From the NCBI GenBank assembly GCA_024276275.1, contig JAJRXM010000096.1:1-42278 (forward strand): a DNA stretch of 42,278 bases. Reading direction: 5' to 3'. Source of the DNA: Candidatus Zixiibacteriota bacterium (GTDB lineage: Bacteria > Zixibacteria > MSB-5A5 > GN15 > FEB-12). The translations under genes were made by a program, and so were the position numbers. The notes beneath the pieces are model-generated. The model was not told the DNA's origin and ran no database searches. It saw only the letters and a program-made list of their open reading frames with translations. Below, in pieces: positions 1 through 42,278 of this stretch (the stretch's first letter is position 1; each line of letters begins with the position of its first letter).

Positions 1-397
1 CTGACTTCCCAAAATCAAACATAGCATTTGTGGTTCTTCTTGGTTCAATCTCTCTATAGAGATTTGTTAATGATAATGTATTGGGAAATTCACTTTCTTC
101 AAAATATTTATATATTTCGCTTACTACTTCAGGAGTATCTTTGTAATTGCCACGAGAGATATCTTTAGGCAAATCTTTTCTTGAAGTTTTTCCGCAAATT
201 GGTTCATTTATGTTATTATAATAACTAAAATGATGCTGACTTTCTTTGATCATTTCAATGAAATGTTTATTATTTCTGTTAATATCTAATGAAATATTAT
301 AAGTTGTTTCCGTACTATACATTTTTACTTGTTCATAGAAACGTCTCATACATGTTGTTGGAACAACGAATTTAGTGTCTTTAGAAAAATAATACAC
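1..397 (-). CDS. Hypothetical protein, truncated by the left window edge
   Basis: An open frame runs leftward from a GTG at 397 to the window edge without a stop, giving 132 codons. It starts VYYFSKDTKFVVPTTCMRRF and contains a charged stretch with PRRTT near the visible end. A GAAAGGA ribosome binding site lies about 6 bases before the GTG. The start is only 20 bases after the stop of the NERD helicase on the same strand, so it is probably the last visible gene of that leftward operon. I do not recognise the family. No transmembrane segment is visible. Given its neighbours, a defence or mobile-element role is possible, but this is only guilt by association. Confidence 0.6.
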   Translation of the reverse strand, partial: MYYFSKDTKFVVPTTCMRRFYEQVKMYSTETTYNISLDINRNNKHFIEMIKESQHHFSYYNNINEPICGKTSRKDLPKDISRGNYKDTPEVVSEIYKYFEESEFPNTLSLTNLYREIEPRRTTNAMFDFGKS

Positions 398-417
398 GGT
401 AATCCTTTCTATAATAT

Positions 418-2076
418 TTATTTCAAACTAATCTTTTTATTACGAAGAATAAACAACATCCCTGTTGAACGGGTCATACCTATATATAATGATTTACTAA
501 TGTCCAAATATTTATCTTCATCTAATTCACAAATAATAACCACTGATTTTTCAAGTCCTTTAAACCTTTTTGTTGTCATTGTTTTTATTTCTCTGTTACT
601 TGAAGTGTTTTCAACTAAGGTAAAAGGTCCAATTTTATTGCCATATTTTAAGATATTAGTGCGCTTTTGAGATTTTGTACCAAGCAAGACAACATCTTGT
701 GCGGTTATATGTTCTTTGGTAAGTTTACCTAAAATATCTTTTATTATAGATGCCATTTCTTCTTCATCGTTATATGCATAAAACTGAACTTTAGGACCAT
801 CAATACCACTAGGATAGATATCATCATTTAAAAGATTTAGTTTTTTCATTGAATTAAATACTTGATTGGTGTTTCTAATATTTTGATTTAATGTATATTC
901 TGATGAAGTCATTGGTAGTACTTCAGTCCCTTCATAAATATTTTGATTTGAATCAGTAAAAATATAGAAAATATTATCGCCCGTATTTTTAAAGAGCATC
1001 TCAAGTAAAAGCCAATAGGTTTCTTTAAAGTCTTGTCCTTCATCAACTATTATTGCATCAAACCTATGTTTTATTTCTTCTAGATTGTCAGCTACTAAAT
1101 TTGGAAGAGTTTCTGCATACCAATCAGCACTATCTGTTTCAGTAGCTGAATGATCTATTTCATCGAGCCATTCTTTACATAGATTATGAAAGGAACCAAC
1201 CGTTATATTTGAATATTCTAGACATTCTCGTTTAAGAAATTGACATAGTGGAATATTGTAACATAACAGAAGTACTTTTTTATTTTGATCAGCGAGCATC
1301 TTAGCTTTATGAATAGCAAGCATAGTTTTACCAGAACCAGCACAACCACGTATGAGTTGTCTCTGATTAGTAGACAAGCTTTTTAATATGCGAGATTGTT
1401 GCTCTGTTAGAATAAGAAGCCTATCAGATATCTCCCGAATTCTTGTTATTGTAGGATCATGACCTATTAAAGAAAGACATCCATATAAGTTATTAAAGCC
1501 TGATAAGATCTTTGAACCCTGTACAGAATCTTTCTCTGTTTTTGGAAAGGCATTCTCAAAGAGCGTCTCAATTGTTTTTTCAAGATTGTATAGCGAATCT
1601 CTATCTATGATTTGCCATTTTTTTAAATTTGCGCTTAAATCTTTTTTCTCAAAATTACAGTCAGGAAAAACTACAGCGTGATGGTGAGGTAAGTAAATGT
1701 TTTGAGTTGCCTTATTCTTCAAAAGCAATTTCATGATGATACGGCTTGCTGTTCGAGCTTGATAAAAGGGATTTTTAATATCATACTCTTTGTCACTTTT
1801 ATCAATTGAAAGCCAAGCATCCTGAAGGTGATCATAATCACAACGACCACCCTTTACTTCAATTGTAATATAACCATAATCTGGGTTTACTATGACAAAG
1901 TCTATTTGTCCTTCAGTTTTGTTTTCATCAAGAGAAGGGTCGTCCCACATAAAATCATGAAAAACATGATACTTATCAGACAGCTCCCGAGAAAATTTAT
2001 CATAGACTAATTTTTCAGATGGTGTGTTATATGCTGAAAAGGCTTCAGTTAGTTTACTTGGATGCATGCAAGCCAA
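418..2076 (-). CDS. NERD-domain nuclease fused to UvrD-like SF1 helicase
   Basis: The protein is 552 aa. The N-terminal ~130 residues match a NERD (nuclease-related) domain, with the acidic/lysine core GQIDFVIV...YITIEVKGG. The rest is an SF1 helicase: Walker A RGCAGSGKT (about residue 243), Walker B IIVDEGQDF (about 346), motif III FTDSNQNIYEG, motif V TKRFKGLEKSVVII and motif VI LYIGMTRSTG near the C-terminus. Such fusions are common in defence islands and resemble in layout the nuclease-helicase immunity proteins; cleavage and unwinding of foreign DNA is the likely job, inferred rather than shown. The TTG at 2076 is favoured because a GAGG lies 9 bases upstream; an ATG at 2067 is the alternative. 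It follows the 47-aa membrane protein by 26 bases. Confidence 0.88.
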   Translation of the reverse strand: MACMHPSKLTEAFSAYNTPSEKLVYDKFSRELSDKYHVFHDFMWDDPSLDENKTEGQIDFVIVNPDYGYITIEVKGGRCDYDHLQDAWLSIDKSDKEYDIKNPFYQARTASRIIMKLLLKNKATQNIYLPHHHAVVFPDCNFEKKDLSANLKKWQIIDRDSLYNLEKTIETLFENAFPKTEKDSVQGSKILSGFNNLYGCLSLIGHDPTITRIREISDRLLILTEQQSRILKSLSTNQRQLIRGCAGSGKTMLAIHKAKMLADQNKKVLLLCYNIPLCQFLKRECLEYSNITVGSFHNLCKEWLDEIDHSATETDSADWYAETLPNLVADNLEEIKHRFDAIIVDEGQDFKETYWLLLEMLFKNTGDNIFYIFTDSNQNIYEGTEVLPMTSSEYTLNQNIRNTNQVFNSMKKLNLLNDDIYPSGIDGPKVQFYAYNDEEEMASIIKDILGKLTKEHITAQDVVLLGTKSQKRTNILKYGNKIGPFTLVENTSSNREIKTMTTKRFKGLEKSVVIICELDEDKYLDISKSLYIGMTRSTGMLFILRNKKISLK

Positions 2077-2102
2077 TATATACTACCTCACTTTTTATCT
2101 AT

Positions 2103-2246
2103 TTAGAAAGGTTTGATTTCATCGTCATTACTTGTTGGAAATATATACTTCATAAAATCAAAAAGCTGTATTAAAATCCAAACTGCTATTATCAATCCAA
2201 TAAAGCTTGCTATAATTATAATTATGATAGAAGCAACAGAACTCAT
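2103..2246 (-). CDS. Small single-pass membrane protein, 47 aa
   Basis: A short frame beginning MSSVASIIIIIIASFIGLII has one hydrophobic helix of about 25 residues and a charged C-terminal tail (SNDDEIKPF). Its ATG lies 2 bases after the TAA of the ARPP-1-like gene, so the two are probably translationally coupled. It precedes the NERD helicase in the same orientation. No family is recognised. The tight spacing, the clean membrane segment and a stop close before the next gene's ribosome binding site favour a real gene. It could anchor a neighbouring product at the membrane or act as a small effector; both are inference. Confidence 0.65.
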   Translation of the reverse strand: MSSVASIIIIIIASFIGLIIAVWILIQLFDFMKYIFPTSNDDEIKPF

Positions 2247-2248
2247 AA

Positions 2249-3229
2249 TTAGAGCCTATATTTCCGACGATTTTGAGAGTTTGCCATAGTATTTATTTCA
2301 ATTTCGTCATCATTTCTAAAAAAAGCAATATGGACAATATTTTTGTCATGTACTAAAGCTGAACCAACAATATTATTACCAGTGAATCGATAATCTTTCC
2401 CATATCCAACCGTATCATGTTCACTTTGGGTAGCTAAAGTTGCTACTTGAAAAAATTCACGAGCAAGATGTTCATTTTCTTCATTTGAATTTTTATCTTC
2501 GGATAATATAGCGTCCATTGCGTAACTTTTTAGAAGTTTAGGATATATTTTTTCAAAAGCTTTCGCACGCGAGACAATGTCAAAACCTACCACTTTGTTA
2601 TTAATGATCACAAGAAGTCCTGTCTGCTTTTCAGATTTTGAAAATGAGTGAGTATATTCATCTAGCAAATGTTGTCTAGACTCAAAAACATCCCTCATTG
2701 AATCAGTAGCTGAATTAACATGAGCTTTTGATGATAGTTTGTTAATTTCCTGCCAAATTTTACCTTGATCTGATCGAGCTCCTTTGTTTTCCCGCAGTGA
2801 ATGAGAGACTGAGAGAGTTTTATGAAGGCGAACACTTGGTGACATAACCGTTCCTGAATCAGCAAACACTTCCGAATTATATGACCAACGTCCCTGTTCA
2901 GTACAACTTACCGGCACTATAGTTTCTGATTTTTCTTTTAGTAAAATTGAACTGTTTAAAACTCGATTCTGTTTTGCACCTACTAATTCCTCACCATCTA
3001 AAAGTAAAACCGGCTTATCAGCATCATTTATTACTTTTAAGTCTGGTACAGAACCAGTTTCTGAAATCTCAGCAACTTTTAGTAGATTTAATTCCAATGC
3101 TTCAGAAAGAACCATGTAATCGACATTGGCATCTTGTCCATTCAGAATTGGGAAAACTGTCATCTGTTTATGCTTTTGGGGAACTCCAAGCACAACGTTA
3201 AAGAGATAATCTTTTAATACTGTCTTCAT
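2249..3229 (-). CDS. ARPP-1 / DUF6569-like domain protein
   Basis: The 326-aa protein has the hallmark middle block GEELVGAKQNRVLN, followed by LLKEKSETIVPVSCTEQGRW, which I associate with the ARPP-1 (DUF6569) family. The biochemical role of that family is unknown to me; it recurs near conflict-system genes. No signal peptide or membrane helix is seen, so it is probably cytoplasmic. A near-perfect Shine-Dalgarno sequence (AGGAGGT) lies just before the ATG. It heads a tight leftward set with the 47-aa membrane protein and the NERD helicase. The family call rests on recalled motifs, not on a search. Confidence 0.72.
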   Translation of the reverse strand: MKTVLKDYLFNVVLGVPQKHKQMTVFPILNGQDANVDYMVLSEALELNLLKVAEISETGSVPDLKVINDADKPVLLLDGEELVGAKQNRVLNSSILLKEKSETIVPVSCTEQGRWSYNSEVFADSGTVMSPSVRLHKTLSVSHSLRENKGARSDQGKIWQEINKLSSKAHVNSATDSMRDVFESRQHLLDEYTHSFSKSEKQTGLLVIINNKVVGFDIVSRAKAFEKIYPKLLKSYAMDAILSEDKNSNEENEHLAREFFQVATLATQSEHDTVGYGKDYRFTGNNIVGSALVHDKNIVHIAFFRNDDEIEINTMANSQNRRKYRL

Positions 3230-3323
3230 TTCGACCTCCTACACATATTTCCTTTTGAAGGGAAATTCAAATTAAATTTAGTTAAAAAGTTATATTTATC
3301 CACGAAAACATGAAAAAAGTAAC

Positions 3324-3596
3324 TTAGAGATGTTTATTTTTATAAACCCACTTACCCTCTACTTTTACAAAGCCTTTTTCAATGAGTATTTTTTCGGGGA
3401 CATTGTAATATCCTTCATCAAAATAAAATCTAACAATATCCTGTGCATTAAAATAACTCCAATAAGAAGTATCACCGTAATCATAACCATCAAACCAATC
3501 TAAGGGTAAGAAACGACCATCTTTACTTCTTATAAACTTTCCATCACTTCCGCGTAAGAATTTTTTATCGGGGTTTGGTTCATAAAACGTCATCAT
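3324..3596 (-). CDS. Small hypothetical protein, 90 aa, rich in aromatic residues
   Basis: This 90-residue frame starts MMTFYEPNPDKKFLRGSDGK and is rich in Asp, Gly, Tyr and Trp. It has two similar short blocks, FLRGSDGKFIRSKDGRF, which look like a small beta repeat. It has no cysteines, signal peptide or membrane segment. It lies 94 bases upstream of the ARPP-1-like gene on the same strand and is divergent from the WYL regulator, so it probably shares the divergent promoter region at 3600-3730. I do not recognise a family. The coding call rests on the uninterrupted frame, its place in the operon and a purine-rich AAGAGAAC before the ATG. Confidence 0.6.
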   Translation of the reverse strand: MMTFYEPNPDKKFLRGSDGKFIRSKDGRFLPLDWFDGYDYGDTSYWSYFNAQDIVRFYFDEGYYNVPEKILIEKGFVKVEGKWVYKNKHL

Positions 3597-3657
3597 TGTT
3601 CTCTTGAAATTTAGATAGTTTATAGATTAAATACGATAATTATATCTATAATTTAAC

Positions 3658-3686
3658 TTGCTATGCGTCATACAATGACGTATATA
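3658..3686 (+). promoter_or_regulatory. Sigma-70-type promoter with a palindromic operator in its spacer
   Basis: TTGCTA at 3658-3663 and TATATA at 3681-3686 are separated by exactly 17 bases. The spacer holds the inverted repeat CGTCAT-ACA-ATGACG (3666-3680), which extends outward with TAT/ATA. A dimeric repressor bound here would block RNA polymerase. The WYL regulator starts 50 bases downstream, so autoregulation of the restriction operon is the simple reading. WYL regulators of other defence systems (BrxR, CapW) bind inverted repeats in this way. The site also lies between the two divergent units and could affect both. Confidence 0.55.
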
Positions 3687-3735
3687 GTATTATATTCTAC
3701 TTATAATTTAGTAGTGGGAAAACTGTTGAGGAAAG

Positions 3736-4731
3736 ATGCCTGAAATTAAGCAAATAGAGCGATTGATCCGTATTTTGCAGCGTTTATCTCTATATAATGA
3801 GGTAAAAGTTAGTGAATTATATGAGTTTTTTGACAGAAAAGTGCCTAAACGTACTCTGCAAAGGGACTTAGTAGAATTATCCTGTGCTAATATTCCCTTA
3901 GTTACTAAACCTGGTACCGGCAAAGAGCTGATTTGGTGTATTGATTCCTCATATTTGCGTTTTATTCCGGAAACAATAGGCAGTCAGGAGCTTGTAGCCT
4001 CTTATTTTTTACAAAGATTGGCAGTTGTGACCCATGGCACCTCATTAGAAAAAGATATCAATACCTTAATTGATAAATCAAAACAGCTCATTTCACGAGA
4101 AGTCTTTCAATCACTAGAAGATTTAGAACCGCTTCAAAATTTGTTTGGATCAACTTTCTCAGGCTATATTGATTATACACATCACTCAACTACCATTGAA
4201 CAGCTGATAAAAGCGGCAACAAAAAGCATCCAATGCCATTTTAGCTATAATACTTTTTCTAAAAAAGATCTGTCTCAATTTGAAGCAGATCCTTATATGC
4301 TTGTCTATCACAAAGGCGCTCTCTATTGTGTTGCCTATATACCTTCACATGATAACTACCTCTTTTTAGCCATTCAAAGAATTCAGAAAGTAGAACTTTT
4401 AAAAACTCATTATAAAAAAAATAAAGATTTTGATTTAGATAAATTGCGTAAAGGCAGATTTGGCATTTATGGTGGAGATAATTCTCCTCCTCAAAAAGTC
4501 AGTCTCAAATTTAAAAAAGAGATGGCAGAAGTTATAGCAGAGAGAATTTGGCATCCATCACAAAAGATTAAAAAGCATCGTGATGGTTCTTTAACTTTAG
4601 AACTCAAAGTTATCATCTCAGATGAACTTCGTAGCTGGGTTGCTGGTTGGCTCCATTATGTAGATGTAAAAAGTCCTAGAGATTTACTCCACAGGAATGA
4701 CAAGCAAGGACTTAAAAATGCAAAAATATAA
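3736..4731 (+). CDS. WYL-domain transcriptional regulator
   Basis: The protein is 331 aa. Residues 1-65 form a DeoR-like winged helix-turn-helix (IKQIERLIRILQRLSLYNEV...PKRTLQRDLVEL). Residues about 140-230 match a WYL domain, with the degenerate core KGALYCVAYI, followed by a WCX-like C-terminal domain (LELKVIISDELRSWVAGWL). WYL domains sense nucleic-acid or nucleotide ligands and often control phage defence. The ATG has a good GAGGAAAG site. It is the first gene of a likely 9.8-kb operon and its 3' end overlaps the next gene by 14 bases. The palindrome at 3666-3680 is the likely binding site. Confidence 0.88.
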   Translation: MPEIKQIERLIRILQRLSLYNEVKVSELYEFFDRKVPKRTLQRDLVELSCANIPLVTKPGTGKELIWCIDSSYLRFIPETIGSQELVASYFLQRLAVVTHGTSLEKDINTLIDKSKQLISREVFQSLEDLEPLQNLFGSTFSGYIDYTHHSTTIEQLIKAATKSIQCHFSYNTFSKKDLSQFEADPYMLVYHKGALYCVAYIPSHDNYLFLAIQRIQKVELLKTHYKKNKDFDLDKLRKGRFGIYGGDNSPPQKVSLKFKKEMAEVIAERIWHPSQKIKKHRDGSLTLELKVIISDELRSWVAGWLHYVDVKSPRDLLHRNDKQGLKNAKI

Positions 4732-7700
4732 TGGCAAGTTACTATTTTCAGCAACAGACCTCTGTAATTATTTAGAGTGTCCTCATCTGACCAATCTTTC
4801 CTTAATTGATCTTGATACACCTCTTGAAAAAGATGCAATAGATGAAGAAGTTGAACTACTTCAAAAAATGGGTTTAAAACATGAACAAGATTATTTTGAG
4901 AAACTAAAAAGTTCAAATAAATCGTGTATAAACTTATCAGATATTAAAGGGAGTTATGAAGAAAAATTCACCACAAACGTTGAAGCTTTACGCAAAGCTC
5001 CAGATGTTTTATTTCAATCTTTTCTTCTAAAAGATTCATTTATTGGCTACGCTGATTTTTTAATAAAAAATGAGACGGCTTCAAAATTAGGTGATTTCTC
5101 TTATGAAGTCTTAGATACAAAACTTGCCAAACAAGCTAAGCCATATTACATCATTCAGCTCTGCCTCTCCTCCGAATTGCTTTCCAATGTACAAGGTATC
5201 ACCCCTGAAAAAATATATGTTGCACTAGGATCTGGTGAAACGGAATCTTTTTATCTAAAAGATTATGATAAATATTTTAATCAACTCAAAAGTCAGTTCT
5301 TAGAACATATTCAAAATAGAGCTGAAACCTACCCTGAGCCTTGTTCACATTGTTCTATGTGTGCCTTTAAAACAAGATGTCAGAACCAGAGAATAGATGA
5401 CGATCATCTCTCTTTAGTTGCCAATATGAGAAAATCACAAATAAAAAAATTATTCTCAGCTGATATAACAACCTTAGAGAACTTAGCCCTAACAAAGCTT
5501 GAAGCCGTTAAAGGGATTGGTTTTGATACTTTTAAGAGACTAAAAAAACAGGCACAACTTCAATATGAAAAACGGATTTCAGGTGAAGATAAAGTTCATG
5601 TTTTTACAAAAATAAAAAACAATACCGGCTTTTTTCTTTTGCCAGAGCCAGATGAAGGTGATCTCTATTTTGATATAGAAGGTGATCCGCATTATCAAGA
5701 TGGTTTAGAATATCTTTTTGGACTTATAGCCTATAATGATAATAATGAAAAATTTATAGATATCTGGTCATATAATCATAAAGAAGAAAAAGCGTCATTT
5801 GAGAAACTGATTAGATACTTTATTGAACGTCTTAAAAAATATCCTAAGATGCATATTTACCACTATGCCAGTTATGAAGAAACTGCCTTAAAAAGACTCA
5901 TGTCAAAATATGGAACGATGGAAAAGGAAGTTGATCATCTGCTGCGCCAGAAAGTTTTGGTAGATTTATACAAAGTTGTTCGCCATAGCATCCAGGTATC
6001 AGAACCAGCTTATTCAATCAAAAATTTAGAAACGTTCTACATGGGAAAAAGAGAGGCAGAAGTTACTTCAGCAGGTGCCAGTATCCTCTATTTTGAAAAG
6101 TATCTTGCCACTGGTGACAAAAAATATATCAAAGATCTGTATGATTATAATTTAGATGATTGCCGTTCGACGGTTCTATTAAGAGATTGGTTAGTCGGTA
6201 TAAGGAAAAAACATCAATTTGAACTAGAAGAATTAGAACGTGATGATTTTGGGACCACAGATAACCCAGATATTGATAAACTTTTAGAGTTTGAAAAGAA
6301 GTTATTAACTGGATTACCTTTAGATGAGGTTGATTACTCTACCGAGCATAAAATACGTAGGCTACTTTTTAATTTGGCTGATTTTTATAGACGCCAAGCG
6401 AAACCACAATTCTGGGAAATGTTTTCCAGACAAAATATGACCACGGAAGAACTTATAGATGATAATGAATCTATTGGTGGCTTAACTATCTACCCGAAGA
6501 TCCCACCTGAACTAGTGAAACGATCTACCGTTGTGACATACAAATATCCTGAACAAGATTTTAAATTAAAAGAGGGAGGTAGACCTCAAATAGCTGAAAC
6601 ATTAAAATCAGCTGGAACAATTGAGTTTTTAGATCCTGAAGAACAGATCATAAAACTCAAACGAGCAAACAAATCAGGTCCTCTCCCTGACTCTTTAGAT
6701 TTAGTTCCAGGCGGACCTATTGACACCAAAAAATTAAAAGAAGCACTTTGGTTCTTTATAGAAAAATATATTGAAGCAATAGATAATAAAGAACGACCTT
6801 ATCCTCATATCTTAGACTTTTTAGAAAAGAAACTGCCAAACATTAAAAATATAGAACCAGGACAAAATCTAATTACAAAAGAAATTCCTGATACAGATGA
6901 TTATATTAAACTCGCTAAAAAATTAGATAACTCATATCTCTTTATACAAGGTCCTCCGGGTACTGGTAAAACCTACACCGCATCACACCTTATTTTGAGT
7001 TTAATAAAAGATGGTAAAAAAATTGGCGTAATGGCTAACAGTCATAAAGTTATTAATAACTTATTGTCTGCTGTGGAGAAAAGAGCGGAGGAAGACAAGT
7101 TTACTTTTAAAGGTCTTAAAAAAACATCCTTTGCCAATGCTGATAGTGATTTTGATGGGGTTAATATAGAAAACTCATCAAAAAATGAAGACGTCATTGA
7201 TTCATTGTATGATGATGTCAGTCTCGTAGCTGGTACAGCATGGTTTTTTTCAAGCTTTTATGAACCAAAGCTTGACTATCTTTTTATTGATGAAGCAGGT
7301 CAGATTTCATTAGCATACTTTATCTCAGCAGCAATCTCAGCTAAAAATGTAATTTTAGTAGGCGATCAGATGCAACTAGCCCAACCTACTCAAGGTGTGC
7401 ATCCTGGTGAGTCCGGTTTATCAGTTTTAGACTACTTACTTCAAGGACGTCATACTGTACCGCCTCATGACGGACTTTTATTATCCACAACTTACCGTAT
7501 GCATCCATCGATTTGTACCTTTATTTCAGACGCTATATATGATGGTCGTATTAGATCACTTGATAAACTTAAGAACCAAAAGCTACAAATTGAAAATGAA
7601 GAACATATTTCTGAAAATGGTATCCTCTGTCATCTTGTCGATCATGAAGATTCAACTCAAAAATCAGATGAGGAAGCAGAACATATTAAAACTCTTTATG

Positions 7701-8092
7701 ACTTACTTCTCAAAAAGAAATTTTATGATCAAGATAACAAAGAACATCCAATAACTTTTGAGAACATCTTAATAGTGTCACCATATAACATGCAGGTTAA
7801 TAACTTAAAAAGAGTTTTAGGAAAAGAAGCAAGAGTTGGCACAGTAGATAAATTCCAAGGGCAAGAAGCGGAAGTAGTCATTGTATCAATGGCAACCTCA
7901 AACCCTGATGATATCCCGCGTGGGATGCATTTTCTATTTAGTCAGAACAGATTAAACGTTTCTATCTCAAGAGCAAAATGTTTATCAATCTTGGTATCTT
8001 CACCAAAACTATTTAGCGCTAGGTGTAATCAGATAGAGCAGATGAGATTAGTAAATACATTATGTTGGTTAAGAGAATATAGTAAAATATAA
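4718..8092 (+). CDS. Cas4/RecB-like nuclease, RNase H-like exonuclease and SF1 helicase fusion (TM0106-type)
   Basis: The protein is about 1124 aa with three parts. Residues 1-220 are a TM0106-type RecB nuclease: FSATDLCNYLECPHLTNL at the start, a PD-(D/E)XK-like core (YEVLDTK) and a cysteine cluster CSHCSMCAFKTRC, which with the early cysteines could bind an Fe-S cluster as in Cas4/AddB. Residues about 310-490 look like an RNase H-fold exonuclease of the YprB type (DLYFDIEGDP ... YNLDDC). The C-terminal part is an Upf1/Dna2-like SF1 helicase: GPPGTGKT (about 745), FIDEAGQ (about 854), GDQMQLAQP, TTYRMHPSI, TVDKFQGQEAEVVIVS and NVSISRAK. Role: probably processing of foreign DNA. The ATG at 4718 (AAGGA 7 bases upstream) is preferred to 4697. 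Confidence 0.87.
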   Translation: MQKYNGKLLFSATDLCNYLECPHLTNLSLIDLDTPLEKDAIDEEVELLQKMGLKHEQDYFEKLKSSNKSCINLSDIKGSYEEKFTTNVEALRKAPDVLFQSFLLKDSFIGYADFLIKNETASKLGDFSYEVLDTKLAKQAKPYYIIQLCLSSELLSNVQGITPEKIYVALGSGETESFYLKDYDKYFNQLKSQFLEHIQNRAETYPEPCSHCSMCAFKTRCQNQRIDDDHLSLVANMRKSQIKKLFSADITTLENLALTKLEAVKGIGFDTFKRLKKQAQLQYEKRISGEDKVHVFTKIKNNTGFFLLPEPDEGDLYFDIEGDPHYQDGLEYLFGLIAYNDNNEKFIDIWSYNHKEEKASFEKLIRYFIERLKKYPKMHIYHYASYEETALKRLMSKYGTMEKEVDHLLRQKVLVDLYKVVRHSIQVSEPAYSIKNLETFYMGKREAEVTSAGASILYFEKYLATGDKKYIKDLYDYNLDDCRSTVLLRDWLVGIRKKHQFELEELERDDFGTTDNPDIDKLLEFEKKLLTGLPLDEVDYSTEHKIRRLLFNLADFYRRQAKPQFWEMFSRQNMTTEELIDDNESIGGLTIYPKIPPELVKRSTVVTYKYPEQDFKLKEGGRPQIAETLKSAGTIEFLDPEEQIIKLKRANKSGPLPDSLDLVPGGPIDTKKLKEALWFFIEKYIEAIDNKERPYPHILDFLEKKLPNIKNIEPGQNLITKEIPDTDDYIKLAKKLDNSYLFIQGPPGTGKTYTASHLILSLIKDGKKIGVMANSHKVINNLLSAVEKRAEEDKFTFKGLKKTSFANADSDFDGVNIENSSKNEDVIDSLYDDVSLVAGTAWFFSSFYEPKLDYLFIDEAGQISLAYFISAAISAKNVILVGDQMQLAQPTQGVHPGESGLSVLDYLLQGRHTVPPHDGLLLSTTYRMHPSICTFISDAIYDGRIRSLDKLKNQKLQIENEEHISENGILCHLVDHEDSTQKSDEEAEHIKTLYDLLLKKKFYDQDNKEHPITFENILIVSPYNMQVNNLKRVLGKEARVGTVDKFQGQEAEVVIVSMATSNPDDIPRGMHFLFSQNRLNVSISRAKCLSILVSSPKLFSARCNQIEQMRLVNTLCWLREYSKI

Positions 8093-8108
8093 AATGTGAG
8101 GTAATTAT

Positions 8109-9011
8109 ATGATTTGGTTCGCAAAGGAGTTTAGTAAAAAACTAAATAAGATCAAAACAAGTCAATTTACTAAAGAACAAGTAATGGTAGCAGAAGAAAT
8201 AATTCCACTCTTTTTAAATTATTTAGAAGAAAATGAAATTATAGAATTTTATGTAGCTGACTTTAAAGATTGGATAAAGAAAAATCATAAGGATATTGCA
8301 CCATTTGTTTCATCAGAAAAAATAAGTCAAGTAAAGTTAGCAAATCCAAATAAAAAAGTTATAGATGTACAAAATTGTTGTTATCATTTTAGTAGAGCAA
8401 AGAGTTTTTGGATAGAAGATAAAAAGGGAAAAGAAATAGTTCCCCTAGAAAAACTTGGGTCAACTCATTATAAATTAAAACCCAACTGGAAGGAAGAGCT
8501 TGGTATTGATGTTCTTGAAGTTACAACTATTGCTAAAAAGATACTAGAAGTTGAACAGAGAGATTTCACAGAAGAAACTGTATTTGATATGTCCAAAATT
8601 GAAGATGAAAGAAAGAAGCAATTAGCCTATATTACTAAAAGACAAGGTCAAGCAGAATTTAGGAAAAAACTTCTTCTTGCATATAGTTCAAAATGCGCAA
8701 TAACAGGCTTTGACGCCGAAGAAGCAATAGAAGCAGCTCACATTGTTCCTTACCTTGGAGAAAGAACAAATCATATTACAAATGGAATATTACTTAGAGC
8801 AGATATCCACACTCTTTTCGATTTCCTTCTTTTAACAATAGATCCCTCAAGCTTAGAAGTAGTTGTATCAAAGAATTTATTTAACACACAATATAAAGAA
8901 CTCCAAGGAAATCCAGTCTATTTACCTAAAGATAAAAGTAATCATCCAAACGCAAAGTCATTACAATATCATTTTGATGAATTTATGAAAAAAGACAATG
9001 AGGGTAAATAA
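8109..9011 (+). CDS. HNH endonuclease, restriction-associated
   Basis: The protein is 300 aa. The C-terminal half holds an HNH_2-type nuclease: KCAITGFDAEEAIEAAHIVPY, then TNGILLRADIHTLFD, with the catalytic His in AAHI and a second His in ADIHTLFD. The N-terminal ~150 residues are helical and unrecognised; they may form a target-recognition or winged-helix region. A linker segment EDERKKQLAYITKRQGQAEFR is shared almost word for word with the next gene, so the two arose by duplication of the nuclease half. The gap to the helicase is 16 bases and to the next gene 2 bases. It probably cuts DNA chosen by the McrBC or helicase partners; this is inferred. Confidence 0.85.
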   Translation: MIWFAKEFSKKLNKIKTSQFTKEQVMVAEEIIPLFLNYLEENEIIEFYVADFKDWIKKNHKDIAPFVSSEKISQVKLANPNKKVIDVQNCCYHFSRAKSFWIEDKKGKEIVPLEKLGSTHYKLKPNWKEELGIDVLEVTTIAKKILEVEQRDFTEETVFDMSKIEDERKKQLAYITKRQGQAEFRKKLLLAYSSKCAITGFDAEEAIEAAHIVPYLGERTNHITNGILLRADIHTLFDFLLLTIDPSSLEVVVSKNLFNTQYKELQGNPVYLPKDKSNHPNAKSLQYHFDEFMKKDNEGK

Positions 9012-9013
9012 GA

Positions 9014-9790
9014 ATGATTCCTAAAAATATAACCATTGATCATATTATAAAAGCAATAGAATATATTGATAAAAACGGTGTCCCTGAAAGACATAATAGC
9101 AATAAATATGAACTAAGATTTAATGGAGTTTCCAGATACCCTCCTCTATACCCACCTAAATATATAATAGCAGTAGCAAATAAAATTGCTAATAATGTTA
9201 AAATCAGCACCAGAGGATTTAATGCAGTTCAAGCAAAGGACCACATTATAAGTCTAAGACATGATAGTTTTAGGATCTATAAAAATGGAAAACTTGAAAC
9301 TAATCAATACTCAACAAACGAGAACCAAGACAACCCCGAAGCAAGTATTGAGACTACAAATTCTAACGATGATGATTTTACTAACATTAAAGACGAACGA
9401 GAAAAACAGCTTGCCGAAATTACCAAAAGACAAGGACAGCCAGAATTCAGGAAATCTCTTTTACAAGCATACCATGGTAAATGCTCAATTACTGGTTTTG
9501 ACGTTGAAGACGCCTTAGAGGCAGCTCATATTATTCCATTTTACGGAGAACAATCTCAGAGTATTACAAACGGAATCTTATTAAGAGCTGATATACATAC
9601 ACTTTTTGACTTATATCTTTTGTCCATAGATCCTTGAAACTTTGAAGTTGTCTTATCAAATAAACTAAAATACTCTCAATACAATGACCTTGATGGGATT
9701 GAAATAAACTTACCTGAAGATGAAAATGTTTATCCAAACAAAAAAGCGCTTAAATATCATTTTAATGAATTTATTAAACTGAATAAATAG
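9014..9790 (+). pseudogene. Second HNH endonuclease, interrupted by in-frame TGA
   Basis: The frame opens at 9014 and meets a TGA at 9635-9637, giving 207 aa. The same frame then continues without break to a TAG at 9788-9790, and the extra 50 residues (NFEVVLSNKLKYSQY...) align with the C-terminus of the upstream HNH protein. At the stop the paralogue has Ser (IDPSSLEVV versus IDP*NFEVV), so TCA to TGA is the likely change. The N-terminus (LYPPKYIIAVANKI ... ISTRGFNAVQAKDHI) resembles the ScoMcrA-like N-terminal head region of modification-dependent nucleases. The HNH core AAHIIPF...LLRADIHTLFD is complete before the stop, so a shortened product may still be active. Confidence 0.8.
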
Positions 9791-9812
9791 AATTAGAATA
9801 TAGGATTATATT

Positions 9813-12299
9813 ATGAGTTTAGAAACATTAGTAGAAAAAGTAGCAAATTACAAATTTTCTGATGATACTCAAAAAACCAGAGAACAAGGTATTCTTGATT
9901 TTGTCGAACAGTTTCCAAGAGAACAATTATCAAATATGTCTCTTGAAGAATATGCTCAAGGGAATGAAAAAAATTCATTTTGTTATTGGCTTGAGTTTAA
10001 AGGTATCTTATTTGGCATTGGTGGAGGTAACGCTTCCAAATTTGGAATATATAAAGGTAAAGATGGTAATTATTATTCAGGTGCTGGTAGCACAAGAATT
10101 ACATATAAAGAGGATGAGCTTAATAATTACTATGTTTCCATCAGAGAAAATATTCTAAAAGCTTTAGAATATACAGAAAATAATGAAATAGAGAAAATAG
10201 TTGAACTTGATATTCCGGTTTGGAATATGGTACTTCAGAAGATACTCAACCTATACAATCCAAACAAATTTATTAGAATTGGTGCCCCCAAAGTGTTAAT
10301 TAAATGTGCACAGGAAATTAATTTGAAAGATTGTGAACTTACAACAAAAAATTCTATTCTTATAAGTCACCTGATTAATGAAAAACTAATAAATCACGAA
10401 TTTTTTAATAATTGGTCAGAAGAAAAATTAAGTTCATTCTTATGGAATGAATATGGGAAAAATGATTCAGATAAAAACTACTATATTTTGGGTTCAAAAT
10501 ACGGGGAGGATAATAGTATAGATGTTTTTGATGATATGTTGAAAAGATCAGTTGTTTCAGTCGGTTTTGCTGATAACATAGATTTAACTGAATACTACTC
10601 AATGCCTCATGTTGAAATTATAAAATACTTAGAAAGTAAAAATGAGGGGAAGAGCTCTCAAACTGCTCTAAAGCATTTCATTTCATTAAATCCAGGCGAT
10701 ATAATCGCAATAAAATCAGATGGTTCACCTAAAGGGAATAATCCCTATTTAAAAATAATTGGATATGCCGAAGTAATTGATAAAAATGATGTTGTATATG
10801 AATACGACCCAGCTCCTGAAGGCTTAGGGCACATTGTACATGTTAAATTTTTAACTCCAAAGATATCAAAAGAATTTGAAATTGGCGGGTACGGTAGTAC
10901 AATTCATAAAATCTCAAATAAAGACAAAATAAAACAAATCTTTCCCTCAAAATTTATTACGTCCTCAGCTATTGTTAGAAATGAAACACCATTATCTTTA
11001 AATACAATTTTATACGGACCTCCAGGAACTGGAAAAACATATAAGTTAAAAAATGACTATTTCGCTCAGTTTACTGATGAACACTCCACTCAATCAAATA
11101 TTGAATTTTACCAGGAGTTAGCAAAAGAACTTACTTGGTGGGAAGTTATAGCTGTAGTGCTGCTTGATTTGAAAAAAGCAACAGTAGATGAAATATTTGA
11201 TCATCCTCTTATACAAGCCAACTACAACATTTCTCGGAATACAAACCCCAAAAGAATGATTCGATGGCGCTTACGTATCTATTCAAAAGAAGAGTGTCCA
11301 AACATACAATGTAAAAGACGTAAAGAACCTCAATTATTTTGGAAAGACAATGATGAAGTATGGTCTCTTGATGAAGAAATTGCCAAAGCAGAAGCTCCAG
11401 AGTTATTTGATGCTCTTGAAAGATATAAAACGTTTGTACCTCAGAAAAAACAGGAGAAGAGATACATTTTTACTACCTTCCATCAATCGTTTAGCTATGA
11501 AGATTTTATTGAAGGGATTAAACCTCATTTATCTGATGAAAAAGAAGATACTGAGGATTCAAGTTATCAGGATGTGAAGTACCATATCGCTAATGGTATT
11601 TTTAAAGAAATTTGTGATAAGGCAAAAAAGAACTCTCAAAAAGATTACGCTATATTTATTGATGAAATTAACAGAGGTAACATAGCTAATATATTTGGTG
11701 AGTTAATTACTCTTATTGAGGATGATAAGAGAATTGATACAGTTAATGAAATGGTGGCGACTCTTCCCTATTCCAAAGAAGAGTTTGGTGTTCCCAAGAA
11801 CTTATACATCATTGGTACGATGAACACTGCCGATCGATCAGTGGAAGCCTTAGATACTGCTTTGAAGAGAAGATTCTCATTTGTCGAAATGAACCCACAG
11901 CCAGAGCTATTATCTGAGAGTGCTTATAAGTTAAAAGATCTTGATCTAGCAACACTACTGACTACAATAAACAATCGAATCGAAAAGCTTCTAGATAAAG
12001 ATTACTGTATTGGTCATTCTTATTTTATGACCATTAAAGATATAGAGGAACCACTTTCAGAATTACGCACTATTTTCTCAAATAAAATTATTCCTCTTTT
12101 ACAAGAATATTTCTATGGTGATTGGGGAAAAATACTCTTGGTTTTAGGTAAAGGCTTTATAACTCAAAAAGACAATTCAATTAGCTTTTTAGCAACTGAT
12201 CAGTATGCTGATTTTGATGAGTTTGAATCTAAGCCAATATACTGTTTTACCTCACCTGAATCCTGGTCGATTGAAATTTTTAAAGGAATTTATGAGTAA
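9813..12299 (+). CDS. mcrB: McrB, GTPase motor of McrBC type IV restriction
   Basis: The protein is 828 aa. Residues about 400-800 are an McrB-type AAA+ domain: Walker A YGPPGTGKTY (about 402), Walker B YAIFIDEINRGNIANIFGE (about 612) and the McrB-specific GTP signature MNTADRS (about 670), followed by the arginine pair in LKRRF. Residues about 220-380 resemble an EVE/PUA-like modified-base reader (YYILGSKYG ... NPGDIIAIKS). The first ~110 residues (FCYWLEFKGILFGIGGGNASKFGIYKG) are a region seen in other McrB-like proteins. It is expected to translocate on DNA carrying modified bases and drive McrC cleavage. It lies 22 bases after the broken HNH gene and overlaps mcrC by 8 bases. Confidence 0.92.
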   Translation: MSLETLVEKVANYKFSDDTQKTREQGILDFVEQFPREQLSNMSLEEYAQGNEKNSFCYWLEFKGILFGIGGGNASKFGIYKGKDGNYYSGAGSTRITYKEDELNNYYVSIRENILKALEYTENNEIEKIVELDIPVWNMVLQKILNLYNPNKFIRIGAPKVLIKCAQEINLKDCELTTKNSILISHLINEKLINHEFFNNWSEEKLSSFLWNEYGKNDSDKNYYILGSKYGEDNSIDVFDDMLKRSVVSVGFADNIDLTEYYSMPHVEIIKYLESKNEGKSSQTALKHFISLNPGDIIAIKSDGSPKGNNPYLKIIGYAEVIDKNDVVYEYDPAPEGLGHIVHVKFLTPKISKEFEIGGYGSTIHKISNKDKIKQIFPSKFITSSAIVRNETPLSLNTILYGPPGTGKTYKLKNDYFAQFTDEHSTQSNIEFYQELAKELTWWEVIAVVLLDLKKATVDEIFDHPLIQANYNISRNTNPKRMIRWRLRIYSKEECPNIQCKRRKEPQLFWKDNDEVWSLDEEIAKAEAPELFDALERYKTFVPQKKQEKRYIFTTFHQSFSYEDFIEGIKPHLSDEKEDTEDSSYQDVKYHIANGIFKEICDKAKKNSQKDYAIFIDEINRGNIANIFGELITLIEDDKRIDTVNEMVATLPYSKEEFGVPKNLYIIGTMNTADRSVEALDTALKRRFSFVEMNPQPELLSESAYKLKDLDLATLLTTINNRIEKLLDKDYCIGHSYFMTIKDIEEPLSELRTIFSNKIIPLLQEYFYGDWGKILLVLGKGFITQKDNSISFLATDQYADFDEFESKPIYCFTSPESWSIEIFKGIYE

Positions 12300-13569
12300 T
12301 AAGAATAACATTATACAAGTTTTTGAGCATCAAACCTTAAAAGTCGATTCGGAGTCTAGATTTACTAAATCACACTTTAAGGCAATGGCTACTTATGGTT
12401 ATAAAACCCAGGAAAAATACTATACGGTAGGGAATGAACGGATTAAATTTTCTCAATATGTTGGTGTGATTCAAGTCAATAACTTAACAATTGAGATATT
12501 ACCCAAAGCAGACAATGCAAAAGTTGACGACACTTCCAAAGATAAGTGGCATGACGCCTTAATTAAAATGCTGAGGATTTGTAAACTTATAAAACTTGAA
12601 TCAATTTCTCATGCTAAGTTAAAACTACGTTCAGCTTCTATATTAGATCTCTACTATGATGCCTTTTTATCTGATGTGGAAAGGTTGGTAAATCAGGGAC
12701 TTATTAAGCAGTATAAAACAGTTGAAAAAAACCTAAATAAAGTTAAAGGAAAAATCAAGTTCAACGATCATATTCAAAAAAATTACATTCACAAAGAACG
12801 GTTTTATGTTGAACATAATATTTACAACATTGATAATAATTTAAATCAAATTCTTATTAAAGCATTATTGATTTTATCAAAAATTTCAACAAGTCCAACT
12901 TTTAATTCTCGTATTAAAAAACTTCTTTTACATTTTGACTCGGTTTCTGAAAAAATTATAACTAGCTCATGGTTTGATAATCTAAAATTTAATCGTAATA
13001 CTGAACGCTATAAGGATTCAATTGCTTTAGCTAAGTTAATCATCTTAAAATATAATCCTGATTTAAAAGGTGGAAGGGAAAATGTTTTAGCTATTTTATT
13101 TGATATGAATAGACTCTTTGAAAACTATGTCTATCGCAAACTAAAAGTCTTAGAATCTACTTCCCAAATACCAAATCTAAAGGTTAGGGAACAAATTCCT
13201 AGGCCATTTTGGGAGAGTCGTTATCTCAAAGCCTACATTATTATTGAATGTGACCATAAAAATTATGTTATTGATACCAAGTGGAAAGTGTTAAGAAACA
13301 ATTTCCCCTCAGATCAAGATCTTAAACAGATGTTCATTTACAACCTTCATTATGACTCCGAATTAAGTATTCTACTCTATCCAAAAACGACCCTTGAGAC
13401 CTCTAGTAAAAAACCGTTTCGAAAAGAACTCTTTCAAGATAGACACTGCCAAATTGCCTTCGCCGACCTTTTTGGAACTGATGATAAATTAAATGAAATG
13501 GTAGGAGAACAACTTTATAATGATTTACTTCGACATGAAATTGAAACAAATTCAAAAGAAGCTTCTTAG
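12292..13569 (+). CDS. mcrC: McrC, nuclease subunit of McrBC
   Basis: The start is the ATG at 12292, which has AAAGGAA 5 bases upstream and overlaps the mcrB stop by 8 bases (ATGAGTAA), the usual coupling for this pair. That gives 425 aa. Family marks: GVIQVNNLTIEILPKAD near the N-terminus, LKGGRENVLAILFDMNRLFE in the middle and the PD-(D/E)XK nuclease core with YVIDTKWK near residue 330. It is the endonuclease that cuts modified DNA once bound to McrB. No lesion is visible, so the McrBC pair looks intact. It is the last gene of the island operon; the tRNA-Asn remnant begins about 40 bases downstream. Confidence 0.92.
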   Translation: MSNKNNIIQVFEHQTLKVDSESRFTKSHFKAMATYGYKTQEKYYTVGNERIKFSQYVGVIQVNNLTIEILPKADNAKVDDTSKDKWHDALIKMLRICKLIKLESISHAKLKLRSASILDLYYDAFLSDVERLVNQGLIKQYKTVEKNLNKVKGKIKFNDHIQKNYIHKERFYVEHNIYNIDNNLNQILIKALLILSKISTSPTFNSRIKKLLLHFDSVSEKIITSSWFDNLKFNRNTERYKDSIALAKLIILKYNPDLKGGRENVLAILFDMNRLFENYVYRKLKVLESTSQIPNLKVREQIPRPFWESRYLKAYIIIECDHKNYVIDTKWKVLRNNFPSDQDLKQMFIYNLHYDSELSILLYPKTTLETSSKKPFRKELFQDRHCQIAFADLFGTDDKLNEMVGEQLYNDLLRHEIETNSKEAS

Positions 13570-13610
13570 TAACAACTAGTTTCAATAATAATATTTCATG
13601 GGTGAGAACA

Positions 13611-13683
13611 TTGGGTTCGCAGCCTAAGATAGGTCTACTGACTGTTAATCAGCCTGCCGTAGGTTCAAGTCCTACCACCGGAG
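13611..13683 (+). tRNA. tRNA-Asn(GTT), good 3' half, degenerate 5' half; possible attachment site
   Basis: From 13637 the sequence follows tRNA-Asn: anticodon arm with CTGTTAA loop (anticodon GTT at 13644-13646), T-arm GTAGG-TTCAAGT-CCTAC (13659-13675), acceptor 3' strand CACCGGA (13676-13682) and G as discriminator. The expected 5' acceptor strand TCCGGTG is absent. The best candidate, TTGGGTT at 13611, pairs at only about 4 of 7 positions and the D-arm is poor. The 3' half alone is what tyrosine-recombinase integration at a tRNA leaves on one side of an element. It lies exactly where the defence island ends. Either a tRNA pseudogene or an attL/attR remnant is likely; a functional tRNA is less so. 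Confidence 0.5.
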
Positions 13684-14023
13684 CTTTTTTATTGCATGCT
13701 AATTAGTTACAATTCTCCCATCAAAATATCAGCACAAATATATAATCAGAGGACTACTGAGAGCTATAACTGTAAGAATACCATATCTCCTTGGACATAT
13801 TAGTTACTATGTTTAACTCATTGATAGTTCTCGTTGCCTGAATTAGGTGGATAAAATTTTGAATATTTTTTTACTTTTAATAAATTATTATCATAAGTAA
13901 CAATACCATTTATATTCATCCTGCCTTTATTAATAATTGTTTAGTTGGTTGAATTTTATTTCTCTTGTTGAGAAATGAAAACTATATTATTAGTTGTAAT
14001 ATAATCTATAATTATGGAAGCAA
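13684..14023. other. Non-coding, apparently decayed stretch after the defence island
   Basis: I see no supported gene here. The stretch starts with a T-run after the tRNA-like sequence, is AT-rich and has stops in every frame at short intervals. It connects the island to the frameshifted pseudogene at 14024 and may be remnant DNA left by integration or excision. Confidence 0.4.
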
Positions 14024-14345
14024 ATGAAATTATTAATTATTAAATTAGCATTGACAATTAGTATCTTTATAGGATTTACTATTTCAGTAAACTCTAGCGA
14101 AATATCATTTGAAGGTGAATACGATTGGACTATGTATCAATACAACGGCCAACACACCGGATACAATGTACATGACAAGATAGATATTCCACTTGAACTG
14201 AAATGGAGTAGAAGATATCAAGTACCACTCTTTGAGCCCTCCAATAATTGTTGGAGATAGAATAATTGTATCAAATAGAGGAAACAGTAGATCATATAAC
14301 GACACAATCTCAATTCGTTGTATCGACTTAAATTCAGCTTTGTAG
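14024..14345 (+). pseudogene. Fragment of a secreted PQQ/beta-propeller-like protein, frameshifted
   Basis: A signal peptide (MKLLIIKLALTISIFIGFTI) is followed by DWTMYQYNGQHTGYN and LELKWSRRYQVPLFE, which look like the start of a PQQ-repeat beta-propeller protein. The frame is then lost in a CCC run at 14232-14234 and ends at 14260. Removing one C restores PPIIVGDRIIVSN...TISIRCIDLN, again propeller-like, which ends at a TAG at 14343. The intact protein would be several hundred residues longer, so the gene is both frameshifted and truncated at its 3' end. It appears to be non-functional. Confidence 0.6.
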
Positions 14346-14368
14346 GTCAGGAGGCCTGTCCTCCTGAC
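14346..14368. repeat. Perfect 9-bp inverted repeat (hairpin)
   Basis: GTCAGGAGG, a CCTGT loop and CCTCCTGAC form a perfect stem directly after the last codon of the pseudogene remnant. No T-run follows, so it is not a typical terminator. It may be a REP-like intergenic palindrome marking the breakpoint that truncated the pseudogene. Confidence 0.6.
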
Positions 14369-14478
14369 AAATATACTCCTCACCAAATACAAAAAACTAT
14401 TAGGTCATATCAAATTTCTATATATATTAGTCAGGTTAAAATTGATATAATAATATAAATAGAGGTTTAAAGAAACAA

Positions 14479-14982
14479 ATGTATTTTAAGTATATAAAGA
14501 GCGACAGTATAAAAGTTCGTAATTCCAGAATTCAAGGCAAAGGGGTTTTTGCTACCAAAAGAATTAAAAAAGGTCAAAGAATAATTGAATATATCGGTGA
14601 ACGGATTTCTCCTGAAGAAGAAACTCTACGATATGACGATGAAAGCATGGACAGACACCACACTTTTTTGTTTGCGATAGATGAAAAGACAACTATCGAT
14701 GCCGGTCGTATTGGCAACGATGCAAAATATATCAACCATTCCTGTGACCCGAATTGTGAAGCGGTAGATGAAGAGGGACGGATTTTTGTCGAAGCAATTA
14801 AAAATATCCAACCCGGTACAGAACTTTTTTATGACTACGCCTTTGAACAGGAAGAACCGCTTACACAGGAACTTATTGATATGTATCCATGTCATTGCGG
14901 AACAAAAAAATGCCGTGGTACGATTTTAAAAGTCAAAAAGAAACGTAAGTCAAAGAAAAAAACTGCTAAAAAAAGAAAATAA
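14479..14982 (+). CDS. SET-domain protein lysine methyltransferase
   Basis: The protein is 167 aa. It has a compact SET domain: RIQGKGVFATKRIKKGQ (SET-N, AdoMet-binding region), then NHSCDPNC at about residues 86-93 and ELFYDYAF with the catalytic Tyr region. A post-SET-like CHCGTKKCRG follows (about 138-147), which in eukaryotic enzymes binds zinc together with the NHSC cysteine. The last ~20 residues are almost all Lys/Arg. It should methylate lysines on a protein; the substrate is unknown. The basic tail could bind nucleic acid or be its own target. It is followed at 4 bases by the flavoprotein gene, so they are likely co-transcribed. Confidence 0.88.
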   Translation: MYFKYIKSDSIKVRNSRIQGKGVFATKRIKKGQRIIEYIGERISPEEETLRYDDESMDRHHTFLFAIDEKTTIDAGRIGNDAKYINHSCDPNCEAVDEEGRIFVEAIKNIQPGTELFYDYAFEQEEPLTQELIDMYPCHCGTKKCRGTILKVKKKRKSKKKTAKKRK

Positions 14983-14986
14983 TCTT

Positions 14987-16204
14987 TTGCCTAACAGATC
15001 TCTTGCAGTTATCGGCGGCGGTGCCGCCGGTATATTTGCCTCTATTCAAGCTGCCGAAAACAATCAATGTAAAAATATCTCTGTCTTTGAATCAAGCTCT
15101 AATTTATTGCAAAAAGTAAAAATATCAGGTGGGGGAAGATGCAATGTCACTCATAATTGTTTTGACCCGCAAATTCTTATCAATAACTATCCCAGAGGAA
15201 AGCAATTTTTAAAAAGAGCCTTTTATAGATTTCAACCACAAGACACCGTTGACTTTTTTCAAAAGAGAAATGTCAGATTAAAAGCGGAACCTGACGGGCG
15301 GATGTTTCCGATAACCGATTCATCACAGACAATCATCGATTGCTTTCTTGCTGAAATTAACAAAAATAATATTACAATTCATTACAACAGTCGAATAACA
15401 AAAATTGAAAAACAGCAAAACGGTTTTGAACTAACCGATAGCAAAAACCAAAAACATATCTTCGATTCAGTCTTGCTTACAACGGGTTCGTCACAAGCGG
15501 GATACAAACTTGCCGAATCTTTAGGGCATACAATAATCGAAACTGTACCGTCGCTGTTTACTTTCAAAATTTCAGACAGACGTTTAGAGAATATCTCAGG
15601 GGTGTCATGTCAAAATATTACGGCATCAATCACACTCGGTAAAGTAAAATTTCAGCAGTCGGGACCGATTGTTGTAACACACTGGGGGCTTAGCGGTCCG
15701 GCAATACTAAAACTTTCAGCTTTTGCTGCTAGAGAATTGTACGAAAATAATTATAAAACAGAGCTAAAAATAAATTTCGTTCCTGAATTTAACCAAGAAC
15801 AGGTTTTTACTCTTTTAAATGAATTTCAATCAGAACATCGCAATAAAAAAATCAGTTCCCTTCATCCGTTTAATTTCCCAAAATCTTTATGGATAAGTAT
15901 TTTAATTTATTTACAACTGTCTTCGGACACAACGTGGGGAGAACTTTCTAAAAAAGATATAAACCGAATTATAGAACAGATTAGAAACAGCAATTTTCAA
16001 GTTGATGGAAAAAGCAGATTTAAAGATGAGATTGTAACCTGCGGAGGGGTTTCTCTAAAAGAGGTAGATGTTAATACAATGCAAAGTAAAATATGCGAAA
16101 ACCTTTATTTTGCCGGGGAGATTTTAGATATCGACGGTATCACCGGCGGGTTTAATTTCCAATCTGCCTGGACAACCGGATTTATCGCAGGTAGTTCAAT
16201 TTAA
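14987..16204 (+). CDS. HI0933/BaiN-type FAD-dependent oxidoreductase
   Basis: The protein is 405 aa, normal for the family. The N-terminal Rossmann fold LAVIGGGAAGIFASIQAAE binds FAD. KVKISGGGRCNVTHN, GPIVVTHWGLSGPAILKLS and the C-terminal EVDVNTMQSKICENLYFAGEILDIDG...GGFNFQ are family signatures. Substrates are mostly unknown; some relatives reduce bile-acid or other enone intermediates. The start is a TTG at 14987, needed because the first beta strand begins at residue 5 and no ATG precedes it in frame. It follows the SET gene by 4 bases. No nearby pathway explains its role. Confidence 0.88.
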   Translation: MPNRSLAVIGGGAAGIFASIQAAENNQCKNISVFESSSNLLQKVKISGGGRCNVTHNCFDPQILINNYPRGKQFLKRAFYRFQPQDTVDFFQKRNVRLKAEPDGRMFPITDSSQTIIDCFLAEINKNNITIHYNSRITKIEKQQNGFELTDSKNQKHIFDSVLLTTGSSQAGYKLAESLGHTIIETVPSLFTFKISDRRLENISGVSCQNITASITLGKVKFQQSGPIVVTHWGLSGPAILKLSAFAARELYENNYKTELKINFVPEFNQEQVFTLLNEFQSEHRNKKISSLHPFNFPKSLWISILIYLQLSSDTTWGELSKKDINRIIEQIRNSNFQVDGKSRFKDEIVTCGGVSLKEVDVNTMQSKICENLYFAGEILDIDGITGGFNFQSAWTTGFIAGSSI

Positions 16205-16310
16205 AATAGACTGAAATAGTCCAAAAAAGTGATTGTGTTTTCAGAAATCATTTACAATATTTAAATATCAAATCAAAATCAGAGAAAATAACCTTACCGA
16301 AAGGAAAAGT

Positions 16311-16868
16311 ATGAAAATGAAATCATTTTGTATGTTGATTCTAGCTGTAATGCTTTTAGCAGCATATTCATCTGTTGTCGCACAAGAAGGCATGCCGCCG
16401 ATGGGGGCTCCTGATGAAATTAAAGCTCTTGACTGGCTTATAGGTGAGTGGGATGTTGTCCAGGAATTTAAAATGGATCCAAGCCAAGATTGGATAAAAT
16501 CAAATGCTACAGCAGTATATAAATTCTCTGTCGATGGTTCGGTTCTTGAAATGGATTATACCAGTTCTATGATGGGGATGAGCTATGTCGGTAAACTTGT
16601 TGAAACCTACGATCGTGTAAATAAACAATATCAAACAATCTGGGTTGATAATATGGCTGCTCGCATGAGTTATTATACTGGAAACAAAGTAGCTGATTCA
16701 ACCATTTTATCCGGTGTGGAAAAAATGCCGGACGGCTCTGAAGTTATAGCAAGAGTTTTAACATATAACGAAACAGCAACTTCATTTAACTGGCACATTG
16801 ATATGTCTCGTGACGGCGGGAAAACTTTCCTGATAACCGGTAAAGCTGCATATACAAAAAGAAAATAA
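16311..16868 (+). CDS. DUF1579 domain protein, exported
   Basis: Starting at the ATG at 16311 (AAAGGAAA site just upstream), the protein is 185 aa. It has a signal peptide (MKMKSFCMLILAVMLLAAYS...VVAQ) and then the DUF1579 opening LDWLIGEWDVVQEF, with WHIDMSRDGGKTF near the end. DUF1579 proteins form a beta-barrel of lipocalin-like type; their ligands are not known. Here it is predicted to be periplasmic. A strong terminator follows at 16889, so it seems to be a single-gene unit. The longer frame from 16233 lacks a ribosome site and would bury the signal peptide. Confidence 0.82.
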   Translation: MKMKSFCMLILAVMLLAAYSSVVAQEGMPPMGAPDEIKALDWLIGEWDVVQEFKMDPSQDWIKSNATAVYKFSVDGSVLEMDYTSSMMGMSYVGKLVETYDRVNKQYQTIWVDNMAARMSYYTGNKVADSTILSGVEKMPDGSEVIARVLTYNETATSFNWHIDMSRDGGKTFLITGKAAYTKRK

Positions 16869-16888
16869 AAATCCCCACTAAACTATTA

Positions 16889-16918
16889 AAGCAAACGGAG
16901 TTACCGTTTGCTTTTTTT
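16889..16918 (+). terminator. Rho-independent terminator after the DUF1579 gene
   Basis: AAGCAAACGG, loop AGTTA, CCGTTTGCTT, then a T-run. It is a perfect 10-bp stem located 20 bases after the stop. Confidence 0.9.
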
Positions 16919-17031
16919 ATTCCTGTTTTGCTAAGATATTAACGATTTCGTACTCAATTCTCTTGCCATTCTCAATTTGATTTTGTACTATTACGACTTA
17001 ATAGATTTTGATAAAATAAAGGAATGTTATA

Positions 17032-17679
17032 ATGAAATCATTTTTCAAACTTGTCGTTTTTACTGCTTTAAGTGCGATGATAATTGTCTCATGCGGTAAA
17101 AAAGCTGATGAATCAACTTCGAAAACAAATAGCCAATCAACACCTACCGTTGCCGGTGATTTTGTGCTGGAATCTACCGGAGTAACATTTACTCTCAAAG
17201 GTACATCAACTGAATTAGCAGGAATTATCTTTACACCTGCGTCTGAATGGACAGATTTTGGCCCATCGGGAATGCGTCAGGCAAGCTATGCTTTTTCTGC
17301 TTTAGAAGGTGAAACTGATTCGGCAACTGTCACAGTTTTCTATTTTGGTGAAGGTGGTGGCGGTACTATTGCGAATAATCTTGATAGATGGGTTGGGCAG
17401 ATGGAACTAGCCGAGGGAGCCGATCCTCATTCGTTTGTACAAAAAGGTGAAATGACTGCTGACGGTATGAAAGTACATTTGATTAAAGTAAACGGTTCTT
17501 ACAATGCCGGCGGTATGATGTCGGGAGCCACAGTGAAAAAAGATAACTACACTATGGTTGGGGCAGTTCTTGAAGCACCGGAAGGAAATGTATTTTTCAA
17601 ATTGACCGGTCCGACCAAAACTGCCAATGCTATGGCTGAAGCAATGGTCGGTATGTTGAAAGCGACTAAAAAATTATAA
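17032..17679 (+). CDS. Predicted lipoprotein of unknown function
   Basis: The protein is 215 aa. It begins with a lipoprotein signal, MKSFFKLVVFTALSAMIIVSC, with Cys at residue 21 as the lipidation site, followed by a Ser/Thr-rich linker. The body (FTPASEWTDFGPSGMRQASYAF ... FYFGEGGGGTIANNLDRWVGQM) looks like a small beta-sandwich unit, with a C-terminal helix rich in Ala and Met. It should sit in the periplasm or outer membrane. I do not know its function. An AAGGAATG site precedes the ATG and a terminator follows at 17738, so it appears to be monocistronic. Confidence 0.82.
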   Translation: MKSFFKLVVFTALSAMIIVSCGKKADESTSKTNSQSTPTVAGDFVLESTGVTFTLKGTSTELAGIIFTPASEWTDFGPSGMRQASYAFSALEGETDSATVTVFYFGEGGGGTIANNLDRWVGQMELAEGADPHSFVQKGEMTADGMKVHLIKVNGSYNAGGMMSGATVKKDNYTMVGAVLEAPEGNVFFKLTGPTKTANAMAEAMVGMLKATKKL

Positions 17680-17737
17680 GTAGATTGTTCAAGTAAAATG
17701 TCGAAAATTATAGTAGTTTCGACATATATAAATATAT

Positions 17738-17771
17738 AGGCAGGCCTCGCTTTTGAGACCTGCCTTTTTTT
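17738..17771 (+). terminator. Rho-independent terminator after the lipoprotein gene
   Basis: AGGCAGG...CCTGCCT with an inner CTC/GAG pair and loop GCTTTT, followed by seven Ts. It serves the rightward lipoprotein gene. Confidence 0.88.
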
Positions 17772-17792
17772 CTTATAATTTTTACAAAAAAA

Positions 17793-17814
17793 GCGGAGCC
17801 AAAAATGACTCCGC
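17793..17814 (-). terminator. Rho-independent terminator for the leftward methyltransferase gene
   Basis: Read on the minus strand, GCGGAGTCA, a short T-loop and GGCTCCGC are followed by a T-run at 17792-17786. It converges with the terminator at 17738. Confidence 0.8.
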
Positions 17815-17877
17815 CTAAACAAAGGAAAAAAATAGTACATGTGTATCTATAAAAACATAATAAGTATATAATTTCTA

Positions 17878-18639
17878 TCAAACTTTTTGAATAAGAGCAA
17901 TCGGACGAGTAACGCTGTCGTAGTTCTCAATCGGATGATTAAAATCCCAATCTTCCCACCATCCTATAAATTTAAAATCTTTCCGTTCACCAATAAGATG
18001 CAAAAACTGTTCAGGTAGAATTGCTTTATTCCGTTCGACCATATTAAACTGCCTGTGCCTACCGCGGTCGTTGACATTAATCATCCAAACCTCTTCATAC
18101 ATCTGTTGCTCTTGGTCAAGAAGTTTGATATTAAATTCAGATTTTATTCTAATATCGTCTTTTTCAATTATAAATTTATTATTCCCATTATGAGCAAGAG
18201 GGTCACCAAATTGAATACACCAATCAAGAAAATATATTCCGCCTTTATTTAACAGGCGACTCATTGAATCAAAATGAGATTTTATTTCATTTAGACAATT
18301 TAAGTATAAAGAACCTAACATTACATAGGCAAAATCTTGTTGTATCGGGTAATTGAAATCAATCATATTTGCTTCATGCAAATGAATCTTTTCAGGTAAA
18401 TCTTTCCATTTATATGCGGCATAATCAAGCATGTTTCGATTTAAATCAAGCCCATGGTATTTGTATCCCGACTCGGTTAAAATTCCTGCGTGGGGTGCAT
18501 TACCACAACCGATTTCAAATATGTTTTGTACATCTATTTTTGAAAATCGTTTTATACAATCTTGTAGAAACTGGGCTTCAGTTTCAGTATTACGAAATGA
18601 AAAAGCGGCTTCGTAATATTCAGGATAATCATAGAGCAT
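17878..18639 (-). CDS. Class I SAM-dependent methyltransferase
   Basis: The protein is 253 aa. Motif I, IFEIGCGNAPHAGIL (residues about 39-53), and the acidic end of beta-2 in YHGLDLNRNMLDYA bind S-adenosylmethionine. Later strands include DFAYVMLGSLY (motif IV region) and LLNKGGIYFLDWCIQFGDP (post-motif). The C-terminal part ends with WEDWDF...DSVTRPIALIQKV. The substrate is unknown; a small-molecule target is suggested by the general Methyltransf_25-like layout. It is a lone leftward gene with its own terminator. It ends in TGA immediately followed by TAG. Confidence 0.85.
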   Translation of the reverse strand: MLYDYPEYYEAAFSFRNTETEAQFLQDCIKRFSKIDVQNIFEIGCGNAPHAGILTESGYKYHGLDLNRNMLDYAAYKWKDLPEKIHLHEANMIDFNYPIQQDFAYVMLGSLYLNCLNEIKSHFDSMSRLLNKGGIYFLDWCIQFGDPLAHNGNNKFIIEKDDIRIKSEFNIKLLDQEQQMYEEVWMINVNDRGRHRQFNMVERNKAILPEQFLHLIGERKDFKFIGWWEDWDFNHPIENYDSVTRPIALIQKV

Positions 18640-19009
18640 ATTTCACATGTACCTTCCAAGTTATGCTCATTGTAACGGTCGTTGTTTTGTGTTGCTCAAC
18701 TAAAAGAGGGCAATGATTTATAGGTTTGTATAAATCTGTATGATACTTGGTCGAAGTATGGGGAGATACCTATTTTGATTTTGAGAAATTCAATAAAACT
18801 GTATAAATCTAGTCCATTCTATCGGAAATTTCCGATATTTCGCTTTTGCACAGGACTGAAAACAGGATATTTTCGGTAAAAACTACTATACATAGCTAAA
18901 ATTGCGGTATAGAGTTTTCACTTGAAAGAATAAGCGAGCTGTCGTATTATATAACTTGACTGAAACTGTATAAAAAAATGAGCGTATAGGGAATAAGAGA
19001 ATACAACAA
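18640..19009 (+). promoter_or_regulatory. Divergent intergenic region; candidate ECF promoter before the sigma gene
   Basis: This 370-base gap separates the methyltransferase from the ECF sigma gene. The phrase AACTGTATAAA occurs twice, near 18797 and 18965, with a looser TGTATAAATCTGTA near 18727. The last copy is TGAAACTGTATAAA followed by GCGTATAG near 18982. GAAAC and CGTATA about 16 bases apart resemble an ECF-type -35/-10 pair, so the sigma factor may drive its own operon. This is a weak match by eye. I see no gene in the gap. Confidence 0.35.
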
Positions 19010-19576
19010 TTGCGCGAACAAGAAATGAAACTCATAGCAGAGGCGTTAGGCTGCTCTCAGAAGGCATATCGGGTGTTGACAGAAAAACACCAGTTATCGG
19101 TCTTTCATATTATATTTAAGATTGTCCGAGACAAAGAAACTGCCAATGACCTTGTGCAAGAGACGTTTATGAAGGCATTTTCGTCTTTGGCAAGCTATCG
19201 CTCAGAATATAGGTTTTCGACTTGGTTGTATAAAATTGCGGCTAATAGTTCTATTGATTTTTTGCGAAAAAAGAAGATTAATGCCCTTTCTTTGGACCAA
19301 AAGATAGAGACAAAAGACGGTTCAGTCGGTTTTGAGGTCCCGGACTACTCATATCATCCCGGACAGGAACTAGAGCGAAAAGAAACCAGATTCAGTATAG
19401 AAGAGGCAATACAGTCTTTACCGGAGAAATATAAAGAAGTTATCATTTACAGGCATAAAGATGATAAATCATACGACGAAATAGCCGATTTATTAGATAT
19501 ACCTGTCGGGACCGTAAAAGCTCGAATTTTTCGAGCCCGAGAGTTATTGAAAAAGAAATTAAAATCGCTAACATAA
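19010..19576 (+). CDS. ECF-type RNA polymerase sigma factor
   Basis: The protein is 188 aa, the usual ECF length. Sigma region 2 is FHIIFKIVRDKETANDLVQETFMKAFSSL...FSTWLYKIAANSSIDFLRKKK and region 4 is LPEKYKEVIIYRHKDDKSYDEIADLLDIPVGTVKARIFRARELLKK, with no region 3. The start is taken as the TTG at 19010; an ATG at 19025 would remove five residues only. It leads an operon of three envelope proteins (DUF4097-like, bactofilin-like and LiaF-like), so it probably mounts a cell-envelope stress response. No zinc-finger anti-sigma gene follows. Confidence 0.9.
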   Translation: MREQEMKLIAEALGCSQKAYRVLTEKHQLSVFHIIFKIVRDKETANDLVQETFMKAFSSLASYRSEYRFSTWLYKIAANSSIDFLRKKKINALSLDQKIETKDGSVGFEVPDYSYHPGQELERKETRFSIEEAIQSLPEKYKEVIIYRHKDDKSYDEIADLLDIPVGTVKARIFRARELLKKKLKSLT

Positions 19577-19599
19577 CCGGTACAAAAGTTAGGACTTTC

Positions 19600-20508
19600 A
19601 TGCGTTATTTGAAAACTCTTTATATCTTGTCTACTCTCTTAATTTCGGTAATTACGATTCAGGCAGCTGAATATACTTTTGAAAATCAAAAAATTATCGA
19701 AATAGCAGAACCTCTGACGATTAATCTTGAAATGTTTAAAGGGAAAGTTACGGTAATCGGAAATCAATCGGATAAAGTTATTATTGAAGCGGTAAAAATT
19801 ATTAGGGCATCAAATAGAGACGAAGCCGAAGAGGTAGCCGATCATATTGAAATCAAAGTAACGCCTGATAATAATCATATTAATATTGTGACAAATTATT
19901 TAAAAATGATAAGTAGAAGTAAATCCTTTTGGAATAAATTTTTAGGAACCTCAGGTGCCGAAGCATACGGAGCAGTTGACTATTTTATCTCAGTACCTCC
20001 TCAAACCTCTATTTCAATCACCGGTATGGAAACCGAAATTGAAATATCATCGCTTGAAGGAGATGTGCAGATAAAAAATTCAACCGGTTCTTTCCATGCT
20101 GAATATATTTACGGCTCTATGACTGTTTCTCAACCTATCGGTTCAATTGCTCTTGATTGGATAGAGGGAGATATCAGGATAAAGTCCAATTCATCAAGAA
20201 TTAGAATCAAACAGGTAAAAGGGGCTATTGATATTGCCACCTATTCTGGTGAAGTTCATATAGAAACGGAACTTGACTCTCCAAAAGATTATTTTATAGA
20301 AACCACCAGCGGTAAAGTTATTTTTTCCGTTCCGACTCTTGCTGCCGGTGAATTAAAAGTTGAAACTGAAACAGGTAAAATTGCTACCCAAGTACCGGTA
20401 ATTGTAAAATCTGTTTCTCGGAAAAAACTGGTAGGTAAATTCGGTGACGGTGGTCCGACTATTCATATAGTCTCTACTACCGGCGATGTTGATGTAAACC
20501 AGTTTTAG
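19600..20508 (+). CDS. Exported DUF4097-like (toastrack) beta-solenoid protein
   Basis: The protein is 302 aa. A signal peptide (MRYLKTLYILSTLLISVITIQA) is followed by alternating beta-strand repeats such as LEGDVQIKNSTGSFHAEYI, IEGDIRIKSNSSRIRIKQ and TTSGKVIFSVP. This is the DUF4097 'adhesin-like' pattern, in which short strands stack into a solenoid. It lies 23 bases after the ECF sigma gene and belongs to its operon. Proteins of this kind are often linked with envelope stress signalling, such as the LiaF/toastrack group, but no biochemical role is settled. It is predicted to be periplasmic or surface-exposed. Confidence 0.8.
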   Translation: MRYLKTLYILSTLLISVITIQAAEYTFENQKIIEIAEPLTINLEMFKGKVTVIGNQSDKVIIEAVKIIRASNRDEAEEVADHIEIKVTPDNNHINIVTNYLKMISRSKSFWNKFLGTSGAEAYGAVDYFISVPPQTSISITGMETEIEISSLEGDVQIKNSTGSFHAEYIYGSMTVSQPIGSIALDWIEGDIRIKSNSSRIRIKQVKGAIDIATYSGEVHIETELDSPKDYFIETTSGKVIFSVPTLAAGELKVETETGKIATQVPVIVKSVSRKKLVGKFGDGGPTIHIVSTTGDVDVNQF

Positions 20509-20534
20509 TTCCGTTATTTACATGGGATGTAAAT

Positions 20535-21719
20535 ATGTCGGGAATGCTTTATAAAAAATCTATTCTTTTTCTTACGTTATGTATACTAACGTCCGCTTCT
20601 CTTTTTGCACAATCTGATAATAAAATCCCAAAACAGTTATCTTTTGATGATACCTTGTTTTATGAAATAATTCTGACCGATGAAGGTATCGCCGCCGTTG
20701 ATGTAGACGGTAATGATTGGTATTTTGATTTTGAACAAGATATGTTTGTTCTGGGCTTAATGGAACGGTCTGATACGAAAGTCAATGTTGATGAAGACTC
20801 AGAACCGGTTGAAAACAGATGTTATATAGAAAGAAGGATTAAACCTTCAATTAAAAAATATGTTGTCATTAACACCAATGAATATGTAGACCATGATATT
20901 GTTGTTTTTAGCAGGGTCACGGTAAAAGGGTGGGTAAAGGGCAGTATTACATCATACAATGATAAAGTTATTGTTAAATCTACCGGTAGAGTAGACGGCG
21001 ATATCAATGCCCCAAATATAATTGTGCATGACGGAGGTGTTGTTTTAGGAAAGCTGAATGAAAATTTACTGGATTTTCCTACTCAACTTCCCGGTAACGG
21101 ATTTTTGGTCATAATGATTATAATGACTACTCTGTGTGTAATCCTATTTTTAATTATAGCTCTTATCCCAAAAAAGTTAGTTGTTGTTTCAGAATGTTTA
21201 AATAGATATAAACTCCGGTCGACTTTTTTAGGTTTATTATTCTTTTTCCTGATGCCAATAGTAATTTCTCTGATTGCGATAACGATTATAGGGATTCCTA
21301 TTGCTCTGTTTGTTCCGTTAATTTATGTATTTGCTTCCATATTAGGTATCGCAGCATTTAGTTATTCAATCGGTAATTTGGTTTTCGGACGGTTCCTAGC
21401 ACCAGGAAATAGAATTTTTATGAAATCATTTTTAGGCTTTGCTCTCTTTGCGATTTCTTGGATTATCGGTATTACATTTATGACTGATCCTGAGGATTCG
21501 GGAATTGGTATTTTCTTTTTTGTAATCTCAATTTTATTTTCTATAGTTCCTGTCTTTGGTGGAATAGGTGCTGCGGTCTTGACACGTTTCGGCTATCGGC
21601 CTTATTTAAGTTGGAAAGATATGATAGCTAGAAATCCTGAAAATTTAACACCGGCTCCGCCTCCTATGCCAAAAGGACCCGAAATAAAACCTCCTCCAAG
21701 ACGATCTGATATTTCTTAA
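20535..21719 (+). CDS. Bactofilin-like domain fused to a four-to-five-helix membrane domain
   Basis: The protein is 394 aa. A signal peptide (LYKKSILFLTLCILTSASLFA) is followed by a region with bactofilin-like beta-helix turns (VTVKGWVKGSITSYNDKVIVKSTGRVDGDINAPNIIVHDGGVV, residues about 130-170). Several membrane helices occupy residues about 195-355 (VIMIIMTTLCVILFLIIAL, FLGLLFFFLMPIVISLIAI, IALFVPLIYVFASILGIAAF, FLGFALFAISWIIGITF and FFFVISILFSIVPVFGG). The tail is Pro-rich and cytoplasmic. It may link an envelope polymer to the inner membrane. It is the third gene of the ECF operon. The ATG at 20544 is an equally good start. Confidence 0.78.
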   Translation: MSGMLYKKSILFLTLCILTSASLFAQSDNKIPKQLSFDDTLFYEIILTDEGIAAVDVDGNDWYFDFEQDMFVLGLMERSDTKVNVDEDSEPVENRCYIERRIKPSIKKYVVINTNEYVDHDIVVFSRVTVKGWVKGSITSYNDKVIVKSTGRVDGDINAPNIIVHDGGVVLGKLNENLLDFPTQLPGNGFLVIMIIMTTLCVILFLIIALIPKKLVVVSECLNRYKLRSTFLGLLFFFLMPIVISLIAITIIGIPIALFVPLIYVFASILGIAAFSYSIGNLVFGRFLAPGNRIFMKSFLGFALFAISWIIGITFMTDPEDSGIGIFFFVISILFSIVPVFGGIGAAVLTRFGYRPYLSWKDMIARNPENLTPAPPPMPKGPEIKPPPRRSDIS

Positions 21720-21783
21720 GCAAATTTGAAACTCATAGATTTTTCCCTCGTATTCTAACTAACATTCAGAAAAAGGATATGAG

Positions 21784-22635
21784 ATGAAAAAAGTCATATT
21801 AATAGTTCTGTCTCTAGTATTTCTATTTTCAATCGCAACAGCATCAATAAGTAAAAAAGTGGTTGAAAAAGTTGCAATTAAAGATGCCGAGAAGATACAT
21901 TTAAACGGCGAACTCGGGGCGGGTGAATTTCGAATCAAACCTCAAAATATGGATGAAGCTCTTGTGGCAGAAATAACATATATGCCAAAAAAAATTAAGT
22001 ATTGGGTCGATTCGAAAATTCGTAGAGATAATTGTTTTATTGAGTTGGGAACCGAAAGAAAGAATAAACGCTCAATTGATTCTGATGAAAACAAATGGGA
22101 TATAATTTTATCTACAAAATATCCAATCAAAATTAATTTAGATATTGGTGCCTGTGAGTCCGAATTTGAATTCGGAGGTATCCCGGTTGAAGAACTGAGA
22201 TTAGATGTCGGAGCAGCCGATGCGATTATTTTATTTTCCGATAAAAACCCTGTTCGCCTAAAAGAGATTGATATTGATATCGGGGCATCATCATTAGAAA
22301 TGGAAAATATAGGGAATGCCAATTTTGATTCTTTTAATTTTGACGGTGGAGCAGGTTCGTTTAATTTGGATTTTTTAGGGGAATATAAAGGTGTTTCGTA
22401 TATCGACATAGATATCGGACTTGGTTCGGCAGATATCGTTCTGCCAAAGAATGTACCCGTACAAATTCAGACCGACGGTTCAAACTGGTTGTCCTCAATT
22501 GATATTCATAACAACCGTTTAAATGAAATAGAAGATGATTTATATGAATCAGACGATTTTGCCACAGCCGATAATAAAATTATTCTGAAAATATCAGTCG
22601 GATTTGGCTCGGTAGATATTCGTTTTCGCAGATAA
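21784..22635 (+). CDS. LiaF/DUF2154-like toastrack protein, exported
   Basis: The protein is 283 aa. A signal peptide (MKKVILIVLSLVFLFSIATA) is followed by a beta-rich repeat domain with recurring 'LxIGAxxSEFE/xLDVGAADAII/DIDIGASSLEME/DGGAGSFNLDF/DIGLGSADIVLP' turns. This pattern matches the toastrack fold of DUF2154/LiaF-like proteins, where each repeat has an Asp-hydrophobic-Gly turn. It lies 64 bases after the bactofilin-like gene and ends the operon, with a strong terminator at 22671. Homologues are tied to cell-wall antibiotic responses in other phyla; a similar stress role here is inferred from the ECF sigma factor upstream. Confidence 0.8.
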   Translation: MKKVILIVLSLVFLFSIATASISKKVVEKVAIKDAEKIHLNGELGAGEFRIKPQNMDEALVAEITYMPKKIKYWVDSKIRRDNCFIELGTERKNKRSIDSDENKWDIILSTKYPIKINLDIGACESEFEFGGIPVEELRLDVGAADAIILFSDKNPVRLKEIDIDIGASSLEMENIGNANFDSFNFDGGAGSFNLDFLGEYKGVSYIDIDIGLGSADIVLPKNVPVQIQTDGSNWLSSIDIHNNRLNEIEDDLYESDDFATADNKIILKISVGFGSVDIRFRR

Positions 22636-22670
22636 TTAGTTTCTCTGATTTACTTATTTTCCAACATTCC

Positions 22671-22720
22671 GCTTGCCGAAGGTTATAAAAATCGGTTATA
22701 ATCTTCGGGAAGCTTTTTTT
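22671..22720 (+). terminator. Rho-independent terminator of the ECF operon
   Basis: GCTTGCCGAAG at 22671 pairs with CTTCGGGAAGC at 22703 (one mismatch), and TTATAA/TTATAA can pair inside. Seven Ts follow. Confidence 0.82.
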
Positions 22721-22780
22721 ATACTTATTGAACATTTCAGTAGTATAACGGTTATGATAAATAGAATCAGAGGAGCATAC

Positions 22781-24151
22781 ATGAAGTTTTTACTTCCAAT
22801 TTTATTATTTTTCACCCTCACAGTATCAGCATCAGCCGATGATGTTTCAATACAGGAAAAAATATTTTCTGCTCGTGATAAAGTTATGACAGCATTGGTT
22901 CATATACAGCCTGTTATAAAAAATTATGCTACAGGCGAAATGGAAAAACAGGCGGTAGTCGGTTCAGGTATTATTATTCATGAAGACGGATATGTAGTTA
23001 CGAACTATCATGTTGCCGGTAAAGCTACACGGATTATTTGTACTCTCGCTGATAAAGAGATAGTAACAGCAACTTATATCGGTGGTGATCCGATGACAGA
23101 TATTTCTGTTATAAAATTAGATTTATCTAATTATAAAAATAAAATCAATGTCGCCGAGTTCGGTAACTCCGATTCTGTACAAGTAGGGCAATATGTTATG
23201 GCTCTCGGTTCACCTCTGTCACTGTCCCGTTCTCTTTCATTTGGTGTCATATCAACAAAAGACAGATATTTTTCAGCAAATTTCAGACTGCCGAGTGGTG
23301 AAAGAACCGGGAGGTATAATCTTTGGCTGCAAACCGATGCTGCCATAAACCCGGGTAACTCGGGCGGACCTCTTGTTGACTTACAGGGAAAAATTATCGG
23401 TATAAATTCTAGAGCTCAAACATTTGCCAATAATATCGGTTTTGCTATTCCTATCAATGTCGTTAAAGCTGTTGTTGCCGAAATTATTGACCATAAAAAA
23501 GTCATCCGCTCATGGATAGGGCTGCATTGCCAACCTCTTCAGAAACTGGAAGAGTATTTTGGTACCAACGCAAATTCAGGAGTGCTTATATCTTCTATAG
23601 ACCCGGGTTCACCTGCTGAAAAAAGTTTCTTAAAAGCGGGCGATATTATTCTAGAACTGGACGGTAAGCCTGTTTCTGCCAGATTTGTCGAGGAAGTACC
23701 TTACTTTTATAATTTAATTGCTCAGTATAAACCGGGTTCTGAAATATTGTTAAAAGTATTACGACATGATGAAACTTTTAATTTCAAAGTTATTACCAAA
23801 CAATTAGGGGATTTACAGGGTGAGGATTTTGAATCTAAAGATTGGGGATTTACCGTAAAAGAAATTACTCGGCAAATGCAAGTCGAAAACCAACTGGATG
23901 ATACTACCGGCGTGCTTGTTGTCGGAGTTAAAAATGTAGGTTCAGCTTCTGAAGGCGGTTTGAGAAGACGAGATGTTATCAGTAAAATTAATGATTCTAA
24001 AATTCAAAACTTCGAAGATTTTATTGCCTTATATAATGATTTGACCCAAAAGAAAACTGAAAAAATTCTTTTGACTATTAACAGGTCAGGGGCAACCAGA
24101 TATGTTCTGTTGGATATTACAAAAGATGAGGAAGAAGAAAAAAGTGAATAA
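22781..24151 (+). CDS. HtrA/DegP-family serine protease with two PDZ domains
   Basis: From the ATG at 22781 (AGAGGAGC site upstream) the protein is 456 aa. A signal peptide (MKFLLPILLFFTLTVSASA) leads to an S1C trypsin-like domain with a complete catalytic triad: His in VVTNYHVAG (about 77), Asp in PMTDISVIKL (about 107) and Ser in INPGNSGGPL (about 193). Two PDZ domains follow: GVLISSIDPGSPAEKSFLKAGDIILELDG and GVLVVGVKNVGSASEGGLRRRDVISKIND. It should degrade misfolded periplasmic proteins. It overlaps the next gene by 8 bases, and that gene is a catalytically dead paralogue. The longer frame from 22673 has no site or signal sequence at its start. Confidence 0.9.
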   Translation: MKFLLPILLFFTLTVSASADDVSIQEKIFSARDKVMTALVHIQPVIKNYATGEMEKQAVVGSGIIIHEDGYVVTNYHVAGKATRIICTLADKEIVTATYIGGDPMTDISVIKLDLSNYKNKINVAEFGNSDSVQVGQYVMALGSPLSLSRSLSFGVISTKDRYFSANFRLPSGERTGRYNLWLQTDAAINPGNSGGPLVDLQGKIIGINSRAQTFANNIGFAIPINVVKAVVAEIIDHKKVIRSWIGLHCQPLQKLEEYFGTNANSGVLISSIDPGSPAEKSFLKAGDIILELDGKPVSARFVEEVPYFYNLIAQYKPGSEILLKVLRHDETFNFKVITKQLGDLQGEDFESKDWGFTVKEITRQMQVENQLDDTTGVLVVGVKNVGSASEGGLRRRDVISKINDSKIQNFEDFIALYNDLTQKKTEKILLTINRSGATRYVLLDITKDEEEEKSE

Positions 24152-25571
24152 AAAAATAATAGTTCTCATAACTTTTTGTGTTTTATCTCTATTCCAAATT
24201 AATTCTGTTTCGGCACAGTCGTTTGATTTTGAGAAACTACAAAAGATAGTTGCCGATGTCTCAGTTATAATTGAAATGAAAGTTGCATATTCTTTTGGAG
24301 CTCATAATAATGACCAGGAAGAGAGATACCTGGGTACTATAGTTACCGAGGATGGACTCGTTTTATTTAACGGTTTGACTCTCGGAAGTGAAAGTCCTAT
24401 TTTGGCTCTCACCGGAATGAATGTAAAAACGACATCATCAGAAATTACTGTTACATTTTTAGACGGTACCGAATATCCGGCAGAGTTTGTAGGTGTTGAT
24501 CGGTTCTCAAATATCGGATTTATAAAAATTAAATCTGATGATGTAAAATTTCAAGCTATTAAATTTCAAGATAATAAAAAATTCCAAGTAGGTGATTGGG
24601 TCTCATTATATATGCTTCTGCCAGATTATATAGACCCTCCGCTTTCTGCGGATATAGGAATGGTTTCTTCATTGATAGAGGCACCCGAAGATTTCCCTCT
24701 TATAGTCGGGTTTAACGCTTTACAGATGACTTCAGTTTTGTTTGATGAAGACCTCAATGCTGTCGGTGTCCTCGGACGGTTAACTGACCCTACTCAATCA
24801 AATACAGACCAGGCGGGGATGATAGAATCATTTGGTGCTTTTGGAATGCCTCTATTGGGTGTGATTACTCCTGAAAGACTTACAAAAATGATTGAGAACC
24901 CTCTGCACAAAGGAAAAACCGATAGAGGATGGCTCGGTATTACCTTACAGGCTCTGACATCTGAAATGGCAGAGTTTTGGAATCTCGATATTACCGGCGG
25001 AATTATTATAAATGATGTCGCCAAAAATTCACCCGCATCAAAAGCAGGACTTATGATAGGGGATATTATTTTTGAAGTAAACGGACAGACGGTTGAGGTA
25101 AACAAAGAGGACAAGGTTCCTATTTTTCAAAGAAAAATTGCCGAGATGGGTCCGTCAGCAGCGGTGGAATTTACGATTTTAAAACGGGATGATTCCAAAG
25201 TTGACACAACTAAAATTCTTGCGACACTTGAAAAAACTCCGATGACAGCTACCGATTCGCCTGAATATGAAAATAATGATCTTGAGTTTAAAGTTCGAGA
25301 TTTGGTATTTACCGATTTTCTTTATAATAATTTAGATGCCGAAACATTTAACGGAGTTGTTGTCTCAGAAATTAAACCGGGTGGAATTGCCGAAATAGAG
25401 GGACTACGGTATGGTGATATTATTCAAAGAATTTCTGACCATGTGATTAACTCAGTCGACGGGGCAGAGACGGTCATGAATGAATTGGCAGAAAAGAAAG
25501 TTGATGAAATTATATTCTTTGTCTGGCGAAACCAAAAGACTCTGTTTGTAAACGTCAAAACCGATTGGTAA
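24144..25571 (+). CDS. HtrA-like pseudoprotease with two PDZ domains
   Basis: Taking the GTG at 24144 (GTGAATAA overlap with the upstream stop) the protein is 475 aa with a signal peptide (NKKIIVLITFCVLSLFQI...VSAQ). The protease fold is recognisable (YLGTIVTEDGLVLFNG; VTFLDGTEYPAEFVGVDRFSNIGFIKI; SADIGMVSSLIEAPEDFP), but all three catalytic positions are lost: no His after the LVLFN turn, Asn-Ile-Gly in place of Asp-Ile-Ala, and MTSVLFDEDLNAVGV in place of GNSGGPL. Two PDZ domains are intact (GGIIINDVAKNSPASKAGLMIGDIIFEVNG; GVVVSEIKPGGIAEIEGLRYGDIIQRISD). It may act as a chaperone or a regulator of its active neighbour. An ATG at 24126 is an alternative start. Confidence 0.85.
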   Translation: MNKKIIVLITFCVLSLFQINSVSAQSFDFEKLQKIVADVSVIIEMKVAYSFGAHNNDQEERYLGTIVTEDGLVLFNGLTLGSESPILALTGMNVKTTSSEITVTFLDGTEYPAEFVGVDRFSNIGFIKIKSDDVKFQAIKFQDNKKFQVGDWVSLYMLLPDYIDPPLSADIGMVSSLIEAPEDFPLIVGFNALQMTSVLFDEDLNAVGVLGRLTDPTQSNTDQAGMIESFGAFGMPLLGVITPERLTKMIENPLHKGKTDRGWLGITLQALTSEMAEFWNLDITGGIIINDVAKNSPASKAGLMIGDIIFEVNGQTVEVNKEDKVPIFQRKIAEMGPSAAVEFTILKRDDSKVDTTKILATLEKTPMTATDSPEYENNDLEFKVRDLVFTDFLYNNLDAETFNGVVVSEIKPGGIAEIEGLRYGDIIQRISDHVINSVDGAETVMNELAEKKVDEIIFFVWRNQKTLFVNVKTDW

Positions 25572-25639
25572 AATTTTTGATTGTTTAATATAGATGACTC
25601 CCCTCTTTTGGATTTGTTGAAAAAGTCCAATTCCTGTTT

Positions 25640-25681
25640 CGGTAGTTCCTTATTTTGATTTATCAAAATTGAGAACTACCG
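25640..25681. repeat. 42-base hairpin, tandem element 1
   Basis: CGGTAGTTC pairs with GAACTACCG, and inside it ATTTTGAT pairs with ATCAAAAT around a TT turn. It lies 68 bases after the pseudoprotease gene and is followed 6 bases later by a second hairpin of the same size. Confidence 0.75.
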
Positions 25682-25687
25682 ATTAAA

Positions 25688-25729
25688 GTGTCAGTTCACA
25701 ACCCGCCAAGGCGAGTCAGGAACTGACAC
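25688..25729. repeat. 42-base hairpin, tandem element 2; likely terminator region
   Basis: GTGTCAGTTC pairs with GAACTGACAC, and CGCC-AA-GGCG pairs inside. CAACTTTTTAG follows, so this hairpin can serve as the terminator of the HtrA operon. Both tandem elements share AGTTC/GAACT arms near their ends. Confidence 0.72.
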
Positions 25730-25868
25730 AACTTTTTAGTATTAGTATATTTCTGAATTGATAAACCAAACCGTGCATTATTTTTCATCTCTTTACGAAT
25801 TATTTCAGTATAAGATTTAAAATTGTACTTTTATTGAACAGCAAAATGTCGTATAATACATAAAGATA

Positions 25869-25907
25869 GTAGTAAACGTAAACAGTTACTACATATTCAG
25901 TTACTAC
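25869..25907 (+). promoter_or_regulatory. Direct and inverted repeats upstream of the sigma-54-like promoter
   Basis: CAGTTACTAC occurs at 25883-25892 and again at 25898-25907, 15 bases apart, and GTAGTAA at 25869 makes an inverted pair with TTACTAC. They lie about 60-100 bases before the -24/-12 element, where an enhancer-binding protein would be expected. Confidence 0.4.
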
Positions 25908-25962
25908 CAAAAGAACAGTTCAGGACTATTAAAAACTCTCTTTTTTTCATTTTTTTCGGCAA

Positions 25963-25979
25963 AGGCATACCCTTTGCAT
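25963..25979 (+). promoter_or_regulatory. Likely sigma-54 (RpoN) promoter
   Basis: AGGCATACCCTTTGCAT fits the -24/-12 consensus TGGCAC-N5-TTGCA: GG at 25964-25965 and GC at 25976-25977 are exactly 12 bases apart, and TTGCA is perfect. It sits about 70 bases before the ATG of the T9SS-sorted protein and on the same strand. Confidence 0.55.
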
Positions 25980-26048
25980 TTAGACTAAATGGATTTTATA
26001 ATTTGAAATAAGAAGAGATGGTTATACAAACCGAAAGGTTGGAACAAA

Positions 26049-26900
26049 ATGAAAAAATTGATATTTGCTTTATTCATCTTCGCTCTTGGAATGATGATAA
26101 CAAGTGACGAAGTATTCGGTCAGTCAGTTGCCGGTACAGTCACAGTTGATTCAGTGAATGCCCAAAGAGGCGATCAAATAGCAGTAGGAGTTCGTCTAAA
26201 CGGAAACACAAAAGACCTTGCAGGGTTACTCGTTCCTGTACGGTATGCAACCAACAGTCTGGCTCTTGATTCAGTGTCATTTGTAGGTTCTATGATTACC
26301 GCCGATTTTGCAGGAGTAGTTGATACTTTTTCTAATCCCGATATAATTCGAATTACCTATCTACTTGGTAATATTACAAATCCTCTACCTGTTCTTTCTT
26401 CTCCGAACGGACTTATTGCAACTTTGTTTTTCACCGTTAAATTAGATGCTCTTCCGGGAAATACTCCGATAGACTCTGTCAACTTGTATGAAGATTTTGG
26501 TGGTTTTACTAGAATTACAAATATACAATTATCTGATCCGGACGGATTAACTACATATTACCCTGATTTTAGAGCAGGTAATGTTGCTGTTCTCGTACCT
26601 ACCGATATAAATAACGGTATTAATACTTCTTTACCTACTGAATTTGCTTTAGCTCAAAACTATCCGAACCCGTTTAACCCATCTACGGTTATCTCGTTTT
26701 CTTTACCTACTGCTTCTGAAATTGAATTAGAAGTATTTAATGTATTAGGCCAGAAAGTGGAAACATTAGCATCAGGTAATTTTGCCGCAGGAATGCACAA
26801 TTTTGAGTTTAACGCCTCAAACTATCCAACTGGAGTCTTTTTCTATCGATTGACCCATCAAAAAGGGGTTGAAACCAGGAAAATGCTTCTGATAAAATAA
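26049..26900 (+). CDS. Secreted cohesin-like protein with type IX sorting domain
   Basis: The protein is 283 aa. A signal peptide (MKKLIFALFIFALGMMITS...FGQ) leads to a cohesin-like beta-sandwich of about 150 residues (DSVNAQRGDQIAVGVRLNGN...DLAGLLVPVRY ... LIATLFFTVKL). The C-terminal ~85 residues are a type IX secretion sorting domain: FALAQNYPNPFNPSTVISFS, EVFNVLGQKVETL and a final ETRKMLLIK. It should be exported across the inner membrane by Sec, secreted through the T9SS and attached to the cell surface. Cohesin-like domains bind dockerins or other partners; no dockerin is seen nearby. Expression appears to depend on the sigma-54-like promoter upstream. Confidence 0.88.
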   Translation: MKKLIFALFIFALGMMITSDEVFGQSVAGTVTVDSVNAQRGDQIAVGVRLNGNTKDLAGLLVPVRYATNSLALDSVSFVGSMITADFAGVVDTFSNPDIIRITYLLGNITNPLPVLSSPNGLIATLFFTVKLDALPGNTPIDSVNLYEDFGGFTRITNIQLSDPDGLTTYYPDFRAGNVAVLVPTDINNGINTSLPTEFALAQNYPNPFNPSTVISFSLPTASEIELEVFNVLGQKVETLASGNFAAGMHNFEFNASNYPTGVFFYRLTHQKGVETRKMLLIK

Positions 26901-26933
26901 AATAATCTTTTTTCTTTAATTGCCGATTAATAT

Positions 26934-26969
26934 AGGGATAGTCGTATACCACGATTATCCCTTATTTTA
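26934..26969. terminator. Imperfect hairpin after the surface protein gene
   Basis: AGGGATAGTCGT at 26934 pairs with ACGATTATCCCT (one mismatch), then TATTTTATT. It ends 15 bases before the kinase ATG, so it could terminate the upstream message or act on the kinase leader. Confidence 0.55.
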
Positions 26970-26984
26970 TTGAAGAAAAGAGAT

Positions 26985-28688
26985 ATGACAGAAGCAGTTA
27001 AAGAACATAAAGAGCTAAAAATCGGCGAATATCTATTGACCGGAAAAATCGGACAAGGGGGAGCAGCCGAAATTTATAAAGCTCGACAGGAATCTTTAGA
27101 TCGAGATGTTGCTATTAAAATCCTCTCGGCTAATTTTTCCGATGACCCCGAAATTGTCAGACGATTCGAACGGGAATCTAAAGTAATAGCGAAACTAAAT
27201 CATCCCAATATTGTCAATGTTATAGATAAAGGTTCCACCGGCGGTCGCTACTATTTTATCATGAACTATATTGACGGTACTTCGTTGCGAGAGGTTATCG
27301 ATTCAAATAAAATAACTCTCAAAGTCAAAATGGAAATGATAGTACAAGTCTGTAAGGCTTTAGACTATGCCCATAATAACGGGGTTATTCATAGAGATAT
27401 TAAACCTACCAACGTACTGATAGACAGACAGGGAAATGCACTTGTTGCCGACTTCGGCATTGCTCAAATAGTAGGGACTCCCGAAACCGAAATGACTTCG
27501 GCTGATATGATAATGGGCACTTTAGCATATATGTCACCCGAGCAAAAACTAAGCTCGACAAACGTTGACCAAACGACAGATATTTATGCTGTCGGTGTTA
27601 TGATATATGAAATTCTTGTAGGGAAAAAACCGTTAGGAAGATTTAAACTTCCATCTGAAATAGATAAAACTCTTGCCAAAGAATATGATGCGATAATAAC
27701 AAAATGTTTAGCCTCAGAAGCAAAAGATAGATATCAAAAAGCTGTTGAACTCAAAGATGTCATACTGGAGGTTATCAATAAGGGAGCATCTCCAATTTCA
27801 TATACCGAAATGACAGTGATCGGCTCTGATTCATTTTTGGGCAAATGTCGACATTTGGATACTATTAAAGAAACCAGATACAGCCAAACGATGCTTGTTG
27901 AAAACAGAGTTACGAAAAGGTTGTATGTTATTAAAAAACACTCACGTGGAGACCAGGGACGTAAAGAGGCTAAGTTATTAAGCACGTTAAAGCATACTAA
28001 TATTGTTGATATTTTCGGTTCCGGCGGAGACAAAAAAAATACTGTTATAATTACCGAATATGCCAAAGGCGGTTCTTTGGCAGATAGAATGGCACGGAAA
28101 TACAGTTATGAAAAAGCATTCAAAATTATGATTGCAGTTGTATCCGGTTTACAGCATGCTCATAAACATAAAATTATTCATACAAATATCCGTCCTTCAA
28201 ATATTCTTTTTGATGAAAACGATGTTCCCAAACTAACTGATTTTGGATTACCGGCTCATTACGAACCTCAGAAGAAGAAAAACTGGTACAATCCTCCTGA
28301 ACATAAACCGTCAAAACAAGGCGATATTTATTCTCTTGGAGTTGTATTACATCAGATGTTAATAGGTAGAAATCCAAGTTATGATAATGCCGGGAATTTG
28401 CGTTTGGATGATATTCAAAACGAACTTCCCGAAGCTATTCGGGATATGCTGTGTAAATTCTTAGCTATTCGAGTAAGTCGTAGGTATACCGGTTGTGAAG
28501 ATTTTCTTGCCGACTGGGATGCGTATGAAGAATATAAACTTGAAATGCTTAAGAAAAAAACGGCTGTAAAAGAACCTGAACCGATTGTTATCGAAAAGAA
28601 AACACCAATGTGGGTTTATTCGTTAATAGCTGTCGGCGGAGTGATTATTGCTCTAATTACCTTATACTTCTCCGGAAATTTACAATAA
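26985..28688 (+). CDS. Tandem protein kinase-pseudokinase with C-terminal membrane anchor
   Basis: From the ATG at 26985 the protein is 567 aa (a TTG at 26970 would add five residues). Kinase 1 (residues about 10-265) is a complete Hanks-type Ser/Thr kinase: GKIGQGGAAEIYKA, VAIKIL lysine, HRDIKPTNVL, DFGIAQ and MSPEQ. Kinase 2 (about 290-510) keeps YVIKKH and DFGLP but has HTNIRPSNIL in place of HRDxKxxN, so the catalytic Asp is lost. A Lys/Glu linker and one membrane helix (MWVYSLIAVGGVIIALITLYF, about 540-560) end the protein, giving a cytoplasmic kinase pair anchored at the inner membrane. The substrates are unknown and no phosphatase gene is close by. Confidence 0.9.
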   Translation: MTEAVKEHKELKIGEYLLTGKIGQGGAAEIYKARQESLDRDVAIKILSANFSDDPEIVRRFERESKVIAKLNHPNIVNVIDKGSTGGRYYFIMNYIDGTSLREVIDSNKITLKVKMEMIVQVCKALDYAHNNGVIHRDIKPTNVLIDRQGNALVADFGIAQIVGTPETEMTSADMIMGTLAYMSPEQKLSSTNVDQTTDIYAVGVMIYEILVGKKPLGRFKLPSEIDKTLAKEYDAIITKCLASEAKDRYQKAVELKDVILEVINKGASPISYTEMTVIGSDSFLGKCRHLDTIKETRYSQTMLVENRVTKRLYVIKKHSRGDQGRKEAKLLSTLKHTNIVDIFGSGGDKKNTVIITEYAKGGSLADRMARKYSYEKAFKIMIAVVSGLQHAHKHKIIHTNIRPSNILFDENDVPKLTDFGLPAHYEPQKKKNWYNPPEHKPSKQGDIYSLGVVLHQMLIGRNPSYDNAGNLRLDDIQNELPEAIRDMLCKFLAIRVSRRYTGCEDFLADWDAYEEYKLEMLKKKTAVKEPEPIVIEKKTPMWVYSLIAVGGVIIALITLYFSGNLQ

Positions 28689-28724
28689 ATCCTTTTTATC
28701 TTTAGCTAAACAGTTTTGAGCTGC

Positions 28725-28752
28725 ATTAGACTCTCAAGAATGAGAGCCTAAT
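28725..28752. terminator. Imperfect palindrome between convergent genes
   Basis: ATTAGACTCTCA and TGAGAGCCTAAT form a 12-bp stem with one mismatch and an AGAA loop. It lies between the convergent kinase and DUF3078 genes and may terminate both, though no strong T-run follows. Confidence 0.45.
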
Positions 28753-28780
28753 ACAGTTTAAGTATTTATTACAATTCAAT

Positions 28781-29683
28781 CTAAAACATTTTGTATACAA
28801 AACCGATTGCTACTGTTTCTTTAAAACGCCCTCTTTTACTGATTTCCTTATCATATAAAAGCTGAGTATACAAATTGACTGTAATGACTTTAGAAACCTG
28901 AGCAGAGATAATATTTTCCCAGTTTACATCAATTTTTTTCCAATCATTTTCTGTTTCTAGTCCTGCGACAGCATCGGAGCCTGAGAAGAAAAACGCTTTG
29001 TATAAAGTAAGTTTACCGGTAAATGTCATCCGCTCAGATAATTTAAAGACGGCATCGGTTACTGATTACAGACCACCGTCTGTTTGCGTAGTATCTAAAA
29101 CAGTAAAATTTAATTGGTCTGTGAGAGTATCAACAGAACTTTTAAAAATCTGACGAATACCTAAACCTAAACGAGAGGTAATAAACTGTTTATCTTTTTT
29201 ATAAAACAGTCTTGTGATACCTGCTGATTCGGTTATAGTCATAGGAGAAAAGTATTGCTTCATACTTTCGACCTGTCCGTCATAAAATTGTGTCAAAACT
29301 CTGAAAGCTACATACGGGTCAACAAATCCGCCAAGTGTAATTTTACCTACATTTTCAAAATCAATTAAATCGGTAGATTTAATGGCATTCGTCCATTTTT
29401 TCGTTTCGGCATCTTGGGTTTTAGTCTGCCCGAAAGAGATTTTAAGAGTAGATTTTAAATTAAATTTATCGGAAAGTTGTTTTTGAGCCGAAGAATTTAT
29501 ATTGCCGACCCAGTTAAACGAACCGGCTTCTCCACCGACCCATGAATCAGAGTATCCGGTTTGAGTGGTGGTTACGTCAATAACTAATGAACGGTTCCAA
29601 CCGACATCAGTAGTGTCGGCAGAAAATACATTTGCTCCTATAACGAGCAAGAGAATAAGAGAAGCTACAAATAATTTTTTCAT
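28781..29683 (-). pseudogene. DUF3078 outer-membrane-like protein interrupted by in-frame TAA
   Basis: Read on the minus strand from the ATG at 29683 (signal peptide MKKLFVASLILLLVIGANVF), the frame encodes a DUF3078-type protein: WVGGEAGSFNWVGNINSSAQ and KWTNAIKSTDLIDFENVGKI, then FVDPYVAFRVLTQFYDGQ. A TAA at 29068-29066 stops it after about 205 residues. The same frame then continues through 28781 (FKLSERMTFTGKLTLYKAFF ... IGFVYKMF), the strand pattern and terminal Phe typical of an outer-membrane beta-barrel. The full length would be 300 codons. A single-base change probably made the stop. Losing the last strands and the C-terminal Phe should block barrel assembly. Confidence 0.78.
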
Positions 29684-29699
29684 TGGTTTGATATTCTTT

Positions 29700-30515
29700 C
29701 TATTTATTATCAACTTGGTGCATGTGAACATCTTGTTGTGGGTAAGGAATCGAGATACCTTCAGCATCAAAAGTAAGTTTAACTTTTTCCATGAAATCCC
29801 AATAGAGTCCCCAGTAATCAGCAGATTTTACCCATGGGCGAACAATAAAGTTTACAGAGCTGTCTGCAAGTTCAGAAACAGCAACAACAGGAGCAGGCTC
29901 TTGCAATACTCGGTTGTCATCAGAAATCATTTTTTCTAATATCTGTTTAGCTTTTTTTAAGTCATCATCGTAGCCGATACCAAAAACCATATCAACCCGT
30001 CTGGTCTCTTTAGCCGAAAAGTTTGTGATATTTCCACCCATAATATTACTGTTTGGAATAATGACTGATTTATTATCGCCGGTTTTCATAAGAGTATTAA
30101 AAATACGAATCTCTTCAATCACGCCGGTAGCACCACCTGCTTCAACAAAATCACCTGATTTAAAAGGGCGAAAGATAATGAGCATTACACCCGATGAGAA
30201 ATTTGAAAGCGAACTCTGAAGGGCTAAACCGATAGCCAAACCTGCGGCACCCAAAATAGCTACCATTGAGGTTGTATTAACCCCCAAAGATTCTAAAGCG
30301 GCTATAACAACTATTAACAGCAAAAAGATATTTGCGATACTTGCTATAAATTTAGTCAAAGTTTCGTCGACATTTGCTTTAGTCATTACTTTTTTGAGCA
30401 ATGATACAACCATACCGGCAACGATACGACCGATAATAAAAATAGCAAGTGCAGTTAAAATCATCGGACCGTATGCCCAACACCACTCCAGTATTGCGTC
30501 TGTATACTTCTCCAT
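29700..30515 (-). CDS. mscS: MscS-family small-conductance mechanosensitive channel
   Basis: The protein is 271 aa, close to E. coli MscS length. It has three membrane helices (GPMILTALAIFIIGRIVAGMV, FIASIANIFLLLIVVIAAL and the pore helix ILGAAGLAIGLALQSSLSNFSSGVMLIIFRPF), then the MscS beta domain with VEEIRIFNTLMKTGDNKSVIIPNSNIMGGNITN. The Gly/Ala-rich pore-lining helix and the IPNS motif are diagnostic. It releases osmolytes on hypo-osmotic shock in the inner membrane. An AAGGAG site lies before the ATG. The DUF3078 pseudogene starts 16 bases downstream on the same strand. Confidence 0.92.
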   Translation of the reverse strand: MEKYTDAILEWCWAYGPMILTALAIFIIGRIVAGMVVSLLKKVMTKANVDETLTKFIASIANIFLLLIVVIAALESLGVNTTSMVAILGAAGLAIGLALQSSLSNFSSGVMLIIFRPFKSGDFVEAGGATGVIEEIRIFNTLMKTGDNKSVIIPNSNIMGGNITNFSAKETRRVDMVFGIGYDDDLKKAKQILEKMISDDNRVLQEPAPVVAVSELADSSVNFIVRPWVKSADYWGLYWDFMEKVKLTFDAEGISIPYPQQDVHMHQVDNK

Positions 30516-30640
30516 TTTTTAACTCCTTTATATTATTGTTTTTGTAAATGTATGTGTAGTTTAAGTATATAATTTAAAAGATAACGAAAAGGATGTAAAG
30601 AAGTTTATTTTATCAGTTGGAGTAAATAGTTCTATATAGA

Positions 30641-31462
30641 CTAATATGATTCATCTTCAGACGGAAAATCAGAACCGGTCACATCTTGTATATACTTTTC
30701 AACCGCATCAGAAATAATCGGACTGATATTTGCATATTCACGTAGAAATTTCGGTTTAAAATTTTCATCCCGAAGCCCAATCATGTCATTTGTCACCAAT
30801 ACTTGACCGTCACAATTAACCCCGGCACCGATACCGATTGTTGCTGTTGTTTGTAGTTCTTTAGTGATTTCAGAAGCAATCTCAGATTCCAGCAACTCAA
30901 GCACTATTGCAAAACAACCGGCTTCTTCTAATGCAAGAGCAGATTCTAAAAGATACGATTTAGATTTTTCTTTTTTCCCCTGAATTTTCGGACCGCCGAA
31001 TTTATGAATTGACTGCGGGGTAAGACCTATATGACCCATCACCGGAATACCTATATCAATAACTCTTTTAATTGTGTCGACCATTTCAAGCCCGCCTTCC
31101 ATTTTGACTGCTTCGGCGTTGCCTTCTTTTAAAAAACGTCCGGCATTATTTATGGCAGTTTCGACAGAAGGTTGATATGATAAGAAAGGCATGTCGGCGA
31201 TTAAAAGAGCTTTTGATGTACCTCGTGCGACCGCAGCTGTGTGGGCGACCATGATATCCATAGTAATCGGAAGAGTAGAAGTATGCCCATGAATAACATT
31301 ACTTGCCGAGTCACCGACCAAGATAGAATCAATACCGGCGTTATCTAAAAGCGATGCGATAAAATAATCATAAGCGGTTAATACGGTTATTTTTTTCTTT
31401 TTAGATTTTTTTATTATAAATGATTGTATGGTAACTTTTTTTCGGCTTTTTATTGATGACAT
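30641..31462 (-). CDS. panB: Ketopantoate hydroxymethyltransferase
   Basis: The protein is 273 aa, normal for PanB. Signature segments are ITVLTAYDYFIASLLDNAGID, VGDSASNVIHGHTSTLPITMD (metal and substrate site), MPFLSYQ, AVKMEGG, IPVMGHIGLTPQSIHKFGG and VLVTNDMIGL. It makes ketopantoate from 2-oxoisovalerate and methylene-tetrahydrofolate in the pantothenate/CoA pathway. The ATG follows the deoxynucleoside kinase stop with no gap, so it is the last gene of the leftward metabolic operon. The folate genes upstream supply the cofactor pathway that PanB draws on. No panC or panD lies in the window. Confidence 0.95.
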   Translation of the reverse strand: MSSIKSRKKVTIQSFIIKKSKKKKITVLTAYDYFIASLLDNAGIDSILVGDSASNVIHGHTSTLPITMDIMVAHTAAVARGTSKALLIADMPFLSYQPSVETAINNAGRFLKEGNAEAVKMEGGLEMVDTIKRVIDIGIPVMGHIGLTPQSIHKFGGPKIQGKKEKSKSYLLESALALEEAGCFAIVLELLESEIASEITKELQTTATIGIGAGVNCDGQVLVTNDMIGLRDENFKPKFLREYANISPIISDAVEKYIQDVTGSDFPSEDESY

Positions 31463-32128
31463 TTATTGTTTTTCCGTAAGATGTCCTGAGGGTGAGTAGT
31501 ATTTTTTCCCGGTTATCGGTTTTGAAATCTGTTCGATTAAATCTTCAAAATGTTCCGGATTGCTCACAAAATCTATTTCATCTGTTTTAACAACTAAAAG
31601 CGGAGTATCAGTATAGTTAAAGAAAAAATAATCATACGCTTTGTTCAGCACTTCAATATAGTCTGCACCGATAGTTTTTTCAAATGAGTAGTTTCGTTTT
31701 TGAATTCGTTTTAATAAGGTATGTGTCGAGGCTTGGAGATAAATAGCTAAATCAGGTTTAGGTATGTTTTGAGATAGGGTCGGAGCAACTTTATTGTATA
31801 AAGTTAATTCGCGGTCAGATAAATTTATCGAGGCAAAGATAGAATCTTTTGAAAAAAGATAATCGGCAACGATTCTTTCAGCAAAAAGATCTCTAACCAT
31901 AAGTTGCTGTTGTTGCTGAAAGCGAGAGATGAGAAAATACATCTGACATGAAAAAGCAAACCGTTTTGGGTTTTTATAAAAATCGACTAGAAACGGATTT
32001 TCAAACACTTCTTCCTGCAGTAGTTCAGCCTCAAGACATTCAGCCAGCATTTTAGAGAAGGTTGTTTTACCAACTCCGATAACACCTTCAACGGCTATAT
32101 ATTTTGGATTAAATATTTCGTGCGACAT
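31463..32128 (-). CDS. Deoxynucleoside kinase
   Basis: From the ATG at 32128 the protein is 221 aa (a TTG at 32146, next to GAAAAGG, would add six residues). The P-loop VEGVIGVGKTTFSKML is at residues about 10-25, and ERIVADYLFSKDSIFA is the DRS/E-x-F-type substrate and lid region. LAIYLQASTHTLLKRIQKRNYSFE is the adenine-binding end. It phosphorylates deoxynucleosides (deoxyadenosine/deoxyguanosine-type). It overlaps folK by 20 bases; folK and a kinase of this type often occur side by side. Its substrate range cannot be told from sequence alone. Confidence 0.9.
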   Translation of the reverse strand: MSHEIFNPKYIAVEGVIGVGKTTFSKMLAECLEAELLQEEVFENPFLVDFYKNPKRFAFSCQMYFLISRFQQQQQLMVRDLFAERIVADYLFSKDSIFASINLSDRELTLYNKVAPTLSQNIPKPDLAIYLQASTHTLLKRIQKRNYSFEKTIGADYIEVLNKAYDYFFFNYTDTPLLVVKTDEIDFVSNPEHFEDLIEQISKPITGKKYYSPSGHLTEKQ

Positions 32129-32618
32129 GGTCTTTATAAAGTACAACCTTTTCTTTATCAGATTTTTTCAGGAACTCGGCAATCGCTCTTTTTTTCACGG
32201 GATGTTCAATATCTGGGGTGATTTGTAAAAGCGGTATCATAGCAAAAGGACGTTTCAAAAGCTGTTTATGTGGAATAGTAAGCTCTTCAGTCTCAACTAT
32301 TTCATTACCAAACAATAGTATGTCCAAATCAATGATGCGGGGTTTTAACTTCCCTTTGTCTGTTCGGCCTATTTCTGTTTCTATTTTTTCCAAACCATTC
32401 AGAAGTTCATTCGGGCGGTATAGAAATTCAGCCATTATAACCTGATTCATAAAATCAGGGTTTTCACCTTTCATTCCTTGTGCTTCTGAGATATAAATAG
32501 CAGAAGTAGCAATGACTTCTAATCCGGGAAGAGACTCTAATTTTTCTAAAGCTCGGTCAAGATTTTTTTCTCGGTCACCTAAATTTGAACCGGAGAGAAT
32601 ATATATAGTTTCAGGCAT
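32109..32618 (-). CDS. folK: 6-hydroxymethyl-7,8-dihydropterin pyrophosphokinase
   Basis: The protein is 169 aa, normal for FolK. It has IYILSGSNLGDREKNLDRAL (substrate loop), RPNELLNGLEKIETEIGR, and the metal-binding signature KPRIIDLDILLFGN, then LTIPHKQLLKRPFAMIPLL. It transfers pyrophosphate from ATP to the pterin in folate synthesis. It follows folB by 27 bases and overlaps the deoxynucleoside kinase gene. Confidence 0.96.
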   Translation of the reverse strand: MPETIYILSGSNLGDREKNLDRALEKLESLPGLEVIATSAIYISEAQGMKGENPDFMNQVIMAEFLYRPNELLNGLEKIETEIGRTDKGKLKPRIIDLDILLFGNEIVETEELTIPHKQLLKRPFAMIPLLQITPDIEHPVKKRAIAEFLKKSDKEKVVLYKDHVARNI

Positions 32619-32645
32619 CTGTACCTCGTTGTTATATGTTACCGT

Positions 32646-33008
32646 TTAATTCTTTTGTCGGCAAATTTCTACTTCAACACAACGGATATGACCGGCAATC
32701 GGCGGATTCATTTTCCGTATACGTAATGTTACTTGATAAACAGCAAACTTGTCAAGAATCTTTTGAGTAATTTCTTCGGCTAATTTTTCTAAAAGTGAGT
32801 ATTTCTTGTTTTCAACCGATTCCCGTATGGTAAGATAGAGCGACTCATAATTGATAGTATGTTCTAAATTATCAGATTTACCCGCTTCGGTTAAATCTGT
32901 TTCGACTTCACAGTCGACCTCGAACATCCGTCCGGTCTCTTTTTCTGATTCGGATACGCCGTGGTAACCGTAAAAAGATAAACCTAAAAGTCTGATTTTA
33001 TCATTCAT
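32646..33008 (-). CDS. folB: Dihydroneopterin aldolase
   Basis: The protein is 120 aa, normal for FolB. Family marks are KIRLLGLSFYGYHGVSESEKE at the start, NYESLYLTI, SLLEKLAEEITQKIL (catalytic Glu region) and RIRKMNPPIAGHIRCVEVEI. It cleaves dihydroneopterin to hydroxymethyl-dihydropterin, the substrate of FolK encoded next. The ATG overlaps the 3' end of the aminotransferase-like gene by 8 bases, so translation is probably coupled. Confidence 0.95.
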   Translation of the reverse strand: MNDKIRLLGLSFYGYHGVSESEKETGRMFEVDCEVETDLTEAGKSDNLEHTINYESLYLTIRESVENKKYSLLEKLAEEITQKILDKFAVYQVTLRIRKMNPPIAGHIRCVEVEICRQKN

Positions 33009-34185
33009 CTGTAGTTTCGCTTTTTATTAACAGAGAAAGTTTCTTTTTTATCCGGCTGTATGCCTGCTGATAATCAGAGGGGGAGGCGGTCAAAGATAAT
33101 CGTATAAATTGTTCTCCGTTATTCCCAAATACTGTTCCCGGGATAGTTAGAATACGGTATTTCCTAAATAGTTGAGTGGCAAACTTATTAGCGGATTTTC
33201 GTTTTGATAATTTACCCCATATAAATGGAGATATATTTGATGTACCGCTTTCAATGTTTAATAACTCAAATAGTTTTTCGGCTTCTGTTTTTGATTTTGA
33301 AAATTGTTTTTGTAAAGCAGCAATATTATCAGAGGGATATTCTCTGATTCCCTCTAAAGCCAAATCTACATAATACTCGGGTATATGTTTTGAAAAAAGA
33401 GTTGCTGTTTGTGATAACCCTTCAATTATTTCTTTGCTTCCGACCGCAAATCCGAACGGAAGACGGGGCAGTCCGAATTGGTATGAAAATGAATAAACTT
33501 CCAAACCGATTCTTTTGCCGTTTTTTGTACCTATCAACGATGAATTCGGTTCACCGATAATAGATTGATATGCGGCATCATTGATAACCGCGATATTTTC
33601 CTTTGAGGCGATTGCGACTAATTTTTCTAATTCAGATTGATTGAGCGTGCATCCGGTAGGGTTATGAGGAGTATTTAGAAAAAGAAAACGGCTGACATGT
33701 CCGACACGGGTTGAGAGTTTTTTGAAATCAGGTTTCCAGTTTGTTTTCGACGATACCGAATAGCTTACAGTTTCGCCTCCTGCGGCGGTCGTAACCTTGC
33801 GATACAATGGAAATCCTAATTCGGGTACAAAGACTATATCTCCCGGTTCTATGTACGCAAGAGCGGTTGAAAAAAGAATCTGAGTTATCCCGCCTCCGAT
33901 AAATATCTCTTTTTTCGTGTTTATTTTTACCTGATGCTGTTCATATACAAAATCTGCGATTGATTCTTTGAGTTCCTCTGTTTTTTTTGCCGATGCCGGT
34001 TGTAATGATGCGGGAGTAATTGTAAGTTCTTTATCATAAGGAACATTCCAGTTGAATTTGCCTAAATCAATTAACTCGGTTTTTTTTATAAGGGACGGTT
34101 TGTCGTTATCAGGGAGAAATGAAAAAATATCAGGAGGAAATTGATAGGTGCGGTTTGCTTTATCAATGATTACTTTTTTTATCAT
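33001..34185 (-). CDS. Class I/II aminotransferase homologue lacking the PLP lysine
   Basis: The protein is 394 aa with the fold type I aminotransferase layout: GGGITQILFSTALAYIEPGD, FLNTPHNPTGCTL (PLP-phosphate and Asn/Pro loop), VINDAAY (Asp that binds the pyridine N) and FIRLSLTAS (C-terminal Arg for the carboxylate). At the Schiff-base site, where family members read S-x-S-K-x-F-G, this protein reads SFSYQFGLPRLPFGF: the Lys is Tyr235, and the following Arg is also changed. It may be a non-transaminating PLP enzyme, a binding protein or a decayed gene. The frame is fully open. It lies 15 bases after the aldolase gene and overlaps folB. Confidence 0.82.
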   Translation of the reverse strand: MIKKVIIDKANRTYQFPPDIFSFLPDNDKPSLIKKTELIDLGKFNWNVPYDKELTITPASLQPASAKKTEELKESIADFVYEQHQVKINTKKEIFIGGGITQILFSTALAYIEPGDIVFVPELGFPLYRKVTTAAGGETVSYSVSSKTNWKPDFKKLSTRVGHVSRFLFLNTPHNPTGCTLNQSELEKLVAIASKENIAVINDAAYQSIIGEPNSSLIGTKNGKRIGLEVYSFSYQFGLPRLPFGFAVGSKEIIEGLSQTATLFSKHIPEYYVDLALEGIREYPSDNIAALQKQFSKSKTEAEKLFELLNIESGTSNISPFIWGKLSKRKSANKFATQLFRKYRILTIPGTVFGNNGEQFIRLSLTASPSDYQQAYSRIKKKLSLLIKSETTDE

Positions 34186-34200
34186 GACAACCTGTTTTGT

Positions 34201-34854
34201 TTAGGAATTCCAAGCATCATCAAGCTTGGCACGCATTTTTTCAAGACGTTTGAAATCATCTGAGGGTATCGAGTTGACATTGCCTAATTGACGGGCAAGA
34301 TGCACGATACGGGCGAAATGTTCAACTGTTTCATGGCGATTGAACGCCTCTGAAAGGTCATGCCCGATTGTGAGCAGTCCGTGATTTCTGAGTAAAAAGG
34401 CGTTATGGTTATCTATAAACGGCTCAAGCGATTTTGGAATAGCGTCAGTACCCGGAGGGGCATAATCGGTAAGAGGAATCCCGCCTATAAACAAGACAAC
34501 TTCAGGGAGAATATCTTCTTTCAGTTCAATTCCTGCTGCTGCAAATGCGGTCGAATAGGGAGCATGTGAATGGACACATGAGTTTATTTCAGGGCGTGCT
34601 TTGTAAACTGCTAAGTGCATCAGCATTTCAGATGATGCCTTATTGTTGCCTTGCAGATGCTTCCCGTTTATATCGACAATAACCATTTCATCGGGTGACA
34701 TTCGCCCTTTGGCGACACCCGAGGGGGTTATCATGATTCGGTCATCATCAAGTTTGACCGAGATATTACCGTCTGTCCCTGCCAGCATACCCCGCTCGTA
34801 GAGCAGTTTTCCGATGGAGCATATATCTTTTTTCATTGTAAATGGTGTATTCAT
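34201..34854 (-). CDS. Class II aldolase/adducin family protein
   Basis: From the ATG at 34854 the protein is 217 aa (an ATG at 34836 is possible). It has the GN/GNISVKL phosphate loop, ITPSGVAKGRMSPDEMVIVD, the zinc site SCVHSHAPYSTAFAA and FLLRNHGLLTIG with the third His, and ETVEHFARI. This is the FucA/AraD/MtnB type that cleaves a C-C bond or dehydrates a phosphosugar; the exact substrate is unclear. It starts the metabolic cluster (aldolase, aminotransferase homologue, folB, folK, kinase, panB). There is no clear ribosome site, so the start is uncertain. A longer frame reaches 34983, but its extra residues do not fit the family. Confidence 0.88.
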   Translation of the reverse strand: MNTPFTMKKDICSIGKLLYERGMLAGTDGNISVKLDDDRIMITPSGVAKGRMSPDEMVIVDINGKHLQGNNKASSEMLMHLAVYKARPEINSCVHSHAPYSTAFAAAGIELKEDILPEVVLFIGGIPLTDYAPPGTDAIPKSLEPFIDNHNAFLLRNHGLLTIGHDLSEAFNRHETVEHFARIVHLARQLGNVNSIPSDDFKRLEKMRAKLDDAWNS

Positions 34855-34954
34855 AGTTGTTTCAAAGTAGACGGTTTTTGTACAAATGTCAACAAGAGAG
34901 AAAGAGAATTTGAGATATACTGAGGGAGTCGAAGTATTATTTAAATTGATAAAT

Positions 34955-35464
34955 CTAATACCACTTAACTTTATCATACTCACTCAAGTCAAATATCAGT
35001 GTATCAAGCTTAATTGAATTAGTACTTTCATCATTTTCGCTGAAATCAATAAAAACCCTATCAGGTTGTATTAATTTGATGCCAGTGATATAGTCATCGT
35101 TGAGGATAATAACAACTTTGCTTGAATCTATAAAATATGCTTTAATAAATTTTTTATTGGATGCAACAAGTAAATGATGCTCTATAGAGTAGGGATTATC
35201 AAAAAGATGATAAAGACGATATCTTAAGGAGGTGGGTTCACTGTTGTCAATAAATGTTATTGTAGTAGAAGTTGTACGTAATTCACTCATTTTTTTATAT
35301 ACCAGTATTTCATATCTATCATTAGATAACCTCATTGTTGCTTCTATTTTTGGATTGTTTACCCAACTTATAAAAATGAATGAGTAATACCCAACAAAAT
35401 AAAGAACAATCCATAGAACAGGTGCTAGTATAACTAAAGTTATAATAACCTTTTTTATCTTCAT
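34955..35464 (-). CDS. Membrane-anchored hypothetical protein, 169 aa
   Basis: From the ATG at 35464 the protein has one N-terminal membrane helix (VIITLVILAPVLWIVLYFVGY) and then a predicted extracytoplasmic domain rich in beta strands (YEILVYKKMSELRTTSTTIT ... DSSKVVIILNDDYITGIKLI). I do not recognise the family. It follows by 5 bases another tiny membrane protein with a similar basic-hydrophobic start (MGKKKIIKYILFTP), so the two may be paired. The frame can also start at 35488, adding eight residues. It ends 100 bases before the aldolase start; a shared message is possible. Confidence 0.65.
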   Translation of the reverse strand: MKIKKVIITLVILAPVLWIVLYFVGYYSFIFISWVNNPKIEATMRLSNDRYEILVYKKMSELRTTSTTITFIDNSEPTSLRYRLYHLFDNPYSIEHHLLVASNKKFIKAYFIDSSKVVIILNDDYITGIKLIQPDRVFIDFSENDESTNSIKLDTLIFDLSEYDKVKWY

Positions 35465-35469
35465 ATTTA

Positions 35470-35592
35470 CTAAATGACCCCATTCCATTGAAGAACAAAT
35501 GTAATTATGAAAACAATCATTCCGAGTATTGAAACACCAATTATAATTAAAGGTGTAAAAAGTATGTATTTTATTATTTTTTTCTTACCCAT
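35470..35592 (-). CDS. Tiny single-pass membrane protein, 40 aa
   Basis: The short frame MGKKKIIKYILFTPLIIIGV continues with a hydrophobic stretch to LQWNGVI and stops with TAG. It has a basic N-terminus and one long helix, as a small membrane protein would. It is 5 bases upstream of the 169-aa membrane protein and on the same strand. It could also be a leader or a decayed N-terminal copy of that gene, as both begin with Lys-rich and then hydrophobic residues. There is no good ribosome binding site. Confidence 0.45.
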   Translation of the reverse strand: MGKKKIIKYILFTPLIIIGVSILGMIVFIITFVLQWNGVI

Positions 35593-35663
35593 TTTTTAGT
35601 AAAGACAGATTTAAAGTGTATGGCAAGTTTAAAAGGCTGGATGAAAGTGAGGTATGTTAATTA

Positions 35664-35690
35664 GTCACCCTGAGCGGAGTCGAAGGGGAC
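35664..35690 (+). repeat. Left inverted repeat of the GIY-YIG unit (27 bp)
   Basis: It begins GTCACCCTGAGCGGAGTCG and ends AAGGGGAC. The reverse complement, with one G fewer, is at 36060-36085. I recall this string (CTGAGCGGAGTCGAAGG) as a common intergenic repeat in many bacterial genomes. Confidence 0.85.
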
Positions 35691-35695
35691 GATCC

Positions 35696-35730
35696 TACAA
35701 ACTTATTTGATTAATTCAAATAAGTTTGTA
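35696..35730. repeat. 15-bp perfect palindrome just upstream of the GIY-YIG gene
   Basis: TACAAACTTATTTGA and TCAAATAAGTTTGTA are separated by TTAAT. The hairpin ends 10 bases before the ATG at 35741, so it could affect translation or be a cleavage or replication structure. Confidence 0.8.
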
Positions 35731-35740
35731 TTATACATCT

Positions 35741-36045
35741 ATGAAAATGGGTTGGGTTTATATCTTTCAATGCAACGATGATAGCTTCTATACAGGCAGT
35801 ACATCAAACTTACAAATTAGAATTTACCAACATGAGAATAATCTTCTCCCTTGCTATACAAACACAAAACACCCATTAAAATTAGTTTTCAGCAAGAGTT
35901 TGATACTATTGAGGATGCTATTAAAGCTGAACGCCAAATCAAAGGGTGGACAAGAAAGAAGAAAATAGCACTTATCAAAGGTGATTTTGATTTGTTACAT
36001 GAGTTGTCAAAGTGTAAAAATGACACTAAGGCAGATAAGAGGTAA
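35741..36045 (+). pseudogene. GIY-YIG (URI-type) nuclease gene with a single-base frameshift
   Basis: Frame 1 from the ATG at 35741 gives MKMGWVYIFQCNDDSFYTGS, with the GIY-like WVY and YTG motifs and the active-site Arg region IRIYQH, up to HPLKLVF. The frame is then lost at a TTTT run (35886-35889) and the next frame gives EFDTIEDAIKAERQIKGWTR, with the catalytic Glu and the family tail KKKIALIKGDFDLLHELSK. One extra T in the run would restore a protein of about 101 aa, usual for small URI-type nucleases. The sequence is otherwise very well kept, so the change is recent, an assembly error or a slippage site. It lies between two inverted repeats. Confidence 0.85.
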
Positions 36046-36047
36046 AT

Positions 36048-36097
36048 AATTCTTTAAAAGTCCCTTCGACTCCGCTCAGGGTGACTTTTAAAGAATT
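36048..36097. repeat. Right inverted repeat within a 15-bp palindrome
   Basis: AATTCTTTAAAAGTC and GACTTTTAAAGAATT flank CCTTCGACTCCGCTCAGGGT; CCCT/AGGG can pair inside. The inner 26 bases (36060-36085) are the reverse complement of the left repeat. The stem begins 2 bases after the GIY-YIG stop and may also terminate transcription. Confidence 0.85.
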
Positions 36098-36144
36098 GTT
36101 TTATAAAATTTAAGCTAACATAGACAAGTTGTCATTAATATACC

Positions 36145-36169
36145 AAAATCCCCGAAGTGCGGGGATTTT
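36145..36169. terminator. Perfect 10-bp hairpin, terminator-like
   Basis: AAAATCCCCG, loop AAGTG, CGGGGATTTT. It can act in either direction because both flanks of the stem end in A/T runs. It lies 50 bases beyond the GIY-YIG unit. Confidence 0.7.
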
Positions 36170-36705
36170 AAATTGGCTTACGGAAGCAACCGATAGAGCG
36201 AGAATCATTGAGTAAGTCAGAATCTTGCTAGATTCCTATCCTATTTATAAAAATCTTACTAATTATAAATAGGATAACTCAAATTAACTCGAATGACTGA
36301 GCTCCTCCAGTGTTTGAACCTATGGGGGCGTTCCCAAATGGCTATTTCTGGTACTCTTCTGTAATCCAAAAGAGCTTCAATATTCCACGTTTGTCGTACT
36401 TTATCAGTATATATACACCAATTTCGCCTGATGCTCTCTATCTTTTTGGAGTCTCATAAAGTCTACGATGTTTTTTACCATCATTGAACTCCTTTCTGTA
36501 CCATTTTATCAGTACATATACTAAAGTACATATATCAGATTTGCAAATCAATCACTTTTGAATATATCCCAAAAATAACCTGAATCATTTCCCTTTGCAA
36601 AATTGTCTTAAATATGTCAGAAAACTAAGAATATTCAGAAATAATATGCATCATATTTGACATTCGTACGTTAAATATAATACAAAGAGTTTGGCGATAA
36701 ATAGC
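36170..36705. other. Long intergenic stretch; possible eroded gene on the minus strand
   Basis: No intact gene is seen. On the minus strand, AAAGGAG precedes an ATG at about 36486 with an open start (MMVKNIVDFMRLQKD) that stops after 26 codons. Another minus frame reads GVYILIKYDKRGILKLFWIT and later FGNAPIGSNTGGAQSFEL, broken by stops. This could be the wreck of a gene of about 100 residues. TTTATCAGTATATATAC (about 36400) and TTTATCAGTACATATAC (about 36505) form a near-direct repeat 105 bases apart. Confidence 0.35.
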
Positions 36706-36734
36706 TTGACCAAATAGAGAAAGTAAGGTATCTT
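36706..36734 (+). promoter_or_regulatory. Sigma-70-type promoter of the HtrA gene
   Basis: TTGACC at 36706-36711 and TATCTT at 36729-36734 are 17 bases apart. A GGAGGA site (36751) and the GTG start (36766) follow at normal distances. Confidence 0.6.
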
Positions 36735-36765
36735 ACTTGGCTAACTAGTCGGAGGACTAAGATAA

Positions 36766-38283
36766 GTGAAATTGGGCAATAATTCCCCCCGGAATAAAAA
36801 GAATGATACGAAAAAATCTGTCGGTATAGTATCACTTTTTGTACTGGCGGCTTTGTTTTTTACATTTTTTGGGATGATGGTAACATCAAACTTAGACTTC
36901 ACTCCAAAAACTATAGCACAATCGGATTTAAATGTAGCCCGGACAGGGCTTTTTCCTGTTGTTTATCGCGACGGTGAGAATGTATCTCCTTTTGTGCAGG
37001 TTGTTGAAATGGCTTCAGATGCGGTAGTAAATATATCTGCCAAATCTGCTCAGACAAATTCCAGGTGGTGGCATCAGGGCGCATGCCAGTCATCATCAGG
37101 CTCAGGGTTCTTTTTTAGAGAAGAAGGATATATTGTGACTAATAACCATGTTGTAGAAAATGCTGCTGTATTAACTGTTACAACAGCCTCAGGGTATGAA
37201 TATGAAGCAAAATTAGTAGGTGCCGACCCTCAGACTGATTTAGCGGTTTTAAAAATTGAACCGAAAAATGAAAAAATCACCGTTATCCCGTTTGGTGATT
37301 CTGAAAATCTCAAAGTCGGTGATTGGGCGATTGCTATCGGTAATCCATTTCCACAACAAGGACTTGATAGAACTGTGACTGTAGGAGTTATATCTGCTAA
37401 AGGACGTAGAAATCTAAATTGTGGGACTGAAACACCTACATATCAAGATTATATCCAAACCGATGCTTCAATTAATCCCGGCAACTCAGGTGGACCTTTG
37501 CTAAATCTTCGGGGAGAATGTATCGGTGTTAATTCAGCTATTTCATCTCCTACAGGAGCATCAGTCGGTATCGGATTTGCCATACCTATTAGTTTAGCAC
37601 GGTCAGTTGTGCCTGATTTAATTTCACTAGGGAAAGTAAATCGCGGGTGGCTCGGTGTTTGGCTGGGAGATTTAACCGAAAGAGAGACTCGTTTACAAGG
37701 TATCGACGGTTTTCACGGTGTAAAAATTGATTCTGTATTTTCTAATTCTCCTGCTGATAAAGCCGGTATAAAATCGGGAGATATTATTTTAAAAATTAAT
37801 GGTCAGGAAGTAGAAAATAATAGACATCTGACGGTTTTGATTTCTCAGGCAAAAGGCGGTCAACCTGTTCCGATTGAATATATTCGTAATAGTGAACGAA
37901 ATGAGGTTAATGTTGTAGTTGCCGACAGGGATACCTTTATGGCATCTCTGAATAATTCAGGTAATGTTCCTCAAGTACCTTCTGAAACCCGTTCGGTTCA
38001 ATGGTTAGGTATGGAATTAGTTTCGTTTACCGATGATATGGCAGGTCTGTTGAATATAAAGCCTGTTGACGGAGTATTTGTACAAAGAGTCGGTTTAGGG
38101 ACTCCCGCAGATAATTCTTCGGTTAGAAGAGGAACTGTAATTTTACAGGTAAATAATCAATCTGTTGCAAATGTTGACGATATACTTCGGATTTCAATAG
38201 ATATTCCGTCATCGGCAACCCGTATTCCGATGATTGTAGTTGAACCTGACGGTTCTGTAGCAAGAAAAGTAATTAGACCATAA
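36766..38283 (+). CDS. HtrA/DegP-family serine protease with two PDZ domains
   Basis: The protein is 505 aa and starts with GTG, with GGAGGA 10 bases upstream. An N-terminal signal anchor (IVSLFVLAALFFTFFGMMV) precedes an S1C protease domain with the full triad: His128 in VTNNHVVE, Asp159 in PQTDLAVLKI and Ser241 in INPGNSGGPL. Two PDZ domains follow: VKIDSVFSNSPADKAGIKSGDIILKING and the C-terminal GVFVQRVGLGTPADNSSVRRGTVILQVN. It handles misfolded periplasmic proteins. It is more canonical than the active HtrA at 22781. The primary-type sigma gene follows 84 bases downstream on the same strand, perhaps on the same message. Confidence 0.92.
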   Translation: MKLGNNSPRNKKNDTKKSVGIVSLFVLAALFFTFFGMMVTSNLDFTPKTIAQSDLNVARTGLFPVVYRDGENVSPFVQVVEMASDAVVNISAKSAQTNSRWWHQGACQSSSGSGFFFREEGYIVTNNHVVENAAVLTVTTASGYEYEAKLVGADPQTDLAVLKIEPKNEKITVIPFGDSENLKVGDWAIAIGNPFPQQGLDRTVTVGVISAKGRRNLNCGTETPTYQDYIQTDASINPGNSGGPLLNLRGECIGVNSAISSPTGASVGIGFAIPISLARSVVPDLISLGKVNRGWLGVWLGDLTERETRLQGIDGFHGVKIDSVFSNSPADKAGIKSGDIILKINGQEVENNRHLTVLISQAKGGQPVPIEYIRNSERNEVNVVVADRDTFMASLNNSGNVPQVPSETRSVQWLGMELVSFTDDMAGLLNIKPVDGVFVQRVGLGTPADNSSVRRGTVILQVNNQSVANVDDILRISIDIPSSATRIPMIVVEPDGSVARKVIRP

Positions 38284-38308
38284 ATTGTATTATGGAATAT
38301 ATTGTGGT

Positions 38309-38329
38309 ATCTCAGAGTAGTACTGAGAT
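38309..38329. other. Small hairpin between the HtrA and sigma factor genes
   Basis: ATCTCAG, loop AGTAGTA, CTGAGAT. The 7-bp stem lies 39 bases before the sigma start. No T-run follows, so an intercistronic or leader role is as likely as termination. Confidence 0.35.
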
Positions 38330-38367
38330 GAAGAAACATTTTAAGTTGGAAGGAGTTAGTCAGAAAA

Positions 38368-39222
38368 TTGGCTAAACAATCCTTAAAATATCGCGATGAA
38401 GACAGATCGTTGGATTTGTACCTTCGTGAAATCGGGGAAACCCCTCTTATTAACGCCGAAGAAGAAGTGCGGTTAGCGAGAAAAATTAAGCAGGGCGACA
38501 AAAGAGCTCTGGAGAAATTAACAAAAGCTAACTTGCGATTTGTTGTTTCGGTAGCAAAACAATATCAAAACCAGGGTTTATCACTGGCGGATTTAATCAA
38601 CGAAGGTAATATCGGACTGATTAAAGCTGCCAAACGGTTTGATGAAACCCGTGGGTTCAAATTTATCAGTTACGCCGTGTGGTGGATTCGACAGGCTATT
38701 TTGCAATCTCTTGCGGAGCAGAGCCGAATTGTGCGCTTGCCTTTAAATAGAGTCGGAACCCTGCATAAAATCGGAAAGGTTTCCTCGCGGTTAGAACAAT
38801 CGCTCGGACGGCTTCCGTCTCCTGAGGAAATCTCAAAAGTTCTTGAACTTTCTGAGGGTGAAGTTTCTGATACGTTAAAAATTTCAAACTCGCATCTTTC
38901 ATTAGATGCACCGTTTTCCGCATCGGAAGATAACTCTCTTATTGATGTGTTAGAAGATGAATTACAACCGTCACCTGATGAAGCCCTTTTAGACGGGTCT
39001 TTAAAGGTTGAAATCGAAAAGGCATTGGATTCTCTGACACCGCGAGAGGCGGAAGTAATCAATCTCTACTTTGGTTTACACCATGATAAAGCATTAACGC
39101 TTGAAGAGATAGGAGCTCGATTCTCATTGACCCGCGAGCGGGTACGTCAGATTAAAGAAAAAGCGATTCGCAGACTCCGTCATGCCTCAAGAAGCCGTTC
39201 ATTGCGTGCTTATTTGAATTAA
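38368..39222 (+). CDS. rpoD: Primary-type sigma-70 factor (RpoD/SigA, short form)
   Basis: The protein is 284 aa. It has region 1.2 ([29 protein letters not shown]), region 2 ([61 protein letters not shown]), region 3 and region 4 ([15 protein letters not shown]...[30 protein letters not shown]). No long region 1.1 or non-conserved insert is present, as in Bacteroidota housekeeping sigma factors, which it closely resembles. The start is a TTG at 38368 with AAGGAG about 12 bases upstream. It should direct most transcription in growing cells; a group 2 role cannot be ruled out. Confidence 0.9.
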
Positions 39223-39247
39223 TGATTGATGAAGATTAAATATAAAA

Positions 39248-39282
39248 AAAGCTCATTCGCTTATGCGGATGAGCTTTTTTTT
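39248..39282. terminator. Rho-independent terminator after the sigma factor gene
   Basis: AAAGCTCATTCGC, loop TTAT, GCGGATGAGCTTT, then a long T-run. One mismatch occurs in the 13-bp stem. The A-run before it lets it work in both directions. Confidence 0.88.
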
Positions 39283-39343
39283 ATGAAAACTATTTCAAGT
39301 TAATTCCTTTACAATAGTAAATTTATCTTGTACATTTTTGTCC

Positions 39344-41626
39344 ATGGGCGTATTTCTAAACATACAAAAAGAAAAAATCTATTTATCTGTATTATATATT
39401 CTCATTTTTATTGTAATTAGGTTAGCAATACATATAATTTCTTTTACATCATCAGCTGGAACATACAACGAAATATCGTATATATATGACTTAATGTGGG
39501 TTGATGTCTGGGGATTATCTTTTCTTCTAACTCTTACGTATATGTGGTTAATACCGTTAAAACAAGCATCAAAACTTTTTATAACATTATGTCTATTCTC
39601 ACTGTTTGGATTTATCTCAATTTTTCTTTTTCTCAACAATACACCTTTTGGAATTAACGGATTTTATGGAGATCAATCTTTTCGGATTTCAAATATTCTA
39701 AAATTAATGAATTTTTTCCCACCGATGGATTTTTACTATAAAGATTTACCTACTTTTTATCCTCCTATGTCATTTTATTTCCAAGCTTTATTAGGGAAAG
39801 TATTTGATTTAAAGGCTTACGAAACTATAAAAATTAGTTTAGCATTATTTTTTCTTATAGGTCCTTTTCTACTTCATAAAGCATGGAAACCGATTGTTGG
39901 ATATCAAAAATCTATTTTTATTTCTTTATTTGTTTTTCTCATTTCAAATGCCGGATATGCGTATTTATTATTTAACCCTTATGAGTTTCTGGGGAATAGT
40001 TTTTTTATCCCATGGTTTATCTATTTTATAGAGTTAAAGAATAATAAGAATTCATTCAAAAAAAATATGTTATATGGCGGTTTTTTCGGAGCAATTATAT
40101 TTACTACTTACCCATTTCCTTTTTTTATCGGAGGCGTTTATCTTGTTATAAAATCAATATATTATCTTCTATCTAAAAATAGTATTAAGTCAGGTGTCAT
40201 TATACAAAATTGGTTAGTTTGCATTACTGCTGCTTTGTTAAGTAGTTGGTATTGGCTGCCGGCTTACATTTCTATCTTACAGTTTGGGGGTAAACCGGCA
40301 AAACAGGAATGGTTTCATATTGGTAGAACAGGCATAATGTTTGACTTTATGAAATTTGATTGGTTTGGGGTAATACTCATTACTTCAATTCTATATATTA
40401 TTTATAAATTTCAATCAAAAATGAATCAAAGTTTAATTATGCTTTTTGGCTTATCAATAGTTATTTATATAATCGGTACTTTTTTAGGAGCTATTGATTA
40501 TCCAATTAATGTTTTAAAAGTAAATACGCTTCTCGTTGTTTTGGGAGGTGTTTTCACCGGTATTTTAATAGCACAAACTGTACGTGTTCGTAATTTAAAA
40601 TTACGTAAAATGTTTTTTATTCTATTTATATTTATTATAGCTCTTTTTGTCAAAGATTATAACGCTGTTGCTCGAAATAGTCAGGTGAAAAAAGCTCGTA
40701 CTGCCAAGATACCTGATTTCGGAATTAATACTAAATTAGCTAAAGAAATAAAGGGTAAGATATTTTTAACAGGATACGATAAATTATCAGTTTTTTATCC
40801 GGTTTACTATTTTTCAACAGCCAATCAACACTATTCACATCCTGCCTCAGAGTATCTAAAAAGATATACATTTATCAATATGCTACAGTACTGTAATGAT
40901 TCATATTTGCTCTTTATAGCAATGAAATATAACAGATTCAATGCTATTGACTACTTTATGCCGAGAACTAAAGATGGAAATTACGTGATATCATATACAA
41001 TTAGTTCGTACCCTAACAAGTTTACTTCATATGAAGTTAAATTTAACAAGAATTTTATTGATAGCTATTCATTATTTATAAAGAAAAATAAAAATAATTT
41101 GTTTGAACTGAAGAACAATACGGTTTCTGTACCTGCAATTAATAAACTAAATAATTTGAAGAATCTTAAAGACAGCACTCAACAACTTTATGTAGCAAAC
41201 TTTATATATCAAAATCTATCTCCTACAGGACAACAGTATTTAAATGAGTATTTTTCTACTAATTTGCGAAAAAATAAATTTGATAATAAAGCTAATAAAG
41301 CAGTTAATTTTGATAATAAGATTCAACTGACTTCTTTGTATATGTTATCAAATACTGATAGTGTCATTGTGTACTTTGATTTTATGGTAAAGGATTTTAT
41401 GCAAAAAGATTATAAGAATTACTTTCATATCAAATCAAAAAACAAGAATTATAATTATGATTTTTATCCTCCTATTAAAACATCAAAAGCAAAACCTGGA
41501 TATGTTTTTCATGTAACCAGGACTTTTCCTCGTTTAGGTGATACTTTGGCAATATCGGGCGGATTTTTCAATAAAGAATTAATACTTGGAGAACCCTACT
41601 ATGAAACTTTTATTCTTTCAAATTAA
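39344..41626 (+). CDS. Polytopic membrane glycosyltransferase, GT-C/AftA-like
   Basis: The protein is about 760 aa (ATG at 39344; a TTG at 39338 is possible). The first ~440 residues hold about 11 membrane helices, and the rest is a soluble extracytoplasmic domain. After the second helix pair it reads INGFYGDQSFRISNILKLMN and YKDLPTFYPPMSFYFQALLG; this resembles the first loop of arabinofuranosyltransferase AftA-type GT-C enzymes, where an Asp in the GDQ position is catalytic. It probably uses a polyprenyl-phosphate sugar to extend an envelope glycan. Its acceptor is unknown and no partner gene lies nearby. The Asn/Lys-rich C-terminal half is very AT-rich compared with the genes on its left. 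Confidence 0.65.
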   Translation: MGVFLNIQKEKIYLSVLYILIFIVIRLAIHIISFTSSAGTYNEISYIYDLMWVDVWGLSFLLTLTYMWLIPLKQASKLFITLCLFSLFGFISIFLFLNNTPFGINGFYGDQSFRISNILKLMNFFPPMDFYYKDLPTFYPPMSFYFQALLGKVFDLKAYETIKISLALFFLIGPFLLHKAWKPIVGYQKSIFISLFVFLISNAGYAYLLFNPYEFLGNSFFIPWFIYFIELKNNKNSFKKNMLYGGFFGAIIFTTYPFPFFIGGVYLVIKSIYYLLSKNSIKSGVIIQNWLVCITAALLSSWYWLPAYISILQFGGKPAKQEWFHIGRTGIMFDFMKFDWFGVILITSILYIIYKFQSKMNQSLIMLFGLSIVIYIIGTFLGAIDYPINVLKVNTLLVVLGGVFTGILIAQTVRVRNLKLRKMFFILFIFIIALFVKDYNAVARNSQVKKARTAKIPDFGINTKLAKEIKGKIFLTGYDKLSVFYPVYYFSTANQHYSHPASEYLKRYTFINMLQYCNDSYLLFIAMKYNRFNAIDYFMPRTKDGNYVISYTISSYPNKFTSYEVKFNKNFIDSYSLFIKKNKNNLFELKNNTVSVPAINKLNNLKNLKDSTQQLYVANFIYQNLSPTGQQYLNEYFSTNLRKNKFDNKANKAVNFDNKIQLTSLYMLSNTDSVIVYFDFMVKDFMQKDYKNYFHIKSKNKNYNYDFYPPIKTSKAKPGYVFHVTRTFPRLGDTLAISGGFFNKELILGEPYYETFILSN

Positions 41627-41792
41627 AAGAGTTTTGTCAATTTGTTTCATAACTGTAATTGTAACTACTAAGCTCTGTGCTAAGGTTTAATCTATTAAAA
41701 GTTAATAATATGATTCTTGATTTTTCTTTCCGAGAATTATATTGCTTTTCCCGTACGAAAATTTATATTCAATATGTCTTATACGACAATAT

Positions 41793-41876
41793 GCCGAAGT
41801 GGTGAAATTGGTAGACACGCTGCATTCAGGGTGCAGTTCTCGCAAGGGAGTGGGGGTTCGAATCCCCCCTTCGGCA
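41793..41876 (+). tRNA. tRNA-Leu(CAG)
   Basis: Acceptor GCCGAAG/CTTCGGC, D-arm with GGTGAAATTGGTAGACACGC, anticodon arm CTGCA-TTCAGGG-TGCAG (anticodon CAG at 41827-41829 region), a long class II variable arm (TTCTCGCAAGGGAGT) and T-arm GGGGG-TTCGAAT-CCCCC. The discriminator base is A and CCA is not encoded. Confidence 0.96.
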
Positions 41877-42166
41877 TTAACAAAAATATTCAATGTAACT
41901 CATGCTCCTACAGTAACATACTAAATAAGTATATCTCCTTGTGCCCAAAGTGTGCCTATATTGTTCGGAACCTCACAAAAAATATTATAAAAGATAAGCT
42001 AAAAATTATTTCATAGATTATAGAGTTAATTGAAAGTGCGTTAGGAAAAGTGTAGGAACAAATAAAAAAATTGCGAATTGGTACTAAAAAATGTTGAAGT
42101 AACTTAGTGAATAATCTTATTAAGCTCGCACGGAGGGCTTGGATGCTTCTTGTTTGGCTATCTTCA

Positions 42167-42278
42167 TCAGTCGTCCTCGCTCTCGTCTAAGTCTGCCATC
42201 TGAAGTATCTCCGAAGCTTTTTTTTGAAGATCAAGCAGGGCATCTGCTTTTTTAAGCTTCAGATGTAATCGGACATTC
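42167..42278 (-). CDS. C-terminal fragment of an unknown protein, cut by the right edge
   Basis: A minus-strand frame enters from the window edge and ends in TGA at 42169-42167: NVRLHLKLKKADALLDLQKK, then ASEILQMADLDESEDD. It is a charged amphipathic helix with an acidic tail. The pattern recalls the helical ends of some transposase OrfA proteins, but this is not a firm match. The TGA overlaps an ATG (TGATG) that opens a 15-codon frame only. The acidic end and open frame favour a real C-terminus. Confidence 0.45.
   Translation of the reverse strand, partial: NVRLHLKLKKADALLDLQKKASEILQMADLDESEDD

Follow-up and report, generated by a model that had tools for sequence, protein, structure and literature searches.

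A WYL-headed six-gene operon joining a TM0106-type nuclease-helicase, HNH endonucleases and McrBC at the border of a probably mobile island

Six co-directional genes on the forward strand, spanning positions 3736 to 13569 of the 42,278-nucleotide contig of Candidatus Zixiibacteriota bacterium analysed here (the window), were assigned by profile searches, in this order, to a WYL regulator, a TM0106/COG2251 nuclease-helicase, two HNH endonucleases (HNH1 and HNH2), McrB, and McrC. This six-gene operon is real. We consider it rather probable that the locus is a defence operon of a mobile island in which two exchangeable modules are controlled by a single WYL switch. Module A would consist of the TM0106/COG2251 nuclease-helicase and an HNH partner, and module B of McrBC. 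We class the locus with the type IV-linked defence operons, of which it is a variant.

The run begins with the gene for a WYL/WCX transcriptional regulator (331 residues, positions 3736 to 4731), which matched PADLOC WYL models and whose open reading frame overlaps by 35 nt that of the TM0106/COG2251 protein (1131 residues, positions 4697 to 8092, probable start at 4718). Gaps of 16 and 2 nt precede the genes for HNH1 (300 residues, positions 8109 to 9011) and HNH2 (207 residues, positions 9014 to 9637), respectively. The open reading frame of McrC starts at 12205 and overlaps that of McrB (828 residues, positions 9813 to 12299) by 95 nt. A start at 12292 is likelier, with AAAGGA just before it, and leaves an overlap of 8 nt (McrC, positions 12292 to 13569). 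The sequence-only reading had described six genes in one direction with overlaps or gaps of at most 22 bases. Gene number and direction stand and spacing is otherwise tight, but 175 bp separate the actual stop codon of HNH2 from McrB. The discrepancy arose because the HNH2 frame had been followed to the TAG at 9788-9790. An in-frame TGA (9635-9637) shortens HNH2, ending the protein 51 codons before the frame closes; beyond it, the frame is open to the TAG and can still be aligned with HNH1. Recoding of this TGA was ruled out, since other genes of the window terminate in TGA. An internal promoter ahead of McrB is possible; promoter and terminator scans performed no better than on shuffled sequences. 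All of the domains named in the sequence-only reading (WYL, nuclease, RNase H, SF1 helicase, two HNH, McrB, and McrC) were matched by profiles.

The TM0106 protein combines an Fe-S PD-(D/E)xK nuclease, an RNase H-fold 3'-5' exonuclease-like domain, and an SF1 helicase of the UPF1/DNA2 type. It belongs to the TM0106 nuclease family TIGR03491 (9.8e-89, 298 bits for a cut-off of 97) and contains RNase_H_2 (PF13482, 4.4e-29) and AAA_12 (PF13087, 2.8e-32) domains; the helicase part of the TM0106 profile matches the structures of SMUBP-2, UPF1, and DNA2. Aligning 16 TM0106 proteins shows that the window copy retains the RecB-type residues D120, D140-x-K142, and Q154, the RNase H acids, the helicase motifs GPPGTGKT and DEAGQ, and the Cas4/Dna2-like cysteines 28, 219, 222, and 228, a cluster absent from one homolog. 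With these cysteines and D120, D140, and K142, the label Cas4 previously given to the Fe-S PD-(D/E)xK part is acceptable. A TM0106-helicase encoded by a Piscirickettsia plasmid is devoid of the Fe-S cysteines. The COG2251 architecture has been noted before (PMC3985635). Eukaryotic Dna2, AddB, and Cas4 resemble TM0106/COG2251 proteins in their Fe-S PD-(D/E)xK nuclease and SF1 helicase features, although Dna2 lacks the additional RNase H-fold exonuclease-like domain. Assignment to Mokosh, which calls for the whole MkoA/MkoC protein rather than the helicase part alone, was rejected because the best match was to the helicase region (830-1122) of MkoA alone, the N-terminus being a TM0106 nuclease. 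No functional test of a TM0106/COG2251 protein was found in the papers that could be searched.

Both HNH proteins harbor an HNH_2 domain (PF13391; 6.4e-15 for HNH1 and 8.2e-15 for HNH2). HNH1 belongs to the same family as the HNH protein encoded beside the TM0106-helicase of another genome of the phylum (G056, locus L013; 34% identity). The HNH domain is shared with VcaM4I (6yex) and the wH-HNH modification-dependent endonucleases, whereas the N-terminal domains of the window proteins were unmatched. The modification-reader-like N-terminus that had been attributed to one of the two is therefore not established, the VcaM4I match being confined to the HNH domains. Single-sequence AlphaFold predictions of HNH1 and of McrB residues 1-390 both gave a pLDDT of 35 and no usable fold.

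McrB matched AAA_5 (1.3e-14) and PRK11331 (1.3e-39) and displays the GTPase motifs expected of an AAA+ protein with an NxxD signature: Walker A at residues 402-409 (GPPGTGKT), DEINR, and NTAD at residues 671-674. McrC contains the PF10117 domain (4.1e-60) and matched T. gammatolerans McrC (6ut5_G, 8.2e-22). These features, together with overlapping mcrB and mcrC, are those of the type IV McrBC systems of E. coli K-12 and T. gammatolerans, from which the window pair differs by a PD-T4-1-like McrB N-terminus (residues 17-224), by the loss of the PD aspartate in McrC, and by its inclusion in a longer WYL/TM0106/HNH unit. McrC retains D357-x-K359, but the PD of its PD-(D/E)xK motif reads KA, with the aspartate replaced by alanine (codon at about 13230). 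An acidic residue occupies this position in all 20 other distinct McrC proteins in which the motif was found (18 PD, one AD, and one TD). McrC of the R. daejeonense and Leisingera operons has an intact motif. The PD aspartate is a metal ligand in PD-(D/E)xK nucleases, and its replacement implies that cutting by McrC was probably lost. The window McrC is homologous to its McrBC counterparts but probably unable to cut, provided that the assembly is correct at this base. The pair, previously called a complete McrBC, is complete in its domains but not in its active site. McrBC of the window may either be decaying or function as a GTP-driven sensor or motor, with HNH1 or the TM0106 protein cutting instead.

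The damaged appearance of HNH2 and McrC is as compatible with decay as with design. A decaying island, in which HNH2 and McrC no longer work and the locus is being lost, is a possibility that we retain tentatively and that is compatible with the defence-operon reading for the ancestors of the locus. It would account for the TGA in HNH2 with an intact frame beyond it and for the KA of McrC, and such decay occurs elsewhere: on a Rhodobacter plasmid, a remnant of McrB is all that is left of McrBC behind WYL-TM0106 (L096, positions 11301-11699), and the WYL gene of an Aminobacter locus is broken (L098). Against it, the frames and motifs of WYL, TM0106, HNH1, and McrB are intact, and the draft assembly (100 contigs) could hold single-base errors. 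It is also conceivable, if rather unlikely, that WYL and TM0106 form the core of a modular defence family not described so far, to which one sensor or another can be attached; McrBC would here be a GTP-driven sensor that no longer cuts and passes DNA on to HNH1 and to the nuclease of TM0106.

A combination of McrBC, a UPF1-like SF1 helicase (CnuH), and a nuclease effector defines CoCoNuT types II and III, and the window resembles these systems in placing McrBC beside an SF1 helicase of the UPF1/DNA2 clade and a nuclease. CoCoNuT are defined by an NxD motif in McrB and by a UPF1-like CnuH with CnuE (PMC11090510); inactivated PD-(D/E)xK domains have also been described in them. Membership was ruled out because NTAD in the window McrB is NxxD rather than NxD. 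In addition, the window helicase carries a TM0106 nuclease and an RNase H domain at its N-terminus, and no CnuE, HEPN, or PLD effector was found at the locus. The prevalent McrBC partners named in a census are type I restriction-modification, DISARM-like, and methyltransferase genes, TM0106 not being among them (PMC11090510).

The WYL protein contains the WYL and WCX domains (PF13280, 2.1e-11; PF25583, 7.8e-11; both above cut-off) of BrxR/CapW-type regulators; its HTH was not scored by Pfam, and no relative was found in the PDB by sequence. BrxR and CapW are likewise WYL regulators located ahead of defence genes with a palindromic site upstream (PMC9122601). The palindrome CGTCAT-ACA-ATGACG (positions 3666 to 3680; wider form TATGCGTCAT-aca-ATGACGTATA, 3662-3684) lies 56-70 bp upstream of the WYL start. 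The exact form CGTCAT-N3-ATGACG occurs at a single site in its own 3.39-Mb genome and at a single site in that of a relative (G063), each time upstream of WYL, and at none in eight other whole genomes. Degenerate versions precede WYL in G062 (one mismatch) and G040 (two mismatches), and a comparable palindrome appeared in 5 of 300 first-order resamplings of the upstream region. Because the site is unique in two genomes, both times before WYL, it is likely to be an autoregulatory operator for the whole run. A palindrome close to WYL in loci L023 and L024 was discarded, as it falls within the TM0106 coding sequence. Seven genomes of the phylum that yielded no full-type TM0106 encode relatives of the WYL protein (42-56% identity), some adjoining PD-(D/E)xK or AAA genes and others in ordinary surroundings. 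In G121 (L144), a WYL ortholog lies between an AAA ATPase gene and a two-gene PD-(D/E)xK/UvrD-like pair, possibly another WYL-linked nuclease-helicase cassette.

The operon is located at the border of a DNA island that is probably mobile, as suggested by a tRNA-Asn fragment, a lower GC content, and absence from genus relatives. The fragment, on the forward strand (positions 13638 to 13690), begins about 70 bp past the McrC stop codon and comprises the 3' part of a tRNA-Asn gene and its flank, an island-boundary footprint. It is identical at 53 of 53 positions to the intact copy of the same genome (G000:C50:11925-11977, on contig C50); similarity extends over 130 bp at 88% (13638-13766). GC content is 31.9% to the left of 13637 and 35.6% to the right of 14391. 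The backbone gene that comes next encodes a SET protein; two relatives from the genus have a transporter gene ahead of it instead of the operon genes. The left end of the island lies beyond the contig. A similar fragment in G059 (L169, 6859-6911) suggests that tRNA-Asn is an integration hotspot in the genus. The same island encodes, on the reverse strand between 418 and 3596, a NERD-UvrD helicase close to a DRT-associated PADLOC model (positions 418 to 2076; RTasNERD-Hel, 8.8e-79), an ARPP-1 domain protein (positions 2249 to 3229; PF20208, 2.1e-101), and a 90-residue open reading frame. A reverse transcriptase gene could lie beyond the contig start.

Full-type TM0106-helicases are rare and patchy in the phylum: among 132 genomes, they were found in the window's own genome, in G056 (55% identity), and in G071 (54%, at a contig end). 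The G056 protein is the nearest full-length relative; its gene is followed by an HNH gene and flanked by an integrase fragment, with neither WYL nor McrBC at the locus. A scan of genome contigs with the single protein reached no further than mycobacteria. Plasmids provided 60 records covering at least 80% of the query. WYL adjoins the plasmid TM0106-helicase gene in Novosphingobium, Rhizobium, Mesorhizobium, Roseovarius, Paracoccus, and Sphingobium, and adjoins it also in Haematobacter, Leisingera, Rhodobacter, Aminobacter, and Sphingomonas. The alphaproteobacterial WYL proteins are only about 24% identical to that of the window, and WYL was therefore recruited separately. McrB and McrC follow the TM0106-helicase on alphaproteobacterial plasmids of R. 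daejeonense (L023), R. leguminosarum (L106), Leisingera (L095), and Aminobacter (L098), where the genes abut or overlap, and on an IMG/VR contig (L038); McrBC precedes it on a cyanobacterial plasmid of Acaryochloris (L094). Among 39 closer loci, which were chosen by similarity, include related rhizobial plasmids, and are thus not independent, McrBC was present in 7 and WYL in 18 (5 and 17 with stricter distance limits), the TM0106 core occurring without McrBC in 32. The window, cyanobacterial, and alphaproteobacterial McrBC cases fall in different clades of a TM0106 tree built by a quick method without bootstrap. On this tree, the McrBC label changes five times, at least four changes being forced by supported branches; 3 of 500 label shuffles were as low. 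The pairing of TM0106 with McrBC therefore arose or was lost repeatedly, McrBC having become linked to the TM0106-helicase more than once. As the two are found side by side in unrelated bacteria, the pairing is real.

Scans of viral contigs with the single McrB, HNH1, HNH2, and McrC proteins returned nothing. Profiles then led to viral McrBC loci, in which TM0106 was beside McrBC in none of 11 other cases. No other locus seen carried the full set of WYL, TM0106, HNH, and McrBC. The linkage singled out by the sequence-only reading is notable and partly conserved: its pairs (TM0106 with McrBC, with WYL, and with HNH) recur, and the TM0106-helicase and McrBC core, mostly with WYL, exists in other phyla, the six-gene set being seen only at this locus. 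That reading had left open one multi-layer system or two systems under common control. The latter is favoured by these sequence comparisons, because TM0106 lacks McrBC in 32 of 39 loci, viral McrBC lacks TM0106 in 11 of 11, and the cargo varies. The multi-layer option is the weaker one; taken to the point of an obligate complex of mutually dependent TM0106, HNH, and McrBC, it would explain the tight spacing, the overlaps, and the recurrence of TM0106 with McrBC, but it is very unlikely, as each component is found without the others in relatives and the complete set only here. The same counts, and the varying cargo, could reflect ordinary clustering in defence islands, with a TM0106 core and McrBC lying side by side and functionally unlinked, since islands gather such genes anyway. 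We judge this unlikely in view of the abutting co-directional genes in unrelated lineages, the at least four forced changes, and the single operator predicted for the whole run.

The cargo located behind WYL-TM0106 is highly variable. It consists of Tiamat TmtA in L026 and L029 and of a multiubiquitin-ThiF (E1) gene in L025. L028 has an SbcCD-like pair there, and such a pair lies upstream in L024 and L097; nothing defence-like was found behind WYL-TM0106 in L027. Multiubiquitin-E1(-E2)-DUF6527 cassettes directly adjoin the TM0106-helicase in L018 and L025. The helicase is also carried by Piscirickettsia, Vibrio, and Legionella plasmids (L022, L102, and L101), and the gene follows BREX genes in Vibrio p123. 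This plasmid- and island-borne distribution, beside BREX, Tiamat, ubiquitin-like, and type I restriction-modification genes, and the rarity of full-type TM0106 in the phylum (the window's own genome and 2 of 132) make it improbable that the operon serves DNA repair, with WYL as a damage-response switch of the PafBC/DriD type. Such a role would be in keeping with the Dna2-like architecture, with the 20 of 296 actinobacterial genomes that encode a TM0106-helicase without WYL or adjacent McrBC, and with other WYL proteins that govern damage responses (PMC9122601). The actinobacterial copies, and the nearest full-length relative in G056 without WYL and McrBC, also count against the defence-operon reading, as do the separate recruitment of the alphaproteobacterial WYL and the damaged look of HNH2 and McrC. 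In its favour are the recurrence of TM0106 with McrBC, the abutting or overlapping genes of the alphaproteobacterial copies, the forced label changes on the tree, the operator-like site unique in two genomes, the defence-like neighbours, the island footprint, the cargo swaps, and the HNH gene after TM0106 in G056.

For this defence operon, gene order, domains, conserved motifs, recurrent pairs, and a genome-unique operator-like site are observed, and we infer repression, a role against phages, the substrate, and a division of labour. By analogy with BrxR and CapW, the WYL protein would bind at 3666-3680 and hold down expression of the whole transcription unit until a ligand appears upon infection or DNA damage. 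Once the unit is induced, domain logic suggests that HNH1 and McrB would recognise and cut foreign, probably modified, DNA or translocate on it. The Dna2/AddB-like TM0106 protein would then load on ends or single strands and unwind and degrade them, preventing repair. Direct cooperation between TM0106 and McrBC is conjectural. The locus resembles a set of interchangeable anti-virus modules more than a single fixed machine. COG2251/TM0106, a widespread nuclease-helicase, thereby gains a testable home, and McrBC, usually treated as stand-alone, proves to have been combined repeatedly in operons with a motor that probably degrades DNA ends. With a genome-unique predicted operator, what the WYL protein senses becomes directly testable.
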